Source: Dyadobacter sp. 50-39 (GTDB taxonomy: Bacteria; Bacteroidota; Bacteroidia; Cytophagales; Spirosomataceae). Taken from it: a DNA stretch of 64,000 bases. Made by a program: the position numbers and the translations under genes. The stretch lies in NCBI GenBank assembly GCA_001898145.1, contig MKSR01000029.1, forward strand, positions 186,001 to 250,000. The letters run 5' to 3'. Positions 1-64,000 of the stretch are shown piece by piece. Under the pieces are notes generated by a model. The model had not been told where the DNA came from. It saw only the letters and a list, made by a program, of their open reading frames with translations, and made no database searches. Position 1 is the stretch's first letter. Every line of letters starts with the position of its first letter.

Positions 1-414
1 CTGACCGGCTCGGTGTGGGCCAATTATACCTGGGGCGATCCCTGGCCGAACGACCCGAAACTGAATGGGGCCGCGGTGGGTATCCTTATCTACCTGGCCT
101 ATCTGCTGCTCAGAAGCTCTTTCGAAGACGAGCAGCGCCGCGCCCGGATTTCCTCGGTTTACAACATTTTCGCGTTCGCCGTTTTTATCCCGATCATTTA
201 CATTCTGCCCCGTCTGACGGACTCTTTGCACCCGGGCAGCGGCGGCAACAGTACATTCGGTTCTTATGATTTTGACAACAATATCCGGAAGGTTTTCTAC
301 CCGGCCGTGATCGGGTATATCCTGCTGGGATTGTGGATTGCAGAGCTTCGGATCCGTATCAAGCAGATCAACCGGGTACGCGAAGAGGCATTGATCGAAT
401 CGGGCAAGCTCTGA
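1..414 (+). CDS. ccmC: Heme exporter CcmC (3' part, truncated by the window edge)
   Basis: The frame is open from the first base and ends at a TGA at 412-414, so about 137 C-terminal residues are visible. They hold three hydrophobic segments and a periplasmic loop with WGDPWPNDPKLN, which resembles the tryptophan-rich WWD heme-handling motif of the CcmC/CcsA family (WGxxWxWD) but has Asn where the last Trp is expected. CcmC loads heme onto the chaperone CcmE at the outer face of the inner membrane. A ccmD-like gene, ccmE and ccmF follow in the same direction, which supports the call. The true start lies outside the window, so total length cannot be judged. Confidence 0.85.
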   Translation: MTGSVWANYTWGDPWPNDPKLNGAAVGILIYLAYLLLRSSFEDEQRRARISSVYNIFAFAVFIPIIYILPRLTDSLHPGSGGNSTFGSYDFDNNIRKVFYPAVIGYILLGLWIAELRIRIKQINRVREEALIESGKL

Positions 415-491
415 GCATTTTGACCCAAGAAAGGCTTTTTACAAACGTTTCAAAGTAAATTTTCGTTAAGGTTTAGTCCATTAGATATACA

Positions 492-716
492 ATGAAAAGA
501 ATTTCCCTTATCCTCATGACCTTACTGGCCATTGTCGGCAACGCGTTCGCGCAGGCAGGAGATACCTCCGTGGAGATGGCCGACAGGCTGCGTGCCGACG
601 GTAAAATCTGGGTCGTGGTGGCGGTGGTAGCCGTTGTTTTCGCCGGGTTGGCAATCAACCTCTTCCGCATCGATTCCAAGTTGAAAAAGATTGAAAAAGA
701 CCTCAATATCAAGTAA
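492..716 (+). CDS. ccmD: CcmD-like small membrane protein
   Basis: This 74-residue protein has a cleavable-looking N-terminal signal (residues 1-20, ending AFAQ), one clear transmembrane segment at about 40-58, and a charged Lys/Glu-rich cytoplasmic tail. This is the layout of the short CcmD proteins that help release holo-CcmE from the CcmABC complex. Sequence is poorly conserved in this family, so the call rests mainly on size, topology and position: it sits between ccmC and ccmE and ends 6 bases before the ccmE start. The signal-like N-terminus before the transmembrane helix differs from the short proteobacterial CcmD. Confidence 0.75.
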   Translation: MKRISLILMTLLAIVGNAFAQAGDTSVEMADRLRADGKIWVVVAVVAVVFAGLAINLFRIDSKLKKIEKDLNIK

Positions 717-722
717 GCCCCT

Positions 723-1157
723 ATGAAAAAGATACAGATATTCGGATTGGTGATCATCGCGGTTGCAATTGGTATTATTGTTTCAACTGCCGGTGATGCA
801 AGTACTTACGTCGATTTCACCAAGGCCAAGGCAATGGCTGCGGATGGTGACAATGAGAGCATTCACGTCGTAGGCAAACTCAAAAAAGACGCTGCCGGCC
901 AGATCCTGGAAATGGAATACCGGCCTGAAATTGACCCTAACCTGTTCGTTTTCACATTGGTTGACAACAACAATGTAGAACAGAAGGTCATATACAAAAA
1001 CACCAAACCACAGGATTTCGACAAGTCGGAACAAGTGGTAGTGGTGGGTAAAATGCGGGATGGCTCGTTTTCTGCTGAAAAAATCCTGATGAAATGCCCG
1101 TCTAAATACGAAAACGGTAAAATGGAAACCACGGAACATACTGCAAAACAATCATGA
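723..1157 (+). CDS. ccmE: Cytochrome c maturation heme chaperone CcmE, CxxxY type
   Basis: This is a 144-residue protein with an N-terminal membrane anchor (about residues 5-22) and a periplasmic OB-fold domain (about 45-125). CcmE binds heme covalently and passes it to the CcmF synthetase. The heme-binding region reads LMKCPSKYENG, so the usual HxxxY histidine is replaced by Cys125, followed by Tyr129. CxxxY CcmE proteins are known from the variant system I* of some archaea and Desulfovibrio. The start follows the ccmD-like stop closely, and the stop overlaps the ccmF start in an ATGA, which suggests translational coupling. Confidence 0.9.
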   Translation: MKKIQIFGLVIIAVAIGIIVSTAGDASTYVDFTKAKAMAADGDNESIHVVGKLKKDAAGQILEMEYRPEIDPNLFVFTLVDNNNVEQKVIYKNTKPQDFDKSEQVVVVGKMRDGSFSAEKILMKCPSKYENGKMETTEHTAKQS

Positions 1158-3754
1158 TTCACAGTACGATCGGAAGTGCAGGACACCTGCTGGTTATAGT
1201 CGCATTTGTAACGGCCATTCTGGCGACGTTCGCTTATTTCAAAGCGGGGATCGCAGGCGGTACCGTGGAGGAAACGCAAACCTGGAAACGGTTTGCACGC
1301 GGCGTTTTCTGGATACATCTGGCGGCGGTGATCGGCGTGGTATTCTCGCTCTACTGGATCATCGGTAACCATTATTTTGAATACCATTACGCCTGGAAGA
1401 ACTCTTCGCTTTCCCTGCCAACGGGCTATACCATTTCCAGCTTCTGGCAAGACCAGGAAGGCAGCTTCCTGCTCTGGATCTTCTGGAATGTGATATTGGG
1501 TGCCACATTGATTTTCACCAACCGTTCCTGGGAAGCTCCAGTGATGACGGTTTTTGCATTGGTACAGGCATTTCTTACCTCGATGATCCTCGGGGTGGTG
1601 ATCCCGGGCCTGGACCTGAAAATCGGCTCCACGCCGTTTCTGCTCCTGAAAGAAGTAATGCCCGACCTGCCGGTCTATAAAATGGACCCGAATTTCATCC
1701 CGAAAGATGGTAACGGCCTCAACCCATTGCTGCAAAACTACTGGATGGTGATCCACCCTCCTACCCTGTTCCTCGGCTTTGCGAGCACGCTCATTCCTTT
1801 CTCGTTCGCGATTGCAGGTCTTTGGACCCGACGCATTCAGGACTGGATACGCCCGGCGCTGCCCTGGTCGCTGTTCTCGGCACTGGTTTTGGGCGTGGGT
1901 ATCCTCATGGGTGCCTACTGGGCGTACGAAACACTCAACTTCGGTAGCTACTGGAACTGGGACCCTGTCGAAAACTCCTCGTTTGTGCCCTGGCTGGTGC
2001 TGGTGGCGGCCGTACACGTGATGATCATCGGCAGAAGAAATGCAACGGCACTGAAAACATCGTTCATTCTGACGATTGCGACCTTCATTCTCGTTCTGTA
2101 TTCAACATTCATGACACGCAGCGGGGTACTCGGAAATGCCTCCGTGCACTCATTTACCGACCTGGGCCTTTCCGGCCAGTTGCTGATCTACCTCTTCACA
2201 TTCATGATCGTGTCGATTGGCTTACTGGTCGCACGCTGGAAATCACTGCCAAGCGACGAAGAAGAAGTATCAACCTATTCACAGGAATTCTGGATTTTTA
2301 TTGGTGCCACGGTGCTTTGTCTTTCAGGCTTCCAGATCATTGCCACCACTTCCATCCCGGTTTATAACAAAATAGCCGAAGCATTCGGTACCGTGCTGAA
2401 CATGGCACTACCTGCCGACCAGGTGGCGCACTACAACAAGTTCCAGCTCTGGTTCTTTGCATTAATCATCGTACTTACCGGTATTGGGCAGTATTTCTGG
2501 TGGAAAAAAACCGGCAAAGGCAAGTTGCAGGCACTGTACAACCCACTACTGGTCGCATTGCTGATCAGCGCGGCGGTCATTACGGTCAAACAAGTTCGCG
2601 ACATCCAGTACATTGCGTTGCTCACAACTTCGATCTTCGCGATCGTTGCCAATGGCAATATCCTGCTGAACATCATCCGTGGCAACTACAACCTCTCTGG
2701 CGGGGCTATTACGCACATCGGCGTAGCGCTCATGCTGATAGGCGTGTTGTTCTCGTCGGCATACACGAAAGTCGTCTCGATCAACAATTCCGGTCTGATG
2801 ATCTCCCGCAGCGAAGAGTTTACGGCCAACGACAATAAAGAGAACAAAGAGAACATTACCCTCTGGCTCAACAAACCGGAGAAAATGGGCGATTACATGC
2901 TCACCTGGCGCGATGTACGCGTGGAGCCACGCCACATTCCCGGTTATATTCCTAAGAGCTGGGTAGATATCGTTGAAGGCGATTTCCACGCCGTTGCACT
3001 GCGCGACATCGAAGTGAATGGCCAGAAATACACTAAAAAGGGAGACACTCTCGAAATTTTCCCGGAAAACTTCTACTACGAAATCGAATACCGCGAGCCT
3101 TCGGGCAAGATATTTACGCTCTTCCCCCGTGTGCAGATCAACCCGCGCATGGGTGGTATCGTCTCTTCGCCGGATATTCAGCGGAAGGTCGATAAGGACT
3201 TGTACACCTACGTCTCGATGGTGACCAACCCGACCGCCGAACCCGTATGGAGCCAGAGCGAGAATTTCACGATCAACCTGCGCGACACTTTCTTCGTGAA
3301 CGATTACGTGGCGATCCTCGACAACGTGGTGCGTACCGAAGACGTGGAGGGCATCAAACTCGGCCCCGGTGACGCAGCGGTGAAAGCCATTATCCGCGTG
3401 CTGGATAAGGACAAGGAGTTTGTAGTAACGCCATCTTTCGTGATCCGCGACCGCATGGTAGCACGCAAGCCGGAAGTAAGCGACGAGCTGGGCATGCGCA
3501 TTCAGTTCAATGAAATCAACCCGCAGACCGGCCAGTTCACATTTGGTGTAAACACTACCCAGCGCGATTTCATCGTCATGAAAGCCACCGAAAAGCCTCT
3601 GATCAATATTCTTTGGCTGGGCACTTTCGTACTGATAATCGGTTTCGTCATGGCTACCATCCGCCGGTTCCGGGATTTCATCAAAATGCGTAACAAGGAA
3701 AGTGCAGCGTCTGAACCACAGGCCAAAGTAAAGCCTAAGGTGCAGACGGCATAA
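1154..3754 (+). CDS. ccmF: Cytochrome c heme lyase CcmF/CcsA-type
   Basis: This 866-residue polytopic inner-membrane protein joins heme from CcmE to apocytochrome c. The diagnostic WWD region lies at about residues 264-280 (GSYWNWDPVENSSF). Conserved histidines occur in hydrophobic contexts such as VIHPPTLFLG. About 12-14 transmembrane helices are followed by a large hydrophilic region (about 560-820) and a last helix near the C-terminus. It is longer than the roughly 650-residue proteobacterial proteins because of that soluble region. It overlaps ccmE by 4 bases and is followed by a strong terminator, so it is the last gene of the ccm operon. Confidence 0.93.
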   Translation: MIHSTIGSAGHLLVIVAFVTAILATFAYFKAGIAGGTVEETQTWKRFARGVFWIHLAAVIGVVFSLYWIIGNHYFEYHYAWKNSSLSLPTGYTISSFWQDQEGSFLLWIFWNVILGATLIFTNRSWEAPVMTVFALVQAFLTSMILGVVIPGLDLKIGSTPFLLLKEVMPDLPVYKMDPNFIPKDGNGLNPLLQNYWMVIHPPTLFLGFASTLIPFSFAIAGLWTRRIQDWIRPALPWSLFSALVLGVGILMGAYWAYETLNFGSYWNWDPVENSSFVPWLVLVAAVHVMIIGRRNATALKTSFILTIATFILVLYSTFMTRSGVLGNASVHSFTDLGLSGQLLIYLFTFMIVSIGLLVARWKSLPSDEEEVSTYSQEFWIFIGATVLCLSGFQIIATTSIPVYNKIAEAFGTVLNMALPADQVAHYNKFQLWFFALIIVLTGIGQYFWWKKTGKGKLQALYNPLLVALLISAAVITVKQVRDIQYIALLTTSIFAIVANGNILLNIIRGNYNLSGGAITHIGVALMLIGVLFSSAYTKVVSINNSGLMISRSEEFTANDNKENKENITLWLNKPEKMGDYMLTWRDVRVEPRHIPGYIPKSWVDIVEGDFHAVALRDIEVNGQKYTKKGDTLEIFPENFYYEIEYREPSGKIFTLFPRVQINPRMGGIVSSPDIQRKVDKDLYTYVSMVTNPTAEPVWSQSENFTINLRDTFFVNDYVAILDNVVRTEDVEGIKLGPGDAAVKAIIRVLDKDKEFVVTPSFVIRDRMVARKPEVSDELGMRIQFNEINPQTGQFTFGVNTTQRDFIVMKATEKPLINILWLGTFVLIIGFVMATIRRFRDFIKMRNKESAASEPQAKVKPKVQTA

Positions 3755-3780
3755 GCGGTTCATTCAAAATACATTACCGA

Positions 3781-3816
3781 GCGGTCCGGCCTCCAAAGCC
3801 GGGCCGCTTTTTGTTT
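3781..3816 (+). terminator. Rho-independent terminator of the ccm operon
   Basis: GCGGTCCGGC and GCCGGGCCGC pair across a 7-base loop with one T-G mismatch, and TTTTTGTTTT follows. It lies 26 bases after the ccmF stop. Confidence 0.88.
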
Positions 3817-3859
3817 TGATACCAGAAAGTAAGTAAACCCGCCTCTCACTAAAGGTTTG

Positions 3860-3889
3860 TTTGAGCTGCGTATACAGGCACCTAATTTG
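3860..3889 (+). promoter_or_regulatory. Putative Bacteroidota-type promoter
   Basis: TTTG at 3860-3863 is followed after 19 bases by TAATTTG at 3883-3889. This is one base shorter than the TAnnTTTG -7 consensus but the spacing is right. It lies 26 bases before the flavoprotein start at 3916. Confidence 0.42.
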
Positions 3890-3915
3890 AGGTACTCAAT
3901 CGACCTCATTACCCC

Positions 3916-5295
3916 ATGGACAAGCCGCAACACACCTCCCGGCGCGAATTTTTGCGCCAATCTGCCCTGCTTGCAGGTGCCTCATTACTTTCCACCCGCT
4001 CTTTCGGAAACATCTGCATGGGCAAACAAACGCGGGTGATCGTCATCGGTGCGGGTTTTGCCGGGCTGGCCGCCGCCTATGCATTGAAGCAAAAGAATGT
4101 AAATGTGACCGTACTCGAATCGCGTAACCGCATTGGCGGAAGGGTATTTTCGCACAACATCGATCCCAGAGAAAACCTGGTAGTGGAACTCGGTGCCGAA
4201 TGGGTAGGCAATTCGCACGAACGCGTGCGCACCTTGTGTGACCAGTTCAAAATACCGCTGCTGAACAACCAGTTCGACACCCACCTGATTTACCAGAACC
4301 AATATACCAGGGCGAATGCATGGGATTTTTCGGATAACTGGAAAGCTAAAATGAAGGTATTGCTCGATGGTTACAAGACATTGGACGAGAAGCAGAAAAT
4401 GCAGCTCGACAGCATCGACTGGTGGCGGTACCTGGTCAACAATGGCTGCGAAGGTAAAGACCTGGTGATACGTGAACTGCTAGATAGCACTGATTTCGGG
4501 GAGAGTATCCGGCATATATCGGCATTCGTCGCATTGGCTACTTTCGCGGAGAGCAGCGAGAAGAACGAAATGGACCTCAAAATGCAGGGCGGAAACTCAA
4601 TGCTCGCTAAAAAATTTGCGGAAGCGGTGGGAATGGAAAACATCCTGACCGGCCACGCCGTCAGGCGCATTGAGCAAAAGGACGCTGTGAAGGTTGTTTG
4701 CGAGAATGGTAAAACTTTCGAAGCAGACAAGATCATCTGCGCCATCCCGACATTTGCCATCCGAAATATCCAATGGGAACCAGGCTTGCCTGATGAAAAA
4801 ATGCAGGCGATCAATGAGTTGCAATATGCCCGTATCAACAAGAATGCGATCCTCTTCAAAAAGCGTTTCTGGAATGATGAAAGCTTTGATCTCATCACCG
4901 ACCAGACGCCGCATTACTTTTACCACGCTACCAAAAACCAGCCGTCGGCCAAAGGCGTGCTGATTTCTTACACCATCGGTGAAAAGGCTGAGCTCATCGC
5001 CGCGCAAAACGACGGATGGCGGAAAGAAATGCTTGGGCAAACACTTAATCCCTATTTTCCAAAGGCCCAAAAGCTCATGGAGTCACAAGCCAACTACTAC
5101 TGGGGAACAGACAAGATTTCACAGGGCGCCTACGCAATGTACGGACTGAATCAATGGAATACGACCCGCCCGGCTTTGCAAAAGCCTTTCCTGCACACCG
5201 CTTTCGCCGGCGAACACCTGGCCGACTGGCAAGGATTCATGGAGGGCGCGATAGTCACCGGCGAAATGGCGGCAGCGGAGATCATAGCGGTTTAG
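3916..5295 (+). CDS. Tat-exported flavin monoamine oxidase family protein
   Basis: This 459-residue FAD-dependent amine-oxidase-like protein begins with a twin-arginine signal (SRREFLRQS, residues 8-16, then a hydrophobic stretch), so it should be exported folded with its cofactor. The FAD-binding Rossmann motif is GAGFAG at 45-50, followed by the ESRNRIGGR motif at about 68-76. Near the C-terminus, AGEHLADWQGFMEGA matches the second FAD-contact region of amine oxidases. The substrate cannot be told from sequence. The gene stands alone: a terminator lies upstream, and its 3' end overlaps the convergent TonB-receptor gene by 4 bases. Confidence 0.85.
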   Translation: MDKPQHTSRREFLRQSALLAGASLLSTRSFGNICMGKQTRVIVIGAGFAGLAAAYALKQKNVNVTVLESRNRIGGRVFSHNIDPRENLVVELGAEWVGNSHERVRTLCDQFKIPLLNNQFDTHLIYQNQYTRANAWDFSDNWKAKMKVLLDGYKTLDEKQKMQLDSIDWWRYLVNNGCEGKDLVIRELLDSTDFGESIRHISAFVALATFAESSEKNEMDLKMQGGNSMLAKKFAEAVGMENILTGHAVRRIEQKDAVKVVCENGKTFEADKIICAIPTFAIRNIQWEPGLPDEKMQAINELQYARINKNAILFKKRFWNDESFDLITDQTPHYFYHATKNQPSAKGVLISYTIGEKAELIAAQNDGWRKEMLGQTLNPYFPKAQKLMESQANYYWGTDKISQGAYAMYGLNQWNTTRPALQKPFLHTAFAGEHLADWQGFMEGAIVTGEMAAAEIIAV

Positions 5296-7844
5296 AACCG
5301 CAGTCCCAGCCTCGTAAAGAAGAACGCACCATTGCTGCCCATCTGCACGGGATCCCACGCACCACCCGATTCGGTTAATGCGGGCTGGAAAATGTTGGGG
5401 TACACATTGAAAATGTTGCTGCCCCCAATAGAGAGCGACACGTTCTTCGTGAATTTATAATTCAAAGTAAGGTCTGTCTGGACTTTGGGGCTGTATGTAT
5501 CGATCATATAGTCCCAGTTGGCCAGCTTGATTTCGCCGAAACGGATGAACCGGACCATTGCGCTGAACTTGCTGACCGAGTAATCGAATGTCAGGTTGAT
5601 TTTAGAAGGCGGTGCCGATGCCAGCACGAAACGCCGTTCGCGTTCGTCGAAGTAAATATCCTCCTTGCCTGCCAGTTTGGGCACCGTGTTCACCGGACCC
5701 AGCTTCATCCAGTTGAAGTTCGCCGCCACAGTAGTGCTCAGTCTTCCGGGTCCCAGCTGCGCCGAATGTGCCACAATCACGTCCAGTCCCTTGGTTGTAG
5801 TGTATTCCAATGCATTCGTAAAGAATTGCGCCTTTCCTACCCGCAAAGCTTTGAGCAAATCGCCGATATCCTCATCGTCATCGCTGAACTGCCCGGTGAG
5901 TACCACCCGGTCTTTCACTTTTACATAGTAACCATCGACGGTCACCGACAGCCCCGATACCGGCGTGAAGGTGATTCCCAGGCTTGCATTCTGGGAAGTT
6001 TCCTGCTTCAATTGCGGAATGCCCAATGCTTTCGTAACGGCGCTGTTATTGTTGGCAAGCAGCACTTCGACAGGCTGGCCGTTCACGAAATTGGTAAATG
6101 TGGAATTGAAATACTTCTGGGCCAGCGACGGGGCGCGGAAACCGGTACTCACCGAACCGCGGAATGCCAGGGCATCCGTCACTTTGTAACGCAAGCCGAG
6201 TTTGCCATTCAGGGTACTTCCAAAATCGCTATATCTTTCGAAACGACCGGCCACATCCACCAGGAATTTTTTGGTCACATCGGCTTCGAGATCCACGTAC
6301 ACGCCCACATTGGAGCGGCTGTGGTTGGTCACATCGGCAGGGCTGAAACCAGGAAAGCCCTGCGAACCGCCTGCAAATTCGGGGTCGTAGTTCCGGTATG
6401 AAGCTTCTTCTCCCGCAAATATCTTGTAACGTTCCGTGCGGAACTCCCCGCCAAAGGCGACATTGAGCCCTTGCAGAAAGGTTTTGTAATACCTGCTCAC
6501 ATTCAGGTTGACCACATTCTGGCCCAATTGGAATCCGCCCGCGTCAAAGGTTGTCTGCGACCGCTCGCCCATCGACCTGTTCAGCGTGTTTTTCACTCCG
6601 AAATGGAATTTGTTGAAGCCATAAGTGTTGCTCAAATCAATATCCCACGATTTCCAGACTCCGCGAATGCCCGCCGCTACCGAGCGGTCCTTGATTTTAC
6701 TGGTAATGATCGGGTCGAATCCGTTGGGATAAATGGAAGGGATATTCCGGTCGTCGTCCGGGAAACGTGTCCAAGCGTAGGCATCGCCCTTGCGCTCATT
6801 GAAGCCCCCGAAGCTGTAAACCTGAAAATTGCTGCCTAACGGAATCTTTGCGTTGTAGTAGATCGCCGCATTGCGGATTTCCGGGTCGCCGTACTGCCTC
6901 CGGGCCAGGTCCGACTCGCTGTCCTCCGTATTTGCACGATTGGTATGTGCGCGGGAGTTGTAGTCGGCCGTTACATTGAGAAAACCCTTTTTGGCGATTT
7001 TCACGCCGTAGTTTGCATTGAAATTGTAATTCAAACCGTCGAAGTTCTTGTCATCGAACCGGTATTTGGCTTTAAATGCGCCTGCATTTGCATTCACGGC
7101 CAGCTGGTTGGTGGTTTCTTTCAAAACGATGTTAATCACCCCCGCGATCGCGTCCGAACCATATTGGGCCGCTGCACCGTCACGCAGGATTTCGATCCTT
7201 TCGATGGCCGCTGCCGGAATGGCGTTGAGGTCGGTACCGGTGTTGCCTCTCCCGCGCGAGCCGAAAAGGTTCACCAGGGCGGACTGGTGCCGCCGTTTGC
7301 CGTTGATGAGTACCAGGGTCTGGTCGGGGCCCAGCCCGCGCAATGACGCCGGATCGACGTGGTCGGCCCCATCGGAGCCCGTCTGGCGGTTGGAGTTGAA
7401 CGAGGGAGCGGCAAATTGCAGCAGCTGGTTCACATCCAGCTGACCCTGCTTAGTGGTTACTTCCCGGATGTCGATCACATCCACAGGGGCCGGCGTGTCG
7501 GTCGACGAGCGGTTCAGGTTACGCGAGCCTACTACCGTTACCTGGTTGAGGACAGTGGCATCGGCAAGCGCAAAATCCTGGCTTGCATTGCCATTCAGAT
7601 CCCTTTCGAGCTTGTTATAGCCTACATAGGTCACTACCAATGTCGCGTTGGAGTAGCTCACCGTAAGGCCGTAAGCGCCTTTTTCGTCGGTAACCGTGCC
7701 GTTGCCGGTACCCTTTTCCATTACGGAAGCGCCGATCAGTGGCTCGCCTTTTTCGTCGGTAACCTTCCCGGTTACTTTCAGGCCCTGCGCATAACAATAA
7801 CAGGAGAGGAACACGAAAAGCCATGTTTGGTATATTAGTTTCAT
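5292..7844 (-). CDS. TonB-dependent outer-membrane receptor with carboxypeptidase-like N-terminal domain
   Basis: The product is about 850 residues if translation starts at the ATG at 7844. That start gives a normal signal peptide (MKLIYQTWLFVFLSCYCYAQ), whereas a start at 7895 would add 17 residues before it. A CarboxypepD_reg-like beta domain (about 22-95) precedes the plug domain, which includes LRGLGPDQTLVLINGKRR and ERIEILRDGAAAQYGSDAIAGVIN. The remainder is a 22-strand-type barrel ending in Arg-Phe, as usual for Bam substrates. It should import a large substrate with TonB energy. No SusD partner lies beside it, so a glycan role is not supported. The substrate is unknown. Confidence 0.9.
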   Translation of the reverse strand: MKLIYQTWLFVFLSCYCYAQGLKVTGKVTDEKGEPLIGASVMEKGTGNGTVTDEKGAYGLTVSYSNATLVVTYVGYNKLERDLNGNASQDFALADATVLNQVTVVGSRNLNRSSTDTPAPVDVIDIREVTTKQGQLDVNQLLQFAAPSFNSNRQTGSDGADHVDPASLRGLGPDQTLVLINGKRRHQSALVNLFGSRGRGNTGTDLNAIPAAAIERIEILRDGAAAQYGSDAIAGVINIVLKETTNQLAVNANAGAFKAKYRFDDKNFDGLNYNFNANYGVKIAKKGFLNVTADYNSRAHTNRANTEDSESDLARRQYGDPEIRNAAIYYNAKIPLGSNFQVYSFGGFNERKGDAYAWTRFPDDDRNIPSIYPNGFDPIITSKIKDRSVAAGIRGVWKSWDIDLSNTYGFNKFHFGVKNTLNRSMGERSQTTFDAGGFQLGQNVVNLNVSRYYKTFLQGLNVAFGGEFRTERYKIFAGEEASYRNYDPEFAGGSQGFPGFSPADVTNHSRSNVGVYVDLEADVTKKFLVDVAGRFERYSDFGSTLNGKLGLRYKVTDALAFRGSVSTGFRAPSLAQKYFNSTFTNFVNGQPVEVLLANNNSAVTKALGIPQLKQETSQNASLGITFTPVSGLSVTVDGYYVKVKDRVVLTGQFSDDDEDIGDLLKALRVGKAQFFTNALEYTTTKGLDVIVAHSAQLGPGRLSTTVAANFNWMKLGPVNTVPKLAGKEDIYFDERERRFVLASAPPSKINLTFDYSVSKFSAMVRFIRFGEIKLANWDYMIDTYSPKVQTDLTLNYKFTKNVSLSIGGSNIFNVYPNIFQPALTESGGAWDPVQMGSNGAFFFTRLGLRF

Positions 7845-7908
7845 AAAGCTGTTATGAGGTGTAAGGTTTGCCAAATATGCAATATTCATCCACAAAACAC
7901 CCGTTTTT

Positions 7909-7916
7909 CAAAATTA
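7909..7916 (-). promoter_or_regulatory. Possible -7 promoter box (TAATTTTG)
   Basis: On the minus strand, TAATTTTG matches TAnnTTTG 65 bases upstream of the receptor start at 7844. No clear -33 TTTG is present at the right distance, so support is limited. Confidence 0.33.
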
Positions 7917-8036
7917 AATTTTTCGAGTATTGATTTTTTCAGAATTTATTTAACCCATTGGTTACAAACAAGTGAAATGTAACATTTCCGGGCAAAAGCT
8001 TTTGCAAACTTGCTGCGTTTCAAGGAGCCTGATGCG

Positions 8037-8044
8037 TATCTTTG
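8037..8044 (+). promoter_or_regulatory. Putative -7 promoter box (TATCTTTG)
   Basis: A perfect TAnnTTTG match lies 36 bases upstream of the ATG at 8080. A TTG at 8010-8012 lies 24 bases upstream of it, slightly farther than the usual spacing. Confidence 0.5.
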
Positions 8045-8079
8045 CCGGTAAATTGTTTTTACCCCTATTCTGCTTTATT

Positions 8080-8379
8080 ATGGTATCCGAACTGACCAAA
8101 TCGGCATTAGGCCGCTTGCGCATCATCGCGTTTCTGGAAGGCATTTCCTACCTCGTGCTATTGGGCATCGCCATGCCACTCAAATACTTTGCCGGGCTCC
8201 CACAGGCCGTGCGCGTTACCGGGATGGTACATGGTGTACTGTTCGTACTTTTTGTCATCCTGCTTATTCAGGTTGCAACCGAGAAAAGCTGGTCTGTCAA
8301 AAAATCGGCTTTGTCGTTCGCTTCTTCGCTGGTACCATTCGGGACATTCTATGCAGATTCCCGCTGGTTCAGAAATTGA
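8080..8379 (+). CDS. DUF3817 family small integral membrane protein
   Basis: This 99-residue protein has three hydrophobic helices (about 12-30, 42-62 and 73-88). The pattern LGRLRIIAFLEGISYLVLL followed by VHGVLFVLFV is typical of DUF3817 membrane proteins, whose function is unknown. The ATG at 8080 is preferred over the upstream ATG at 7972. The extra 36 residues would not fit the family, and a promoter-like TATCTTTG box at 8037 lies inside that extension. The gene is monocistronic between the TonB receptor, which is divergent from it, and the DUF5916 gene. Confidence 0.78.
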   Translation: MVSELTKSALGRLRIIAFLEGISYLVLLGIAMPLKYFAGLPQAVRVTGMVHGVLFVLFVILLIQVATEKSWSVKKSALSFASSLVPFGTFYADSRWFRN

Positions 8380-8413
8380 GTTTCCCTGAACCTTTTATAT
8401 TCCTAAACACCCC

Positions 8414-10600
8414 TTGAACCAAGTGCTACGTAACTTTATCCTAACCCATTTCATTTTCTGTTTCATCATTTTCCAAAGCATTGCCCAGAAACCGAACGAA
8501 AACTATCAATACCACATCCACTCCGCTACCTCGCCTGTCAAAGTCGATGGCATAGCCGACGATCCCGCTTGGTCGGCTACGGAAACCGCGAAGGATTTTT
8601 TCATGATCACGCCCATGGACACCAGCTTTTCCAGGGCGCTGACCGACGTGAAGCTGTGTTATGACAAACACAATCTTTACATACTCGTTGTCAACTACAA
8701 GCCCATACAGGGCTCACTGATCGTCGAATCCCTGAAGCGGGATTTTGCATTCGGCAAAAACGACAACTTCCTGCTTTTCATGGACACGTTCGACGACAAG
8801 ACCAACGGGTTTTCTTTTGGCGCCAATGCAGCGGGTGCTCCCTGGGACGGCCAGCAGGGCGACGGCGGGACCGTGGACCTCAGTTGGGACAACAAGTGGG
8901 TGAGCGCCGTGAAAAACGAGGACGACAAATGGGTATGGGAAGCGGCCATTCCATTCAAAAGCATCCGTTATAAGCCCGGTATTACACGCTGGGGCATCAA
9001 TTTCAGCCGCCAGGACCTGACCATTTCCGAGAAATCGTCGTGGGCGCCGGTGCCGCGTCAGTTTCCGTCCGCGTCGCTTGCATATACGGGCGTACTCGTG
9101 TGGGACACCCCTCCGCCTACACCGGGGCCGAACATTTCGGTGATCCCTTACGCGGCTATGCGCATGACCAAGGATCACCAGAACGACCTTCCTACCAAAT
9201 ACAAACCTACCATCGGCGGGGACGTCAAAATAGGCCTTACCCCCTCACTAAACCTCGATTTGACCGTCAATCCGGACTTTTCACAGGTGGATGTGGACGT
9301 GCAGCAAACCAATCTCGACCGTTTCGAGCTTTTTTTCCCCGAGCGGCGGCAGTTCTTCCTCGAAAACGCCGATCTTTTCGCCAATTTCGGGTACGCTACC
9401 ATCCGGCCTTTCTTTTCTCGACGCATTGGTTTGGGTGTACCCATTCAGTTTGGGGCCAGGATGAGCGGAAAAATCAACAAAAACTGGCGTATTGGCGTAC
9501 TCGACGTGCAAACCGGCTCGAACGACACTATTACCCCGCACAACAACTACGCCGTGTTCGCTTTGCAGCGCCAGTTGCTGGCCCGCTCGAATGTGCGGTT
9601 CATATTTGTGAACAAGGATGCGACGAATTACACCCTGGAAAGGCATTCGGCTAGCAACCGCTACAACCGGAACGTGGGAGCGGAATTCAACCTGGCGAGC
9701 GCCAAAAACTTGTGGACCGGTAAGGTAATGTTCCTGAAATCATTCACACCCGGCAAATCCTCCGACGATTTCACGCATGCGGCCGATTTGAAATTCACCA
9801 AAGCGAACCTCATCTGGCAATGGCAGCATGAATATGTGGGGAAAAATTACAATGCGGAGGTGGGGTACGTCCCGAATGCCGTCCGGATGGGTTACTACAA
9901 GATCAGCCCGAATGTCGCCTACCTGTTTTTTATCAAACACAACAAAATCATCAGCCACGGGCCTAAGCTCGTGAACAATACCTACTGGGACAAAAAGTTC
10001 GACATGAGCGACCGCGAGTTCATATTGTCCTACAATATCAACTTCATCAACCGCGCAACGATCGCACTATGGGGTTCCAGCAATTATGTCCGTCTTCTGC
10101 GACCGTTCGATCCTACCAACCTCGGCGGAACCACATTGGCCACGGGTACAGAGCATAACTGGAAAGCGGTTGGTTTCGACATCGTTTCCGGCCCGCAAAA
10201 CCGGTTTACCTACCTCGCATCGGGTATTCTCGGGGGATATTATCAGAATGGCAAGCGCAACAACCTGAAAGCGGAACTCGGTTACCGCGTTCAGCCGTAT
10301 GTGGCGATCACGATGGCAGGGAATTATAACGATATCCGCCTCCCCGAGCCCTGGAAGCGCACGCAGCTCTGGCTCGTGGGGCCCCGCGTGGACGTGACAT
10401 TCACCAACAGCCTGTTTTTCACGACATTCATGCAGTATAACAACCAGGCCGACAATATCAACCTCAATGCGCGCCTGCAATGGCGTTACAAGCCGGCCTC
10501 AGACCTTTTTATCGTGTATACCGACAACTATCTGCCTGAGAATTTCCGGGTCAAGAACCGCGCTATCGTGCTGAAATTCACCTACTGGTGGAATCTCTAA
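8414..10600 (+). CDS. DUF5916 protein with CBM9-like N-terminal domain
   Basis: The protein is up to 728 residues and has a signal peptide ending in FQSIAQ. After it comes a carbohydrate-binding-family-9-like beta domain (about 30-230: VKVDGIADDPAW, VKLCYDKHNLYILV). The long C-terminal part is rich in alternating aromatic and polar residues and ends in YWWNL, consistent with an outer-membrane barrel. This layout is the DUF5916 family, common in Bacteroidota and of unknown function. No ATG fits the N-terminus: translation must begin at TTG 8414 or GTG 8423, and the GTG gives the more compact signal peptide. The 3' end overlaps the convergent LRR gene by 4 bases. Confidence 0.8.
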   Translation: MNQVLRNFILTHFIFCFIIFQSIAQKPNENYQYHIHSATSPVKVDGIADDPAWSATETAKDFFMITPMDTSFSRALTDVKLCYDKHNLYILVVNYKPIQGSLIVESLKRDFAFGKNDNFLLFMDTFDDKTNGFSFGANAAGAPWDGQQGDGGTVDLSWDNKWVSAVKNEDDKWVWEAAIPFKSIRYKPGITRWGINFSRQDLTISEKSSWAPVPRQFPSASLAYTGVLVWDTPPPTPGPNISVIPYAAMRMTKDHQNDLPTKYKPTIGGDVKIGLTPSLNLDLTVNPDFSQVDVDVQQTNLDRFELFFPERRQFFLENADLFANFGYATIRPFFSRRIGLGVPIQFGARMSGKINKNWRIGVLDVQTGSNDTITPHNNYAVFALQRQLLARSNVRFIFVNKDATNYTLERHSASNRYNRNVGAEFNLASAKNLWTGKVMFLKSFTPGKSSDDFTHAADLKFTKANLIWQWQHEYVGKNYNAEVGYVPNAVRMGYYKISPNVAYLFFIKHNKIISHGPKLVNNTYWDKKFDMSDREFILSYNINFINRATIALWGSSNYVRLLRPFDPTNLGGTTLATGTEHNWKAVGFDIVSGPQNRFTYLASGILGGYYQNGKRNNLKAELGYRVQPYVAITMAGNYNDIRLPEPWKRTQLWLVGPRVDVTFTNSLFFTTFMQYNNQADNINLNARLQWRYKPASDLFIVYTDNYLPENFRVKNRAIVLKFTYWWNL

Positions 10601-12006
10601 TAAAACACTTCGATATTTCTGCTTTTGAGCTGGGTCAATTGCTCGCTGTATTTACGCTCGGCATCCTCCCCCAAAAACGGGTTGCCGCGTAAATGCAGCT
10701 TGTCCAGCTTACGGATTTGAAGCAGCTGCGACGGGAAATCGGGGAAGTTGTTCGAAGAAAGATCGAGTTCTTCGAGGTTGGTAAAAGTGACGAGCTGCGA
10801 AGGAAATGTAGTGAACCAGTTGTAACCCAAATCCACGATGCGCAATGCCTGCATTCGCCCGATGCGCTCAGGCAGTTTGCTTAAATGGTTGTGATGGGCA
10901 TAAAGCGTGTGAACGCTTTTCATTCTGTCGATGCGCGTGGGTAATGCGGTTATCTGATTATGTGAAACCGCCAAATGCGTCAGTCTTTTTAGCTTCGTAA
11001 TCGATTTAGGCAGGGTTTCGAGTTTATTATAGTACAAATCCAGGACTTCCAACCGGCGCATTTTACGGATCCCCTTTGGTAATGCGCTGATCTCGGCTTT
11101 GTAAAAATTGATATCCTTGACAGATTTCAATTTCCGAAAACTCGCATTGGTCAACCCGCTCATTTGGCTATTACCCAGCCAGAGCGTTTCAAGTTTCTTG
11201 CAATTGCGCGCCGCCCGTGGAATGTCGGTGATAAAGTTCATCTGAAGGTTAAGGAGTTGCAGCGATTTGTTTTTACGAATGCGGATGCCCTTATCGCGCA
11301 GTATATTTTTACTCAGATCAAGGTGTCGTAATTTGGGCAGGCGGGCCATATCGAGATCGACCGATTCGATATCGTTGTCGGATAAAAACAGTTCTTCCAG
11401 ATTGGGGAAACGATATATGACGTCCGGAAGGGTCGTCAGCAGATTCTGCGAGAGCCCCAGCGTTTTTACCTTTAAAGTGTCTTTCGTCGCTATTGCCTCT
11501 GCCAACCCATTCACTACGCTGTCTTTCCTGGCGCGTGCCTCTTTGACCGGCTTGGTGTGGAAACTCACAAAAACCGTAATAGCTGTTTTGCTGCCGATGG
11601 TCCTGCGCGAGACAAAATCGGTGAGATTATGCGCGAGCTGCCCGGAAACGATCGCGGCGAGTGAGTCGGCCACCGGGTCACCTTCCTGTTTCTTCCCGTC
11701 CACCGCTCGGTAACCTCGTGTTACACTCAAAACGAGGTAATCGATTTTACCTTCCTCATTCAGGTAAAGCGTATTCCAGGCCATGTATTCCTTAAAATTA
11801 TCCGTTTGAAGGATTTTCGCGTAGATGTTGTCGAATGTAGTCTGTACGCTGTGCGAATTTTGACGCACCGGCCCTTCGACACTCGGGTATTCCAGATCAA
11901 GTTTTCGGCCAAACTCCTTGGAAACAGCCTTTTGAACCAGGACCTTGGGCTGTGCCGACAGCCCGAAACTGACGACAAGAAAGAAAATAGTGAGGAATAT
12001 TTTCAT
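10597..12006 (-). CDS. Secreted leucine-rich-repeat protein
   Basis: The product is 469 residues from the ATG at 12006, giving the signal peptide MKIFLTIFFLVVSFGLSAQ; an ATG at 12018 is an alternative. Residues of about 30-160 form an N-terminal domain I do not recognise. From about 180 to the end there are roughly ten leucine-rich repeats of about 23 residues with the pattern LxxLxLxxNxIxxLPxxI (for example LEVLDLYYNKLETLPKSI), as in Shoc2/RAS-suppressor-like bacterial LRRs. Such proteins usually bind other proteins; no enzymatic domain is visible. The C-terminus has no T9SS sorting domain that I can recognise, so it is probably periplasmic or outer-membrane associated. Confidence 0.85.
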   Translation of the reverse strand: MKIFLTIFFLVVSFGLSAQPKVLVQKAVSKEFGRKLDLEYPSVEGPVRQNSHSVQTTFDNIYAKILQTDNFKEYMAWNTLYLNEEGKIDYLVLSVTRGYRAVDGKKQEGDPVADSLAAIVSGQLAHNLTDFVSRRTIGSKTAITVFVSFHTKPVKEARARKDSVVNGLAEAIATKDTLKVKTLGLSQNLLTTLPDVIYRFPNLEELFLSDNDIESVDLDMARLPKLRHLDLSKNILRDKGIRIRKNKSLQLLNLQMNFITDIPRAARNCKKLETLWLGNSQMSGLTNASFRKLKSVKDINFYKAEISALPKGIRKMRRLEVLDLYYNKLETLPKSITKLKRLTHLAVSHNQITALPTRIDRMKSVHTLYAHHNHLSKLPERIGRMQALRIVDLGYNWFTTFPSQLVTFTNLEELDLSSNNFPDFPSQLLQIRKLDKLHLRGNPFLGEDAERKYSEQLTQLKSRNIEVFY

Positions 12007-12031
12007 GACAGAAAGCATTTAAGTGAGCACA

Positions 12032-12039
12032 CAAACATA
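12032..12039 (-). promoter_or_regulatory. Putative -7 promoter box (TATGTTTG) of the LRR gene
   Basis: On the minus strand TATGTTTG matches TAnnTTTG 25 bases upstream of the LRR gene start. No obvious -33 element is seen. Confidence 0.45.
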
Positions 12040-12093
12040 ACTAAAAAGCTAGTTATATTATTATACTTACTTATATATTTCTGTCAATGGGTG

Positions 12094-12230
12094 AATTTCG
12101 AATGATTGAATGAGTGAATGAGTGAATAAATCGTCATGGAGTCAGAATAGTCGTGAGTTGTCAGCAACCACACCTGACCACATTTTACCTTTGCTATTCA
12201 GTCGTTCACTCATTGACTCATTCACTCATT
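12094..12230. repeat. Inverted octamer-repeat element without a gene (relative of the 33110-33600 cassette)
   Basis: The left arm (12094-12129) begins AATTTCGAATGATTGAATGA and continues as octamers of the type GAATGAKT. The right arm (12196-12230) runs ATTCAGTCGTTCACTCATTG and continues as TCATTCAC-type units, the inverse of the left arm. The first 28 bases are identical to 33110-33137. Only about 65 bases with no usable reading frame lie between the arms, so it looks like a gene-less or decayed copy. The right arm runs into the stop codon of the polyprenyl synthase gene (TAA, complement of 12229-12231). Confidence 0.8.
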
Positions 12231-13209
12231 ACTTGCTCCGCTCAATCGTGTATTGCACCAGTTGTTCGAGCGAACGGCGGTGCGGGGAATCGGCGAATTC
12301 GTTCAGTAATGCGAGCGCCTCTTTTACATATCGCTCCATCACCTCCTGCGCATAATGCAGCCCGCCCGACTCCTTTACAAATGCGATGACCTCGCTTACC
12401 TTGTTGGGCTTGTGGCTTTCGTTTCGGATAATGTTGATAACGCGCCGTTTTTCGAGCCACGGTGCATGATTGAGCGCGTAGATGAGCGGGAGCGTCATTT
12501 TCTTCTCCTTGATATCGATGCCCAGCGGCTTGCCGATTTCGTCCTCCCCGTAATCAAAAAGGTCGTCCTTGATCTGGAATGCCATGCCCACCTTTTCGCC
12601 GAATGCATGCATTTTTTCCACCACTTCCTTCGCGGCCCCCACCGAGCTGGCGCCCACCGCGCAGCATGACGCGATCAGCGAAGCCGTTTTCTGGCGGATA
12701 ATTTCGTAGTAAACCGCTTCATTGATGTCCAGCCTGCGGGCCTTTTCGATTTGCAAAAGCTCGCCTTCGCTCAGTTCGCGAACGGCGGTAGAGACTAGTT
12801 TCAATATTTTAAACTCCTCGTGATCCACAGAAAGCAGTAACCCGCGCGAAAGCAGGTAATCGCCTACGAGCACGGCGATTTTGTTTTTCCATAATGCATT
12901 CACCGAGAAAAAACCGCGACGGTAGTTAGAATCGTCCACCACGTCGTCGTGCACGAGGGTAGCCGTGTGCAGCAGTTCGATCATCGCGCCGCCGCGATAG
13001 GTCGATTCGGAAATATCACCACAAACTCCCGCGGACAAGAACACGAACATCGGGCGCAGCTGCTTGCCTTTTCGCCTGACGATGTAATTCATGATCTGGT
13101 CCAAAAGCATTACCTCGCTTTTCATAAACTGGCGAAACTTCTGCTCGAAAGCTTTCATTTCATCCGCAATAGGAGCCTGGATTTCCTTTATTGAAAGGGT
13201 CATATTCAT
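12229..13209 (-). CDS. Polyprenyl diphosphate synthase (trans-isoprenyl)
   Basis: This 326-residue enzyme of the FPP/GGPP synthase fold condenses isopentenyl diphosphate onto an allylic primer. The two Asp-rich motifs are present: DDVVD at 88-92 and DDLFD at 215-219. KGKQLRP at about 47-53 is the substrate-binding region. Residues just before the first motif are small (HTATLVHDD), which in this family usually goes with long products such as the menaquinone side chain. That points to an octaprenyl/heptaprenyl-type enzyme (IspB-like), but chain length is not certain. A second ATG two codons in (MTLSI) is also possible as start. Its stop codon touches an inverted-repeat element. Confidence 0.9.
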   Translation of the reverse strand: MNMTLSIKEIQAPIADEMKAFEQKFRQFMKSEVMLLDQIMNYIVRRKGKQLRPMFVFLSAGVCGDISESTYRGGAMIELLHTATLVHDDVVDDSNYRRGFFSVNALWKNKIAVLVGDYLLSRGLLLSVDHEEFKILKLVSTAVRELSEGELLQIEKARRLDINEAVYYEIIRQKTASLIASCCAVGASSVGAAKEVVEKMHAFGEKVGMAFQIKDDLFDYGEDEIGKPLGIDIKEKKMTLPLIYALNHAPWLEKRRVINIIRNESHKPNKVSEVIAFVKESGGLHYAQEVMERYVKEALALLNEFADSPHRRSLEQLVQYTIERSK

Positions 13210-13388
13210 GTGCGAGGGCTTAAAGGTCCCTCCTGATAATAAAAGGACGCGAACAGGGGCATGAGTTTATGAATATGTTCGTTTAACCCTCTGAACTCTG
13301 ATCTTCAAATTTGGAATAAAATCTTCTGTTTACATCAATTTTAAACCGAAAATGTTTAGAATTGGACAAAGGCCAGGGCGTCCAAAAC

Positions 13389-13413
13389 GGCCGACAGCCG
13401 ACCGCCGACGGCC
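13389..13413. repeat. GCCGACN heptamer array
   Basis: GCCGACA, GCCGACC and GCCGACG follow each other, then GCC. The array lies in the leader of the patatin gene, 34 bases before its ATG, and resembles arrays at 19240 and 26750. Confidence 0.7.
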
Positions 13414-13446
13414 AAAGTACAAACTAAACCACGTAAACCAGTCGAT

Positions 13447-14445
13447 ATGAAAGCACTCGTTCTCGGCGGAGGATCTATGAAGGGGGCATTTCAGGTAGGG
13501 GTGATCCAGGCCGTTCTGGAAAACGGCTTTAAGCCTGAAATGATATATGGAATTTCGGTAGGCTCGCTGAATGCGACTTTCCTGGCCAATGAAACCGGCA
13601 AGCAGATGGCCGAAAATAATAAGGTCGACTGGCCGCTTGCAGGCCGTAAGCTGCTCGAATTCTGGATCAAGAATATCACCCAGCCGCAGGATATTTCCAC
13701 GTTGCGTTCCCGCGTGATGCTCGGAATGAATACTTTGATGAGCCGTTTCGACGGGATCGTAGACCCCTCGCCGCTGCACCAGCTCATCCGGAAACACCTC
13801 AACGACGATTACCTCCGCAATACGCCCATTAAAGTGAAGGCCGGAGCCGTAAACATCGAAACCGGGGAAATGAAGTACGTGTCCACGGATAACCCGCATT
13901 ATGTGGATTTTGTATATGCCAGCTCTTCGATTCCTATGCTGATGCCGGCTATTGAAATCAATAACCAGCTGTACCTCGACGGCGGCTTGCGTGAGGTCGC
14001 GCCCATCCGTGAGGCCATCGAAGACGGGGCTACGGAAATCATTCTGATAGGCTGCCACTCTCCCCTGCTCTATCAGCCCGAAGGCATCAATGCGCGCAAC
14101 CTGATCACGTTGATCGAACGGGTACGGGACATTACCGTGAACCAGATCGTGAACAACAATATCCAGTGGGCCGAATCGTACGTCGACCGCTCGAACTTGC
14201 GGGGCAGACCGATGAAAATGACCGTAGTAAGACCACTGACACCCCTGTTTCTTGATTTACAGCATTTCAATTCAGAGGATATTTCGAGGCTGATCATAGA
14301 AGGTTACCGGGCAGGGGTGGAATCAATTTTGGAGGCTGAAAAAGGCGGTGAGTCAGCGGTTACCGACCCCGCTATCAACGGCTCCGCCATTCGCGACGCT
14401 TCCAGGCACGGGCCGCTCCATACCGAATCAAACAATGTGAAATAA
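13447..14445 (+). CDS. Patatin-like phospholipase
   Basis: This 332-residue serine acyl hydrolase shows the full patatin signature. The oxyanion loop GGGSMKGAF is at 7-15, the nucleophile motif GISVGS places the catalytic Ser at 37, and the DGG motif gives catalytic Asp178, forming the Ser-Asp dyad. It has no signal peptide, so it is probably cytoplasmic and may hydrolyse phospholipids or acylated substrates. The GDPD-like gene follows after 3 bases, so the two are probably co-transcribed. Together they may act on glycerophospholipids, the patatin removing acyl chains and the partner attacking the glycerophosphodiester; this is inference. Confidence 0.9.
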   Translation: MKALVLGGGSMKGAFQVGVIQAVLENGFKPEMIYGISVGSLNATFLANETGKQMAENNKVDWPLAGRKLLEFWIKNITQPQDISTLRSRVMLGMNTLMSRFDGIVDPSPLHQLIRKHLNDDYLRNTPIKVKAGAVNIETGEMKYVSTDNPHYVDFVYASSSIPMLMPAIEINNQLYLDGGLREVAPIREAIEDGATEIILIGCHSPLLYQPEGINARNLITLIERVRDITVNQIVNNNIQWAESYVDRSNLRGRPMKMTVVRPLTPLFLDLQHFNSEDISRLIIEGYRAGVESILEAEKGGESAVTDPAINGSAIRDASRHGPLHTESNNVK

Positions 14446-14448
14446 ACC

Positions 14449-15339
14449 ATGAAGAAGCAAACCCGGCAGGCCCTGGCAGCATTACTGCTGGCCGCCCTCT
14501 CACACACTGCACAGGCCCAGTCGGGCGACTGCCGGTTCAAAGACGCGGATGCGCTGAAGAGTTATCTGAAACCCGGCAAACGGACCAAGCCGCTGATCAT
14601 GGCGCATCAGGGTGGCACGGAAGACGGCTACCCGGGCAATAGCATGGCCACGTTCGAGCGTACCTATTCCAAAGTCCCCTGCGTGCTGCTGGAAATCGAC
14701 GTCCGTGCCACAGCCGATAGCCTGCTCGTCATTTCCCACGACGACGACCTTTCGCTAAAAACCAATGGCAAAGGTTTGCTGAGTAAAAAGAAGTGGAAGG
14801 AAGTCGCCAAGCTGCGGTTAAAAGATCCCTACGGCTCCATGACGGAGCATCCGATACCCACGTTTCAGGAAGTATTGAACTGGTCCGCCGGTAAAAATCT
14901 GGTACTGATCGTCGACAAAAAGCCTGAAACCAGCATTCACCAAACCATTAAAATGCTGCAAGGAACGGGCAATCTGTATAAATCGGTATTGATCTGCTAT
15001 TCGTTGAAAGAGGCGCAGCTGGCGCATCAACTTGCCCCTCAGCTTATGCTGGCGGTAGGTTTCAACAGTACCGAACACATTGATGCCGTCGAACAATCCG
15101 GACTGCCATTGGAACAACTCGTGGCACTGACGCCGAGAGAATTGCAGGACGGCCCATTTTACCAGCGCATCCACGACCTCAATGTGGCATCCTCACTAGG
15201 TACCAACGGCAATATCGACACGCTGCAAACAACGCAATCAAGACCATTGTATCAAAAGATATGGGATTCCGGCGGGCCGGACATTATCTGTACCGATAAC
15301 CCGATTTTGGTGCAGAGTATTTTCTATAAGAGGGATTAA
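14449..15339 (+). CDS. Secreted glycerophosphodiester phosphodiesterase family protein
   Basis: This 296-residue protein has a signal peptide (residues 1-24, ending AQAQ) and a PLC-like TIM-barrel GDPD domain. His53, the ExD pair (Glu82, Asp84 in LLEIDVRATAD) and His97 in ISHDDD match the family's catalytic and metal residues. However, the usual HRG is HQG (Gln54), and the usual PENT/S motif reads PGNS, so the conserved Arg and the PEN-type Glu are both missing. The protein may have altered activity. It sits 3 bases after the patatin gene. GDPDs normally release glycerol-3-phosphate and an alcohol from deacylated phospholipids. Confidence 0.82.
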   Translation: MKKQTRQALAALLLAALSHTAQAQSGDCRFKDADALKSYLKPGKRTKPLIMAHQGGTEDGYPGNSMATFERTYSKVPCVLLEIDVRATADSLLVISHDDDLSLKTNGKGLLSKKKWKEVAKLRLKDPYGSMTEHPIPTFQEVLNWSAGKNLVLIVDKKPETSIHQTIKMLQGTGNLYKSVLICYSLKEAQLAHQLAPQLMLAVGFNSTEHIDAVEQSGLPLEQLVALTPRELQDGPFYQRIHDLNVASSLGTNGNIDTLQTTQSRPLYQKIWDSGGPDIICTDNPILVQSIFYKRD

Positions 15340-15382
15340 AGGGAGGAAGGAGGAAAGAGAGGAACCGGAATAAAATCCCGGT

Positions 15383-15418
15383 TAAAACAAAACGAGCCCG
15401 CAGCAATGCGGGCTCGTT
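15383..15418 (-). terminator. Rho-independent terminator of the Oar-like receptor gene
   Basis: AACGAGCCCGC and GCGGGCTCGTT form a perfect 11-bp stem with a 6-base loop. On the minus strand it is followed by TTGTTTTAAC. It lies just past the receptor stop at 15442, and a T-poor plus side makes it mainly a minus-strand terminator. Confidence 0.88.
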
Positions 15419-15441
15419 CCTTATGATAGGACTTGCTATTC

Positions 15442-18400
15442 TTAGTTAAAGATATAGCGGATACCCAACTGCGCCTGCCATACGTCGTTGATCGTTCTTG
15501 ACTTCACAAATGCATCGCGTACGAGCACCGTTTCGCCATTTACAACCTGCGTACCCATGCGGTAGGTAGGAACACCCTGCGCATTCACGCTCGCGAAGTT
15601 GAGCGGGTTGGACTGTGTGCTGTTCGAAGAAGCAGTTACCTGGTTGGCTACGCCCCACTTGTCGTTAATCATGTTGCCCACGTTGAAGATATCGGCACGG
15701 AGACGGATGATGTTCTTCTTGTCTTTCTTACCCACTTTCACGTAGAAATCCTGCTCCACGGTCACATCAAAGCGGGTCAGCCATGGATATGCACCGCCGT
15801 TACGCTCTGCATATTTGCCTTTTCTTTCTTTCAGATATGGGTGGTTGTCAATGTATTTCTGGAATGCTTCGGCTTGCTGCTCAGGCGTGAATGTGTAAGT
15901 CTTGCCGTTTGCAGTGGTAGTCAAAGTGGAGAAAGTGATGTCGGTTGCCTTATTGGGAACAAAGATCAGGTCGTTGTTCTGGCCGTCGCCGTTCATATCG
16001 GTCGAGCTAATGTAGGAAATCTTGGTTCCGCTCGATGATACCCCACCTAATGTGATCATCGTAGCACCACCGATTTTGCCACCGTACTCTTTGCGATAAG
16101 AAACATAGCCCACAAAGCGGTGACGAACGTCGTTACCCGAGTAAGCAAGGTCCAGATAGTTTAAGCCATTCACACCCGGAACGTTACCTTCCACAGTAGA
16201 AGATACCGAAGCAATATCCTTAGCCATACCGTAAGTATAACCTACCATTCCACCAAAACCGCGTGTAGCAGGTTTTTCGAGTTTACCAGTCAAAGAGTAA
16301 GAGTAACCTTTGTTGGTGTTGGTCAGCACGTAAGTGTTTGAAACCTGGCTTGAAATCATACGCGCTGCGGTTGCCGCACTGCCGCTAAGACCGGAAGCCG
16401 GGAAACGATCGCGGGTATCCGGACCTGTAAACTTGGCGTTAGGCGCTTTCAGGTTTACGTCAATGTAGCGGAGCGAGTTGTAATTTTTGTTGAAAATACC
16501 TTCCACAGTTGCTACCACGCCCCAACCGAGTTGCTGGTCAATACCAATGTTGCTTTTCCAGATCTGCGGGAATTTCAGGTCTTCATCCGATGCATTCACC
16601 TGATAGCCTCGAAGCGGTGTCGTAGTGTTCGTCGGATTGTAGCGCGAAGGATCCAGCGTGAACGGGAAGGCAGTAGTATTGGCTCCAGCAACCGTTGCGG
16701 AGTTCACACCATTGTTACCCAACTGGTTCGATATCAACACGTAAGGAATGCGGGAAAGGAACAAACCGGTTCCACCACGGACCTGCGTGGTACGGTCGCC
16801 TTTCACATCCCAGTTGAAACCTACACGCGGCGAAAGGTAAATGCGTGATTTTGGGACATTACCTGTATTCACATTGTAAGGGTCACCATTTGGCGATCTG
16901 AACACAATAGTATCTACAACAGCGTTGTAATACTGTTTGGAAGTGTTAGGCATATTAATGTAGTCCGCGCGGAGACCCGCTGTGAGCTTGAAGTTAGGCG
17001 CAGCCTGGAACTCGTCCTGTGCGTACAAGCTGACAGTCTGCGTTTTAAACACCTGCCACGGAGCTGCACCGCCCGGAAGCAATGAGTAGCGGTAGTTGAA
17101 ACGAACTACGGTATCAGGAGCAGTTGTCAGGTTCGGGTTAGCCAGGTATGCATTTGCCGCATTTTTGAAATCCTGTATCGATTTGAACACCCAAACACCA
17201 TTCGATGTCGGGAAGAACAAGTTGTTCGACTTGAAGTGCTCGTAAGACGCACCCACAGTTACAGTGTGCTTTCCTGCGAAGTAAGTCAGGTTGTCGGTGA
17301 TATTGAAGGTCGAGTAATCCAGGCGGTTATTAGGTGTGAAAGGATCTGAACCGATGGTGGTATAAGTCGAGCCGTCTTTCTGGATTTCGATTGTCGGGAA
17401 AATCGGCGCTTTGTATTTACGGTCTTCGATCTGCTTGTTGAAGGTACCGATCAGGTTGTTGGCAAACTTACCGCCGAAGTTCGAGTTCAGTTCCGCTACG
17501 AATGAACGGGTATTGTCCTGAATAATATAACCTGTGTTTTGCGGGGAAATCGCCGAAAGCGAGTTGGTACGGTTACCGAAACCTGCCGTGTTAGAGCTGT
17601 TCGACTGGCTGATGAGTACATCCGAATCAGAATCGTGGTGCGAGTAACGCAATGTCAGCTTATGCTTGTCGCTGATGTTGTAGTCGATACGACCGAGGAA
17701 TTTCTTGCTGGTGTTCTCGTTGTTGAAGCCATCCAATGCACCTACATTGTAGTTGAATTTTTCCTGCATAAAAGAAGCCAGGTCCTGCATATCCGCCAGT
17801 GTGGTGCGGGAAACGTTGGTACCCGACTGGCCGCGGTTCAATACGAAATCGAGCGCCGGACTTGAACGTTTGACAAATTCGCCATTGACGAAGAAGAACA
17901 ATTTGTTCTTGATGATCGGGCCGCCTAGACGGAAACCTGTCGTCTTTTCATTGAATTCAGCAACATTGATTTTGCTGCCGTCGATTTCCTTTCCTGCAAG
18001 GCTCTTGTTTTTGAAGAAATGGAAAGCTGAACCGGAGAATTCGTTGGTACCAGAGCGCGTCACGGCATTGATACCCGCACCCGCGAAGCCCGACTGACGC
18101 ACATCGTAAGGGGCGATGTTGATCTGCACCTCTTCGATCGCGTCCAAAGAGATCGCCGTGGAACCGGTACGACCGCCTGCTTGCGCTTCGTTACCGAGAC
18201 CGAAACCGTTGTTGAACACGGAACCGTCGATGGTGAAGTTGTTATAGCGGCTATCCTGCCCGCCGAATGAGCGGCCGTTACTGTAAGCATTGTATTTCGT
18301 AATGTCGTTCAGGGTACGGCCGAGTGTAGGAAGGCTGGTGATAAGGCCTTTGTTAAATGTAGTGGCGGCACCTGTACGGTCGGAGCTGAAAATATCGCTG

Positions 18401-18795
18401 CCCGCACCGGTAACTACTACTTCCTGCAATTCGGTAGACCCGTCTTTCAGTTCGAAATTGACGTTTGCAGCAGTACCGAGGTTAGCGAAAATGTTTTCCT
18501 GTGACTGCTCATTGAATCCCACAAAGCTCACTGTCACTTTGTAGGGCCCACCCACACGCACGCCGGGGATGGTGTAGAGCCCCTGCTCGTTGGTTACCGA
18601 GCCGTATTTCGTTCCTGATGGCTCGTGGATTGCAACGACCGTAGCGCCCGGAAGCACCTCGCCTTTGCCGTCTGCAACACGTCCCGTAATCGCTGATGAA
18701 GTAACCTGGGCTTGCGCCGCCGGTCCAAATAGAGAGAATAGAAATGCGGTAACCGCGAGGCACACCGCCCGGAAGAGTAAACTTTTCCCGTTCAT
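15442..18795 (-). CDS. Oar-like TonB-dependent receptor
   Basis: The product is 1117 residues from the ATG at 18795, which gives a clean signal peptide ([20 protein letters not shown], cleaved after AQA); an upstream ATG at 18840 would only add 15 residues. A CarboxypepD_reg-like domain (about 32-110) leads into a plug (about 115-260) and a very long barrel ending IRYIFN. The conserved [21 protein letters not shown] stretch after the plug and the large extracellular loops resemble the Oar group of TonB-dependent proteins rather than SusC. No SusD-like gene is adjacent. The substrate is unknown; some Oar proteins export or secrete rather than import. It is monocistronic with its own terminator. 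Confidence 0.88.
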
Positions 18796-18859
18796 AAATT
18801 TGGTGATTTGGTTTGTAAGAATACTAGCGGATTCATTCAAAGAGGATGAATAATTGGTG

Positions 18860-18887
18860 CAAAATAATAGCTTTTTACCTTTACAAA
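18860..18887 (-). promoter_or_regulatory. Putative promoter of the Oar-like receptor
   Basis: On the minus strand TTTG (complement of 18884-18887) is followed after 16 bases by TTATTTTG (complement of 18860-18867), one mismatch from TAnnTTTG. It lies about 65 bases before the receptor ATG. Confidence 0.42.
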
Positions 18888-19239
18888 CAAAAGGCTAAAT
18901 CCTACTAAAATACAATAGTAATCTTCGTAACTAGCTGATCTATTGGAATAATGCAGAATAGTACAACAATACTTCAATATTTTCCATTTTATCAAATCAT
19001 TAACAAATCACGGGAAGGGCCAGAGGCTTGGGGAGGGCAGATTTGATAGAGAAAAAAGATTTTTTATCTATCAGGCGTCAATTATTGTTCTACAAGGTAA
19101 CCTTTGTTTAACAAATTGTTAAATTTTAGAAGGCCCGGATTTTTTTCCTTCCCGGAAATACTTATAACATTTGTAGGATTATGGCTTTAGGCTTTCTGTA
19201 GTCATCTATTGGCCTCTTGGCAATAAGTAATCGCTAAAA

Positions 19240-19288
19240 GCTTACAGCCTATGGCTTATAGCTTATAGCTTATAGCCGACTGCCGAAG
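19240..19288. repeat. Seven-unit heptamer array (GCTTATA / GCCGACT)
   Basis: Seven uninterrupted 7-base units: GCTTACA, GCCTATG, GCTTATA three times, GCCGACT, GCCGAAG. The array ends 18 bases before the hydrolase ATG at 19307. The last two units belong to the same GCCGAnn family as arrays at 13389 and 26750. Confidence 0.8.
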
Positions 19289-19306
19289 TATTAATTAATC
19301 TAATCT

Positions 19307-20083
19307 ATGCATCTCAATTTCAAACAAATAGGCGAGACAGGCAAGCCCCTGATCATACTTCACGGGGTTTTCGGCTTTCTCGACAACTGGCTCACGATCG
19401 GCAAAACCATATCCGAGCAGGGTTACCGCGTGTATCTCGTCGATCAGCGCAACCATGGCCGCTCCCCGCACGAAGCACCGCTCAATTTCCCGACGCTCGC
19501 CGCGGACCTGAAAGAATTCCTCGACCAGCAAAATATCGAATCGCCGATCCTGATCGGGCATTCAATGGGTGGAAAAACGGTAATGGAGTATGCGGTGACG
19601 TATCCCGGAACTTTTGACGCGCTGGTAGTCGTCGACATCGGCCCGAAGGCCTACCCTATTCATCACACCAAAATCCTGAAAGGCCTCAATGCGATCCCGA
19701 TCGACGAGATCGAAAACCGTAACCAGGCGGATGAGGTGCTGGCCCAATACGAGCCGCTGCTGAGTGTCCGTCAATTTTTGCTGAAAAATCTGTACAGAAA
19801 GGACGAAGGCGGGTTTGCGTGGCGCTTCAATCTTCCGCTGCTTACTACCGACATGGCCAATGTAGGCGCGCAGATTCAATCCGACCAACCCATCGAAACC
19901 CCGACATTGTTCATGCGGGGAGCTAATTCAAATTATGTATTGGATGAAGACCTGGAAGGTATCCTCGACCTGTTTCCGAATGCACAGCTGAAAACGATCG
20001 AGGGAGCAGGGCACTGGGTGCAGGCTGAACAGCCGAAAGCATTTGTCAGCACCCTGCTGGAATTTCTGAATGAGGCTATCTGA
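19307..20083 (+). CDS. Alpha/beta hydrolase, YbfF-like esterase
   Basis: This 258-residue cytosolic alpha/beta hydrolase has the nucleophile elbow GHSMGG with Ser86, an oxyanion region LHGVFG at 19-24, and the DQRNHGRSPH segment (46-55) typical of the YbfF esterase group. The catalytic His lies in GAGHWVQAEQP near the C-terminus. YbfF-type enzymes cleave short acyl esters and thioesters; the substrate here is not known. It is preceded by a heptamer repeat array and its stop overlaps the convergent lipoprotein gene by 8 bases. Confidence 0.85.
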   Translation: MHLNFKQIGETGKPLIILHGVFGFLDNWLTIGKTISEQGYRVYLVDQRNHGRSPHEAPLNFPTLAADLKEFLDQQNIESPILIGHSMGGKTVMEYAVTYPGTFDALVVVDIGPKAYPIHHTKILKGLNAIPIDEIENRNQADEVLAQYEPLLSVRQFLLKNLYRKDEGGFAWRFNLPLLTTDMANVGAQIQSDQPIETPTLFMRGANSNYVLDEDLEGILDLFPNAQLKTIEGAGHWVQAEQPKAFVSTLLEFLNEAI

Positions 20084-20507
20084 CGTACTTCATCCTCGGA
20101 GAACTGCATGTACCGATGATCAGTTGGTCATCGCTCATTGATACTTCCCAGGTGGGGCAGGTAATGCAGTTCATGAGCTCGCATTGCGGGTTGTTCGGCA
20201 ATGCGGTTTGTGGTTTTACATCGAGCAAAGTGCCGTTGATGATCATAGTTGCGGGGGCGCAGCAGCGTGGTGTGCCATTGGCATTCAGCACGACGCCGTC
20301 GCCGCGAAAAATAAGGGTATCCGAGTGGGCCGCAGCAATGGGTTCCCAGGTGCTTTTATTGTCAAGCGATGACCGCTCCACTTCGATGGAATGCCATGGG
20401 CCCGACACGGTTGTGAATAGGAGGCCGGGAGACATATCGCCGACGCTATCCTTTTTACAAGACAATAACCACACCAGGACCAGGGGTATGTATAATAGTC
20501 TTTTCAT
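20076..20507 (-). CDS. Cysteine-rich lipoprotein of unknown function
   Basis: This 143-residue protein starts with a lipoprotein signal (MKRLLYIPLVLVWLLSC, lipidated Cys17, followed by KKD). I do not recognise the mature part. It is beta-rich looking, with SGPWHSIEVERSS near the start, and carries seven further cysteines, including the pair CC, CELMNCITC and a late GTC. These could form disulfides in the periplasm or bind metal. The W-x-S/L opening and the TLIFRGDG segment recall small lipocalin-like lipoproteins, but that is only a guess. The gene stands alone. Confidence 0.72.
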   Translation of the reverse strand: MKRLLYIPLVLVWLLSCKKDSVGDMSPGLLFTTVSGPWHSIEVERSSLDNKSTWEPIAAAHSDTLIFRGDGVVLNANGTPRCCAPATMIINGTLLDVKPQTALPNNPQCELMNCITCPTWEVSMSDDQLIIGTCSSPRMKYVR

Positions 20508-20587
20508 ACTTATTAAATAATTTTATTTATTCCGTAGATTCACAATCAGGCCTTTTGGTTGGAAAGGAGTGAAAAAATGAAATACCT

Positions 20588-21292
20588 ATGAATGATTCCG
20601 GGATTTCCCTGTATTTAATTCCTACGATATTGGCGGAAGGCACTCAAAACAATGTGCTTTCGCCGCAGATCAATGACGCCGTCCGGAACCTGGACGTTTT
20701 CTTCGTGGAAAACATCCGCACCGCCCGGCGCTTTATCAGCAGCCTTAAACTCGGGAAGGTAATCGACGAGCTCACTTTCATTGAACTGAACAAGGATACC
20801 CCTGAATCGGAAACGGTTGCATCTATGCGAAGCCTTTCCAGAAATGCCGGGGTGATTTCGGAAGCCGGCTGTCCTGGGGTGGCAGACCCGGGCGCGGTGG
20901 CGGTACGCATTGCACACGAGCTGGGTATACGCGTAGTGCCGCTGGTAGGGCCGTCGTCCATTCTGCTCGCTTTAATGGGCTCGGGGATGAGCGGCCAGTC
21001 TTTTGCATTCCACGGTTATCTGCCGATCGATAAGGCGCAGCGTAAAAAAGCATTGCAGAACCTCGAAAGAAATGCAAGGCAATACCAGCAAACGCAGATA
21101 TTCATGGAAACACCCTTCCGCAACAACCAGCTGCTGGAAGCGGTCATCGAGGCCTGCTCGCCCGACCTGGCATTGTGTATTGCCGCCAACGTTACGGCGC
21201 CCGACGAGTTGATCAGGACCATGCCCGTCAGAAAATGGAAGACGCAAAAGCCCGACCTGCACAAAATCCCCGCCATTTTTCTGATCGGATAG
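20588..21292 (+). CDS. RsmI-like SAM-dependent methyltransferase (tetrapyrrole methylase fold)
   Basis: This 234-residue protein belongs to the tetrapyrrole methylase superfamily. SEAGCPGVADPG at about 97-108 and the VVPLVGPSSILLALMGSG segment match RsmI, which 2'-O-methylates C1402 of 16S rRNA. It is shorter than standard RsmI (about 270-290 residues), and the N-terminal PxGNLxD motif is replaced by PTILAEGTQNN. It is therefore more likely a Bacteroidota RsmI-like paralogue than the canonical enzyme. The ATG at 20588 is preceded by an AAGGAG-like stretch about 15 bases upstream. It stands alone between two lipoprotein genes. Confidence 0.75.
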   Translation: MNDSGISLYLIPTILAEGTQNNVLSPQINDAVRNLDVFFVENIRTARRFISSLKLGKVIDELTFIELNKDTPESETVASMRSLSRNAGVISEAGCPGVADPGAVAVRIAHELGIRVVPLVGPSSILLALMGSGMSGQSFAFHGYLPIDKAQRKKALQNLERNARQYQQTQIFMETPFRNNQLLEAVIEACSPDLALCIAANVTAPDELIRTMPVRKWKTQKPDLHKIPAIFLIG

Positions 21293-21379
21293 ACTTTTGA
21301 CGAACCCTGTTTTAATTTTACCGGTTACAACCCAGAAGGATTTCGAAGCGTCTTTCGTTTTCTTTCTAAACCGACATTC

Positions 21380-22072
21380 ATGTTACAGAAATACATATTG
21401 ATTACCATCCTGGCTGCGGCAGGATTATGGGGCTGTAACAAAGACAGCCTCGATGCCAGCATTACGGTCGATTCCAACTTCCAGGCCGGAGGTGGAAACG
21501 GCTGGACAGCCGGGTTTTCCGGGTATGCGGCGACCGCCGATTCCAGCCAGCTCGATACCGTAGCTGCGACGGCACTGCTGCCGCGCGGGCTGGACACGAC
21601 GCAATACGGCTACCGGATACTGTCCCGGTATTCGAAAGGCAATATGTTCAGCTACCTCAAAAAGCGGGTGACCGGCTTCACCCCCAACAAATCCTACGAG
21701 ATGACATTACAGGTCGATCTGGCAACGCGTTACAGTGCCAGTAGCATTGTCGACAAAGTGACTTTTAAAGCAGGCGTATCCACGATCGAACCTTTGACGA
21801 CGAAGCTAACCTCAGGTATTTACGCATTTAACCTCGACAAAGGCACCGGAAGCCAGTCGGGTAAGGATGTACTGCTGATCGGAAGCATTGCCAGCAGCAA
21901 CCCCGACAGCCAGTACTATACATTGAAAAGGTATTCCAATGACGGGCAGCCCGTTACGCTGACCGCCAACAACCAGGGCGAGCTATGGTTTTATGCCGGA
22001 ACCGATTCGGATTATAAGGATACGACCATATTTTACTTCGACCGCATTATCGCCCGGTTTAAAGAACTGTAA
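21380..22072 (+). CDS. Hypothetical lipoprotein
   Basis: This 230-residue protein has a lipoprotein signal (LAAAGLWGC, Cys19, then NKDSLD). The mature part is rich in Ser, Thr and Tyr and looks all-beta; it includes FQAGGGNGWTAGFSGY near the N-terminus and ELWFYAGTDSDYKDTTIFYF near the end. This resembles the jelly-roll domains of small outer-membrane lipoproteins in Bacteroidota, but I do not recognise a named family. No catalytic motif is visible. It is not clearly in an operon with the upstream methylase (87 bases) or the downstream hydrolase (50 bases). Confidence 0.75.
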   Translation: MLQKYILITILAAAGLWGCNKDSLDASITVDSNFQAGGGNGWTAGFSGYAATADSSQLDTVAATALLPRGLDTTQYGYRILSRYSKGNMFSYLKKRVTGFTPNKSYEMTLQVDLATRYSASSIVDKVTFKAGVSTIEPLTTKLTSGIYAFNLDKGTGSQSGKDVLLIGSIASSNPDSQYYTLKRYSNDGQPVTLTANNQGELWFYAGTDSDYKDTTIFYFDRIIARFKEL

Positions 22073-22122
22073 AGTGTTTTGTAAATTCGCGTCGATTCAT
22101 TAATCCATATATCCCTACCGGA

Positions 22123-22761
22123 ATGGTACAGGTCCAAACATTTGTTTTCAATCCATTTTCTGAAAATACCTACCTACTCTACGACGAAACGGGCGAAGCG
22201 ATCATCATCGATCCCGGCTGCTACGACCGCTCCGAAGTGAACGAAATCACCGGTTTTATTGAGAAGAACGGTCTTAAACCGGTACGCATCGTAAACACGC
22301 ACGCGCATATCGATCATGTACTGGGCGTGGCCGCCCTGAAACGGAAATACGGTATTCCATTTGTTTTGCATAAACTGGACGAGCCGCTGATGAGAGCAGT
22401 TAAAACTTATGCTTCCAACTATGGCTTTTCGTCATTTGAGGAGCCGGAGATCGACGGGTTTATCAAAGAAGGAGAAAACATTGAATTTGGTCAGACAAGC
22501 CTTCGGACCCTTTTTGTACCCGGACATGCGCCCGGGCATGTCGCTTTTGTGAGCGATCCGGGCAAGTTCGTGATCGGGGGTGATGCTTTGTTCCGGATGA
22601 GCATAGGCCGAACCGACCTTCCCGGCGGCGACCACGGCACGCTGCTGCAAAGCATAAGGGAACAAATGTTTACACTACCCGACGACTACACCGTCTACGC
22701 GGGCCATATGGAGCCTACTACCATCGGTTTTGAGAGAAGAAGCAACCCGTTTTTTAAATAG
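22123..22761 (+). CDS. MBL-fold metallohydrolase (glyoxalase II-like)
   Basis: This 212-residue protein of the metallo-beta-lactamase fold has the metal-binding motif THAHIDH (His60, His62, Asp64, His65), a second His in PGHAPGHVAF, and the GGDALF Asp. This is the YcbL / glyoxalase-II-like group, which hydrolyses thioesters such as S-lactoylglutathione in some members. It lacks the C-terminal glutathione-binding domain of full glyoxalase II, so the substrate is open. It ends 6 bases before pssA, and the two are probably one operon. Confidence 0.87.
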   Translation: MVQVQTFVFNPFSENTYLLYDETGEAIIIDPGCYDRSEVNEITGFIEKNGLKPVRIVNTHAHIDHVLGVAALKRKYGIPFVLHKLDEPLMRAVKTYASNYGFSSFEEPEIDGFIKEGENIEFGQTSLRTLFVPGHAPGHVAFVSDPGKFVIGGDALFRMSIGRTDLPGGDHGTLLQSIREQMFTLPDDYTVYAGHMEPTTIGFERRSNPFFK

Positions 22762-22767
22762 CGCCCT

Positions 22768-23472
22768 ATGATCCGTCGCAACATCCCCAATGCGCTTACT
22801 TGCGGAAACCTGCTTTGTGGCTGCATTGGCGTGGTGGAAGCATTCCACAATAATTTGCTGCTTTCCTGTATCCTCATTGGCATTGCGCTGATATTTGACT
22901 TCCTGGATGGCTTTATTGCCCGCCTGCTGAAAGCGACCTCTCCGATCGGCCGGGATCTGGACTCGCTGGCGGATATGGTCACTTTCGGGCTTCTACCTGC
23001 CATCATTCTTTATCAGTTATTGATGCAAAGCATTCCGGATCTGTTTGGCATCTGGAAGGCCTATCCTGCATTCATTATCGCGGTTTTCTCGGCCATTCGT
23101 CTGGCGAAGTTCAACAACGACCCACGCCAATCCGATTCCTTCATAGGCATACCCACACCCGCGAACGCGATGCTGATCGCCTCGCTCCCGTTGATCGTCC
23201 ATACCGAAAGTGATTTCTGGAAAGACATCATTATCAATACCAACAACCTCCTGATATTGAGTGCGATCATGTCTTATGCACTCGTCATGGAACTCCCTCT
23301 GATAGCGCTTAAATTCAAGCAGTTTAGCTGGAAGGGAAATGAAGCCCGGTTCATACTGATTGGTGTTACGCTGGTGCTGCTTGCCACCCTGAAATTCCTT
23401 GCCATTCCGGCTATACTGATCGTTTATGTGCTTCTTTCCGTGGCTGCGAACGTCATGAAAAAGCAGGCTTGA
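22768..23472 (+). CDS. pssA: CDP-diacylglycerol--serine O-phosphatidyltransferase
   Basis: This 234-residue integral membrane enzyme makes phosphatidylserine from CDP-diacylglycerol and serine, the first step to phosphatidylethanolamine. The CDP-alcohol phosphotransferase signature is complete: DG at 47-48, AR at 51-52, Gly61, Asp65 and Asp69, spaced exactly as in D-G-x2-A-R-x8-G-x3-D-x3-D. Hydrophobic helices fill most of the rest. The N-terminal NIPNALTCGNLLCG is typical of PssA of the Bacillus/archaeal type. It follows the MBL hydrolase closely. Confidence 0.92.
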   Translation: MIRRNIPNALTCGNLLCGCIGVVEAFHNNLLLSCILIGIALIFDFLDGFIARLLKATSPIGRDLDSLADMVTFGLLPAIILYQLLMQSIPDLFGIWKAYPAFIIAVFSAIRLAKFNNDPRQSDSFIGIPTPANAMLIASLPLIVHTESDFWKDIIINTNNLLILSAIMSYALVMELPLIALKFKQFSWKGNEARFILIGVTLVLLATLKFLAIPAILIVYVLLSVAANVMKKQA

Positions 23473-23473
23473 A

Positions 23474-23504
23474 TTGGTTACCAACGCTTTTTTTTGCACT
23501 TTTG
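23474..23504 (+). promoter_or_regulatory. Possible promoter of fabH
   Basis: TTG at 23474-23476 is followed after 20 bases by CACTTTTG at 23497-23504, one mismatch from TAnnTTTG. It lies about 105 bases before the fabH ATG. Confidence 0.38.
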
Positions 23505-23609
23505 CAGTCTTTCCGGCAACGTATGTTGCTTATAATTATCATTTTAGCATTAAATCCCGTTCTCATCTGCCTTTTGACCCTCAGCAGCTTTTGAACCGTC
23601 CCGATTAGC

Positions 23610-24611
23610 ATGGCATTTTCCCGCATTACAGGCCTGGGCTTCTACGTTCCCGACAATATCATCACCAACGACGACCTTACCCAATGGATGGAAACTTCCG
23701 ATGAATGGATCCGCGAGCGGACCGGCATTCGGGAACGTCGGTATTTCGAGTATGGGAAAGATACCAATTACAGTATGGCGGCTGCGGCATCGCGGCAGGC
23801 GCTGGAACGGGCCGGCCTGACGCCGAACGACATCGACGTGATCGTGTACGCGACTATCACACCCGACTATTTTTTCCCGGGCTCGGCATTTCTGATGCAG
23901 CGTGAACTGGGGATGGACGGCAAGCCGGTGATCGATATCCGCGAGCAATGCTCCGGCTTTGTATATGCGCTTTCCATTGCCGATCAGTTCATCAAATCGG
24001 GTATGTATAAAACGGCGCTGGTAGTGGGTTCGGAGATTCAGTCGTCGTGGATCGACAAAAGCACAGCGGGGCGCAATACAGCGGTTATTTTCGGGGATGG
24101 TGCGGGTGCTGCTGTGGTTTCCGCCACGGACGATCCCCAACATTGTATATTATCTACACACCTGCATGCCGACGGGCGGTTTGCCGAAGAACTCTTTGTA
24201 AAAGACCCGGGCAGCAGCCGCGAGGGTCGGCCGGTGAGCCAGGAGGTAATCGAAGGAGGCGGACACAATGTATACATGAATGGCAATGCCGTTTTCAAAC
24301 ATGCGATCGTGCGGTTTGGAGAGGTCATTCAGGAGGCTCTCGAAGCCAACGGCTACACTGCAGGTGACATAGATCTGCTTGTGCCGCACCAGGCAAATAT
24401 CCGGATCAGCGACTATGTACGTCAGCAGCTGGGACTCTCTGAATCGCAGGTAATCAACAACTTACAGCGTTTCGGAAACACAACCGCCGCTTCTATCCCC
24501 ATCGCCCTGACCGAGGCCTGGGAGACAGGAAAGTTAAAAGAGGGGGACCTGGTGTGCCTGGCGGCGTTCGGCAGCGGGTTCACCTGGGCATCGGCGCTGA
24601 TCAGATGGTGA
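23610..24611 (+). CDS. fabH: Beta-ketoacyl-ACP synthase III
   Basis: This 333-residue condensing enzyme starts fatty acid synthesis by joining an acyl-CoA primer to malonyl-ACP. The catalytic triad is visible: Cys114 in REQCSGF, His260 in PHQANIRI and Asn290 in RFGNTTAAS. Length and the LxxWmeTSDEWIxxRTGI N-terminal region fit the FabH family. The closest other possibility is a FabH-like enzyme for special primers, since Bacteroidota often carry two or more copies; the neighbours do not decide this. The convergent CoA-binding gene ends 9 bases after its stop. Confidence 0.9.
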   Translation: MAFSRITGLGFYVPDNIITNDDLTQWMETSDEWIRERTGIRERRYFEYGKDTNYSMAAAASRQALERAGLTPNDIDVIVYATITPDYFFPGSAFLMQRELGMDGKPVIDIREQCSGFVYALSIADQFIKSGMYKTALVVGSEIQSSWIDKSTAGRNTAVIFGDGAGAAVVSATDDPQHCILSTHLHADGRFAEELFVKDPGSSREGRPVSQEVIEGGGHNVYMNGNAVFKHAIVRFGEVIQEALEANGYTAGDIDLLVPHQANIRISDYVRQQLGLSESQVINNLQRFGNTTAASIPIALTEAWETGKLKEGDLVCLAAFGSGFTWASALIRW

Positions 24612-24620
24612 TGTATCCGG

Positions 24621-24980
24621 TTAGAATTGTCCGGTCGACAGCATTACCAATGTACACCCCTCTATTGGTATGATATTTTTATCAATTAAAATATCCTTAA
24701 ATTCAGGATTCTCTGTACCAGGGTTGAAAATAACGCGTTTAGGATTTAGAGAAACTATATAATCGTAGTATTCAGGTTGGTGGCTCGGATTGACATACAA
24801 TGTGACGGTATCTACGTCTTTCCAGTCAGTTTTGTCTGTGTTGATTTCTTCTCCTAATGCGAAACCTTTCCTGCGTCCGATGAGTACTATGGGATGACCA
24901 TAATGCCTGAGTTTCTGTGCGGCCAGGTAAGCGTATCTGGATGGGTTTGAAGTTGCTCCTATAATGAGTGTACGTTTCAT
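24621..24980 (-). CDS. CoA-binding domain protein (YccU-like)
   Basis: This 119-residue single-domain Rossmann protein begins KRTLIIGATSNPSRYA, the nucleotide-binding loop of the CoA_binding_2 family. The later segments YVNPSHQPEYYDYI and RVIFNPGTENPEF match the family, and the usual catalytic-looking Cys-free end EGCTLVML is present. These small proteins resemble the N-terminal domain of succinyl-CoA synthetase alpha and probably bind CoA; no reaction is known. The gene is visibly AT-richer than its neighbours. Confidence 0.83.
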   Translation of the reverse strand: MKRTLIIGATSNPSRYAYLAAQKLRHYGHPIVLIGRRKGFALGEEINTDKTDWKDVDTVTLYVNPSHQPEYYDYIVSLNPKRVIFNPGTENPEFKDILIDKNIIPIEGCTLVMLSTGQF

Positions 24981-25139
24981 GCCAAAATCAATTTAGTAAA
25001 TACTAAGGGCACCAATGCGGCGTGGCCGCAGCGCCTCACACACCAATGAAACACCAAAAGATCGTTCCCGATTCCCGCAAGGCAGGGGCCACGACTAATT
25101 GTACAACGTTAAGAACTTGTCATAATAGCTTTTAAAAAA

Positions 25140-25712
25140 ATGAATGAATCAAATGTAAGCCGGAGCTTCTGGAACGAAAAGTGGGCAAAGATTTTATTCA
25201 GCGAGATTGAGAACGCTCCCCATTACGAAGTATCCAACTATGGCAGATTGAAGAGTTTCCAGAACAATCCCAAGGAAGGGGTTGTGATCAAAGGATCTGT
25301 CATTCAGGGATATAGATCATTAAATATCCGTGTGGCAGGCGGCAAGACCATCAACCGTTACGTCCACAAGCTGGTAGCAGAACATTTCGTGGACAAGCCG
25401 GATGCTGAACATAATTTCGTCATTCACCTGGATTTTGACAAACAGAACAACCACTTCGAAAACCTGAAATGGGTGACGAAGGCGGAAATGATCGACCACA
25501 ACCGCGAGAATCCCGCATTCATTAACCGGGTCATACCGCGCAGGACCAAGAACTACAAGCTGACGGAAAGCAAAGTGCGCATCATCAAGAAGCTTTTGAA
25601 AAACGATAATAACCGTTTGAAAATGATTGCGAAGCAATTCGGAATTACCCATACCCAGCTCAACCGGATCCGTTCCGGAGAAAACTGGAAGCATGTAACC
25701 GTTGAAGATTGA
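25140..25712 (+). CDS. NUMOD4/HNH endonuclease-like protein with C-terminal helix-turn-helix
   Basis: This 190-residue protein combines a NUMOD4 motif (about 15-45: WAKILFSEIENAPHYEVSNY), an HNH nuclease core (His76 in VHKLVAEHF, His96 in IHLDFDKQNN, NLKWV at 108-112) and a C-terminal helix-turn-helix (about 135-185: IAKQFGITHTQLNRIRSGENW). This is the architecture of phage and intron homing endonucleases. Here it is free-standing, between a CoA-binding gene and a HesB-like gene, with no intron or intein visible around it. It may be an ordinary DNA-binding or nuclease gene of Cytophagales; the DNA target is unknown. Confidence 0.83.
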   Translation: MNESNVSRSFWNEKWAKILFSEIENAPHYEVSNYGRLKSFQNNPKEGVVIKGSVIQGYRSLNIRVAGGKTINRYVHKLVAEHFVDKPDAEHNFVIHLDFDKQNNHFENLKWVTKAEMIDHNRENPAFINRVIPRRTKNYKLTESKVRIIKKLLKNDNNRLKMIAKQFGITHTQLNRIRSGENWKHVTVED

Positions 25713-25721
25713 TAAAAACAC

Positions 25722-26021
25722 TTAGCTGAGTTTTTCTGCGGCCGAAACCGTATAACCGCTGCCGTTCACGCCTTCTTCAAAGTCGACCGACACGCCGATC
25801 ACGTACATGAGATGGCGCTTGTCTATCAGCACCTTAATTCCTTCGATAAGGTACGTCTGGTCGTGCTCTGTGGCGGTGTCAAACCCCAGCAGGAAGGATC
25901 CGCTGCATGCCCCCCCTCTCAAACCTACCCTGAGTCCATAGGTATCCGGGATTTTGTTGGCCTCTAATGTAGATCTGATTTCCAGCTGTGCTGCCTGGGT
26001 CAATTGAATCGGGTTATTCAT
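25722..26021 (-). CDS. HesB/IscA-like protein lacking the C-terminal CxC
   Basis: This 99-residue protein has the A-type iron-sulfur carrier fold. RGGACSGSFLLGFD holds the first conserved cysteine (Cys39, equivalent to the SGCSG motif). The C-terminal Cys-x-Cys that completes the cluster or iron site is absent: the region after VDFEEG reads VNGSGYTVS. It therefore cannot bind a cluster in the usual three-Cys way. It may be a structural or regulatory relative, or bind metal as part of a complex. It is convergent with the HNH gene, 9 bases away. Confidence 0.8.
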   Translation of the reverse strand: MNNPIQLTQAAQLEIRSTLEANKIPDTYGLRVGLRGGACSGSFLLGFDTATEHDQTYLIEGIKVLIDKRHLMYVIGVSVDFEEGVNGSGYTVSAAEKLS

Positions 26022-26119
26022 TCTGCTCTATTAGCTGGTTGCGATAAATCAGTAAACGCAATCTGCCGCCGTTCCATTCGCGTTTTGAAATAAATATCTG
26101 CCAAATGCGGCTAATCGTT

Positions 26120-26127
26120 TAATTTTG
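26120..26127 (+). promoter_or_regulatory. Putative -7 promoter box (TAATTTTG)
   Basis: A perfect TAnnTTTG match lies 36 bases before the ATG at 26163. No TTTG is present at the usual -33 distance. Confidence 0.45.
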
Positions 26128-26162
26128 TGCCTCATTTTGGCATAAAATTACTTTTTCACACC

Positions 26163-26681
26163 ATGGAATATACACTGATACTTGGCGCACTGGCAGTCGG
26201 GCTCGTTCTTACACTCGCATTGGGCGTGATGCTGAACTCCGTAGCGGACAAGTTTCTGGAAAAGCAGCGTACTGATAACCGCAGCAAAAATGTGGAAATC
26301 ACATTACCCCTTCGTTTGCAGGCTTACGAGCGCATGTGCCTTTTCCTGGAACGCATCACACCGAATAACTTGTTGCTAAGGACGGCACCCATGGCTACGA
26401 GCGCGCTGGAATTGCAGCAGATCGTACTACATGAAATCCGCGAGGAATACAATCATAATGTAGCCCAGCAGCTTTACATCAGCACTCATGCGTGGGAGCA
26501 GATTGTGAACGCGATGAACGAAACCGTGGCTGTCGTGAACCAGGCCGCGGCCGAGGTGAATGCAGAAGCCCCTGCCTCCGACCTCGCCAAAAAGATCTTC
26601 TCGCACGTCATCGAAAAAGAAATCCAGCCTTCGACACATGCTTTAAAGGTTTTGAAGGAGGAAATCCGGAATGTGTTTTAG
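26163..26681 (+). CDS. Conserved membrane-anchored hypothetical protein
   Basis: This 172-residue protein starts at the ATG at 26163 (MEYTLILGALAVGLV), preferred over 26127 because the promoter-like TAATTTTG box overlaps the longer version. One transmembrane helix (about 3-24) is followed by a soluble, largely helical domain with VEITLPLRLQAYERMCLFLERI and a long acidic C-terminal helix pair. Proteins of this shape are common and unnamed in Bacteroidota (I believe DUF7935). Function is unknown. It lies upstream of mutS2, separated by an inverted heptamer repeat, so co-transcription is uncertain. Confidence 0.72.
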   Translation: MEYTLILGALAVGLVLTLALGVMLNSVADKFLEKQRTDNRSKNVEITLPLRLQAYERMCLFLERITPNNLLLRTAPMATSALELQQIVLHEIREEYNHNVAQQLYISTHAWEQIVNAMNETVAVVNQAAAEVNAEAPASDLAKKIFSHVIEKEIQPSTHALKVLKEEIRNVF

Positions 26682-26692
26682 GAACAGAGTTC

Positions 26693-26780
26693 GGCTGTCG
26701 GTTATCGGCAGCCGGCTGCTTTTAGTTTAAAATTTACATCAATTACAGTGCTGTTGGCCGAATGCCGACAGCCAATAGCC
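26693..26780. repeat. Inverted pair of heptamer arrays upstream of mutS2
   Basis: The left arm (26693-26717, GGCTGTCGGTTATCGGCAGC onward) is the inverse of the right arm (26750-26780, units GCTGTTG, GCCGAAT, GCCGACA, GCCAATA, GCC). About 32 AT-rich bases separate them. The right arm ends 7 bases before the mutS2 ATG. Transcribed, the pair could fold into one long hairpin. Confidence 0.75.
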
Positions 26781-26787
26781 ATTAAAA

Positions 26788-29196
26788 ATGCTTTACCCCA
26801 ATACATTAGAACAAAAACTGGGATTCGACAAGCTGAGGGAGCGATTGAAAGAGCTCTGTATCAGCTCACTAGGCCAGGGTTTTGTGGAAAAGATCCGCTT
26901 TTCCGAGAATTTCGGAATGGTGGAAAAGCTCGTAAGCCAGACCGCCGAAATGCAGCGCATCCTCGAACTGGGCGAGAATTTTCCTTCCCAGAATTACATA
27001 GACGCGACGCCCTACCTGAAACGGGCTTCCATTGAAGGTATGCTGCTCACCCAGCCTGAATTTTCGGACCTGAAAGTGTCGCTGCTTACCATTCGCCTTT
27101 GCCTGCGCTTTTTTGAGAGTCAGGAGGCGGACGCCTTCCCTATTTTGGGAGAATATGCTAAGACAATCAAAGTCGAAAAGGCCGTCACCGATGCCATCGA
27201 CCGCATTATCGACGATCGCGGCCAGATCCGCGATTCGGCATCGCCGGAGTTATCACGCATTCGCAAACGACTGATTTCCGAGCAGGCCGGCATCCGCAAG
27301 AAGCTGGATACCATTCTCAAATCGGCGAAGAGCAACGGTTGGATTAGTGACGACGTGTCTTTGACCGTCCGGAATGGCCGTATGGTAATTCCCGTGGCTG
27401 CCGAGCACAAGCGCAAGCTGCGCGGGTTCATCCATGACGAATCAGCCACCGGGCAAACCGTTTTTATCGAACCCACCGATGTTTTTGAGACCAACAATGA
27501 AATCCGTGAGCTGGAATATGAGGAGCGCCGTGAAATAAACCGCATTTTGCTGGAACTAACGGCCTACATCCGGCCGTATGTGCCCGACTTGCAAAAGGCC
27601 TATGGCTTCCTGGGCTTAATGGACTTCCTCCGCGCCAAAGCGCGTTTGGCCGGTGAAATGGGCGCCATTAACCCGCCGTTCGAGAACCGGCAATTTATCG
27701 ACTGGCGCGAGGCGCGCCACCCGCTGCTGCATTTGTCTTTTCAGAAGCAAGGCAAGAAGGTGATCCCGCTCAATATCGAATTGCAGGAAAAGCAGCGCAT
27801 TCTCATTGTGTCGGGGCCTAATGCGGGCGGTAAATCCGTGGCTTTGAAAACCGTGGGGCTGATCCAGTACATGTTTCAATGCGGCTTGCTGGTACCGATG
27901 CTGGAAGGCTCTTCGATGGGTTTTTTCCAAAATATCTTCATCGACATCGGTGACGAGCAATCGCTGGAAAATGATTTGAGTACATACAGCTCGCATTTGA
28001 CCAACATGCGTCATTTCCTTTCGATGGCTAACAAAAGGACATTGTTCCTCATCGACGAATTCGGTACCGGCACCGAGCCTGGCCTGGGCGGCGCCATTGC
28101 GGAAGCCATTCTGGAAAACCTGACCAAATCCGGCGCCTTCGGGATGATCAACACGCATTATACCAATTTGAAAGTCCTTGCGGACAAAACGGAAGGCCTG
28201 GTAAACGGAGCTATGCGCTTCGATGGCGAGCATTTGGAGCCGCTATACCAGCTGGAAATCGGACGTCCGGGCAGTTCGTTTGCCTTTGAGATCGCCTCCA
28301 AAATCGGGTTACCAAAGGCTGTGGTGGCCCGGGCGAAGGAGAAGCTGGGTACACAGCAGGTGAATTTCGAGAAATTGCTGAAAGAACTGGATATCGAGCG
28401 GCGCGTATTTGCGGAGAAAAACATTGAAATAGGCATTAAGGAGCGCAAGCTGACCAAGCAGGTCGCCGACTATACCGCATTGAAGGAAAAGCTCGAAAAC
28501 AACGAGAAAAAGATCGTCAATGAGGCCAAGCAGAAGGCCAAAAACCTGCTTTCGGATGCAAACCAGCTCATAGAGAATACAATCCGCGAGATCAAGGAAA
28601 ACAAAGCCGAGAAGGAAAAAACCAAAACGGTACGCACTACCCTTGAAAATTTTGGCAAAAACAACCTGAAACTGGCGGAAGTTACCGAAAAACAGCCCGA
28701 GGAAGAGGAATACGAACCGGAAGGCGGCGACATTACACCGGGCAGCTACGTGCGCATCAGCGGGCAGACTGCCATCGGCGAGGTGCTTTCGGTGAAAGGT
28801 AAAGACGCGGAAATCCGCATCGGCGACCTCAAATCCAACGTGAAGCTGAACCGCCTGGAAAAAGTGTCTCGGAAAACCTACCGTGCCGCAACCGGCGACA
28901 AAGGCCTAAAAACGGCCTCCAAAGGCGTAGATATGAACGAGCGGATGCTCAATTTCAGCTTTAACCTCGATATGCGCGGCAAACGAGGCGAGGAGGCATT
29001 GGGGCTCGTTGATCAGTTTATGGATAATGCCATTATGCTCGGCTACGATGAGCTCCGCATTGTGCACGGCAAAGGCGACGGCATCCTGCGCACGCTCGTA
29101 CGCAACCATCTGCGCGGGTACAAGCAGGTAACGGGCATGTACGACGAGCACGCCGACCGCGGGGGTGCGGGTGTAACGATTGTAAAATTGAGATAA
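26788..29196 (+). CDS. mutS2: Endonuclease MutS2
   Basis: This 802-residue MutS-family ATPase lacks the mismatch-recognition domain. The Walker A motif GPNAGGKS is at 343-350, the Walker B region LFLIDEFGTGTEP follows, a long charged coiled coil spans about 500-640, and the C-terminal Smr nuclease domain (about 725-802) has LDMRGKRGEEAL and VHGKGDGILR. MutS2 proteins suppress recombination and act on stalled or collided ribosomes in some species. The start follows directly on a heptamer repeat. It is followed by a strong bidirectional terminator. Confidence 0.94.
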   Translation: MLYPNTLEQKLGFDKLRERLKELCISSLGQGFVEKIRFSENFGMVEKLVSQTAEMQRILELGENFPSQNYIDATPYLKRASIEGMLLTQPEFSDLKVSLLTIRLCLRFFESQEADAFPILGEYAKTIKVEKAVTDAIDRIIDDRGQIRDSASPELSRIRKRLISEQAGIRKKLDTILKSAKSNGWISDDVSLTVRNGRMVIPVAAEHKRKLRGFIHDESATGQTVFIEPTDVFETNNEIRELEYEERREINRILLELTAYIRPYVPDLQKAYGFLGLMDFLRAKARLAGEMGAINPPFENRQFIDWREARHPLLHLSFQKQGKKVIPLNIELQEKQRILIVSGPNAGGKSVALKTVGLIQYMFQCGLLVPMLEGSSMGFFQNIFIDIGDEQSLENDLSTYSSHLTNMRHFLSMANKRTLFLIDEFGTGTEPGLGGAIAEAILENLTKSGAFGMINTHYTNLKVLADKTEGLVNGAMRFDGEHLEPLYQLEIGRPGSSFAFEIASKIGLPKAVVARAKEKLGTQQVNFEKLLKELDIERRVFAEKNIEIGIKERKLTKQVADYTALKEKLENNEKKIVNEAKQKAKNLLSDANQLIENTIREIKENKAEKEKTKTVRTTLENFGKNNLKLAEVTEKQPEEEEYEPEGGDITPGSYVRISGQTAIGEVLSVKGKDAEIRIGDLKSNVKLNRLEKVSRKTYRAATGDKGLKTASKGVDMNERMLNFSFNLDMRGKRGEEALGLVDQFMDNAIMLGYDELRIVHGKGDGILRTLVRNHLRGYKQVTGMYDEHADRGGAGVTIVKLR

Positions 29197-29220
29197 TACG
29201 GTTTTTTTAAACCACCATTA

Positions 29221-29257
29221 ATGCAAAACGGGCGCCCTATGAGCGCCCGTTTTGCAT
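29221..29257. terminator. Bidirectional terminator between mutS2 and the MFS gene
   Basis: ATGCAAAACGGGCGC pairs perfectly with GCGCCCGTTTTGCAT around a 7-base loop. The A-rich and T-rich stem ends serve both strands, between convergent genes. Confidence 0.88.
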
Positions 29258-29272
29258 TGTATATCAGCGAAA

Positions 29273-30508
29273 TCAGTGAACTGCTGCCGAGGAAGCAGGC
29301 ACTGTTTTACGTCCTTTCATCCAGAAGTACAGGATAGCGAATGCAACGATCAGCAATGCGGGAAACATCACCATGGTGCTCAATGTGGCTTGCCCTGCGG
29401 CGAGTTCCATTTCGTCGCCTGTAAGGCCTGCTGCCGCTTTTTCAGCTTTGGCGTCGTCCAGCCATTTACCGATTACCGGCTGCCAGATAGCCGTTGAGAA
29501 CATGCCTATACCACCTACGATCGACATACCCAATGCACCGCTCAATGGCACGTTTTGCGCCACGAAACCGATCATCGTAGGCCAGAACAAGGCAACGCCC
29601 ATTGCGAAGATCACCGCCGCCGCGTAAGCAGCAGGACCAGTTACTGTGCTGAACAGGTAGATACCGATCGCCGCGAGGATCGAAGAGCCCCAAAGGATAC
29701 CCGTCTGACCGATAGCCGCCACAATCGGGTGGGCGAAGAAGCGTGCGATCGCCATCAGACCCGTTACCAGGGCAAGGATCAACATCGGGCTAGCGCCGCT
29801 TTTGCTCATGATCAAACCTGTCCATTGCTGCGGACCGAACTCGCTGATAGCAGTGAATGCCATACAAACGAAGATGAAAAGGAACAGCGGCGTGAACATC
29901 GCTTTCACGTTCTCGCCGATTGAAGTTACACCGTCTACGTGAGGCTTCGGAAATGCCTGTCCCCAGAAAAGGAATGCGTAAATGAAAGTCGGGATCAGGA
30001 TCACCCAGATCTGCGCCTGCCAGCCAAGGTTGGCGTCGGTCATGAATTTCGAAATCAAAGATCCTACTACGATACCGCCCGGGAACCACATGTGGAAGCG
30101 GTTGAGCATTTTGCTCATTTGCAGGCCCGAGTAAGAGTCGGCGATCATCGGGTTACAAGCGGCCTCTGTACAGCCGTTACCAACCCCGATGAGGAATGTA
30201 GAAATCAAAAGTCCTGTATAACCACCTGAATAGATCGTCATGACGATACCAATCGCGTGGCAGACAAATGCCACCTGCATAATCGTTTTCGGCCCGATGG
30301 TGTGGTACACGAGCCCGCCGATGATCATGGCGAGGGGAAACCCGAAGAACCACATCGAGTTGATAAAGCCCAGTTGCTCAGCTGAGAGGTTAAACTCAGT
30401 GCCAAGCTGGGGCAGGATCCCTGCACGGATACTGAAAGAGAATGCAGTGGTTATGAGCGCAAAACAACTTGCATTGAAGAGTCTTCCGCTGTTAACTGAT
30501 TGGGTCAT
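29273..30508 (-). CDS. MFS transporter, probable sugar-type
   Basis: This 411-residue protein has about 12 hydrophobic helices and the loop-2/3-type motif GGLVYHTIGPKTIM of the major facilitator superfamily. It has no signal peptide and ends in a short polar tail. It is transcribed divergently from the Gfo/Idh operon (225 bases between starts), and such transporters in Bacteroidota usually bring in the sugar or sugar acid that the neighbouring oxidoreductases process. The substrate cannot be read from sequence. Confidence 0.87.
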   Translation of the reverse strand: MTQSVNSGRLFNASCFALITTAFSFSIRAGILPQLGTEFNLSAEQLGFINSMWFFGFPLAMIIGGLVYHTIGPKTIMQVAFVCHAIGIVMTIYSGGYTGLLISTFLIGVGNGCTEAACNPMIADSYSGLQMSKMLNRFHMWFPGGIVVGSLISKFMTDANLGWQAQIWVILIPTFIYAFLFWGQAFPKPHVDGVTSIGENVKAMFTPLFLFIFVCMAFTAISEFGPQQWTGLIMSKSGASPMLILALVTGLMAIARFFAHPIVAAIGQTGILWGSSILAAIGIYLFSTVTGPAAYAAAVIFAMGVALFWPTMIGFVAQNVPLSGALGMSIVGGIGMFSTAIWQPVIGKWLDDAKAEKAAAGLTGDEMELAAGQATLSTMVMFPALLIVAFAILYFWMKGRKTVPASSAAVH

Positions 30509-30652
30509 GAGACTAAATGGGTTTGATTATTTGAATTAAGATGATTGATTTCGGGATATCTATTTTTTCAAAGATTTTCACAAAAAAAACAAACTCCGGG
30601 GAATTCTACTGCTTTTCACTATCCCTAAGCAATGTTTTTTATGTCTTAAATT

Positions 30653-30660
30653 TATATTTG
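30653..30660 (+). promoter_or_regulatory. Putative -7 promoter box (TATATTTG) of the sugar operon
   Basis: A perfect TAnnTTTG match lies 73 bases before the first Gfo/Idh ATG, leaving a sizeable leader. No clear TTTG at -33. Confidence 0.5.
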
Positions 30661-30733
30661 TAGGAAGTAAGAGTCCTTTAAGAGGCTCTTTCCTATCTGT
30701 GTAATCTATTTCAAAAACCTTAAACCAACTGGA

Positions 30734-31879
30734 ATGTCAAGAAAGATCAGAATGGGCATGGTAGGCGGCTCCCTGGATGCATTTATTGGTGGGGTCCATC
30801 GCCGTGCAGCGATCATGGATGGAGAAATTGAGCTGGTTTGCGGAGTTTTCAGCTCCGATCCTGCTAAATCTAAGGAAACCGGAAAAGCGCTATATCTGCC
30901 TGAAAACAGGGTTTATAACGACTTTGAGGAGATGATCCTGAAAGAAAAGCAGCTACCCGAGGGCGAACGCATGGACTTTGTTGCCATCGTTACACCTAAC
31001 CACGTACATGCCGCTCCTACAAAGCTGGCGCTGGAAAACGGCTTCCATGTCGTGTGTGATAAACCAATTACATTGAATACCGAAGAAGCGGAAGAGATCG
31101 TATCTGTGGTTGAAAAAACAGGTCTGGTCTTCTGCCTCACCCACAACTATACCGGCTACCCGATGGTCAAAGAAGCGCGCCATATGATCGCTTCGGGTGC
31201 GATTGGAGAAGTCAGGAAGGTCATTGTGGAATATCCGCAGGGCTGGCTGGCTACTTTGGTAGAAGTTACCGGCAACAAACAGGCCGCATGGCGCACCGAT
31301 CCGAAGCGTTCGGGAGCAGCGGGAGGCCTGGGCGACATTGGCACCCACGCCGAAAACCTCGCCGAATACATCACCGGACTCAAAATAACCCAGATTTGCG
31401 CCGACCTTACAATATTTGTGGAAGGCCGTTTGCTGGATGATGATGCCAACATTCTACTTCGCTTCAACAACGGCGCCAAGGGTATTCTACAAAACAGCCA
31501 GATCGCCAACGGTGAGGAAAACGACCTCAATATCCGCGTCTACGGTGAAACGGGCGGTTTGCAATGGAAACAAATGGAGCCTAACACACTGATTCACAAA
31601 ACCAACCAGGGTACGCGCATCATCCGAACGGGCGTAGGCAACCTGTCCAAAGCCGCGCAAGTGCATACGCGCATCCCCGCCGGCCACCCCGAGGGCTATT
31701 TCGAAGCCTTCGCCAACCTCTACCGCAACTTCGCCATTCACGTAAGGGCGTACTGGGAAGGCAAAAAAGCCGATCCGGTATACGACTTCCCGTCCGCACA
31801 GGATGGTTTGAGGGGTATGAAGTTCATCGACGCCGTCATTGCTTCCAACAAGACGGAGACTAAATGGACCGATTTCTGA
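30734..31879 (+). CDS. Gfo/Idh/MocA family oxidoreductase (first copy)
   Basis: This 381-residue NAD(P)-dependent dehydrogenase has an N-terminal Rossmann domain (RMGMVGGSLDAFIGGVHR at 6-23) and the family CDKPIT motif at about 112-117 that carries the catalytic Lys. Its C-terminal sugar-binding domain includes GGLGDIGTHAENLAEYITG. Members oxidise or reduce sugars, inositols or glycosides; this one is of the longer GVHRRAA subgroup. It is followed after 86 bases by a second Gfo/Idh gene. The pair suggests sequential oxidation and reduction of a sugar, for example at C3; that is inference. Confidence 0.9.
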   Translation: MSRKIRMGMVGGSLDAFIGGVHRRAAIMDGEIELVCGVFSSDPAKSKETGKALYLPENRVYNDFEEMILKEKQLPEGERMDFVAIVTPNHVHAAPTKLALENGFHVVCDKPITLNTEEAEEIVSVVEKTGLVFCLTHNYTGYPMVKEARHMIASGAIGEVRKVIVEYPQGWLATLVEVTGNKQAAWRTDPKRSGAAGGLGDIGTHAENLAEYITGLKITQICADLTIFVEGRLLDDDANILLRFNNGAKGILQNSQIANGEENDLNIRVYGETGGLQWKQMEPNTLIHKTNQGTRIIRTGVGNLSKAAQVHTRIPAGHPEGYFEAFANLYRNFAIHVRAYWEGKKADPVYDFPSAQDGLRGMKFIDAVIASNKTETKWTDF

Positions 31880-31965
31880 TCCTGAATACTCAATTTCATT
31901 TACTGTACATCTCAATTTAACCCGCGAGAGCGGACTGTTTTCCACCAATCATTCCATACCCATTT

Positions 31966-33111
31966 ATGAACAAAATCAAAGTTGGCGTTGTCGGAACAGG
32001 CTTCATTGGCCCCGCACATATTGAAGCACTGAGACGTCTTCCTAATGTAGAAGTTGCAGCACTTTGCGAAGTGACCGCAGAACTGGCCAAGGAAAAAGCT
32101 GACGCGCTTGGCATTGCACGTTCCTACACATTCGATGAACTGTTGAAACAGGATGACATTCAGGCTATCCACATTTGTACGCCTAACTTCTTGCACTACT
32201 CACAGTCGAAAGCGGCCCTGCTGGCCGGCAAACACGTCATTTGTGAAAAACCCTTGGCGAAAGACCTCGCGGAAGCGGAAGAACTCGTTGAGCTGGCTGC
32301 GAAAACCGGTCTGGTCAATGCGGTGCATTTCAACCTGCGCTACTACCCGCTGGCCCGCCAGATGAAGTCGATGCGTGAAAAAGGGGAACTGGGCGAGATT
32401 TATTCTTTCATCGGTTCTTACCTGCAAGACTGGTTGTTCTACAACACCGACTATAACTGGCGCCTGGAACCGGACAAATCCGGTGATTCACGCGCTATCG
32501 CGGACATCGGTTCTCACCTGATGGACATCCTGGAATACATTACCGGCCTCAAAACCGTTGCGGTCCTGGCTGATTTCAATACGGTTCACAAAACCCGCAA
32601 AAAGCCTTTGAAAGCTGTTGAAACTTACTCAGGCAAAATGCTGCAACCGGAAGATTATGCCGATGTACCTATCAATACCGAAGACCACGCCAATGTATTG
32701 CTCCGTTTCGACAATGGCAACAAGGGCGTGATCACCGTATCACAGGTATCTGCCGGACGTAAAAACCGCATGTCGCTGGAAATTTCCGGCTCTAAAAAGA
32801 CATTCAGCTGGTGCTCCGAGTCTCCGAACGAAATGTGGATCGGTAATCGCGACAAAGCCAACGAAATCCTCATGCGCGACCCTTCGCTCGTGAACGAGGA
32901 CGTACGCTCGACCATTACTTTCCCAGGCGGCCACAACGAAGGCTTCCCGGATACTTCCAAACAAATGTTCAAGGAGGTGTACGCTGCCATCGCAGCCGGC
33001 AAGCAGCCCGAAAACCCCACCTTCCCTACATTCGCGGATGGCTATCGTGAACTACTCATTTGCGAAAGGATACTTGAAAGCAATAGAGCTGAGGCTTGGG
33101 TAACAATTTAA
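31966..33111 (+). CDS. Gfo/Idh/MocA family oxidoreductase (second copy)
   Basis: This 381-residue protein has the NAD(P)-binding motif VGVVGTGFIGPAHIEAL (6-22), the catalytic CEKPLAKDLAEAEE motif at about 98-111 and a C-terminal domain with DIGSHLMDILEYITG. It shares only general family features with the upstream copy, so it is not a recent duplication. The typical partner in this setting is a TIM-barrel isomerase, and one follows downstream, though the four-helix-bundle cassette lies between. The stop codon TAA (33109-33111) lies inside the left repeat of that cassette. Confidence 0.9.
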   Translation: MNKIKVGVVGTGFIGPAHIEALRRLPNVEVAALCEVTAELAKEKADALGIARSYTFDELLKQDDIQAIHICTPNFLHYSQSKAALLAGKHVICEKPLAKDLAEAEELVELAAKTGLVNAVHFNLRYYPLARQMKSMREKGELGEIYSFIGSYLQDWLFYNTDYNWRLEPDKSGDSRAIADIGSHLMDILEYITGLKTVAVLADFNTVHKTRKKPLKAVETYSGKMLQPEDYADVPINTEDHANVLLRFDNGNKGVITVSQVSAGRKNRMSLEISGSKKTFSWCSESPNEMWIGNRDKANEILMRDPSLVNEDVRSTITFPGGHNEGFPDTSKQMFKEVYAAIAAGKQPENPTFPTFADGYRELLICERILESNRAEAWVTI

Positions 33112-33600
33112 TTTCGAATGATTGAATGAGTGAATGATTGAATAGGGCGTCTGTGCTTTTTTGCTAACACACTATAAATATGGCTGATGGTAAAAACGAC
33201 TTCGTTTCCCAGTTACAAATTCGCACTAAGCAGTTTGTGTTGAGGAGTATTAAAGTTTTTAAAGCATTACCACCAACCGAGGAAGCTCGGGTTATTGGAA
33301 AGCAATTTCTGCGATCATCCTCATCTGTTGGAGCCAATTATAGGGCAGTATGCCGGGCCCGGAGTCAAAATGAGTTCTTTTCCAAAATCAGCATAACAGT
33401 TGAGGAGGCTGATGAATCACTCTTCTGGATGGAGATTATGTCGGAAGCGGGTATTCTTCCATCCGAAAAGCTGAATGCATTGATGGCCGAAGCAGAAGAA
33501 CTTATCAAGATTCTATCCAAAGCTCGAAAAACCGTCCGCTGACAAAATCAACTCACCATTCAGTCATTCAATCATTCAATCATTCAGTCATTCAATCATT
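33110..33600. mobile_element. Candidate small mobile cassette: octamer inverted repeats around a four-helix-bundle gene
   Basis: The left arm (33110-33147) reads AATTTCGAATGATTGAATGA then further GAATGAKT octamers. The right arm (33558-33600) is five TCATTCAR octamers in inverse orientation. They enclose one gene and about 60 bases of flank. The left arm overlaps the stop codon of the upstream gene, and the right arm ends 6 bases before the downstream ATG. The first 28 bases recur at 12094-12121. No transposase is seen, so mobility would need help in trans. The label is a hypothesis. Confidence 0.5.
33180..33542 (+). CDS. Four-helix-bundle protein (S23 / 23S rRNA intervening-sequence family)
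   Basis: This 120-residue all-helical protein matches the S23/IVP family. Its hallmarks are RSSSSVGANYRAVCRARSQ at about 46-64, FFSKISITVEEADESLFWME, and a final LIKILSKARKTVR. Relatives are encoded in intervening sequences of 23S rRNA in Leptospira and Coxiella, and the accessory protein Avd of diversity-generating retroelements has the same fold. Here there is no rRNA or reverse transcriptase nearby. The gene is visibly AT-richer than its neighbours and splits a sugar-metabolism operon, framed by octamer repeats, which suggests it arrived later. It probably binds nucleic acid. Confidence 0.9.
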   Translation: MADGKNDFVSQLQIRTKQFVLRSIKVFKALPPTEEARVIGKQFLRSSSSVGANYRAVCRARSQNEFFSKISITVEEADESLFWMEIMSEAGILPSEKLNALMAEAEELIKILSKARKTVR

Positions 33601-33606
33601 AAAAAC

Positions 33607-34659
33607 ATGAAAACGATAAAAGGCCCAGGTATCTTCCTCGCCCAATTCCTTGGCGACGAAGCTCCGTTCAACTCATTGGATACCATCGCCGACTACATGG
33701 CCGGCCTTGGCTATAAAGGATTGCAGCTCCCCACCTGGGATCCGCGCGTGATCGATGTGAAACAAGCGGCCGAGTCGCAGACCTATGCCGACGAGTTGAA
33801 AGGCAAATTGGCTGACAAGGGTCTTCAAATTACAGAACTCGCTTCTCACATCATCGGTCAACTGGTGGCATCGCACCCGGTGTATGACGATCTGTTCGAT
33901 GGTTTTGCCGTACCGGAAGTTCGCAAAAATCCGAAAGCACGTGCTGAATGGGCTGTGGAGCATTTGAAATTGGTAGCGCAGGCAAGCCGCAGACTGGGTT
34001 TGAAAGCTTCGGCTACTTTCTCCGGTGCATTGGCGTGGCCTTTCCTTTACCCATGGCCTCAGCGACCTGCCGGCCTCGTTGAAACGGCATTCAAAGAACT
34101 GGCTGCCCGCTGGAAACCCATTTTGGATGTATATGACGAAAATGGCGTGGACGTGGCATATGAGCTCCACCCGGGCGAAGACTTGTTCGATGGCACCACT
34201 TTCGAAATGTTCGTGGACTACCTCGGCGGCCATACCCGTGCCAATATCAACTACGACCCGAGCCACTTCGTGTTGCAGCAACTGGATTACCTTCAATTCA
34301 TCGACCTGTATCACGACCGGATCAAAGCATTCCACGTAAAAGATGCGGAATTCAACCCTACCGGCAAGCAGGGCGTTTACAGCGGCTTCGCTGGCTGGGC
34401 AGACCGCGCCGGACGTTTCCGCTCACTCGGCGACGGCCAGGTTGATTTTGGTGCTATTTTCTCGAAACTGTCGCAGTACGATTATGACAGCTGGGCTGTG
34501 CTCGAATGGGAATGCTGCATTAAGTCGCCCGTACAAGGCGCGGCAGAAGGAGCACCGTTCATCGAAAGCCATATCATCGAAGTGACTACGAAAGCGTTTG
34601 ACGATTTCGCCGGAACAGGTGCAGATGAAGCATTTAACCGCAAGGTGCTGGGTTTATAA
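33607..34659 (+). CDS. Sugar phosphate isomerase/epimerase family protein
   Basis: This 350-residue TIM-barrel protein of the xylose-isomerase-like family has the expected acidic and His metal ligands: VAYELHPGEDLFDG (Glu), NYDPSHFVLQ (Asp and His) and AFHVKDAEF (His, Asp) late in the barrel. Members isomerise or epimerise sugars and keto sugars, and paired with Gfo/Idh enzymes they often act on 3-keto-glycosides or inositol derivatives. Its ATG lies 6 bases after the right arm of the repeat cassette, so the cassette replaces its normal leader. A hairpin terminator follows it. Confidence 0.88.
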   Translation: MKTIKGPGIFLAQFLGDEAPFNSLDTIADYMAGLGYKGLQLPTWDPRVIDVKQAAESQTYADELKGKLADKGLQITELASHIIGQLVASHPVYDDLFDGFAVPEVRKNPKARAEWAVEHLKLVAQASRRLGLKASATFSGALAWPFLYPWPQRPAGLVETAFKELAARWKPILDVYDENGVDVAYELHPGEDLFDGTTFEMFVDYLGGHTRANINYDPSHFVLQQLDYLQFIDLYHDRIKAFHVKDAEFNPTGKQGVYSGFAGWADRAGRFRSLGDGQVDFGAIFSKLSQYDYDSWAVLEWECCIKSPVQGAAEGAPFIESHIIEVTTKAFDDFAGTGADEAFNRKVLGL

Positions 34660-34681
34660 TTGTCCATCTTACAAGTATATT

Positions 34682-34716
34682 AAAAACCTATCTTCCTTAT
34701 GGAAGGTAGGTTTTTT
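34682..34716 (+). terminator. Terminator between the isomerase and the ThuA fusion gene
   Basis: AAAAACCTATCTTCC pairs with GGAAGGTAGGTTTTT across a TTAT loop with one T-G pair, followed by a T run. The next gene starts only 29 bases later, so it may also work as an attenuator. Confidence 0.8.
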
Positions 34717-34744
34717 CTACGTTAAACAATACCCAACCAATTCA

Positions 34745-37700
34745 ATGACTGAATCCCCTTTTCAAAAAGTATTAAAACGTTTCAGGATAGCCGCCGTGAC
34801 GGCCCTGGCGTGTTGCAGTCTGGTAGCTACGGCCCAGACGGTGACGCCGGAGAAGCGCGTGCTGGTGTTCTCCAAAACGGCCGGGTTCCGGCACTCCTCT
34901 ATTCCCGCAGGAAAAACGGCCATTTTAAAACTAGGTAAGGAAACTGGTTTCGCGGTGGATACCACCGAAAACGCTGCGGCTTTTACCAACAAAAACCTGC
35001 AAAAATACAGCGCGGTCATATTCCTGAACACTACCGGCAATGTCCTGAACGACAAGCAGCAGGACGCGTTTGAACGCTACATTCAGGCGGGAGGCGGCTA
35101 TGTGGGTATCCATGCGGCAACGGATACCGAATACGACTGGCAGTGGTACAACAAACTGGCCGGCGCTCAGTTCCTGAGCCATCCAGGTAACCCGAATGTG
35201 CAGGAAGGAGAGGCGTTTGTCGTAAACGACCAGCACCCTTCGATGGATGGTTTTCCTAAAAAATGGAAGATCAAGGACGAGTTTTACGATTTCAAAAATT
35301 TTAATGAGAAAGTAAATGTCCTGGTTAAGATTGACGAAAAGACTTACAAGGATGGGAAAATGGGCGACAACCACCCGATGTCGTGGTACCACGAGTTCGA
35401 CGGCGGTCGTGCATTTTACACCAATTTCGGGCATGAGGATGCGACGTTCACGAACCCGGTTTTTGTAAAACACCTTACCGGCGGCCTTAACTGGGCAATG
35501 GCGTCGAAGCTGGACTACGCTAAATCCCGCCCGGAAGAAAACCGTTTCACTAAAAAAGTACTCGCGTCGAAGCTCGATGAGCCGACAGAACTCGTGGTCC
35601 TCGACGACCAGCGCGTACTTCTAACCGAAAGAAAGGGGAAGGTGAAGCTTTACAATCCCAAAACCGGCAAAATTAAAATCGTAGGGGAAGTTCCTGTCTA
35701 TATCAAACAGGAATATGGCTTGATGGGTCTGAACATCGACCCGAACTTCAAGACCAACAAACTCATTTACATGTACTATTCGCCGCCATCTTCGCAGGCG
35801 GACACAGCCCAGCACCTGTCGAGGTTTAAATACGACGACGTGAAGGACACCCTGTTGCTCAGCACGGAAGAGGTACTGCTCACAGTACCCGTGAAGCGTA
35901 CGGATTGCTGCCACACCGGCGGTTCCATTGCATGGGATGCCAAAGGTAACCTGTACCTATCGACCGGCGACGATGTGAACCCGTTCCAGTCCGATGGGTA
36001 CGGTCCTATCGATGAGCGTCCGGGCCGTGAGGGCTGGGATGGCCAGCACACTTCTTCCAACACCAATTCTTTGAGAGGCAAGGTATTGCGCATTAAACCG
36101 CGCTATGGCGACCGGCGGGCCAATATGCCGGGTGGGACCAACCTGTATGACATTCCCGAAGGCAACCTGTTCCCTCCCGGAACAGATAAGACACGCCCGG
36201 AGATTTACGTAATGGGTACCCGCAACCCTTACCGTATTTCGGTAGATCAGCACACCGGCTATTTGTATTGGGGCGATGTAGGTCCCGACGCATCGAACGA
36301 CGATCCCAAACGTGGACCGAGAGGATATGATGAGGTAAACCAGGCCAGAAAAGCAGGCTACTTCGGTTATCCGTTGTTCATTGGCAACAACCGGCCCTAC
36401 ATTGATTTCAACTTTGCCGATGGCACATCCGGAAAGCCTTTTGATCCATTGAAACCGATCAACAACTCTCCGCACAATACCGGTTTGCAAGAACTACCGC
36501 CTGCGCAGCCTGCATTCATTTATTATCCCTACGCCGATTCACCGGAGTTTGGAGCGATTGTGGGCAAAGGCGGACGTAATGCCATGGCTGGTCCGGTATA
36601 TTATGCCGCTGATTTCCAGGATAGCAAAGTTAAATTCCCTTCCTATTACAATGGTAAATTCTTCGCTTACGACTGGATCCGCGACTACATTAACATTGTG
36701 ACAATGAACGAGAAAGGCGACCTGCAAAGCATTGAACGGTTTATGCCTGGCACGAAGTTCAGCCATCCGATCGACATGCAATTTGCGAACGACGGCTCAT
36801 TGTATACTTTGGAATACGGCCCTAACTGGTTCGCGCAGAACGACGAGGCCAGCCTTTCGCACATTACTTTTAATGCAGGTAACCGTGTGCCAGTGGCCGT
36901 AGCGAGCGCTACCAACACCACCGGCGCAACGCCATTGAAGGTCAATTTCTCTTCCAAAGGCTCCTTAGACCACGACGGCGACCCGATCAAGTACGAATGG
37001 TCGTTTGGAAAAGGCCTGCCGAAAAGCACATTACCTAACCCAAGCTTCACCTACGCTAAGCCGGGCGAATATACCGCCACATTGAAAGTGACCGACAACG
37101 CAGGTAACTCCAATGCTTCGGACGTGATCGTGCGTGTGGGCAATGCGATTCCCAAAGTGGATGTGGCTATCAAAGGCAACAAGACATTCTACTGGAACGA
37201 CAAACCGGTGAACTACGAAGTGTCTGTTTCTGATAAGGAGGACGGTAGCCTGGCCAACAAGAAGATTCCGGAAGACGAGGTGACACTGACGATTAATTAC
37301 CTCGAAGGCTTTGACAAAACACAACTCGCCCAGGGGCACCAGGCTAACACCGGCTTCGAAACCGGGAAACGGTTGATCGAACTGAGCGACTGTAAAGCCT
37401 GCCACTCGATTGACAAAAAATCAATCGGGCCGGCGTACCGGGAGGTAGCGAAGAAATACGCGAGCGAGCGCAATTCGCTGAAAACTTTGACCGACAAGGT
37501 GCTCAAAGGCGGAAGCGGCGTTTGGGGCGAGCAGGCAATGCCCGGCCACCCGCAGCACAAGCCCGAGGAGATCGAGGAAATGGTAAAATACATCCTGGAT
37601 CTGAATAACACCAAGGCTGTCGACAAAAAGCCGCTGAAAAGCTCATATGTGACGCAGGCCAAGAAAAAAGACGGTTCGTACATTTTCACAGCAAGCTATA

Positions 37701-38152
37701 CCGATAAAGGCAATGGCAACATGGGCCCGCTGACCGGTTCAAAAACAGTAGCGCTGCGCCCGTCAACATTAATGGCCAATGCAGCCGACACCACCAGAAG
37801 CACTTTCAAGTATAAAGCTGACAATGGAAATGAAATGGTGATCGGTATGAAAGACGGCGGATTCATCGCATTTGATGATATAGACCTGACCCAGATTTCA
37901 AAACTGGCTGTTTCGGTGGGAAGTAATGCCGGCCGTTCGGCAGGCGGCACGCTCGAAGTTCGCCTGGATGGCGTAGCGGGAGCCAAAATCGGTGAGGGCA
38001 AAGTCGATAAGACCGAAACCATCAGCATCCCGGTCCAGGCTCCAGCCGATGGTAAGCTGCACAAGGTGTATTTTATATTTAAAAATGCAGAAGCAGGCAA
38101 CAAGCCACTGTTCTCCATTGAATCCGTTCATTTTGACAATGCGGCATTGTAG
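34745..38152 (+). CDS. Secreted ThuA / sugar dehydrogenase / PKD / cytochrome c / CBM fusion
   Basis: The protein is 1135 residues from the ATG at 34745; the frame is open upstream, but this start gives a signal peptide ending TAQ. Domains in order: ThuA-like (about 38-258, GGYVGIHAATDTEYDW), a six-bladed glucose/sorbosone-dehydrogenase propeller (about 270-705, TDCCHTGGSIAWD and MGTRNPYRISVD), a PKD domain (about 713-800), a mono-heme cytochrome c (CKACH, Cys883, Cys886, His887) and a CBM6-like jelly roll (about 995-1135). It likely oxidises a bound sugar in the periplasm or outside and passes electrons through the heme, which the ccm system could mature. The exact substrate is unknown. Confidence 0.88.
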   Translation: MTESPFQKVLKRFRIAAVTALACCSLVATAQTVTPEKRVLVFSKTAGFRHSSIPAGKTAILKLGKETGFAVDTTENAAAFTNKNLQKYSAVIFLNTTGNVLNDKQQDAFERYIQAGGGYVGIHAATDTEYDWQWYNKLAGAQFLSHPGNPNVQEGEAFVVNDQHPSMDGFPKKWKIKDEFYDFKNFNEKVNVLVKIDEKTYKDGKMGDNHPMSWYHEFDGGRAFYTNFGHEDATFTNPVFVKHLTGGLNWAMASKLDYAKSRPEENRFTKKVLASKLDEPTELVVLDDQRVLLTERKGKVKLYNPKTGKIKIVGEVPVYIKQEYGLMGLNIDPNFKTNKLIYMYYSPPSSQADTAQHLSRFKYDDVKDTLLLSTEEVLLTVPVKRTDCCHTGGSIAWDAKGNLYLSTGDDVNPFQSDGYGPIDERPGREGWDGQHTSSNTNSLRGKVLRIKPRYGDRRANMPGGTNLYDIPEGNLFPPGTDKTRPEIYVMGTRNPYRISVDQHTGYLYWGDVGPDASNDDPKRGPRGYDEVNQARKAGYFGYPLFIGNNRPYIDFNFADGTSGKPFDPLKPINNSPHNTGLQELPPAQPAFIYYPYADSPEFGAIVGKGGRNAMAGPVYYAADFQDSKVKFPSYYNGKFFAYDWIRDYINIVTMNEKGDLQSIERFMPGTKFSHPIDMQFANDGSLYTLEYGPNWFAQNDEASLSHITFNAGNRVPVAVASATNTTGATPLKVNFSSKGSLDHDGDPIKYEWSFGKGLPKSTLPNPSFTYAKPGEYTATLKVTDNAGNSNASDVIVRVGNAIPKVDVAIKGNKTFYWNDKPVNYEVSVSDKEDGSLANKKIPEDEVTLTINYLEGFDKTQLAQGHQANTGFETGKRLIELSDCKACHSIDKKSIGPAYREVAKKYASERNSLKTLTDKVLKGGSGVWGEQAMPGHPQHKPEEIEEMVKYILDLNNTKAVDKKPLKSSYVTQAKKKDGSYIFTASYTDKGNGNMGPLTGSKTVALRPSTLMANAADTTRSTFKYKADNGNEMVIGMKDGGFIAFDDIDLTQISKLAVSVGSNAGRSAGGTLEVRLDGVAGAKIGEGKVDKTETISIPVQAPADGKLHKVYFIFKNAEAGNKPLFSIESVHFDNAAL

Positions 38153-38177
38153 GACTGATGCAGGCTAGAAAATAAGC

Positions 38178-38208
38178 AAAGCGGGCTCCCATCACGGGAG
38201 CCCGCTTT
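38178..38208. terminator. Bidirectional terminator between the fusion gene and the surface-protein gene
   Basis: AAAGCGGGCTCCC pairs with GGGAGCCCGCTTT across ATCAC, with A-rich and T-rich ends. It sits between convergent genes and also provides TTTTG for the plus strand. Confidence 0.9.
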
Positions 38209-38214
38209 TGTCTT

Positions 38215-40170
38215 TTACTCGACTAACATCTTCCTGGAACCCATACTTCTGCCGTCCATTACCAGGTCGTAAACGTGGACACCGCTGCGATATCGATCGG
38301 CTGAGATGATCAGTTCTCCCGCGCCGCGTCCGGATATGGGATGAGAGCTTACCTTCACACCGGATGCCGTATAAATGTCTATTACCGCTGTTTCGACAGT
38401 TTGGGGAATGAAGTATTTAATGGAAGTCTTGTTCGAGAAGCCGTTGGGAACATTTTGCTCCAAACTTCCGGATTCTTTTTCGGCTGGTTTAAAAACGCCC
38501 GGCTGGGCACCCATCAGGCGTTCCAACTTCTCCAAGCGACTTTCCAGGTTCTGGATTTTAGCATCCTTCTCCTCTATGATCCGCTGTTGCTCTTTCACCG
38601 AATTGATCAGAATATAGGTCATAGCGTTGGCATCATAGTCCAGGTACTCGGTTTTGTTACCCAGTGAATCCTGATAAGCGAATGTCCCGACGGTATAGGG
38701 GGCTATTTTCTGCATTTCCTGGGCAATAATGCCGACAAACTTCTTATCGCCGGTTTGGATCCCTGCCTGCCCGTTGTATTGAAACCATACCGGTTTAATT
38801 TGTTTAAGCACGTCCAGCCCATCGCTGAAATCAGACACATTGGTTTTCAGACGCCGGTCAGACATGATAATCCAGCTCGCCGAGCCAGCCTTGGCTGCGC
38901 TACTCGTACTCATTTGAAACTGGTAAACCGGTGCCGATACCCCGATCCCTACGTTGGCATTGTTGCCTAATACGACACAGTGGCTTGCCGTGACCTTCGC
39001 ATTGGCGCCCAACGCAGTGGCATTCACGATGTCAGCCTTGCCCGCTGAGGCATAGCCGAGGTATGTGTTTTTCTCACCACTCACATTGTCGAAACCAGCG
39101 CCGTGCCCCAGGAATGTATTGAGGCTGCCGGTTTTGTTGGAAAATCCAGATTTACTTCCAACAAAAGCATTACCTACCCCGCTATCGTTGTTGCGTCCGG
39201 CAGACACCCCTACAAATGCATTGGCAGTGCCTTGCGCATTCAAGTAACCGGACTCCTTTCCGATAAAAATATTGTCGTTGCCTGCGCTGTAATAACCTGC
39301 ATCCGTCCCCATCATGATATTGCCGTTGCCTTTGATCAGCGAGCCCGTCCGAAAGCCGAGTAACAGGTTGTAATCCCCTTTGCTTTCTCCCCCGGCGCTT
39401 GCTCCGAAAAAGGTGTTTGCGTTGCCTTCAGCATTGAAGCCCGAACTTGTCCCTACAAAAGTGCTGAAATCAATTTTGGAAAGATTAGAACCGGCCTGAT
39501 GACCAATGATGGTATTGGCGGTCCCGGTGACATTGGAGCCCGATTTTGTTCCAATGTAGGTATTGGCAACACCCGCCGTGTTGGCGTACCCCGCTTTCCA
39601 GCCGATAAAAACATTATCACTCTGCTGGTTGTAATAACCCGCCTCCCTGCCTAGAAAGACATTGTGGTGATTTTTGTTGAAATAGCCCGCTTGAACCCCC
39701 ACAATCACATTATCGTCGCCCCCCGAAGCGAGCATACCGGCGTCCTTCCCAAGAAAAACATTGTATGAACCCGAACTTGCACTTCCGGCGCCGGTCCCGA
39801 AAAACGAATTGCCGCCGCCAGCAACAGCGCTCCCTGCCCCGGCGCCTACGTATGTATTGGCATCGAAAGCATTGTTTTGAATACCGGCCTGCCATCCTAT
39901 GAAGGTATTTCCTGCTCCGGTGCTTATCTCTCCCGTACGAAATCCTACAAAAGTATTGGAACCCTTGGAAACCGTGTTCTTACCCGAAAAATGGCCGACA
40001 AATGTGTTCTCCGCTCCCGTGGTGTTCATTTTCCCCGCATCGGTGCCGAAATAAGCATGCCCGATGCCCAACGTTCCCGCCCCGGAACCGTAATGCGTTT
40101 GTGCCTCCACCTTGCCGAGTATGGCTCCCCCAGCCAGCAGCAAGGCAATAATTTTGTACATCTTTTCCAT
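38215..40170 (-). CDS. Repeat-rich tail-fibre-like surface protein with S74 chaperone and T9SS sorting domain
   Basis: The product is 651 residues from the ATG at 40170 (signal peptide MEKMYKIIALLLAGGAILG onward). Residues of about 30-400 are about 20 tandem repeats of 16-17 residues with the pattern N-T-F-h-G-x-x-A-G-x5-G-x, where h is hydrophobic. Next comes an endosialidase-type S74 intramolecular chaperone domain (SDRRLKTNVSDFSDGLDVLK), a short coiled coil (EEKDAKIQNLESRLEKLERL), and at the C-terminus a domain with GVHVYDLVMDGRSMGSRKMLVE-type ending, like T9SS type A sorting domains. The repeats probably form a trimeric beta-solenoid on the cell surface. Function is likely adhesion or structure. 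Confidence 0.85.
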   Translation of the reverse strand: MEKMYKIIALLLAGGAILGKVEAQTHYGSGAGTLGIGHAYFGTDAGKMNTTGAENTFVGHFSGKNTVSKGSNTFVGFRTGEISTGAGNTFIGWQAGIQNNAFDANTYVGAGAGSAVAGGGNSFFGTGAGSASSGSYNVFLGKDAGMLASGGDDNVIVGVQAGYFNKNHHNVFLGREAGYYNQQSDNVFIGWKAGYANTAGVANTYIGTKSGSNVTGTANTIIGHQAGSNLSKIDFSTFVGTSSGFNAEGNANTFFGASAGGESKGDYNLLLGFRTGSLIKGNGNIMMGTDAGYYSAGNDNIFIGKESGYLNAQGTANAFVGVSAGRNNDSGVGNAFVGSKSGFSNKTGSLNTFLGHGAGFDNVSGEKNTYLGYASAGKADIVNATALGANAKVTASHCVVLGNNANVGIGVSAPVYQFQMSTSSAAKAGSASWIIMSDRRLKTNVSDFSDGLDVLKQIKPVWFQYNGQAGIQTGDKKFVGIIAQEMQKIAPYTVGTFAYQDSLGNKTEYLDYDANAMTYILINSVKEQQRIIEEKDAKIQNLESRLEKLERLMGAQPGVFKPAEKESGSLEQNVPNGFSNKTSIKYFIPQTVETAVIDIYTASGVKVSSHPISGRGAGELIISADRYRSGVHVYDLVMDGRSMGSRKMLVE

Positions 40171-40389
40171 GAAATCAATGCTTTTAGTGATGACCCAAAG
40201 TTCACCGACATTTGCTGGCATAGAGAAAAGCTTGAAGGAACGCCCCATCAAGATTATTTACCGGACTTTGGGCTGAAAAGGGGCAGCAAACCGTTTCAAA
40301 CTACTCCTAGGCACTTCATTTGAAGCATAGAAGTACTTGATTGATTCTTCGAAATAGGTCTTGTGAAGTAAGCGGCTGCGACGCGACCG

Positions 40390-41190
40390 CTAATTGGCAA
40401 ACCCTTCAATCCCCAAACCGAACAGGGCAAAGTCATACTTGACAGGATCGTTGGGATCGAGCAACCTGAGTGAAGCGGTAAGTTCGATAGCGGTCTGCCA
40501 GTCGGTTACGGGCCGTTTGATCAGTCCCAGAACACGTGCTACACGGTCGACGTGAACATCGCAGGGGCATACAAGCTGTGACGGACGGATGGTGTCCCAA
40601 ATGCCGAAATCAACGCCGCTGTCGTCCTTACGCACCATCCAGCGCAGGAACATGTTCAGGCGCTTGCACGAGGATTTGCGCGTGGGCGTAGCAATGTGCT
40701 TGCGCGTACGCAAAGGGAAGTTTTCGGAGTCGGAAAATTGGTCGTGGAAGCCGATGAGCGCATTTTCAATGGTAATGTCGCCAGGCTTCATATGGCTGCT
40801 GAATGCGAATTCCAGCGAGTCGTGCATGTTGTAGTATTCCTGAAAAAAATGCAGGAAATAGAGCGTGTCGGTAGCGTTAAAAGTGCGGTGTTTGAAATGC
40901 AGGAAGGGTTTGAGGTCGCTGTCGCGGTGATTGCGCACAAAGTCATAGGGTGCATTGTCCATCAATGCAGCCAGCTCCAGACATTTGTTAATAATGGTCT
41001 TCCGCTGGCCCCAGGCGAGTACTGCTGCCCAGAAACCCATAATTTCAATATCCTGCTTTACCGAAAACCGGTGCGGAATACTGATGGGGTCAAAAGGAAT
41101 GAAATCAGGTTGATTGTACCGGCTTACCTTGCTATCGAGCAGTTCGGCAACAAATTCGGGCGGATAGGCGGTGATACTAGCGTCGGGCAT
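40390..41190 (-). CDS. TIGR02757 family protein (DUF2400)
   Basis: This 266-residue protein matches the conserved family TIGR02757, whose members look like HhH-GPD DNA-glycosylase relatives. Visible hallmarks are FWAAVLAWGQRKTI in the first third, RKSSCKRLNMFLRWMVRKDD in the middle and PCDVHVDRVARVLGL, plus DPVKYDFALFGLGIEG at the end. No function has been proven for the family; a role in DNA or nucleotide chemistry has been suspected from the helical fold. Its start overlaps the upstream small membrane gene by 14 bases. The next 3' gene is convergent to none, with a 219-base gap. Confidence 0.88.
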   Translation of the reverse strand: MPDASITAYPPEFVAELLDSKVSRYNQPDFIPFDPISIPHRFSVKQDIEIMGFWAAVLAWGQRKTIINKCLELAALMDNAPYDFVRNHRDSDLKPFLHFKHRTFNATDTLYFLHFFQEYYNMHDSLEFAFSSHMKPGDITIENALIGFHDQFSDSENFPLRTRKHIATPTRKSSCKRLNMFLRWMVRKDDSGVDFGIWDTIRPSQLVCPCDVHVDRVARVLGLIKRPVTDWQTAIELTASLRLLDPNDPVKYDFALFGLGIEGFAN

Positions 41191-41389
41191 GGCTACCTCC
41201 GAACAGGTAAGCCAGCACGCGTGATATACCTGAGAAAATCATTACAATGCCCGAGAACAGGAATGTAAAAATGGCTATAAATGGATACAGCAGTGTGAAC
41301 ATAACAGTCCAAACCTTGTATCCGGCCGTATTTTTAAGCGCCTCGCGCTCCTCCTCCCTTTTGGAACGAAACTGTGGTGCGTGTTTCAT
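41177..41389 (-). CDS. Small membrane protein
   Basis: This 70-residue protein has a charged N-terminus (RSKREEEREA), two hydrophobic segments (about 26-46 and 48-64) and a basic tail. I do not recognise the family. Its reading frame overlaps the TIGR02757 gene start by 14 bases, and it lies 15 bases after the LysM gene, so it probably belongs to the same minus-strand operon. Its coding potential rests on that tight spacing and on the clear transmembrane pattern. Confidence 0.68.
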   Translation of the reverse strand: MKHAPQFRSKREEEREALKNTAGYKVWTVMFTLLYPFIAIFTFLFSGIVMIFSGISRVLAYLFGGSHARR

Positions 41390-41404
41390 AATATCTTTTC
41401 GTAG

Positions 41405-42397
41405 TTATTCGAGATAACTGACTACGGCCCGGAATCGTTTACTATTGGGGGAAACTTTTTCAAATGCGCGGGACGACAGCTTGATCACAATATCGTCGTT
41501 CACGCTCGTGTCCGGAATACGGCCGATAATGCGGACGATAATTTTTTCCTGATTATATTCATTTAAAACCTCCACGAGCGAACCGATCGGTGCCGTGCGG
41601 TGCAATCCGAGGAATTTGCTGGTACTTTCGTCTGTTTCAATCACCTCGGCCAGGCCCGACTCCGACTTTTTCTTGCTTTTCACCACTTTCGGCGGCGCTA
41701 CTTCTTCCACAGGCTTCACTACCTTTTCAGGAACGGCCGTTTTGGCCTTCACCGAGTCTTTCACAACGGTAGTCGCAACCTTCGGAGCAGGCGGCGTAAC
41801 CACAGGCGCAGCTGCTTTTTCAGCCCCTTTTTCGCTGACGATCAGCTCCTGGCCGTCTTTGAGGTTATCATCGGTAAGATTGTTCCATTTCCGGAGATCG
41901 GCCATTAGCACACCATACTTCACGGCTACGCGATACAATGTCTGGCCTGGTTCTACCTTATGAATGCCGTTGGAAGGCAGTGGAGCCGGAGGTCCGGATG
42001 GCGCGGCTGTGCTGGTAACCGCCGGTGCAGGAGTATCTGCCACAGGCTTTATTTCCTTCACCTCTGCCTTTACAAGCTCCTTTTTCTCTTCTTTCTTATC
42101 CTCTTTTTTGGAGTCCTTTTTGGCGGTTTTCGGCGTGTAAGGTACCCGAATCGTCTGGCCCGACTGGATCTGATCGCTCATGCCGGGATTGGCTTCGCGT
42201 AAGGCGTGAATGGTCGTTCCGTACTGGCGCACGACGGCAAACATCGTCTGCCCCTGGTTCACCTTGTGGATAATGAAGATCTTCCCCCCTACCTTTTCGA
42301 CCCCTACCGAGTCAACAGCATTCAATCCCTCAGCCCGGGCACTCGTCAAACCTGTCATTAATCCTGCCAAGAGGGCCAGGCAAAAAATGTATTTCAT
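41405..42397 (-). CDS. LysM / RlpA-like secreted protein
   Basis: This 330-residue protein has a signal peptide (residues 1-22), two LysM domains at about 44-92 (IHKVNQGQTMFAVVRQYGT) and 148-192 (IHKVEPGQTLYRVAVKYGV), separated by a Lys/Glu/Pro-rich linker that also continues after the second LysM. A C-terminal double-psi beta-barrel of the RlpA type follows (about 255-330, LHRTAPIGSLVEVLN and IIGRIPDTSVNDDIVIKLS). It should bind peptidoglycan; RlpA relatives in other phyla cleave naked glycan strands, but the catalytic Asp/His pair is not obvious here. It starts 3 bases after the DUF4905 stop. Confidence 0.88.
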   Translation of the reverse strand: MKYIFCLALLAGLMTGLTSARAEGLNAVDSVGVEKVGGKIFIIHKVNQGQTMFAVVRQYGTTIHALREANPGMSDQIQSGQTIRVPYTPKTAKKDSKKEDKKEEKKELVKAEVKEIKPVADTPAPAVTSTAAPSGPPAPLPSNGIHKVEPGQTLYRVAVKYGVLMADLRKWNNLTDDNLKDGQELIVSEKGAEKAAAPVVTPPAPKVATTVVKDSVKAKTAVPEKVVKPVEEVAPPKVVKSKKKSESGLAEVIETDESTSKFLGLHRTAPIGSLVEVLNEYNQEKIIVRIIGRIPDTSVNDDIVIKLSSRAFEKVSPNSKRFRAVVSYLE

Positions 42398-42400
42398 TTA

Positions 42401-43213
42401 TTATGAAAGCGTTAAACTCGAAAACTCGTTGCTATTTTTCAGATAAACCAGTGTGGACGCTTTCAGCATCATCGTCGAGCGGCCTGTTCCTTCACGCTCT
42501 TCCGATAGTTTCTCGTGTAAAACCTGTTGCTTCTGATCGGTTACTATGAGGAGGTATTGCACTGTTTTATCTTGCTCGTAAATATAATAAGAAAAGATTA
42601 TATAGGGTCTTTTCTCCAAATAATCAATGGTTACCGGGATGTGCCCATGCGTGGTGTCGCTAACAAATTGCGCGAGCCGGTCGAAGTACATATTCCCTCC
42701 GATGTAACGAACGGGCTCGGCTAAAATTATTTCGTCGTCCGGTTCGGGTAGTGCTGCATCCAAAGACAGCAATTCGCCGGTTACCGCATTGCAATGCAAA
42801 TATTTGAATGAATCACCCTGCCTGGCCGCCACTTCCAGCAGGCCCTCTCCGGCATTTCTTACCAGCACGTGGCCGGGTGTTATCCACGCCAGCAATCCCG
42901 TCGTTCCATCCACGGCGAGGAGGTCCGTAGGCTCGGGAACTTCGGGATAGCGGTAATTATGCAGGTAAATATGGCCATCGGAGAAAGCTGTAAGCGATGT
43001 CCACCAATCGGTGCCCTCCACCTGGCGCCGCCATTTTAAAGTCCCGGTTTCGGAGTCGATGACGGCAAACGATACTTCCCGCCTATCCGCATCACGTAAC
43101 TCTATGACCCACAGCGAACTGGCCGGGTCGGCATCCGGCATTACCCGCCAGATGTTTTCTGAAAACCGGAACGAAAAAAGATTTTGCAATTTTTTACCTT
43201 TATTTTGAATCAA
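42401..43213 (-). CDS. DUF4905 family protein
   Basis: This 270-residue protein without signal peptide has beta-propeller-like repeats such as TDLLAVDGTTGLLAWITPG and FAVIDSETGTLKWRRQVEG, which recall PQQ-like blades. The overall pattern and context match DUF4905, a Bacteroidota family of unknown function. There is no ATG for the start: the frame opens at TTG 43213, with other TTG codons just inside. The gene is divergent from kdsB, with only 20 bases between the two starts, and the first gene of the operon with the LysM, small membrane and TIGR02757 genes. Confidence 0.8.
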   Translation of the reverse strand: MIQNKGKKLQNLFSFRFSENIWRVMPDADPASSLWVIELRDADRREVSFAVIDSETGTLKWRRQVEGTDWWTSLTAFSDGHIYLHNYRYPEVPEPTDLLAVDGTTGLLAWITPGHVLVRNAGEGLLEVAARQGDSFKYLHCNAVTGELLSLDAALPEPDDEIILAEPVRYIGGNMYFDRLAQFVSDTTHGHIPVTIDYLEKRPYIIFSYYIYEQDKTVQYLLIVTDQKQQVLHEKLSEEREGTGRSTMMLKASTLVYLKNSNEFSSLTLS

Positions 43214-43233
43214 ATTTAACTGACAACGACCTC

Positions 43234-43977
43234 GTGCGCATTCTAGGAATAATACCGGCCCGCTACGCTTCTACCCGCTTTCCTGCCAAGGCTTTGGTGG
43301 ATATCGGCGGAAAAAGCATGATCCAGCGGGTCTACGAACAAGCTTCCAAAGCTACTCAACTGGATCAGGTTATCGTAGCGACGGATGATGAAAGAATATT
43401 GTACCACGTGCGGGAATTTGGCGGAACCGCGGTAATGACGTCGCAGGATCACCAAAGCGGCACCGACCGCTGCTTCGAAGCGCTGAGCAACACGGACCGC
43501 ACTTATGATTATGTGATCAATATCCAGGGCGACGAGCCGTTCATCAGCCCCGAGCCGATAGACCACCTCGCATCGGTGCTGAATGGGGAAACCGAGCTCG
43601 CCACATTGGTCAAAGTCATCGAAAACGATGACATTCTCTTCAACGTGAATGTACCGAAAGCGGTTTTGAACAAGCGAAATGAGGTGATGTATTTCAGCCG
43701 CCAAACCATTCCCTACCTGCGCAATGCACAGAGCCAGGACGAATTCCTGAAATCGCATGTTTTTTACAAGCACATCGGCATTTATGCTTACCGAACCGAC
43801 GTGCTGGCCGAAATAACCAAACTCCCCGTATCCTCGCTGGAAAAGGCGGAAGCGCTTGAACAGCTGCGCTGGCTGGAAAATGGCTATGCGATCAAGGCAG
43901 TGGTTACGTCCGACGACTCACATGGCGTGGATACGCCCGACGACCTCGACAGGGTGACCAGAAAATTTTTGCCGTAG
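43234..43977 (+). CDS. kdsB: 3-deoxy-manno-octulosonate cytidylyltransferase
   Basis: This 247-residue enzyme activates Kdo as CMP-Kdo for lipid A / LPS core assembly in the cytoplasm. The N-terminal nucleotide-binding motif IPARYASTRFPAK (7-19) and QGDEPF, SGTDRCFEA and GIYAYR segments are all typical of KdsB. The start is a GTG at 43234 because no ATG occurs in frame upstream, and the methionine-initiated sequence matches family length. It is divergent from the DUF4905 gene. A single copy in a Gram-negative is expected to be essential. Confidence 0.95.
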   Translation: MRILGIIPARYASTRFPAKALVDIGGKSMIQRVYEQASKATQLDQVIVATDDERILYHVREFGGTAVMTSQDHQSGTDRCFEALSNTDRTYDYVINIQGDEPFISPEPIDHLASVLNGETELATLVKVIENDDILFNVNVPKAVLNKRNEVMYFSRQTIPYLRNAQSQDEFLKSHVFYKHIGIYAYRTDVLAEITKLPVSSLEKAEALEQLRWLENGYAIKAVVTSDDSHGVDTPDDLDRVTRKFLP

Positions 43978-44140
43978 CAGGGCTTTGTGGAATGCATTTT
44001 TTACTAAGGAGGTTAACGTATAAGGATTAGCCGTATATTTCTTAAAAAACGTTAAAACCGTTTTACGTATACGACCCGCTTCTTCCGGCACGTTAGCCTT
44101 TTATTGTTTTTAACTAATTACCACTTGAAAAAAGAGCCTT

Positions 44141-45706
44141 ATGCAATATAACATCCTTTGGGCCGACGATGAAATAGATCTTCTCAAACCGCACATCATG
44201 TTTCTCACCAACAAAGGTTACAATGTGACGCCCGTGAACAGCGGCGCCGATGCATTGGACCGTATCGAGAACGACCGGTTTGATATTGTCTTTCTTGACG
44301 AAATGATGCCGGGTATGACCGGACTCGAAACCCTAGCGCAGATCAAGCAGCAACAGCCCAACCTCCCGGTAGTCATGATCACGAAAAGCGAAGAGGAGCA
44401 TATCATGGAGGATGCCATCGGGTCAAAGATCGATGATTACCTGATCAAACCACTGAATCCCAATCAGATACTCCTTTCCGTCAAAAAAATCCTGGACAAC
44501 AAACGCCTGGTAACCGAGAAGACCACCCTCAGCTATCAGCAGGAGTTCCGCACCCTGGCGATGCAATACCAGGACCGCATTGGTCACGAAGAGTGGGCGG
44601 ATATTTACAAAAAACTCATTTACTGGGAGCTCGAACTGGAAAGCTCCGACGATCAGGGAATGGCCGAAGTTTTCAGCATGCAGAAAAGCGAAGCCAATGC
44701 CAATTTCTGCAAATTCATTGAAGACGAATACGAAGAATGGCTCAATGACCCGCGTTCCGACAAGCCGATCCTCTCGCACCAGTTGATGAAACAGAAGGTA
44801 TTCCCACATCTCAAAGGCTCTACCGAACCCGTTTTCTTCCTTTTGATCGACAACTTCCGTTATGATCAGTGGAAAATGATCCAGCCGATTCTGCAGGAGT
44901 TTTTCAATATAGAGGAGGAATCATCTTACTACTCCATCTTGCCGACTACCACCGGCTACGCACGTAATGCGATCTTCTCCGGACTTATGCCGAGTGAAAT
45001 GGAGCGCAAGCATCCGCAATGGTGGGTGAGTGATGAAAATACGCCGGAAGGTGAAGAAGGACTGAACAACCACGAGCAGGACTTCCTTCAAAAACAATTG
45101 GAAATGAACCACTTGAATATCAAGTTTTCATATAACAAGATATTGAATACCAACCAGGGAAAAGCATTGGTGGATACATTCAATAACCTGCTGACCAACC
45201 AGTTGAATGTGATTGTCTACAATTTTGTGGATATGCTTTCCCACGCGCGTACGGACGTGCAGATGATCAAGGAGCTTGCGCCGGATGAGGCTGCTTATCG
45301 CTCCATTACCCGTTCGTGGTTCCAGCATTCTCCGCTGCTCGATTTCATTCGCAAAGTGGCAGAGAAGAAGGGCCGCCTGATCCTTACCACCGACCACGGC
45401 ATGATCCGCGTTCAGAAACCGGTTAAAATCATCGGTTACCGTGAAACGAATACGAACCTCCGTTACAAGCACGGAAAAAACCTCGGCTTCGACGACAACC
45501 ACTTGATGGTATGCCGCAAACCGGAGCGCATATTCCTGCCGAAACCACACGTTTCGACTTCGTACGTGTTCACGAAAGAAGATTATTTCTTTGCTTACCC
45601 AAACAACTACAACCAATACGTGAACCTCTACCGCGATACCTTCCAGCACGGTGGCGTATCGCTTGAAGAGATGATCATTCCGGTGATTGACATGAAAGCG
45701 AAATAA
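44141..45706 (+). CDS. porX: PorX: T9SS response regulator with PglZ phosphodiesterase domain
   Basis: This 521-residue protein combines an N-terminal receiver domain (Asp9-Asp10, phospho-acceptor Asp53 in FLDEMMPG, Thr81, Lys103) with a linker and a C-terminal alkaline-phosphatase-fold PglZ domain (about 210-520). DNFRYDQW, PTTTGYARNAIFSG and TTDHGMIR hold the probable zinc ligands and nucleophile. PorX with the kinase PorY controls T9SS genes in Porphyromonas and gliding relatives, and its PglZ domain hydrolyses oligonucleotides. No porY or T9SS structural gene is adjacent. The 163-base leader and a following terminator suggest a single-gene unit. Confidence 0.93.
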   Translation: MQYNILWADDEIDLLKPHIMFLTNKGYNVTPVNSGADALDRIENDRFDIVFLDEMMPGMTGLETLAQIKQQQPNLPVVMITKSEEEHIMEDAIGSKIDDYLIKPLNPNQILLSVKKILDNKRLVTEKTTLSYQQEFRTLAMQYQDRIGHEEWADIYKKLIYWELELESSDDQGMAEVFSMQKSEANANFCKFIEDEYEEWLNDPRSDKPILSHQLMKQKVFPHLKGSTEPVFFLLIDNFRYDQWKMIQPILQEFFNIEEESSYYSILPTTTGYARNAIFSGLMPSEMERKHPQWWVSDENTPEGEEGLNNHEQDFLQKQLEMNHLNIKFSYNKILNTNQGKALVDTFNNLLTNQLNVIVYNFVDMLSHARTDVQMIKELAPDEAAYRSITRSWFQHSPLLDFIRKVAEKKGRLILTTDHGMIRVQKPVKIIGYRETNTNLRYKHGKNLGFDDNHLMVCRKPERIFLPKPHVSTSYVFTKEDYFFAYPNNYNQYVNLYRDTFQHGGVSLEEMIIPVIDMKAK

Positions 45707-45721
45707 ATAGCTTGAATACGC

Positions 45722-45757
45722 AAAAAAGGCATCTGATCCTCTCAGATGCCTTTTTTT
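45722..45757. terminator. Bidirectional terminator between porX and ftsE
   Basis: AAAAAAGGCATCTGA pairs perfectly with TCAGATGCCTTTTTT over a TCCTC loop, between convergent genes. T runs flank it on both strands. Confidence 0.92.
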
Positions 45758-45774
45758 AATGCTTTAAAACAAGA

Positions 45775-46455
45775 CTAGCTCATGGTAACACCGCCGTTCT
45801 CGCATTTGATCACGCGGGCGGGGAAGCGTTTGAGAAAATCGTGGTTGTGGGTGGCCATTAATATCGCAGTGCCTGCATTGTTGATGGTGCGGAACACCTG
45901 CATGATCTGGTCGCCTACTTCGGGGTCGAGGTTTCCGGTAGGCTCATCGGCGATCAGGATTTGCGGCTCGTTAAGCATCGCCCGGGCGATTACCACGCGC
46001 TGCTGCTCACCGCCTGAAAGCTGGTGCGGCATGCGTTTCTGGGCCGTTCCGAGGCCTACCTGCATCAACACTTCGGCAATGCGTTTGGATATTTTGCCTT
46101 TGTCTTCCCAGCCCGTCGCCCGGAGTACGAACGCCAGGTTGTCTTCGACCGAACGGTCAGAAAGCAACTGAAAATCCTGGAAAACAATGCCTATCCGGCG
46201 ACGTAGGAAAGGGATATCGGCCCTTTTGATATTGTGAAGCTCATAACCGGCTACTTTGGCAGAACCGGTGTGCAGCCATAAATCGGCATATAGTGTTTTC
46301 AACAGCGAACTCTTACCGCTACCGGTCCGACCGATAAGGTAAACGAATTCGCCCTTGCTGATTTCAAAATGAACGTCGTTCAAAACAGGCCTCTCACCCT
46401 GATAGATATCTGCCCTTTCCAGTCTGATTATTGGCTCCGTCGAATCGGTGGTCAT
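45775..46455 (-). CDS. ftsE: ABC ATPase, FtsE-type
   Basis: This 226-residue ATPase has Walker A GRTGSGKSS (42-50), a QDFQLLSD Q-loop, the signature LSGGEQQRV, Walker B LIADEPTGNLDP and an H-loop MATHNHDF. The spacing fits the FtsE group, the cell-division ATPase that with membrane partner FtsX controls peptidoglycan hydrolases. No ftsX-like gene lies next to it in this window, as is often seen in Bacteroidota. A LolD-type lipoprotein or macrolide-export ATPase is a less likely reading because no MacB-like partner is adjacent. Confidence 0.85.
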   Translation of the reverse strand: MTTDSTEPIIRLERADIYQGERPVLNDVHFEISKGEFVYLIGRTGSGKSSLLKTLYADLWLHTGSAKVAGYELHNIKRADIPFLRRRIGIVFQDFQLLSDRSVEDNLAFVLRATGWEDKGKISKRIAEVLMQVGLGTAQKRMPHQLSGGEQQRVVIARAMLNEPQILIADEPTGNLDPEVGDQIMQVFRTINNAGTAILMATHNHDFLKRFPARVIKCENGGVTMS

Positions 46456-46539
46456 GATTTGTGCTTTGCGTAAATGTGAGCGAATGCTCGAAATGGATAG
46501 TGTGGCGAGTCCGCTTATGTCAAATTGAGCAGACCAGTA

Positions 46540-46625
46540 TTGTCATCCTGAGCGTAGTCGAAGGATATTTGCGCGTTGCCTTGGAAAAATCGCACATGCA
46601 CTTCGACTTCGCTCAGTGTGACAAA
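46540..46625. repeat. Palindromic dispersed repeat (TCATCCTGAGCG ... CGCTCAGTGTGA)
   Basis: The left arm TTGTCATCCTGAGCGTAGTC continuing GAAGGAT (46540-46566) and the right arm, ending CGCTCAGTGTGACAAA (46599-46625), are inverted copies with two or three differences and about 32 bases between. I recall this sequence as a widely dispersed intergenic palindrome in Bacteroidota, similar to REP/BIME elements. It lies between the ends of ftsE upstream region and fsa. Confidence 0.75.
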
Positions 46626-46630
46626 CGGAA

Positions 46631-47287
46631 TTATGAATTACCCTTTTTGTAGTCAGAAAGGAATTTTTCCAAACCGATATCGGTCAATGGGTGTTTCAGC
46701 AATGCCTCGATTGCGCTCAATGGGCCGGTCATTACGTCGGCACCAACTTCTGCACATTGGATGATGTGCATCGGGTGACGAACTGATGCCGCCAGCACCT
46801 GCGTATCGAAACCGTAGTTTCTATAAATAGTCAGGATTTGTTCGATCAGGGCGATACCATCGGTAGAGATATCGTCCAGGCGGCCTACGAACGGAGAAAC
46901 GTAAGTGGCACCGGCTTTCGCTGCAACGAGCGCCTGTCCTGGTGAGAAAATCAGCGTACAGTTGGTACGGATTCCTTTTGAAGAGAAATATTTCAGCGCT
47001 TTGATACCTTCTTTGATCATCGGGATTTTCACCACGATTTTCTCGTCGATCTCAACCAGTTCCTCGCCTTCGCGAACCATTCCTTCGAAATCAACCGAGA
47101 TCACTTCCGCACTTACATCGCCATCCACGATGTCGCAGATTGCTTTGTAGTGACGCATTATATTATCCTTACCTGTAATTCCTTCTTTCGCCATCAAAGA
47201 TGGGTTGGTGGTCACACCGTCTAATACACCAAGCGCCTGCGCTTCCCGAATTTCATTCAGGTTCGCAGTATCAATGAAAAATTTCAT
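46631..47287 (-). CDS. fsa: Fructose-6-phosphate aldolase / TalC-type transaldolase
   Basis: This 218-residue TIM-barrel enzyme of the small transaldolase family has the Schiff-base Lys87 (IVVKIPM), Asp6 in FIDTANL, and [11 protein letters not shown] at 26-36. The size fits FSA/TalC rather than classical 320-residue transaldolase. Members cleave fructose-6-phosphate to dihydroxyacetone and glyceraldehyde-3-phosphate, or catalyse transaldolase transfer in the pentose phosphate pathway; which one applies is not visible. A good promoter precedes it, and the SRP RNA gene lies upstream on the same strand. Confidence 0.9.
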
Positions 47288-47316
47288 ATTGAAAATTTAT
47301 TGGTTAGAATATTCCA

Positions 47317-47346
47317 CAAAAGTAGGAAACCCTGAACAAAAGCAAA
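47317..47346 (-). promoter_or_regulatory. Promoter of the fructose-6-phosphate aldolase gene
   Basis: On the minus strand TTTG (complement of 47343-47346) is followed after 18 bases by a perfect TACTTTTG (complement of 47317-47324). It lies 30 bases before the ATG at 47287. Confidence 0.62.
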
Positions 47347-47382
47347 AAGAAAGAAAGACGGAAAAACCTGAGGCGAAGAAAT

Positions 47383-47480
47383 AAAAAAAGGCAAACCGAG
47401 AATCTCACCGCATCGACCACCTACCCTTGCTTCCGTCAGGACCTGGGGGATTCGGAAGGAGCTGGTAGTTCCGATTTGCC
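47383..47480 (-). ncRNA. ffs: Signal recognition particle RNA (4.5S-like), with its own terminator
   Basis: On the minus strand the sequence from 47480 reads GGCAAATCGGAACTACCAGC, continues to the conserved CCAGGTCCTGACGGAAGCAAGGG apical loop region in pieces (AGGTCC at the loop, GGAAGCAA after it), and ends CTCGGTTTGCC followed by seven T. The 5' GGCAAA and 3' TTTGCC ends pair. This is the short SRP RNA of about 91 bases that binds Ffh. A TATCTTTG box sits just upstream. It is one of the few RNA genes in the window and was found by structure and motif, not by search. Confidence 0.9.
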
Positions 47481-47485
47481 GGGTG

Positions 47486-47493
47486 CAAAGATA
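47486..47493 (-). promoter_or_regulatory. -7 promoter box (TATCTTTG) of the SRP RNA gene
   Basis: On the minus strand TATCTTTG, a perfect TAnnTTTG match, lies 5 bases upstream of the RNA 5' end at 47480. A TTTG about 15 bases farther upstream is somewhat close. Confidence 0.6.
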
Positions 47494-47540
47494 AGGACAT
47501 TTTATTCACAAAAAGAAAACATTCGTGTAACGTTTCGCCT

Positions 47541-47548
47541 TACTTTTG
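47541..47548 (+). promoter_or_regulatory. Putative -7 promoter box (TACTTTTG)
   Basis: A perfect TAnnTTTG match lies 26 bases before the TPR lipoprotein ATG at 47575. Confidence 0.52.
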
Positions 47549-47574
47549 TGCGAATCAACTAGAAATGAACCAGT

Positions 47575-48276
47575 ATGCCTCGATTATTTTTTTTATTTTT
47601 TCTGATTTTCCTTTACGCCTGCTCCCAATCCTCCGACGCGTTCCTCCAAAAAGGCAAAGAACTCATGCAACAAGGCAAAACGCGTGAGGCCATTGAATTC
47701 ATCAACAAAGCGATCGAAAAAAATACCACCAATGCCGACGCGTTCAACCTCCGCGGCGTGGCTTATTACGAATTGAAAGAATATCCGAATGCATTGCTCG
47801 ACTTCGGCCAGGCCATCCGGCTGCAACCTTCCTCCTACCGCCCTTACTTCAACCGCGCATTGCTTTATACGGACGAAAACAAACTGGATTCCGCATTTTC
47901 CGATTATAACAAATCCGCCGAACTGGCTCCCGATACTGCCGATGTATTCCTCAACCGCGGGCAGTTGCTCGTGCTGATGGATAAAACGCCCGATGCGATC
48001 AAGGATTTTGAAAAAGCCACTCAGCTCGATGCGAACAACAAGCAGGCCTGGTACAACCTGGGAAATACCTACTACCGCACCCAGGACTTCAAAAAAGCAA
48101 CATTGGCATTTCGCCAGACCGTGAAACTTGACGCGAGCTACGGAAAGGCATTCTACGGATTGGGCCTCGCGCAGATCAACGATAATGAAAAAGACCTGGG
48201 CTGCACGAACCTGAAACAGGCTCTGAACCTGGGATATAGCGACGCTGCGAACGCATTGGCGCAATTTTGTCAGTAA
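47575..48276 (+). CDS. TPR lipoprotein
   Basis: This 233-residue protein has a lipoprotein signal (FFLIFLYAC, Cys16, then SQSSD), then about five or six tetratricopeptide repeats of 34 residues filling the rest (for example AIEFINKAIEKNTTNADAFNLRGVAYYELKEYPNALLDF, which spans one unit and part of the next). TPR lipoproteins on the periplasmic side usually scaffold membrane complexes, and in Bacteroidota several belong to assembly or secretion machines. No partner gene identifies the complex. The start follows a promoter-like box, and the gene appears monocistronic. Confidence 0.85.
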   Translation: MPRLFFLFFLIFLYACSQSSDAFLQKGKELMQQGKTREAIEFINKAIEKNTTNADAFNLRGVAYYELKEYPNALLDFGQAIRLQPSSYRPYFNRALLYTDENKLDSAFSDYNKSAELAPDTADVFLNRGQLLVLMDKTPDAIKDFEKATQLDANNKQAWYNLGNTYYRTQDFKKATLAFRQTVKLDASYGKAFYGLGLAQINDNEKDLGCTNLKQALNLGYSDAANALAQFCQ

Positions 48277-48373
48277 ATGATGTGTTAAAACAGTGTTTCC
48301 GGCAGTTAATAATGTGCCGGTAACGGCTTTTTAGCATACCTTAACATCGTTCGAAATTTTAACCCGCTTTATC

Positions 48374-48703
48374 ATGAGACTTTTCAAGATATTTTTCGGC
48401 GTCATCTTCGTCATTTTCGCCTACCTGCAACTCAATGATCCCGATTCAGGCGTCTGGATTGCCATTTACAGCTTTGCCGCACTGGCATGTTTTATGAGTA
48501 TCCGCGAGCTATGGCCCTCCTGGGTATTTTACGTACTTGCGGCCGGATATGTAGTGGCGGCTATCCTTCAATGGCCACCTGAATTCGAAGGTATTTTCTT
48601 TGGCGAAACGGCGATGCGCAGCCTCAACATTGAGTTGGCGCGGGAATCGCTCGGGTTGGGCATTTGTGCCATTGTGATGGCCGTTGTAGGCAAATGGGGC
48701 TGA
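48374..48703 (+). CDS. Transmembrane 220 family protein
   Basis: This 109-residue protein has three to four hydrophobic helices and the opening FAYLQLNDPDSGVWIAIY, which is the hallmark of the Tmemb_220 family. The function is unknown. It ends exactly one base before the birA stop on the other strand, so the two genes abut tail to tail with no terminator in between. Confidence 0.85.
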   Translation: MRLFKIFFGVIFVIFAYLQLNDPDSGVWIAIYSFAALACFMSIRELWPSWVFYVLAAGYVVAAILQWPPEFEGIFFGETAMRSLNIELARESLGLGICAIVMAVVGKWG

Positions 48704-49471
48704 TCATTCCCTCACCCACTCGATCTCTTTCAAACCGAAATCCATTTCTTCCGGCTCGTTGGCCAGTCTGACACGCAATTTCCCAAGCTTTGTCACATCG
48801 GTCACCGAGCCGCTGGTGATATTTCCGTTGTAGAGAAATTTCACATCCTGCTGATAACCATACAGATACCTCAGATACTCGCGGCGGATCACGTCGTTCT
48901 GGGAGCCTGAGCGCAACCGCACATACCAGGCGTCCAGGGACTTCAACAGCTTATGAAACTCATCGGCCAGTACGAATGTCTGCCCGGTTTCACGCGCAAG
49001 CGAAGTCGCATACTCATTCTCGAATACCGACTGGTTGATATTCACGCCTATGCCCACAATGGACGTAGCGAAACGGCTGCCCTGCAACGAGTTTTCGATC
49101 AAAACCCCGCACGATTTCCGGTTGTTCATGTAAATGTCGTTCGGCCACTTCACCCGGGTATCGGGCACGTAGCTTCCCAGGTATCCGCGGATCGCGAGCG
49201 CGGTGATCTGACTGATCAGAAACTGCTCCTGGATAGGCAGAAAACCGGGTGTCAGTACCACTGACAGGGTCAGATTTTCGCCTGCATTCGCATTCCAGGC
49301 GGTTCCGCGCTGGCCTCTTCCCTTCACCTGATTGTCGGTAATGACAACCGTTCCTTCCTCAAACAACCCCGCATGTACTATTTCAGCCGCTATGTCGTTG
49401 GTGGAGTGACAAGTTGGCAGGTATATAACTTTTTTACCAATTATTAGCGTGTCCTGTGTAGAGTTGTACAA
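48704..49471 (-). CDS. birA: Biotin--[acetyl-CoA-carboxylase] ligase
   Basis: This 255-residue enzyme attaches biotin to the carboxyl carrier protein via biotinyl-AMP. Visible motifs are STNDIA near the N-terminus, KGRGQRGTAW (substrate-binding loop), VKWPNDIYMNNRK and GIGVNIN. No N-terminal helix-turn-helix is present, so it is a class I ligase with no repressor function. Its start is 45 bases from the divergent rsfS start, a short shared regulatory region. Confidence 0.92.
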   Translation of the reverse strand: MYNSTQDTLIIGKKVIYLPTCHSTNDIAAEIVHAGLFEEGTVVITDNQVKGRGQRGTAWNANAGENLTLSVVLTPGFLPIQEQFLISQITALAIRGYLGSYVPDTRVKWPNDIYMNNRKSCGVLIENSLQGSRFATSIVGIGVNINQSVFENEYATSLARETGQTFVLADEFHKLLKSLDAWYVRLRSGSQNDVIRREYLRYLYGYQQDVKFLYNGNITSGSVTDVTKLGKLRVRLANEPEEMDFGLKEIEWVRE

Positions 49472-49516
49472 TTTTTTTGTTTTACTTTAGGGTTTTAGAA
49501 AAGGAAATAACAACGC

Positions 49517-49900
49517 ATGAAAGAACGCAAAAATAAAGAACTATCCTCAAAAGATCTCACCGAACTGGTGGTGAAGGGCATGACAGAAAAGAAGGGTTTG
49601 GAGATTGCCATATTAGACCTCAGAAAAGTAAAAAATTCAATCACTGACTTTTTCGTGATTTGCTCGGGGAATTCCGACACACAAATAGATGCTTTGGCCA
49701 ACTCGGTTGAAGATGAAGTTTACAAAATATCCAAAACAGAGCCCTGGCAGAAAGAAGGAAAGGCGAATGGGGAATGGATTTTGATTGACTATGTCGACGT
49801 TGTCGCACATATTTTCAACAAAGAACGCCGCAAACATTACGATCTGGAAGAACTTTGGGGAGATGCAGAGGTGACGTACCTGGAAGACTCCATGGTATGA
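49517..49900 (+). CDS. rsfS: Ribosome silencing factor RsfS
   Basis: This 127-residue protein of the RsfS (Iojap/DUF143) family binds ribosomal protein L14 and blocks subunit joining in nutrient-poor cells. Visible hallmarks are ITDFFVICSGNSDTQ (about 42-56) and WILIDYVDVVAHIF (about 91-104). Length is usual for the family with a short Lys-rich N-terminal extension. It precedes ftsH by 72 bases, an arrangement typical for Bacteroidota. Confidence 0.94.
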   Translation: MKERKNKELSSKDLTELVVKGMTEKKGLEIAILDLRKVKNSITDFFVICSGNSDTQIDALANSVEDEVYKISKTEPWQKEGKANGEWILIDYVDVVAHIFNKERRKHYDLEELWGDAEVTYLEDSMV

Positions 49901-49972
49901 AGGCCCGCCGGGCGAACATTAGCCCTGCCGGGATTGTTGTTTATTATATTTCCTCTTAATTAAAACGAACGA

Positions 49973-52030
49973 ATGTCTGAAAACGATAACAAAAGGGGGC
50001 CACTCAACCCTAAAAGTCCTCAGAAGGGATATCAAGGTTGGATTATAGCCGCTCTGATCGCTACTATACTCGGAATCACGTACCTTAACCGCACATCAAC
50101 CATCCGCGAAACCACTCAGAAACGTTTCGAAAAAATGATGGCCGACAAGGAAGTGGAGCGCGTAACCATTGTAAATGACAAATCGGTAGAAGTTACGCTC
50201 AAACCCGAGGCGCTGAAACTCGACAAATACAGGGTTGTTGCAAAGGAAAATAACTATTTCGGCGGGGAAAGTGCTTCCCACTATCAGTTCCAGGTGACAT
50301 CGGCGGAAACCTTCAAGAAGGATTTCGATAAAATGCAGGAAGGAGTACCCGACGATGACAAAGTGCCTTTTGTGGTGGATACCCGCAACGACTGGACCAG
50401 TTTCCTCGGAACCTGGGGCTTTTTCATTGTCATGATCCTGGTAATGTACTTCATCCTCGGCAGAATGTCGGGTGGTGTAGGCCCTGGCGGTCAGATCTTC
50501 AACATCGGCCGGTCCCGCGCGACGCTCTTCGACGCCGAAAACAAGGTTAAGATCACATTTAACGATGTTGCCGGCCTCGACGAAGCGAAAGAAGAGATCA
50601 AAGAGATCGTAGAGTATCTGCAAAGCCCCGACAAATTCAAGAAACTGGGTGCTAAAATCCCGAAAGGTGCATTGCTCGTGGGCCCTCCGGGAACAGGTAA
50701 AACTTTGCTTGCGAAAGCAGTAGCGGGCGAAGCAGGCGTGCCTTTCTTCTCACTCTCTGGTTCCGACTTCGTGGAAATGTTCGTGGGTGTAGGAGCAGCG
50801 CGCGTGCGTGACCTCTTCAAACAAGCGAAAGAAAAAGCGCCTTGTATCATCTTTATTGATGAGATCGATGCCGTGGGTCGTTCACGTGGCCGTGGTGCAA
50901 TGCCTGGCTCTAACGACGAACGCGAAAATACATTGAACTCCCTGCTCGTGGAAATGGACGGTTTCGCAACCGACTCCGGTATCATCATTGTAGCAGCTAC
51001 CAACCGCCCCGATGTTCTCGACCCTGCATTGCTCCGTCCGGGACGTTTCGACCGCCAGATTTCCGTTGACAAGCCGGACGTAATCGGTCGCGAGGCGATT
51101 TTCAAAGTGCATTTGAAGCCATTGAAACTGGCTACCGACGTCAATATCCAGAAACTTTCGTCTCAGACCCCTGGCTTTGCCGGTGCTGAAATCGCGAACG
51201 TTTGTAACGAAGCCGCTTTGATCGCCGCCCGCCGTAACCGCGAGGAAGTGACTATGCAGGATTTCCAGGATGCCATGGACCGTGTAATCGGCGGTTTGGA
51301 AAAGAAAAACAAGCTGATTTCTCCGGAAGAGAAGCAAATCGTGGCATACCACGAAGCAGGCCACGCGGTGGCGGGCTGGTTCCTGGAACACGCCGATCCG
51401 TTGGTGAAAGTGTCGATCGTACCACGTGGTGTGGCGGCATTGGGTTACGCACAATATCTCCCGCGTGAGCAGTATCTGTACCGTACCGAGCAGCTGTTTG
51501 ATGAAATGTGCATGACATTGGGCGGCCGTGCCGCGGAGGATGTGGTATTCGGTAAAATCTCTACCGGCGCATTGAGCGACCTTGAACGGGTAACGAAAGT
51601 GGCATACAGCATGGTTACCATGTACGGTATGAATGAGCGCATCGGTAACATTTCATTCTACGATTCGAAACAAACCGATTACGCATTCACCAAGCCTTAC
51701 TCGGAATCGACTTCACAGGCGATCGACGAGGAGGTGAGAAAGCTGGTAGACGAAGCATACCAATTTGTAAAAAACCTGCTCGTTGAAAAACGTGATGCAC
51801 TTGAAGTGCTGGCCAAAGAGCTTCTTGAAAAAGAGATCCTTTTCCAGGCCGACCTCGAAAAGCTGATTGGAAAACGTCCTTACGAGAAAGAGACAAGCTA
51901 CCAGGCTTACATCAATCGTCGTTCGAACGAAGAAGCGGCCATTCACGAAGAAGTGGTGAAGCAGACACTCGAAAAAGATCGCAAAGAAGAAGAAATGGCG
52001 GAAGCCGAAAAAAGTGCCAACGACGAATAG
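49973..52030 (+). CDS. ftsH: ATP-dependent zinc metalloprotease FtsH
   Basis: This 685-residue inner-membrane AAA protease degrades misfolded membrane and some soluble proteins. Two N-terminal transmembrane segments (about 22-39 and 140-160) frame a periplasmic domain. The AAA domain has Walker A GPPGTGKT at 237-244, and the M41 zinc site HEAGH is at 460-464. The C-terminal tail is charged and Glu-rich. It follows rsfS, and a hairpin terminator follows its stop. Confidence 0.96.
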
Positions 52031-52055
52031 GCATTTTTGATCGAATAAAAATAGG

Positions 52056-52092
52056 ATAGCCGGACAATTCAACCTGTCCGGCTATTATTTTT
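52056..52092 (+). terminator. Rho-independent terminator of ftsH
   Basis: ATAGCCGGACA pairs with TGTCCGGCTAT over an 8-base loop, followed by TATTTTTA. It is 25 bases past the ftsH stop. Confidence 0.88.
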
Positions 52093-52130
52093 ACAGCATA
52101 TCTGAATCTTTTACCTAAACCTTCAAAGCA

Positions 52131-53078
52131 ATGTCCTTTGAAATTTTCAAACAGCAATTCGGCGACCTGACTGAATACGTTATACACGAAACCTCGACTG
52201 AAAACCGCGTAGTGGTGATCCCCGAACTGGGCGGCATCGTACGCCAGCTATCCCTACGCAAAGGGCTCACCCTTTTTTCAGTCCTGAAAACACCTCCCAC
52301 CCCGGCCGCCCTTGTTGCCGACACGAAAAGCGCCAGTGAACTGCTTTTCCCTTTTGCAAGCCGCATACCGGAGGGGAAGTACAAGTTTCTGGGTAAGGAA
52401 TATCAGCTTCGCAAGAACGAAGACGGCGGGCTGAACGCCATTCACGGATTGGTGCGCAAAAACCAGTTTCATATCGACGAGCAGGTCATTCACGCTGATA
52501 ATGCGTCGATCCGATTATCGTATACCATCGACAATGCCGAAGGTTATCCGTTCCAGGTGCATTTTTCGGTGCGGTACACCCTGCATTCCGACGGTCGTTT
52601 CGAGCTGAAATATGAAGCTAAAAACAATGGGCACGCGCCTTGTCCGGCAATGTTCGGCTGGCACCCCTACTGGGTGCTGGGGAATGAGGATGTGGAAGCA
52701 TGGAACATTAACATTCCGTCGAAAAGGCTGGTTACCTTCAATGAAAACCTCATCCCGATCGGTACTGAAGCATTCGATATGGCGATGCCTGCTTTGCTGC
52801 ATAGGAAAGAGTTTGACAATGCCTTTATCGTAGAGAACACCGGCGGCCGCGCGGTTACCGAGCTGATTTCGAAGAACCAGAATGTTACGCTTCGTATTGA
52901 ACAGGAAACGGGGGAAGGGAAGTTCAATTACCTCGTCGTGTATACCCCGCCGGCACGTGACTGCGTAGCCATCGAGGCGCTGACTGCCAATGTGGACGCG
53001 TTCAATACGGGTGAAGGACTAAATATCCTCGCGCCCGGACACAGCATTGACGGCACGATCACGGTGAGCCTTACCTGA
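52131..53078 (+). CDS. Aldose 1-epimerase family protein
   Basis: This 315-residue galactose-mutarotase-like protein interconverts anomers of aldoses. Visible features are FPFASRIPEGKYKF and the strand NAIHGLVRKNQF (catalytic His region), FGWHPYWVLG in the middle and VIEALTANVDAFN at the end. The family is beta-sandwich and cytosolic. Its last 60 bases overlap the 3' end of the nucleotidyltransferase gene on the other strand, which is an unusually long overlap but both frames look real. Confidence 0.88.
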   Translation: MSFEIFKQQFGDLTEYVIHETSTENRVVVIPELGGIVRQLSLRKGLTLFSVLKTPPTPAALVADTKSASELLFPFASRIPEGKYKFLGKEYQLRKNEDGGLNAIHGLVRKNQFHIDEQVIHADNASIRLSYTIDNAEGYPFQVHFSVRYTLHSDGRFELKYEAKNNGHAPCPAMFGWHPYWVLGNEDVEAWNINIPSKRLVTFNENLIPIGTEAFDMAMPALLHRKEFDNAFIVENTGGRAVTELISKNQNVTLRIEQETGEGKFNYLVVYTPPARDCVAIEALTANVDAFNTGEGLNILAPGHSIDGTITVSLT

Positions 53079-54200
53079 GGGGCGGTTCCGGTACCAGCCG
53101 ATTTTGTGCCACAGAAGTTTCCAATGGGTCAGATACCCTATATGTGCCGCGACAATGGAGAGTTTATCCGACCATTTGTCGCGGTATTTTACATTATAAA
53201 GGAAAATACGCCAGGTTTTAGTCTTCAACGAAGGGCGCTCGTTCTCCCAATGAGTGAGTATTTCGTTCAAAAAAGCCTCAGAGGGATAACTTCCGGGTTC
53301 TCCTGCGAGCCCCAGGTAGTCCCTGCCGCTCAGGCAGCTCGCCACGCCGAGCGATTCAAGGAGCAGTTTATGAAACCCCTTTTCCCTGGTTACCCTGCTA
53401 ATGTACGCCCAATCCAGCGAATCGGCAGTCTTATCGAGCAACCTGACGAAGTCGGCAACGTATTTCAGCTTGTCCCATTGCTCGACGCCACCATGATGGA
53501 TCACCATCATGAGGAGCTGAACTTCCATGCAAGGTACCTTCACCGCTTTTCCCATCATGTCGAACTGGACGAGGTTTCCTGCCAGCTCATCCCATTTGAA
53601 ATTATAGCAATACCGCGGGTAGGTGCAGTTCCACTGTATTTCCAATGATTGCAATGCATGCTCCCGCAGCGGCGTGAGAGGAAGCTGATAGTCGGTGTCG
53701 AGGTAATCATTTACGACAGCCTTTTCTTTAAGCAAGTAGTGGCGGTAACTATCGGCGGCGAAGCCTTCGCGGAGGAGAATATCCAGGCTTGGGGTAACAT
53801 CCTCTTTCCCGATAAAAAAATCAATATCGCCAAACTCCCGTGAGGCGGGCTTATCGTAGAACATCCAGGCCCATAATGCACCCTTCATCGGAAAAACGCG
53901 TACTTTATTCTCTATCAGACGATTATATAATCTCACGCATATTCCCAGGAAAGCCATATTGGTAACAGCCTGCCCCAACGCAAATTCCCGAAGCATTTGT
54001 TGAACTTCGGCGGGAAGGCTAATGGCCTTTTCCTGTACGTAGTCAAATGCCAGCGGCCTGATCTGGTGCCAGCTGGCAAGTGCCGAAAATTGACGCGGAT
54101 CAAAAGGTTTCTCCCGGACTGCGAAAGGCTGGCGGCCCGACGGCAGTACCGCTGCCTCGATCAGATATGCCAGTTCACGTGAGATCATGATTTGCTGCAT
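53019..54200 (-). CDS. Nucleotidyltransferase family protein (lasso-cluster type, NTP_transf_5)
   Basis: This 393-residue protein has a nucleotidyltransferase core: KGALWAW at 106-112 and the catalytic-type DID at 125-127 (REFGDIDFFIGKEDV). The size and the following helical region with VIHHGGVEQW match the NTP_transf_5 proteins often found in lasso peptide and related clusters. There they probably modify the peptide or a kinase product, though the reaction is not proven. It begins one base after the kinase gene stop, and the 3' end overlaps galM. It is the last gene of the four-gene operon. Confidence 0.85.
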   Translation of the reverse strand: MQQIMISRELAYLIEAAVLPSGRQPFAVREKPFDPRQFSALASWHQIRPLAFDYVQEKAISLPAEVQQMLREFALGQAVTNMAFLGICVRLYNRLIENKVRVFPMKGALWAWMFYDKPASREFGDIDFFIGKEDVTPSLDILLREGFAADSYRHYLLKEKAVVNDYLDTDYQLPLTPLREHALQSLEIQWNCTYPRYCYNFKWDELAGNLVQFDMMGKAVKVPCMEVQLLMMVIHHGGVEQWDKLKYVADFVRLLDKTADSLDWAYISRVTREKGFHKLLLESLGVASCLSGRDYLGLAGEPGSYPSEAFLNEILTHWENERPSLKTKTWRIFLYNVKYRDKWSDKLSIVAAHIGYLTHWKLLWHKIGWYRNRPSGKAHRDRAVNAVSGREDI

Positions 54201-54201
54201 C

Positions 54202-55119
54202 CTATTCCGTGATTAATGTTTCACGGATATTCGCCTCTACCCATTTTTCCAATTTATCAAACCCTTCGGGCCTCCTTATTCGAAGCAAATCCGCAAACCT
54301 GGCGCATTGAAGACTTTGAAAAAAGTGTCTTTTGAGATTCTCAGTGGTTAAAAGCGCAGTGGGTAATGGAAAATTACGAAGCATTTCTCCCGGCACTTCC
54401 GCCGCATTCATATGCCGGGCGGCCGGTTTGTTTCGGGCCTTATGAAGAAAGAAGACCTTTCTAAGAGGAACCATGCTCTTCGAAAACCGATCCCTTGGCT
54501 GGTAAGCAAACTTATTGATCCCCTCACTGACCGGTTCGAGGCTTGATTGGTCATAATGCAGCCCCTGGACGGTCTTTTCCCATATTTTAAGCTGGGGATA
54601 AGCCGGAATGACAAACGGATTGCCGGATTCATCGAAGGTAATTGCTGTGAGATCGTCGCTCAACAGCCTGCAACCCGCTTTAATGTAAGCTGCCGCCGTA
54701 CTGGATTTTCCGGCTCCCGGCATGCCCATGAAACACCACGCCTCTTCGCCTATTGCTACCGAGCTGGCGTGCAGGAGAAAATATCCTTTTTGGAAGAGGA
54801 TCAAGCCTAAGGCTTCACTCACCGTAAACAGGCTGATAATGTTACTATCCGAAGTCACGGGAGCGACAACCAGCTCATTACCACCCGAAGCCCGGAACAA
54901 CGCCACGCCGGTCCATTGCAGATACATGGCCTGCTGCTCGTCCTGGCCGAAAAACGCGCGGGTACCACGCCGGTAGATCGTAGTTGGCCGCATGTCCGGA
55001 AGCTTTACATCACCCTGTCGGATATAAATGTCGGATGCGGCATGCGGGTCGCCTTCGGATAGTTCAGGCAGGGGGATTTCTGAACGGATATGGAGCCCGA
55101 AGGCGGTGTAATGGTGCAT
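54202..55119 (-). CDS. HPr-kinase-like serine kinase (lasso-cluster type)
   Basis: This 305-residue protein has the HPr kinase/phosphorylase-like core. His117 occurs in LLHASSVAIG, the P-loop GMPGAGKSS is at 132-140, and Asp155-Asp156 in LLSDDLTAI follow. Kinases of this kind in lasso clusters such as the paeninodin cluster phosphorylate the C-terminal Ser of the precursor. The N-terminal 100 residues form an additional domain also seen in those kinases. It lies 21 bases after the B2 stop and one base before the nucleotidyltransferase. The target here is not visible. Confidence 0.87.
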   Translation of the reverse strand: MHHYTAFGLHIRSEIPLPELSEGDPHAASDIYIRQGDVKLPDMRPTTIYRRGTRAFFGQDEQQAMYLQWTGVALFRASGGNELVVAPVTSDSNIISLFTVSEALGLILFQKGYFLLHASSVAIGEEAWCFMGMPGAGKSSTAAAYIKAGCRLLSDDLTAITFDESGNPFVIPAYPQLKIWEKTVQGLHYDQSSLEPVSEGINKFAYQPRDRFSKSMVPLRKVFFLHKARNKPAARHMNAAEVPGEMLRNFPLPTALLTTENLKRHFFQSLQCARFADLLRIRRPEGFDKLEKWVEANIRETLITE

Positions 55120-55140
55120 GTGTGTAATTTAAAATAAAGA

Positions 55141-55581
55141 TCATTCCCAAACCCAAAGCCGTTTGTAGGAAACAGTGTCGGGCCAACGCCCTATAATAAT
55201 GTTGCCATTTTGTTCCACCCAGGCATGCGCTTCGAATTGCTTGGCGGGATTGATTTCGATGCCGATTTCCAGGGTTAATGCCGGAGCATTCCGGAGCAGG
55301 TATTTCGTTGCGAGGGCACGAGGCAGGCATAAAAGCTCAAAAGGCAGCAGATTTGCCGCGGTATCCACTGCCCAAACGGCCCGCTTTACCGATTCGGGCG
55401 GGGTATTCTCTATTCTGCTCGGGCGGCTGGCACGGTGGTACCATTTTCTGAACAGCGGAAACGGAAGCAGCAAAAGCCCGGCCTTGATCCAGATCAGGCA
55501 CCAGCCGGCCCGCAGGAAAATCCGCTTCTCCGGCCCGGATAAATTCCGCCATTTGCCTACCAGCTTGCCGATTTTGCCCAA
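55141..55581 (-). CDS. Lasso peptide biosynthesis B2-type transglutaminase-like protease
   Basis: This 146-residue protein matches the B2 leader peptidase family. Visible motifs are the N-terminal helices, CLPRALATKYLL with the catalytic Cys85, and the histidine motif AHAWVEQNG (His119) near the end. In lasso biosynthesis it cuts the leader off the precursor that B1 presents. It begins 2 bases after the B1 stop. It has no separate RRE, as expected for a split B1/B2 system. Confidence 0.9.
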   Translation of the reverse strand: MGKIGKLVGKWRNLSGPEKRIFLRAGWCLIWIKAGLLLLPFPLFRKWYHRASRPSRIENTPPESVKRAVWAVDTAANLLPFELLCLPRALATKYLLRNAPALTLEIGIEINPAKQFEAHAWVEQNGNIIIGRWPDTVSYKRLWVWE

Positions 55582-55583
55582 AT

Positions 55584-55850
55584 CTATTTGATTATTTCAA
55601 CCAGTCTCTCGGAAACCAAATCCTTCAACAAGCCGTCGATATCGTTCCTGCACGTAGCCGGATCGACATCGTACTCGCTGGTTACCACCTCACACAACGA
55701 ATCGATCGTTTGGGGGCCTTTTTCCAAGGTATCCCAGACCAGCACACCCACCTCGTCCAGACCGTAGTAGGCTCCTTTATTGTGGTTGAGGATCACTGTT
55801 TCCCCCGCAACTTTGGACGAGGTCTGTTCCGATGTAAGCTGGTATTTCAT
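55584..55850 (-). CDS. PqqD-like RiPP recognition element (lasso B1 type)
   Basis: This 88-residue protein starts at the ATG at 55850; a start at 55883 would add residues in front of a normal PqqD-like beginning. It has the winged-helix PqqD pattern: VILNHNKGAYYGLDEVGVLV early and LLKDLVSERLVEII at the end. B1 proteins bind the leader of a precursor peptide and deliver it to B2 and the cyclase. It opens the operon, with a promoter just upstream. Confidence 0.88.
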   Translation of the reverse strand: MKYQLTSEQTSSKVAGETVILNHNKGAYYGLDEVGVLVWDTLEKGPQTIDSLCEVVTSEYDVDPATCRNDIDGLLKDLVSERLVEIIK

Positions 55851-55893
55851 TATTATAATATAATTCCGAAGTATAATGTGCAACCGATTTGTA

Positions 55894-55926
55894 CAAAGTT
55901 AGAAATTTTAATTACTCAATCTCAAA
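55894..55926 (-). promoter_or_regulatory. Promoter of the B1-B2-kinase-nucleotidyltransferase operon
   Basis: On the minus strand TTTG (complement of 55923-55926) is followed after 21 bases by a perfect TAACTTTG (complement of 55894-55901), 43 bases before the B1 ATG. The -33 box lies in the 3' end of the aldehyde dehydrogenase gene, so the operon can be expressed on its own. Confidence 0.65.
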
Positions 55927-57450
55927 CTTTATCCCCTGCGCCAGTGGCAGTGCGGTGCCGTAGTTGATCGTATTGGTTTGACGCCGCATATAGGCTTTCC
56001 AGGCGTCGGAACCCGATTCGCGCCCACCGCCTGTCTCCTTCTCACCGCCAAATGCCCCGCCGATCTCTGCTCCTGACGTTCCGATATTCACGTTCGCGAT
56101 GCCGCAATCCGAGCCGGCGTGCGAGAGAAACCGCTCCGCATCCCGCAGGTCGTTGGTGAATATCGCCGAAGAAAGGCCCTGAGGCACATCGTTTTGCAAT
56201 GCAATGGCTTCTTCCGTGTCGGAATAACGGATCATATACAGGATCGGCGCGAAGGTTTCGTGCTGCACGATGGCGAAATGATTCTCCACTTCCGCAATGC
56301 AGGGCGAAACGTAACAACCGGACGCATATGCATCGCCTTCCGGCACGCCAGGTTCTACCACAAATGTACCTCCGGCTTGCCTGATCTGCTCGGCGGCATT
56401 CTGGTACTGCACGACGGCCTGTTTGTCGATCAAAGGCCCGACATGTATAGCCGGGTCCAATGGGTTACCAATTTTCAACTGGCCATATGCTTTTTTCAAA
56501 AGGCTTTTTACCTCGTCAAATATGGATTCATGAACTATCAAACGGCGCGTCGAGGTGCAACGCTGGCCGGCCGTACCCACAGCGCCGAAAACGATGGCAG
56601 GTATAGCTACTTTCAAGTCAGCGGTGGGCGTAACGATGATGGCATTGTTTCCGCCCAATTCGAGCAGGCTTTTACCGAGTCTCCTGGCCACCGCCTCCCC
56701 TACCGAGCGCCCCATCGGTATGCTTCCGGTAGCCGACACCAATGCGATCCGCGGGTCCTGTGCGAGCCATTCGCCCACTTCGCGGCCACCGGATACAATG
56801 CACGAGACGCCCTCCGGCACATTATTATCTTGCAAAACATCCCTGATGATATGCTGGCAGGCAATGGCCGTCAGCGGCGTTTTTTCGGAGGGCTTCCACA
56901 CGCATGCATTACCGCATACCCAGGCGACCATGGAATTCCAGGACCATACCGCCACCGGGAAATTGAATGCGCTGATAATCCCCACCACACCGAGCGGGTG
57001 CCATTGCTCGTACATGCGGTGCTGCGGGCGTTCGCTATGCATGGTAAGACCGTAAAGTTGCCGCGACAGGCCGGTGGCGAAGTCGCAGATGTCGATCATT
57101 TCTTGGACCTCCCCTAGCCCCTCCTGCAAACTCTTGCCCATTTCATAGCTTACCAAAGTGCCCAGCTCCTGCTTGTATTCGCGCAGCTTTGTACCCATTT
57201 GACGCACAATTTCACCGCGTTTGGGCGCAGGCAAGGTTCGCCAGCTTTTAAATGCAAGCGATGCGGTTTCCACTGCACGGTCATAATCAGCCCTGGCAGC
57301 CTGGCTTACCGCCCCGATCCGCTGGCCGTCGACAGGAGAAAAAGATTCCAGCAATGCACCACCGCCTTCCCAGGCCGACTGACCCGTAGTAACGCCATGG
57401 TTGATTCCCCCTATTCCGAGCTTTTGAAGAATTTCATCTATTCCTTTCAT
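55912..57450 (-). CDS. Aldehyde dehydrogenase, ALDH7 (aminoadipate semialdehyde) type
   Basis: This 512-residue NAD-dependent dehydrogenase has catalytic Cys298 in GQRCTSTRRL, the general base Glu265 in LELGGNNA and Asn163 in AFNFPV. The N-terminal pattern GINHGVTTG and SRQLYGLTMHSERPQHRMYE match the ALDH7 (antiquitin) group, which oxidises 2-aminoadipate-6-semialdehyde in lysine breakdown. A saccharopine-dehydrogenase-like gene lies directly upstream (6 bases), which fits lysine catabolism. Other semialdehyde substrates are possible. The stop is 61 bases from the lasso-type operon start. Confidence 0.88.
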   Translation of the reverse strand: MKGIDEILQKLGIGGINHGVTTGQSAWEGGGALLESFSPVDGQRIGAVSQAARADYDRAVETASLAFKSWRTLPAPKRGEIVRQMGTKLREYKQELGTLVSYEMGKSLQEGLGEVQEMIDICDFATGLSRQLYGLTMHSERPQHRMYEQWHPLGVVGIISAFNFPVAVWSWNSMVAWVCGNACVWKPSEKTPLTAIACQHIIRDVLQDNNVPEGVSCIVSGGREVGEWLAQDPRIALVSATGSIPMGRSVGEAVARRLGKSLLELGGNNAIIVTPTADLKVAIPAIVFGAVGTAGQRCTSTRRLIVHESIFDEVKSLLKKAYGQLKIGNPLDPAIHVGPLIDKQAVVQYQNAAEQIRQAGGTFVVEPGVPEGDAYASGCYVSPCIAEVENHFAIVQHETFAPILYMIRYSDTEEAIALQNDVPQGLSSAIFTNDLRDAERFLSHAGSDCGIANVNIGTSGAEIGGAFGGEKETGGGRESGSDAWKAYMRRQTNTINYGTALPLAQGIKFEIE

Positions 57451-57456
57451 AAATAC

Positions 57457-58518
57457 TCAACCCACATTCTTAAAAAACTGTCCATTCAATGTCTTGAAAA
57501 AATCATCCAGGGCAATGTCTTCCTGCCTGATAAAGCCCGTTCCGGGCAGCACGCCGTCTGCCACCATTTCCACGACCGACGCAATGGAAGCCGCCGTAGT
57601 CCACGAAATGGCCCGCCAGTGCTGGCCGTCGATCTCGATAGGATGATACGCCTGGTAGAATTCCTCCCGTTCGAGGTGGCTGCCTTTCCAGCCTTCTACT
57701 ACTGCATATACATACACCACATCCTGCTGCACGGGCGGTTTCGCTTCGGTGAGGATTTCCTCCACCAATGCGCGCTTGTCTTTCAGGCAAAGCTCATAGA
57801 GCATGAAGCGCATCAGACTGCAATGGCCGGGATAGCGGATGGTCTTGTAGTTCAACGTATCCACCTTGCCTTCCAGCGTTTCGCACATGGTCGCCAAACC
57901 GCCGGAAGTGCTGAATGCCTCGAATTCCTGCCCTTCGATATTGATCAGTTCAATGCCTTCCAGCGAAGGTACCATCTTGCGAACGCCGTTGTGAATGACC
58001 TCCGCGTCGTTCAGGTACTCATTCACCACGCCAGCCGGCGACCAGGTGAATGAATAGCCCATCAAACCATTGGGATAACGCGGCAATGCGCCCACCCGGA
58101 GCTCGATATCCCTGATTTTGGTGAAACGTTTTGCCAGATCCATTCCCACAATGCCTATGAACCCCGGCGCGAGCCCGCATTGCGGGGCAAGCACACTCCG
58201 GCTGTCTTTGGCCATTTCCCGGATAGCGGAAGTGGTAGGAACATCCTCGGTAAGATCGAAATAATGAATGCCTGCCTTGTGCGCACGCTGGGCGATGGGC
58301 AGGTTGAGGTTGTAGGGCATGCAGGATACAACCGCATCAAAACCGGCCAGTACCATGTCCAGAAACGCCCCGTCGTTCACATCTCCTGCCACCACATCGA
58401 AGGGCAGCTGCACGGCAGGTTGTGCTTTGTCGACTCCGGTTACAGTGAACCGTTTGCTCAGTAAAGTGCCCACGAGGGAGCCAACTTTTCCCAGTCCGAT
58501 CACAAGTACTTTTTGCAT
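57457..58518 (-). CDS. Saccharopine dehydrogenase family protein
   Basis: This 353-residue protein has an N-terminal Rossmann fold (KVLVIGLGKVGSLVGTLLS, 3-21), a VVSCMPYNLNLPIAQ segment and QCGLAPGFIGIVGMD, typical of saccharopine reductase/dehydrogenase. The C-terminal domain with SFTWSPAGVVNEYLN and STSGGLATMCETL matches the glutamate-forming saccharopine dehydrogenase. In combination with ALDH7 it should convert saccharopine to aminoadipate semialdehyde in lysine degradation. The lysine-ketoglutarate reductase partner is not in the window. Confidence 0.87.
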   Translation of the reverse strand: MQKVLVIGLGKVGSLVGTLLSKRFTVTGVDKAQPAVQLPFDVVAGDVNDGAFLDMVLAGFDAVVSCMPYNLNLPIAQRAHKAGIHYFDLTEDVPTTSAIREMAKDSRSVLAPQCGLAPGFIGIVGMDLAKRFTKIRDIELRVGALPRYPNGLMGYSFTWSPAGVVNEYLNDAEVIHNGVRKMVPSLEGIELINIEGQEFEAFSTSGGLATMCETLEGKVDTLNYKTIRYPGHCSLMRFMLYELCLKDKRALVEEILTEAKPPVQQDVVYVYAVVEGWKGSHLEREEFYQAYHPIEIDGQHWRAISWTTAASIASVVEMVADGVLPGTGFIRQEDIALDDFFKTLNGQFFKNVG

Positions 58519-58580
58519 GTATAGTTTTAAATGGTTTTAGTTGAAATTTTTGAAGCTATTTTGAAAGATAGAAAAAGAAA

Positions 58581-58612
58581 TTGCAGTTTTTAAAAGTTGC
58601 ATGTCATTTTTG
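58581..58612 (+). promoter_or_regulatory. Putative promoter of the HI0933-family gene
   Basis: TTG at 58581 is followed after 21 bases by CATTTTTG (58605-58612), one mismatch from TAnnTTTG. It lies 18 bases before the ATG at 58631. Confidence 0.42.
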
Positions 58613-58630
58613 TAGGACAAATCAGGCATT

Positions 58631-59845
58631 ATGACGATTACCATTGTGGGTGGGGGCGCTTCGGGTTTTATGGCGGCTATTACCGCTGCGGAGACATTTC
58701 CGGACGCCCGTATTACCATTCTTGAAAAAAGCAGAACGGTCCTCAACAAGGTCCGCATTTCCGGCGGCGGAAGGTGCAATGTCACGCATCGCCCGCACGA
58801 AATGCGGTATTTTATCAAAAACTACCCGAGAGGTGAAAAGCTTCTGCGCAGGCTGCTGCCGCGTTTCGATGCGGATGCTACGGTGGAATGGTTTGAAAAA
58901 AGGGGTGTACAACTCAAAACCGAGGCCGACGGACGGATGTTTCCCGTCACGGATTCGTCGCACACCATTATTGAATGTCTGGTCAAAACAGCACGGAACC
59001 TCGGCATCGAAATCAGGACGAGCATTCATGTCGATTCTTTTGAAAAAACAGGTGACGGTTTCCAGCTGAAAATCGTCCATGGAGAGCCTATTCTGACCGA
59101 TCGGCTATTGATTGCGACAGGCGGTTATCCAAGAGCGGAGAGCTTCGAATGGTTGCAGGAACACCGCCACGAAATTGTTCCGCCACTGCCTTCCCTGTTT
59201 ACTTTTAATACACCCGGCAACTACCTGTTACCATTGGCTGGTGTGTCCGTGAAAGATGCATTGGTGAAGATCGGGGGTACCAAACACGAATGGCGCGGGC
59301 CGCTGCTGATCACGCACTGGGGTTTCAGCGGGCCAGCTGTGCTGAAACTCTCGGCATGGGGCGCACGTGATCTCGCCGGAAAAGATTACCAATTTACCTG
59401 CCGTATCAACTGGCTGCCGGACATGAAGGAGCAGGAGGTAAGAGATTTTCTGTTGGCCGAAAAAAACGCCACGCCCAAGCAGCAGATCGCTTCCCACGCC
59501 CGGTTCGGATTACCGTCGAGGCTTTGGAAAGCATTTACCGAAAAGGCCGAGATTGCCGACACGCTGCGGTGGGGCGACGCGGGCCACAAGGTGCTGAACC
59601 GCATGACCGAGCTGCTTACCAACAGCCAGTATGAAGTGAACGGTAAAACTACATTCAAAGAAGAATTCGTGACCTGCGGCGGCATTGCATTAGCAGATAT
59701 CGATCCGGAAACCCTGCAAAGCCGTTCCATGCCCGGGCTGTTCTTCGCAGGCGAAGTAATGGACGTCGACGGCATTACCGGCGGCTTCAATTTCCAGAAT
59801 GCCTGGACGACGGGCTATGTCGTGGGGAAAAACATCGGTCTTTAA
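58631..59845 (+). CDS. HI0933-family flavoprotein (BaiN / aminoacetone oxidase-like)
   Basis: This 404-residue protein binds FAD through GGGASGF at 7-13. RISGGGRCNVTH (about 43-54), the internal FFAGEVMDVDGITGGFNFQ and NAWTTGYVVGKN at the C-terminus are hallmarks of the HI0933 family. Members have been called aminoacetone oxidases and bile-acid reductases (BaiN), but most lack proven substrates. It overlaps the uvrC stop by 4 bases, convergently. Confidence 0.88.
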   Translation: MTITIVGGGASGFMAAITAAETFPDARITILEKSRTVLNKVRISGGGRCNVTHRPHEMRYFIKNYPRGEKLLRRLLPRFDADATVEWFEKRGVQLKTEADGRMFPVTDSSHTIIECLVKTARNLGIEIRTSIHVDSFEKTGDGFQLKIVHGEPILTDRLLIATGGYPRAESFEWLQEHRHEIVPPLPSLFTFNTPGNYLLPLAGVSVKDALVKIGGTKHEWRGPLLITHWGFSGPAVLKLSAWGARDLAGKDYQFTCRINWLPDMKEQEVRDFLLAEKNATPKQQIASHARFGLPSRLWKAFTEKAEIADTLRWGDAGHKVLNRMTELLTNSQYEVNGKTTFKEEFVTCGGIALADIDPETLQSRSMPGLFFAGEVMDVDGITGGFNFQNAWTTGYVVGKNIGL

Positions 59846-61653
59846 TTGCCCGCTATGGTATCAAAATAGGCCCTAACCTTTTTCGCCCGGTCGAGGCCGA
59901 TGAGGTCGGTGAGCGTTTCCACAGAGCTCTCCCGGATAGCACGTACCGAACCGAAATGCTTCAAAAGCTTGGTAGCCGTCACCTTCCCGACGCCAACAAC
60001 CCCTTCCAGCTCGCTTACCAGGCTGGCCTTGCTGCGCTTGTCGCGGTGGAAAGTGATCGCGAAACGGTGCGCCTCGTCGCGGATCTGCTGGATCAGTTTC
60101 AGGGATTCGGACCGCTTATCGATGTACAAAGGCAGCGGGTCTTCCGGGAAATAGATTTCTTCCAGCCTTTTGGCGATGCCTATAATGGGTACCTGACCAT
60201 AAATACCGAGGCTTTTCAATGCATCGCAGGCAGCCCCGAGTTGCCCCTTACCGCCATCGATCACGATCAGGTCCGGCAATGGCTGCTCCTCGGCGATCAG
60301 ACGCAGGTATCTCCGTGACACGATCTCGTTCATGGAGGCAAAGTCATTCGGCCCGATTACGGTTTTGATATTGAAATGGCGGTAATCCTTTTTCGACGGC
60401 TTTCCATCTTTAAAGCACACCATCGATGCCACCGGATTGGTACCCTGGATATTGGAGTTATCAAAGCATTCAATATGCCTGGGCAGCGTTTTAATCTGCA
60501 AATCGGCTTTCAGGCGGATGAGGACACGGTCTTTCTTCGATGTCGTGGCAGAAGCTTCCACCTCACGTCGCTCGGTCCTCTCCCTTCTGAAATACATCAC
60601 GTTCTTCATCGACATATCCAGCAGCTTCTTCTTGTCGCCGATCTGGGGAACGGTCACTTCAAGCCGCATATCCAGGTCGGGTTTCAGGTTTGAAACGAGT
60701 TCTTTCGCTTCCGCACCGTACGTAGAACGCATTTCCACGATCATCATCGAGAGTATCTCCATATCGCTTTCATCAAGCTTTTTCTTGACTTCCAGCGTCT
60801 GGGTCGCCACCATGTACCCTTCCTTTATTTTCATAAAATTCAGGTAGGCAGCCTCCTCATCGGATACGATCGTGAGCACGTCGATATTCCCGATGCGCGG
60901 GTTAATGACGGTGGCCTTGCTCTGGAAATTAGACAGGTGCTCGATCTTCGTTTTCCATGCGTGCGCTTTTTCGAATGCCATTTGCTCTGCCGCTTCCAGC
61001 ATTTTTTCCTTGAAATACTGCTGTGGGGACGACAAATTACCTTTCAGTATATTGTGCACCTGCTCGATCTCCGCATCGTATTCGTCCTCGGCCTGCAATC
61101 CCTCGCAAGGGCCCTTGCAGTTGCCTATGTGGTATTCCAGGCAGACCTTGAATTTTTTAGCCTCGATATTTGCTTTCGTCAGCGGCAGCTGGCATGAGCG
61201 GATCTGGTATAATGCCTTGAACATATCCAGCAGCGTGTGCATCGAACGCAGATTGGCGAATGGCCCGTAAAAGGTGCCTTTGGTACGGTCCATATTCCGC
61301 GTCGGAAACACGCGCGGGAACGGTTCGTCGGTGACGCAGATAAACGGGTAGGTCTTATCGTCTTTGAGCAGGATATTGAACTTGGGCTGCAACTGTTTGA
61401 TCAACTGATTTTCCAGCAACAATGCGTCCCATTCGCTCAAAACAATGGTAAATTCGATCCGGCGGATCTGGCTCACGAGCCGCCTGGTTTTACGGTCGTG
61501 CTGATTGTTTTTCAAAAAGTAGCTCGAAACCCGGTTGCGCAGGCTTTTTGCTTTACCTACATATATCACTTCACCGGTTTCATCGAAATACCGGTACACA
61601 CCGGGATCGAGAGGAAGTTTGGCGAGTTCTTCTTTATAATTGAATTCAGACAT
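59842..61653 (-). CDS. uvrC: Excinuclease ABC subunit C
   Basis: This 603-residue nuclease makes the two cuts in nucleotide excision repair. The GIY-YIG domain occupies about 14-95 (GVYRYFDETGEVIYVGKAKS), followed by a UVR segment, the RNase-H-like nuclease domain (about 380-520, including ECFDNSNIQG and VIDGGKGQL) and a C-terminal helix-hairpin-helix (VVGVGKVTATKLLKHFGSV). Length and domain order are normal. The start follows the glycerate kinase stop by 16 bases. Confidence 0.95.
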   Translation of the reverse strand: MSEFNYKEELAKLPLDPGVYRYFDETGEVIYVGKAKSLRNRVSSYFLKNNQHDRKTRRLVSQIRRIEFTIVLSEWDALLLENQLIKQLQPKFNILLKDDKTYPFICVTDEPFPRVFPTRNMDRTKGTFYGPFANLRSMHTLLDMFKALYQIRSCQLPLTKANIEAKKFKVCLEYHIGNCKGPCEGLQAEDEYDAEIEQVHNILKGNLSSPQQYFKEKMLEAAEQMAFEKAHAWKTKIEHLSNFQSKATVINPRIGNIDVLTIVSDEEAAYLNFMKIKEGYMVATQTLEVKKKLDESDMEILSMMIVEMRSTYGAEAKELVSNLKPDLDMRLEVTVPQIGDKKKLLDMSMKNVMYFRRERTERREVEASATTSKKDRVLIRLKADLQIKTLPRHIECFDNSNIQGTNPVASMVCFKDGKPSKKDYRHFNIKTVIGPNDFASMNEIVSRRYLRLIAEEQPLPDLIVIDGGKGQLGAACDALKSLGIYGQVPIIGIAKRLEEIYFPEDPLPLYIDKRSESLKLIQQIRDEAHRFAITFHRDKRSKASLVSELEGVVGVGKVTATKLLKHFGSVRAIRESSVETLTDLIGLDRAKKVRAYFDTIAGN

Positions 61654-61669
61654 TGATTGAGATTTAGGA

Positions 61670-62812
61670 CTAAACTGCGCCCCTGTTGAAGAAAAACAAC
61701 CGCACCAATTGAAAAGTTGCGTCGCTTACGAGCCGAAATGCCTCGCTTTGGGCAGCGTTCAGGTCCATCGGACGATCGAGTACCGAGACCGCATAAGTCA
61801 TGCCGGCATCTCTGGCCTGCTCGGGCGTGATCTGCAATGTTCCGCAAACAACCGCCAGCGGAACCCGATGGCTTTTGCACAACCCTGCAAGCCCTTTCAC
61901 GACCTTTCCTGCCAGCGTTTGCTCGTCTACTTTGCCCTCTCCGGTGATCACCAAATCCGCATTGGCTACCAGGGATGTCATATTGCATTGCTCCATGACA
62001 ATGCTGATGCCATCTTGCAAGGTGCCGTTGAGGAACCACATGCAACCCGCGCCCAGCCCTCCCGCCGCGCCTGCGCCTGGTACCAGGCTCACATCCCGCC
62101 CGAATGCGCGTGTGGCTACCTGCGTGAGGTTTTGCAGCCCCTGGTCGAGTTGGACTACCATTTCCGGATCGGCGCCTTTCTGTGGGCCATATATAAATGC
62201 CGCTCCATCTTTCCCAAACAATGGATTGGTTACGTCACAAGCTACAACGATGGAGACCAATGCGAGCCGGGAATCTACATTATGCATATCGATCGCCGCG
62301 ATTTTTCCGAGTGATTCGCCGTTTGGCAGCAATGTGCGCCCTTCGGAGTCTTTGAATGCATAGCCCAGCGCCTCTGCCATACCAATGCCCCCATCGGTAG
62401 TCGCACTGCCGCCGATGCCCAGAATGATCTTTTTTACACCCCGATCCAATGCATCCACGATCAGCTGGCCGGTACCAAATGTGCTTGTGCGAAGCGGATT
62501 CCGCTCTTCCACCTTCAAAAGGGCAAGACCCGAGGCCGCGGCCATTTCAATGAATGCCACCTGGTGATCTTCCGAAATCCCGTACGTTGCTTTGATCTGC
62601 CGGTTCAGCGGATCCATGACCGTCACCGTTACTTCCGAACCGTTGGCTTGCCGGGTTAGTATTGCCGAAGTACCCTCGCCGCCGTCGGCCAGCGGAATTG
62701 CCGTCACTTTCGCATCGGGATAGGCTTTTTGGACACCTTCGATAACAGCATCGCATACTTCCGCGGCTTCCAGCGAACCGCGAAACTTATCAGGGGCAAC
62801 GAGAATATTCAC
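61670..62812 (-). CDS. Glycerate kinase, GarK type
   Basis: This 380-residue kinase phosphorylates glycerate, probably to 2-phosphoglycerate. The N-terminal VAPDKFRGSLEAAEVCDAV, the GDGGEGTSA-like region (LADGGEGTSAIL), the GIGGSATTDGGIGMAEALGY segment and the GAGAAGGLGAG motif are typical of the GarK/GlxK family. It is cytosolic. It lies 18 bases after the PBP1A stop and 16 bases before uvrC. Confidence 0.92.
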   Translation of the reverse strand: MNILVAPDKFRGSLEAAEVCDAVIEGVQKAYPDAKVTAIPLADGGEGTSAILTRQANGSEVTVTVMDPLNRQIKATYGISEDHQVAFIEMAAASGLALLKVEERNPLRTSTFGTGQLIVDALDRGVKKIILGIGGSATTDGGIGMAEALGYAFKDSEGRTLLPNGESLGKIAAIDMHNVDSRLALVSIVVACDVTNPLFGKDGAAFIYGPQKGADPEMVVQLDQGLQNLTQVATRAFGRDVSLVPGAGAAGGLGAGCMWFLNGTLQDGISIVMEQCNMTSLVANADLVITGEGKVDEQTLAGKVVKGLAGLCKSHRVPLAVVCGTLQITPEQARDAGMTYAVSVLDRPMDLNAAQSEAFRLVSDATFQLVRLFFFNRGAV

Positions 62813-62830
62813 GGGTAAGCGTTTAATGGG

Positions 62831-64000
62831 TCAGAATAATACGCCCTCGTCGTCGGACCGCGACGGCGGGATGTAAGTATCGGTACTGTCGGAGGTCACA
62901 CCGCCGCATTCGCGTACGTAGTTTTCAGGTTTAATGAATGGTCCTTTGCGATACTGGACCAATGTTGGGTCTGCATATACTTTTTGCATAAACAATCCCC
63001 AGGCCGGCATGGCAATGCGCCCGCCCTGCCCATAGGCAATCGTACGGAAGTGAATGCTGCGGTCTTCGCCGCCTACCCATATTCCTGACACGAGGTTTTG
63101 CGTCATGCCCATGAACCAACCGTCCGAGTAGTTGGAAGTGGTGCCGGTTTTGGCCGCGATTTCATTGCCCTCGGTCACGCCGTATTGCCGCAGACGTCCT
63201 GCTGTTCCGCCCGGATCTTCCACCGCACCACGCATCAGGTACAACATGTTATACGCCATATTGGCGCTGATCTCCTGGTTTTGTTTCTGGAAAAACTCCT
63301 GCAATACATTGCCGTAGCGGTCTTCGATGCGCAGGATCGTCATAGGCTCCGTCCGGTGGCCGCCGTTGGCGAATGCGCAATAGGCGCCCACCATCTCATA
63401 CACCGATACATCACTGATACCCAGACAAAGCGATGGTACCTCCTGCAACTTGGAGGTAATACCCAGCTTATGGGCATATTCCACGACTGCCTTGGGCCGC
63501 ACCATTTTCATCAGGTAAGCACTCACCGTGTTTACCGATTTACCCAATGCCTGCCGAAGCGACAGCGACTGGTAAGAGTATTTGTTGTTGGAGTTATGCG
63601 GCGACCATCCTCCCGGCACACCGTCGGAAGGCCCGAAATACACAGGCTGATCGGTCACATGGTCGCAGGGGGTCAGGAAGTTTTTGTCCAATGCGGAAAC
63701 ATACACGAACGGCTTGAAAGTCGAACCGGGCTGGCGCGAGCCCTGCTTAACGTGGTCGTATTTGAAATATTTAAAATTAATACCTCCTACCCACGCCTTC
63801 ACGTGCCCGTTACGCGGGTCCATGGACATCATACCTGCGCGCAGAAAGCGTTTGTAGTAAGCAATAGAGTCCAGCGGGCTCATTGTTACCTCCTTCTCGC
63901 CATTCCAGGTAAAAACCTTCATTTTGTAAGGCTTGTTCATGATCTTCCAGGCCTCCTCCTCTCCCAGGTCCCGTTTGAGGGAAATGAAATGGGGGGAACG
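62831..64000 (-). CDS. Penicillin-binding protein 1A-type (N-terminus cut by the window)
   Basis: The frame is open to the last base of the window; an ATG at 63940 is internal. The visible 389 residues are the transpeptidase domain of a class A PBP. Hallmarks are the active-site GSTFKPF (SxxK), KSVNTVS (SxN) and AAKTGTTSNYSDGWF (KTG). It ends in a short Ser/Asp-rich tail. The glycosyltransferase domain must lie upstream outside the window, so the bifunctional nature is inferred from length and family. Confidence 0.92.
   Translation of the reverse strand, partial: RSPHFISLKRDLGEEEAWKIMNKPYKMKVFTWNGEKEVTMSPLDSIAYYKRFLRAGMMSMDPRNGHVKAWVGGINFKYFKYDHVKQGSRQPGSTFKPFVYVSALDKNFLTPCDHVTDQPVYFGPSDGVPGGWSPHNSNNKYSYQSLSLRQALGKSVNTVSAYLMKMVRPKAVVEYAHKLGITSKLQEVPSLCLGISDVSVYEMVGAYCAFANGGHRTEPMTILRIEDRYGNVLQEFFQKQNQEISANMAYNMLYLMRGAVEDPGGTAGRLRQYGVTEGNEIAAKTGTTSNYSDGWFMGMTQNLVSGIWVGGEDRSIHFRTIAYGQGGRIAMPAWGLFMQKVYADPTLVQYRKGPFIKPENYVRECGGVTSDSTDTYIPPSRSDDEGVLF

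Follow-up and report, generated by a model that had tools for sequence, protein, structure and literature searches.

Lasso peptide clusters of the paeninodin and pseudomycoidin type are the closest described relatives of the locus reported here, and they encode a precursor (A), B1, B2, a cyclase (C), an HprK-like kinase and a nucleotidyltransferase. According to the respective reports, PadeB1 binds the leader with nanomolar affinity and hands it to B2 (PMC5067487), whereas PsmK phosphorylates a C-terminal Ser on which the addition of hexoses needs PsmN, acting either itself or via a host enzyme (PMC9266682). Clustering of such genes is usual, not essential. In this regard, the cebulassopins, judging from the title of the paper, arise by a lasso pathway whose operon is split and provide a precedent, and citrulassin is a lasso peptide for which the gene of the tailoring enzyme, a PAD, lies outside the cluster (PMC12971885). 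Dyadobacter encodes the same kinds of proteins as the paeninodin-type clusters, the HprK-like kinase included, but instead of forming the usual single cluster they are divided between two loci. Like that of citrulassin, its lasso pathway would depend on an enzyme from another place in the genome, with the difference that in citrulassin the tailoring enzyme alone is remote, whereas in Dyadobacter the entire leader-processing module is (PMC12971885). A literature search that covered few subscription papers found no paper on Dyadobacter lasso peptides and none on the sharing of a lasso processing module. The one paper mentioning both lasso and Dyadobacter treats a lipidated MNIO peptide.

The window analysed here, a stretch of 64,000 nucleotides of contig MKSR01000029.1 from Dyadobacter sp. 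50-39, carries on its minus strand (53019..55926) the four coupled genes B1-B2-K-N, in the place where the preliminary description had put them behind one promoter. B1 (55584..55850, 88 aa from an ATG) is a PqqD-like RiPP recognition element that matches PF05402 with 69.2 bits (cut-off 23.4) and the lasso PqqD model NF033536 with 62.1 bits, under its cut-off of 80. B2 (55141..55581, 146 aa from a TTG) is a lasso leader protease of the Transglut_core3 kind, scoring 77.1 bits against PF13471 and 88.7 bits against NF033537, lasso_biosyn_B2 (cut-off 33); the Cys85 and His119 already noticed in it are retained in 53 of 53 aligned B2 proteins. K (54202..55119, 305 aa) conserves His117, a P-loop at 132-139 and the pair Asp155-Asp156. 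No Pfam family matched it at an E-value of 0.001, and the window protein alone reaches E 0.0031 against Hpr_kinase_C, short of the Pfam cut-off. That domain was found in all 27 aligned K members at E ≤0.1 (best 2.9e-8), and among solved structures the family profile matches HPr kinases best (E 2e-7). Its predicted nature as an HprK-like kinase is clear from the family profile, although the window protein taken alone stays under the curated cut-offs. The HPr-rel-A system (TIGR04352/TIGR04353) was rejected as an assignment, with 35.2 bits for the kinase against a cut-off of 200 and 25 for the PqqD protein against 35. N (53019..54200, 393 aa), an NTP_transf_5 nucleotidyltransferase-like protein with a GDID motif at 124-127, matches PF14907 at E 2e-46 and no solved structure at a threshold of E 1; across the genus N falls into two divergent types, the one in the window being type 1. 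Predicted structures of K and N (six sequences each) were dropped at mean pLDDT values of 39 and 49, respectively.

From B1 to N the genes are separated by 2, 21 and 1 bases, and they are predicted to lie behind one conserved promoter of the Bacteroidota type, whose consensus we take to be TTTG-N17-23-TAnnTTTG. The promoter-like element, TTTG-N21-TAACTTTG (55894..55926, minus strand, positioned from the offset of the pattern match and the sequence), overlaps the 3′-terminal part of the aldehyde dehydrogenase gene (ALDH) that lies upstream. The pattern occurs 5′ of B1 in 45 of 52 genomes, compared with a mean of 0.1 and a maximum of 1 in shuffles, and upstream of B2, K and N it was found in 0 of 53, 0 of 50 and 0 of 52 genomes, respectively. 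ALDH and B1 are 61 bases apart, which leaves no room for a precursor, and at the other end N and galM overlap tail to tail by 60 bases. No cyclase or precursor adjoins the operon, as had been pointed out from the window alone, where two options were left: either the cyclase and the substrate are elsewhere in the genome, or the four genes form a distinct system free of cyclase.

The search of the genome for a cyclase and a peptide with a conserved leader, which had been proposed as a check, found both and bears out the first option. The precursor profile has a single match in the window genome, a 51-aa lasso precursor (A; G000 C29:845925-846080) directly followed by a predicted lasso-type macrolactam cyclase (C; G000 C29:846111-848048). 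A nearby pair of this kind had been named as what would speak against a distinct system; it sits on the same contig as the operon but, at 604 kb, not close to it. A scores 25.3 bits against NF033521, lasso_leader_L3 (NCBI cut-off 19), a model matched at E ≤1 by 32 of 33 aligned precursors. The leader residues Y, P, L, G and T are invariant in all 33; the search pattern demanded Y, P and a hydrophobic residue, and the main pattern did not demand G and T. As in lasso leaders, the motif [Y/W]xxPx[L/V/I/A/F/Y] is present together with a Thr near the cleavage site. The ring of a lasso closes on an Asp or Glu at position 7-9. When the cores are cut after Thr-X, a cleavage site that is itself inferred, such an acceptor is found at these positions in 49 of 50 cores, the exception (G031) having it at position 10. 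The predicted core of the window genome precursor is GKLGSLTDLDPSDNHFSTEG.

For C, the best family is the lasso cyclase model NF033535, which matched 17 of 17 scanned members; its 166.3 bits do not reach the curated cut-off of 525 bits, a model of the kind 'exception' for which a missed cut-off bars the narrow model only. The protein keeps an SGGLDS motif. It is the sole Asn_synthase ORF found in the window genome, where no AsnA match was found, as might be expected if it were a housekeeping asparagine synthetase and the pathway had no cyclase of its own. We regard this as very improbable: there is no Cys after the start codon of C, presumably the position of the glutaminase nucleophile, and the lasso cyclase score of 166 bits exceeds that against AsnB (112 bits), both being below cut-off. 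Moreover, the median pairwise identity of C within Dyadobacter is 0.32 versus 0.94 for FtsH, unlike a housekeeping enzyme, and in all 48 Dyadobacter genomes C is preceded by A at a distance of no more than 700 bases.

The same two-site arrangement extends over the genus. Each of the 48 Dyadobacter genomes, the window genome included, keeps the gene order of the operon and contains a precursor, a cyclase homologue and B2 (a single match in 47), so that the conserved order to be looked for in relatives was found, but not as a cyclase-free one. The A-C site is flanked by both udk and porU in 45 of the 48 and by at least one of them in all, and in the 20 genomes with both loci on one contig the operon lies 0.56 to 4.8 Mb from the main A-C site. 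From one close species to the next the cyclase has mostly been exchanged (median identity 34%), whereas K stays at 79%. The dN/dS values of the four operon genes range from 0.04 to 0.19 over eight close pairs, three values not being computable since dS was saturated. This purifying selection and the order kept in 48 of 48 genomes indicate that the operon is no relic. A lasso cluster decaying after loss of its cyclase and precursor could look like genome G013, with an interrupted K and a stop in the precursor frame ahead of the leader motif; set against the above, and with the catalytic residues conserved, such an origin of the operon is scarcely credible.

Among 99 relatives, the B2 family model gave 52 genomes with precursor and B2, 2 with B2 only, none with the precursor only and 45 with neither, and the window B2 used as query gave 52, 1, 0 and 46. 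Outside the genus, the 13 family members comprise 4 with both, 1 with B2 only, none with the precursor only and 8 with neither. This co-occurrence is dominated by one genus and thus reflects few independent events. In genomes G093 and G056, B2 and a cyclase-like ORF are accompanied by no match to this precursor profile. The second option, a separate cyclase-free RiPP system resembling the linear polyphosphorylated peptides (LPP) of Bacillota, to which the remote A-C pair would be unrelated, can be weighed on these data. LPP and Dyadobacter share a discrete RRE, an HprK-like kinase and an NTP transferase, and the LPP core set does without a cyclase (PMC13381572). Similarly, 7 of 20 B2 regions from a phylum sample have no cyclase match (one of the 7 is truncated by the contig end), and for several precursor-like ORFs (5 of 8 in G058, 1 of 4 in G027) the surrounding stretch that was retrieved contains no cyclase, so precursors of this kind need not all become lassos. 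On the other hand, LPP clusters, as described there, use an SpI-type peptidase, whereas Dyadobacter has B2 and a remote cyclase (PMC13381572). Furthermore, the only precursor match in the window genome adjoins a cyclase, and a lasso precursor requires a B1-B2 set; this genome yielded one. Clustered homologues in the family also include the cyclase, with A, C, B1 and B2 grouped in two members, together with N in G051 and with K in G284. Since precursor, cyclase and B2 occur together over the genomes examined and clustered versions exist, a distinct cyclase-free system is improbable.

Altogether, a paeninodin-like lasso pathway split over two chromosomal sites, with B1-B2-K-N as its constant half working in trans, is highly probable, and the best reading is that of a resident module acting on an exchangeable precursor-cyclase site. 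Genes, conservation, co-occurrence and separation are read directly from the genomes; leader binding, cleavage, ring closure, threading and phosphorylation would follow by analogy with characterised relatives. B1 would bind the YxxPxL leader of A, and K, perhaps with N, would modify the core while the leader is held by B1. B2 would then cut one residue past the conserved Thr (Thr at -2) and C would connect the first residue with the Asp at position 8, giving an 8-residue ring (GKLGSLTD). The C-terminal Ser phosphorylated in paeninodin-type peptides is found in just 9 of 50 cores, the core of the window genome ending in Gly. A Gly-Ser in the ring is common to all 50 cores, and its invariant Ser is the leading candidate for the target residue of K; if K does act there, the site differs from the C-terminal Ser of paeninodin. 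To a tool that inspects only the neighbourhood of a gene, each half would seem incomplete, and split pathways of this kind have therefore probably been undercounted. An unchanging processing module that serves an exchangeable site for precursor and cyclase would be a natural version of what engineers aim for, and the tolerance of B1-B2 and of the tailoring enzymes for new cores becomes directly testable.

A broader and rather doubtful proposal is that B1-B2-K-N is a general resident hub for changing precursors, where K would act on the ring Gly-Ser and the N types would be matched to remote core classes. Its substrates would comprise lasso precursors with swappable cyclases, YcaO-cyclase modules and stand-alone precursors without cyclase. 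Genome G027, which also speaks for the split pathway itself, has three A-C pairs, yet one B2 and one PqqD match. G058, with eight precursor matches, was discarded as a second genome with one B2: the family model shows another B2 at C4:60707, next to a further PqqD match at C4:60383 and less than 10 kb from a cyclase-like ORF, so this genome does not support a single hub.

With species similarity removed, the similarity of N correlates with that of the core (r 0.24, p 0.005; 17 pairs tested), and within-clade permutations of 14 gene-trait pairs in three settings gave p 0.0025, 0.0025 and 0.005, or 0.035-0.07 after correction for the 14 tests. The N types thus co-vary modestly with the distant core, which speaks for the split pathway. 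N-core and N-C were the only pairs with p ≤0.0125 in all three settings, and of these N-C was not counted, since a comparable signal comes from the control ALDH-C (r 0.18; p 0.0125, 0.067, 0.0025). Neither N-C nor K-C (p 0.18, then 0.037, 0.015 and 0.10 in permutations) is clearer than this control gene. The control SDH gave p 0.30, 0.14 and 0.0075 with C and p 0.44, 0.46 and 0.025 with the core, and the galM control of the 17-pair test is biased downwards, as its species measure included galM. B2-core was not robust (p 0.025, then 0.43, 0.85 and 0.042 in permutations), B2-C gave p 0.01, then 0.062, 0.27 and 0.022, and K showed no co-variation with the core. B1 co-varied with neither core nor cyclase (B1-core: r 0.12, p 0.055 in the first test; r 0.017, p 0.46-0.99 in permutations). 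Co-variation of B1 and B2 with the precursor had been expected. The type of N has no simple mapping to core class: the GGSFD cores (G009, G014, G035) all go with type 2 N, G011 combines a type 2 N with a core that resembles the cores found alongside type 1, and G011 and G003 have similar cores and different N types.

In the 7.7 Mb genome of Dyadobacter sp. 50-39 (window, G000:C29:186001-250000), genes for a PqqD-like protein (B1), a leader protease (B2), an HprK-like kinase (K) and a nucleotidyltransferase (N) follow one another on the minus strand, separated by 2, 21 and 1 bases. Against NCBI's lasso B2 model, B2 scores above the curated cut-off; B1 has a PqqD domain, yet falls below the cut-off of the narrow lasso PqqD model. 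N (window 53019-54200, minus strand), assigned to PF14907 by domain search, is one of two highly divergent types, and the five named relatives found for it (66-81% identity) all come from Dyadobacter. K alone matched Hpr_kinase_C weakly (E 0.0031); all 27 aligned relatives matched this family at E ≤0.1 (best 2.9e-8), and their profile retrieved HPr kinases among solved structures (E 2e-7) in an alignment spanning His117, the P-loop and Asp155-Asp156, with His117, the GxGKS core of the P-loop and both Asp residues invariant in the 27 members. A TTTG-N17-23-TAnnTTTG promoter pattern precedes B1 in 45 of 52 genomes and was found in no case upstream of B2, K or N in the genomes compared. The upstream neighbours, an L-piperidine-6-carboxylate dehydrogenase (ALDH, window 55912-57450; NF050084, 834 bits against a cut-off of 730) and, by eye, a saccharopine-dehydrogenase-like protein (SDH, window 57457-58518), probably serve lysine breakdown and probably have no relation to the operon.

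The B1-B2-K-N order is identical in all 48 Dyadobacter genomes. All of these have galM and ftsH at one flank, and 44 have ALDH and SDH at the other; neither dehydrogenase occurs within the stretch examined in G001, G005, G007 and G022. Window B2 as query gave one match in each of the 47 other sampled genomes of the genus; the B2 family model gave the same result apart from G007, where a second, weak match scores under the model's cut-off. Outside Dyadobacter, G050 and G058, from two further genera of the family, carry B1-B2-K-N between the same flanks (ALDH and ftsH), with an additional 358-aa gene separating B2 from K in G058. Values of dN/dS for the four operon genes lie between 0.04 and 0.19 (eight close pairs; three values not computable). 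The two N types (35 and 13 genomes; 26-35% identity between types) alternate at the same site among close relatives, such as the window genome and G011, which share 91-99% identity in the flanking proteins.

A single Asn_synthase-family ORF was found in the window genome (C29:846111-848048); among NCBIfam families it scores highest with the lasso cyclase model NF033535 (166 bits; cut-off 525), ahead of AsnB (112 bits). Directly upstream of this cyclase gene (C) lies a 51-aa ORF, MKTLTSHSTQTKKSYRKPVLVLHGDVRKLTKGKLGSLTDLDPSDNHFSTEG, scoring above the curated cut-off of the NCBI lasso leader model NF033521 (25.3 vs 19), the precursor gene (A). Since neither an AsnA match nor another Asn_synthase ORF was found in the genome, asparagine is probably made there by tRNA-dependent transamidation. 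All 48 Dyadobacter genomes have a cyclase homologue, and in all of them a precursor lies upstream of a cyclase-like ORF, no more than 700 bases away (50 pairs in total); the site is flanked by udk and porU in 45 genomes and by one of them in the remaining three. Searched against 55 cyclase regions of 11 to 16 kb (one of 6 kb), window B1, B2, K and N gave no match at E 1e-4 except in L175 of G022, a region with matches to B1 and K and a tentative cyclase. In the 20 genomes with both on one contig, the operon and the main A-C site are 0.56 to 4.8 Mb apart; G029 has a further YcaO-cyclase site 0.36 Mb from its operon.

Gene content indicates that the operon and the remote A-C site belong together. 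Among 99 relatives searched with window B2 as query, B2 and a precursor occur jointly in 52, B2 only in 1, a precursor only in none and neither in 46; the B2 family model gives 52, 2, 0 and 45, respectively. One genus accounts for most of this pattern, and for the 13 family members outside it the counts are 4, 1, 0 and 8. As a marker, PqqD by itself has lower specificity (56/99 genomes). Both B2-only genomes, G056 and G093, carry cyclase-like ORFs, and G093 encodes a divergent B1-B2-K-N-C cluster of its own (L250), so that its substrate was probably missed by the precursor profile. Within the family, a stretch of ~4.2 kb in G051 contains A, B1, B2 and N together with a convergent cyclase gene, and one of ~5.2 kb in G284 contains C, A, B1, B2 and K; in G054 the precursor lies ~5 kb from the cyclase on the same contig, with B1 and B2 on two other contigs. 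Across the 296 genomes of a phylum sample, 29 contain B2, with 33 matches in total; of 20 B2 regions drawn from 19 of these genomes, 13 have a cyclase match (one weak, E 7e-9) and seven have none, one of them ended by the contig end. Judging from these regions, clustered gene sets are thus common and the Dyadobacter split is a departure. Every protein belongs to a known family, and the leader already has an NCBI model; in the literature searched, we found no lasso pathway in which, throughout a genus, an exchangeable A-C site stands apart from a resident B1-B2-K-N module. The title of a 2026 paper describes lasso peptides made from a split operon, possibly a similar arrangement.

The A-C site appears to be exchangeable: of 78 species pairs whose flank proteins average >0.93 identity, 58 have cyclase identity <0.45, and the medians are 0.34 for C, 0.79 for K and 0.86 for B1. 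In G004-G030, one of eight close pairs, dS is 0.37 for C, against 1.7-2.7 (near saturation) for galM, ALDH, B2, K and N and 1.25 for B1, which suggests a recent exchange of the A-C unit. The clearest case of one operon with several substrates is G027: of its four precursor matches three have a cyclase, and the genome has three cyclases altogether, one B2 and one PqqD. G058, with eight precursor matches (cyclase present in three of the regions) and six cyclase-like ORFs, was ruled out as such a case because it has two PqqD and two B2 matches. Second PqqD matches occur in three Dyadobacter genomes and in G058: at G007:C1:412821-413350, adjoined by the weak second B2; at G012:C1:6446016, below cut-off; at G022:C2:2632616, within L175 together with the K match; and at G058:C4:51458-61060, accompanied by the second B2 and a cyclase-like ORF. 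G013 (L065, L154) is a single case of joint damage: K is interrupted there, and so is the remote precursor frame, by a stop ahead of the leader motif.

Other lasso peptides are cut one residue after a conserved Thr, and by analogy the same cut is assumed here. Leader recognition and cleavage by B1 and B2 would follow the model of PadeB1-PadeB2 (PMC5067487). Under the Thr+1 cut, 49 of 50 cores have Asp or Glu at position 7-9 and one at position 10; the core of the window genome would comprise a predicted 8-residue ring, GKLGSLTD, and a 12-residue tail. Gly-Ser, which was not included in the precursor search pattern, is found in 50/50 cores, starting at position 3, 4 or 5 within the predicted ring. 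Whereas the paeninodin kinase targets a C-terminal Ser, 9/50 cores here end in Ser, and we therefore propose the serine of Gly-Ser as the candidate residue that K would modify. As to N, PsmN was required for the hexose on phosphoserine in pseudomycoidin (PMC9266682), and PMC13381572 reports no change upon LppN deletion in its heterologous host. Similarity of N follows that of the core once species similarity is removed (a modest effect, one of many tests), as would be expected were N to act on the core.

Three loci may represent YcaO-lasso hybrid clusters: L173:2556-6596 (G029), L174:2569-6611 (G022) and L191:4968-9081 (G058) each present a lasso-type precursor ending in Cys, then a YcaO protein (PF02624, E 1e-68 to 9e-72) and a cyclase-like gene. 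Cys-containing proteins of 358 aa (G058, L087:8234-9310) and 353 aa (G284, L240:8275-9336), located inside lasso gene sets, have no Pfam match at E 0.01 and N-termini alike by eye; they are candidates for an additional modification enzyme. Finally, two precursor-like ORFs with no cyclase within the stretch examined (L187:4975-5121 and L196:5075-5230) adjoin secreted Asn/Gln-repeat proteins, curli-like by eye.
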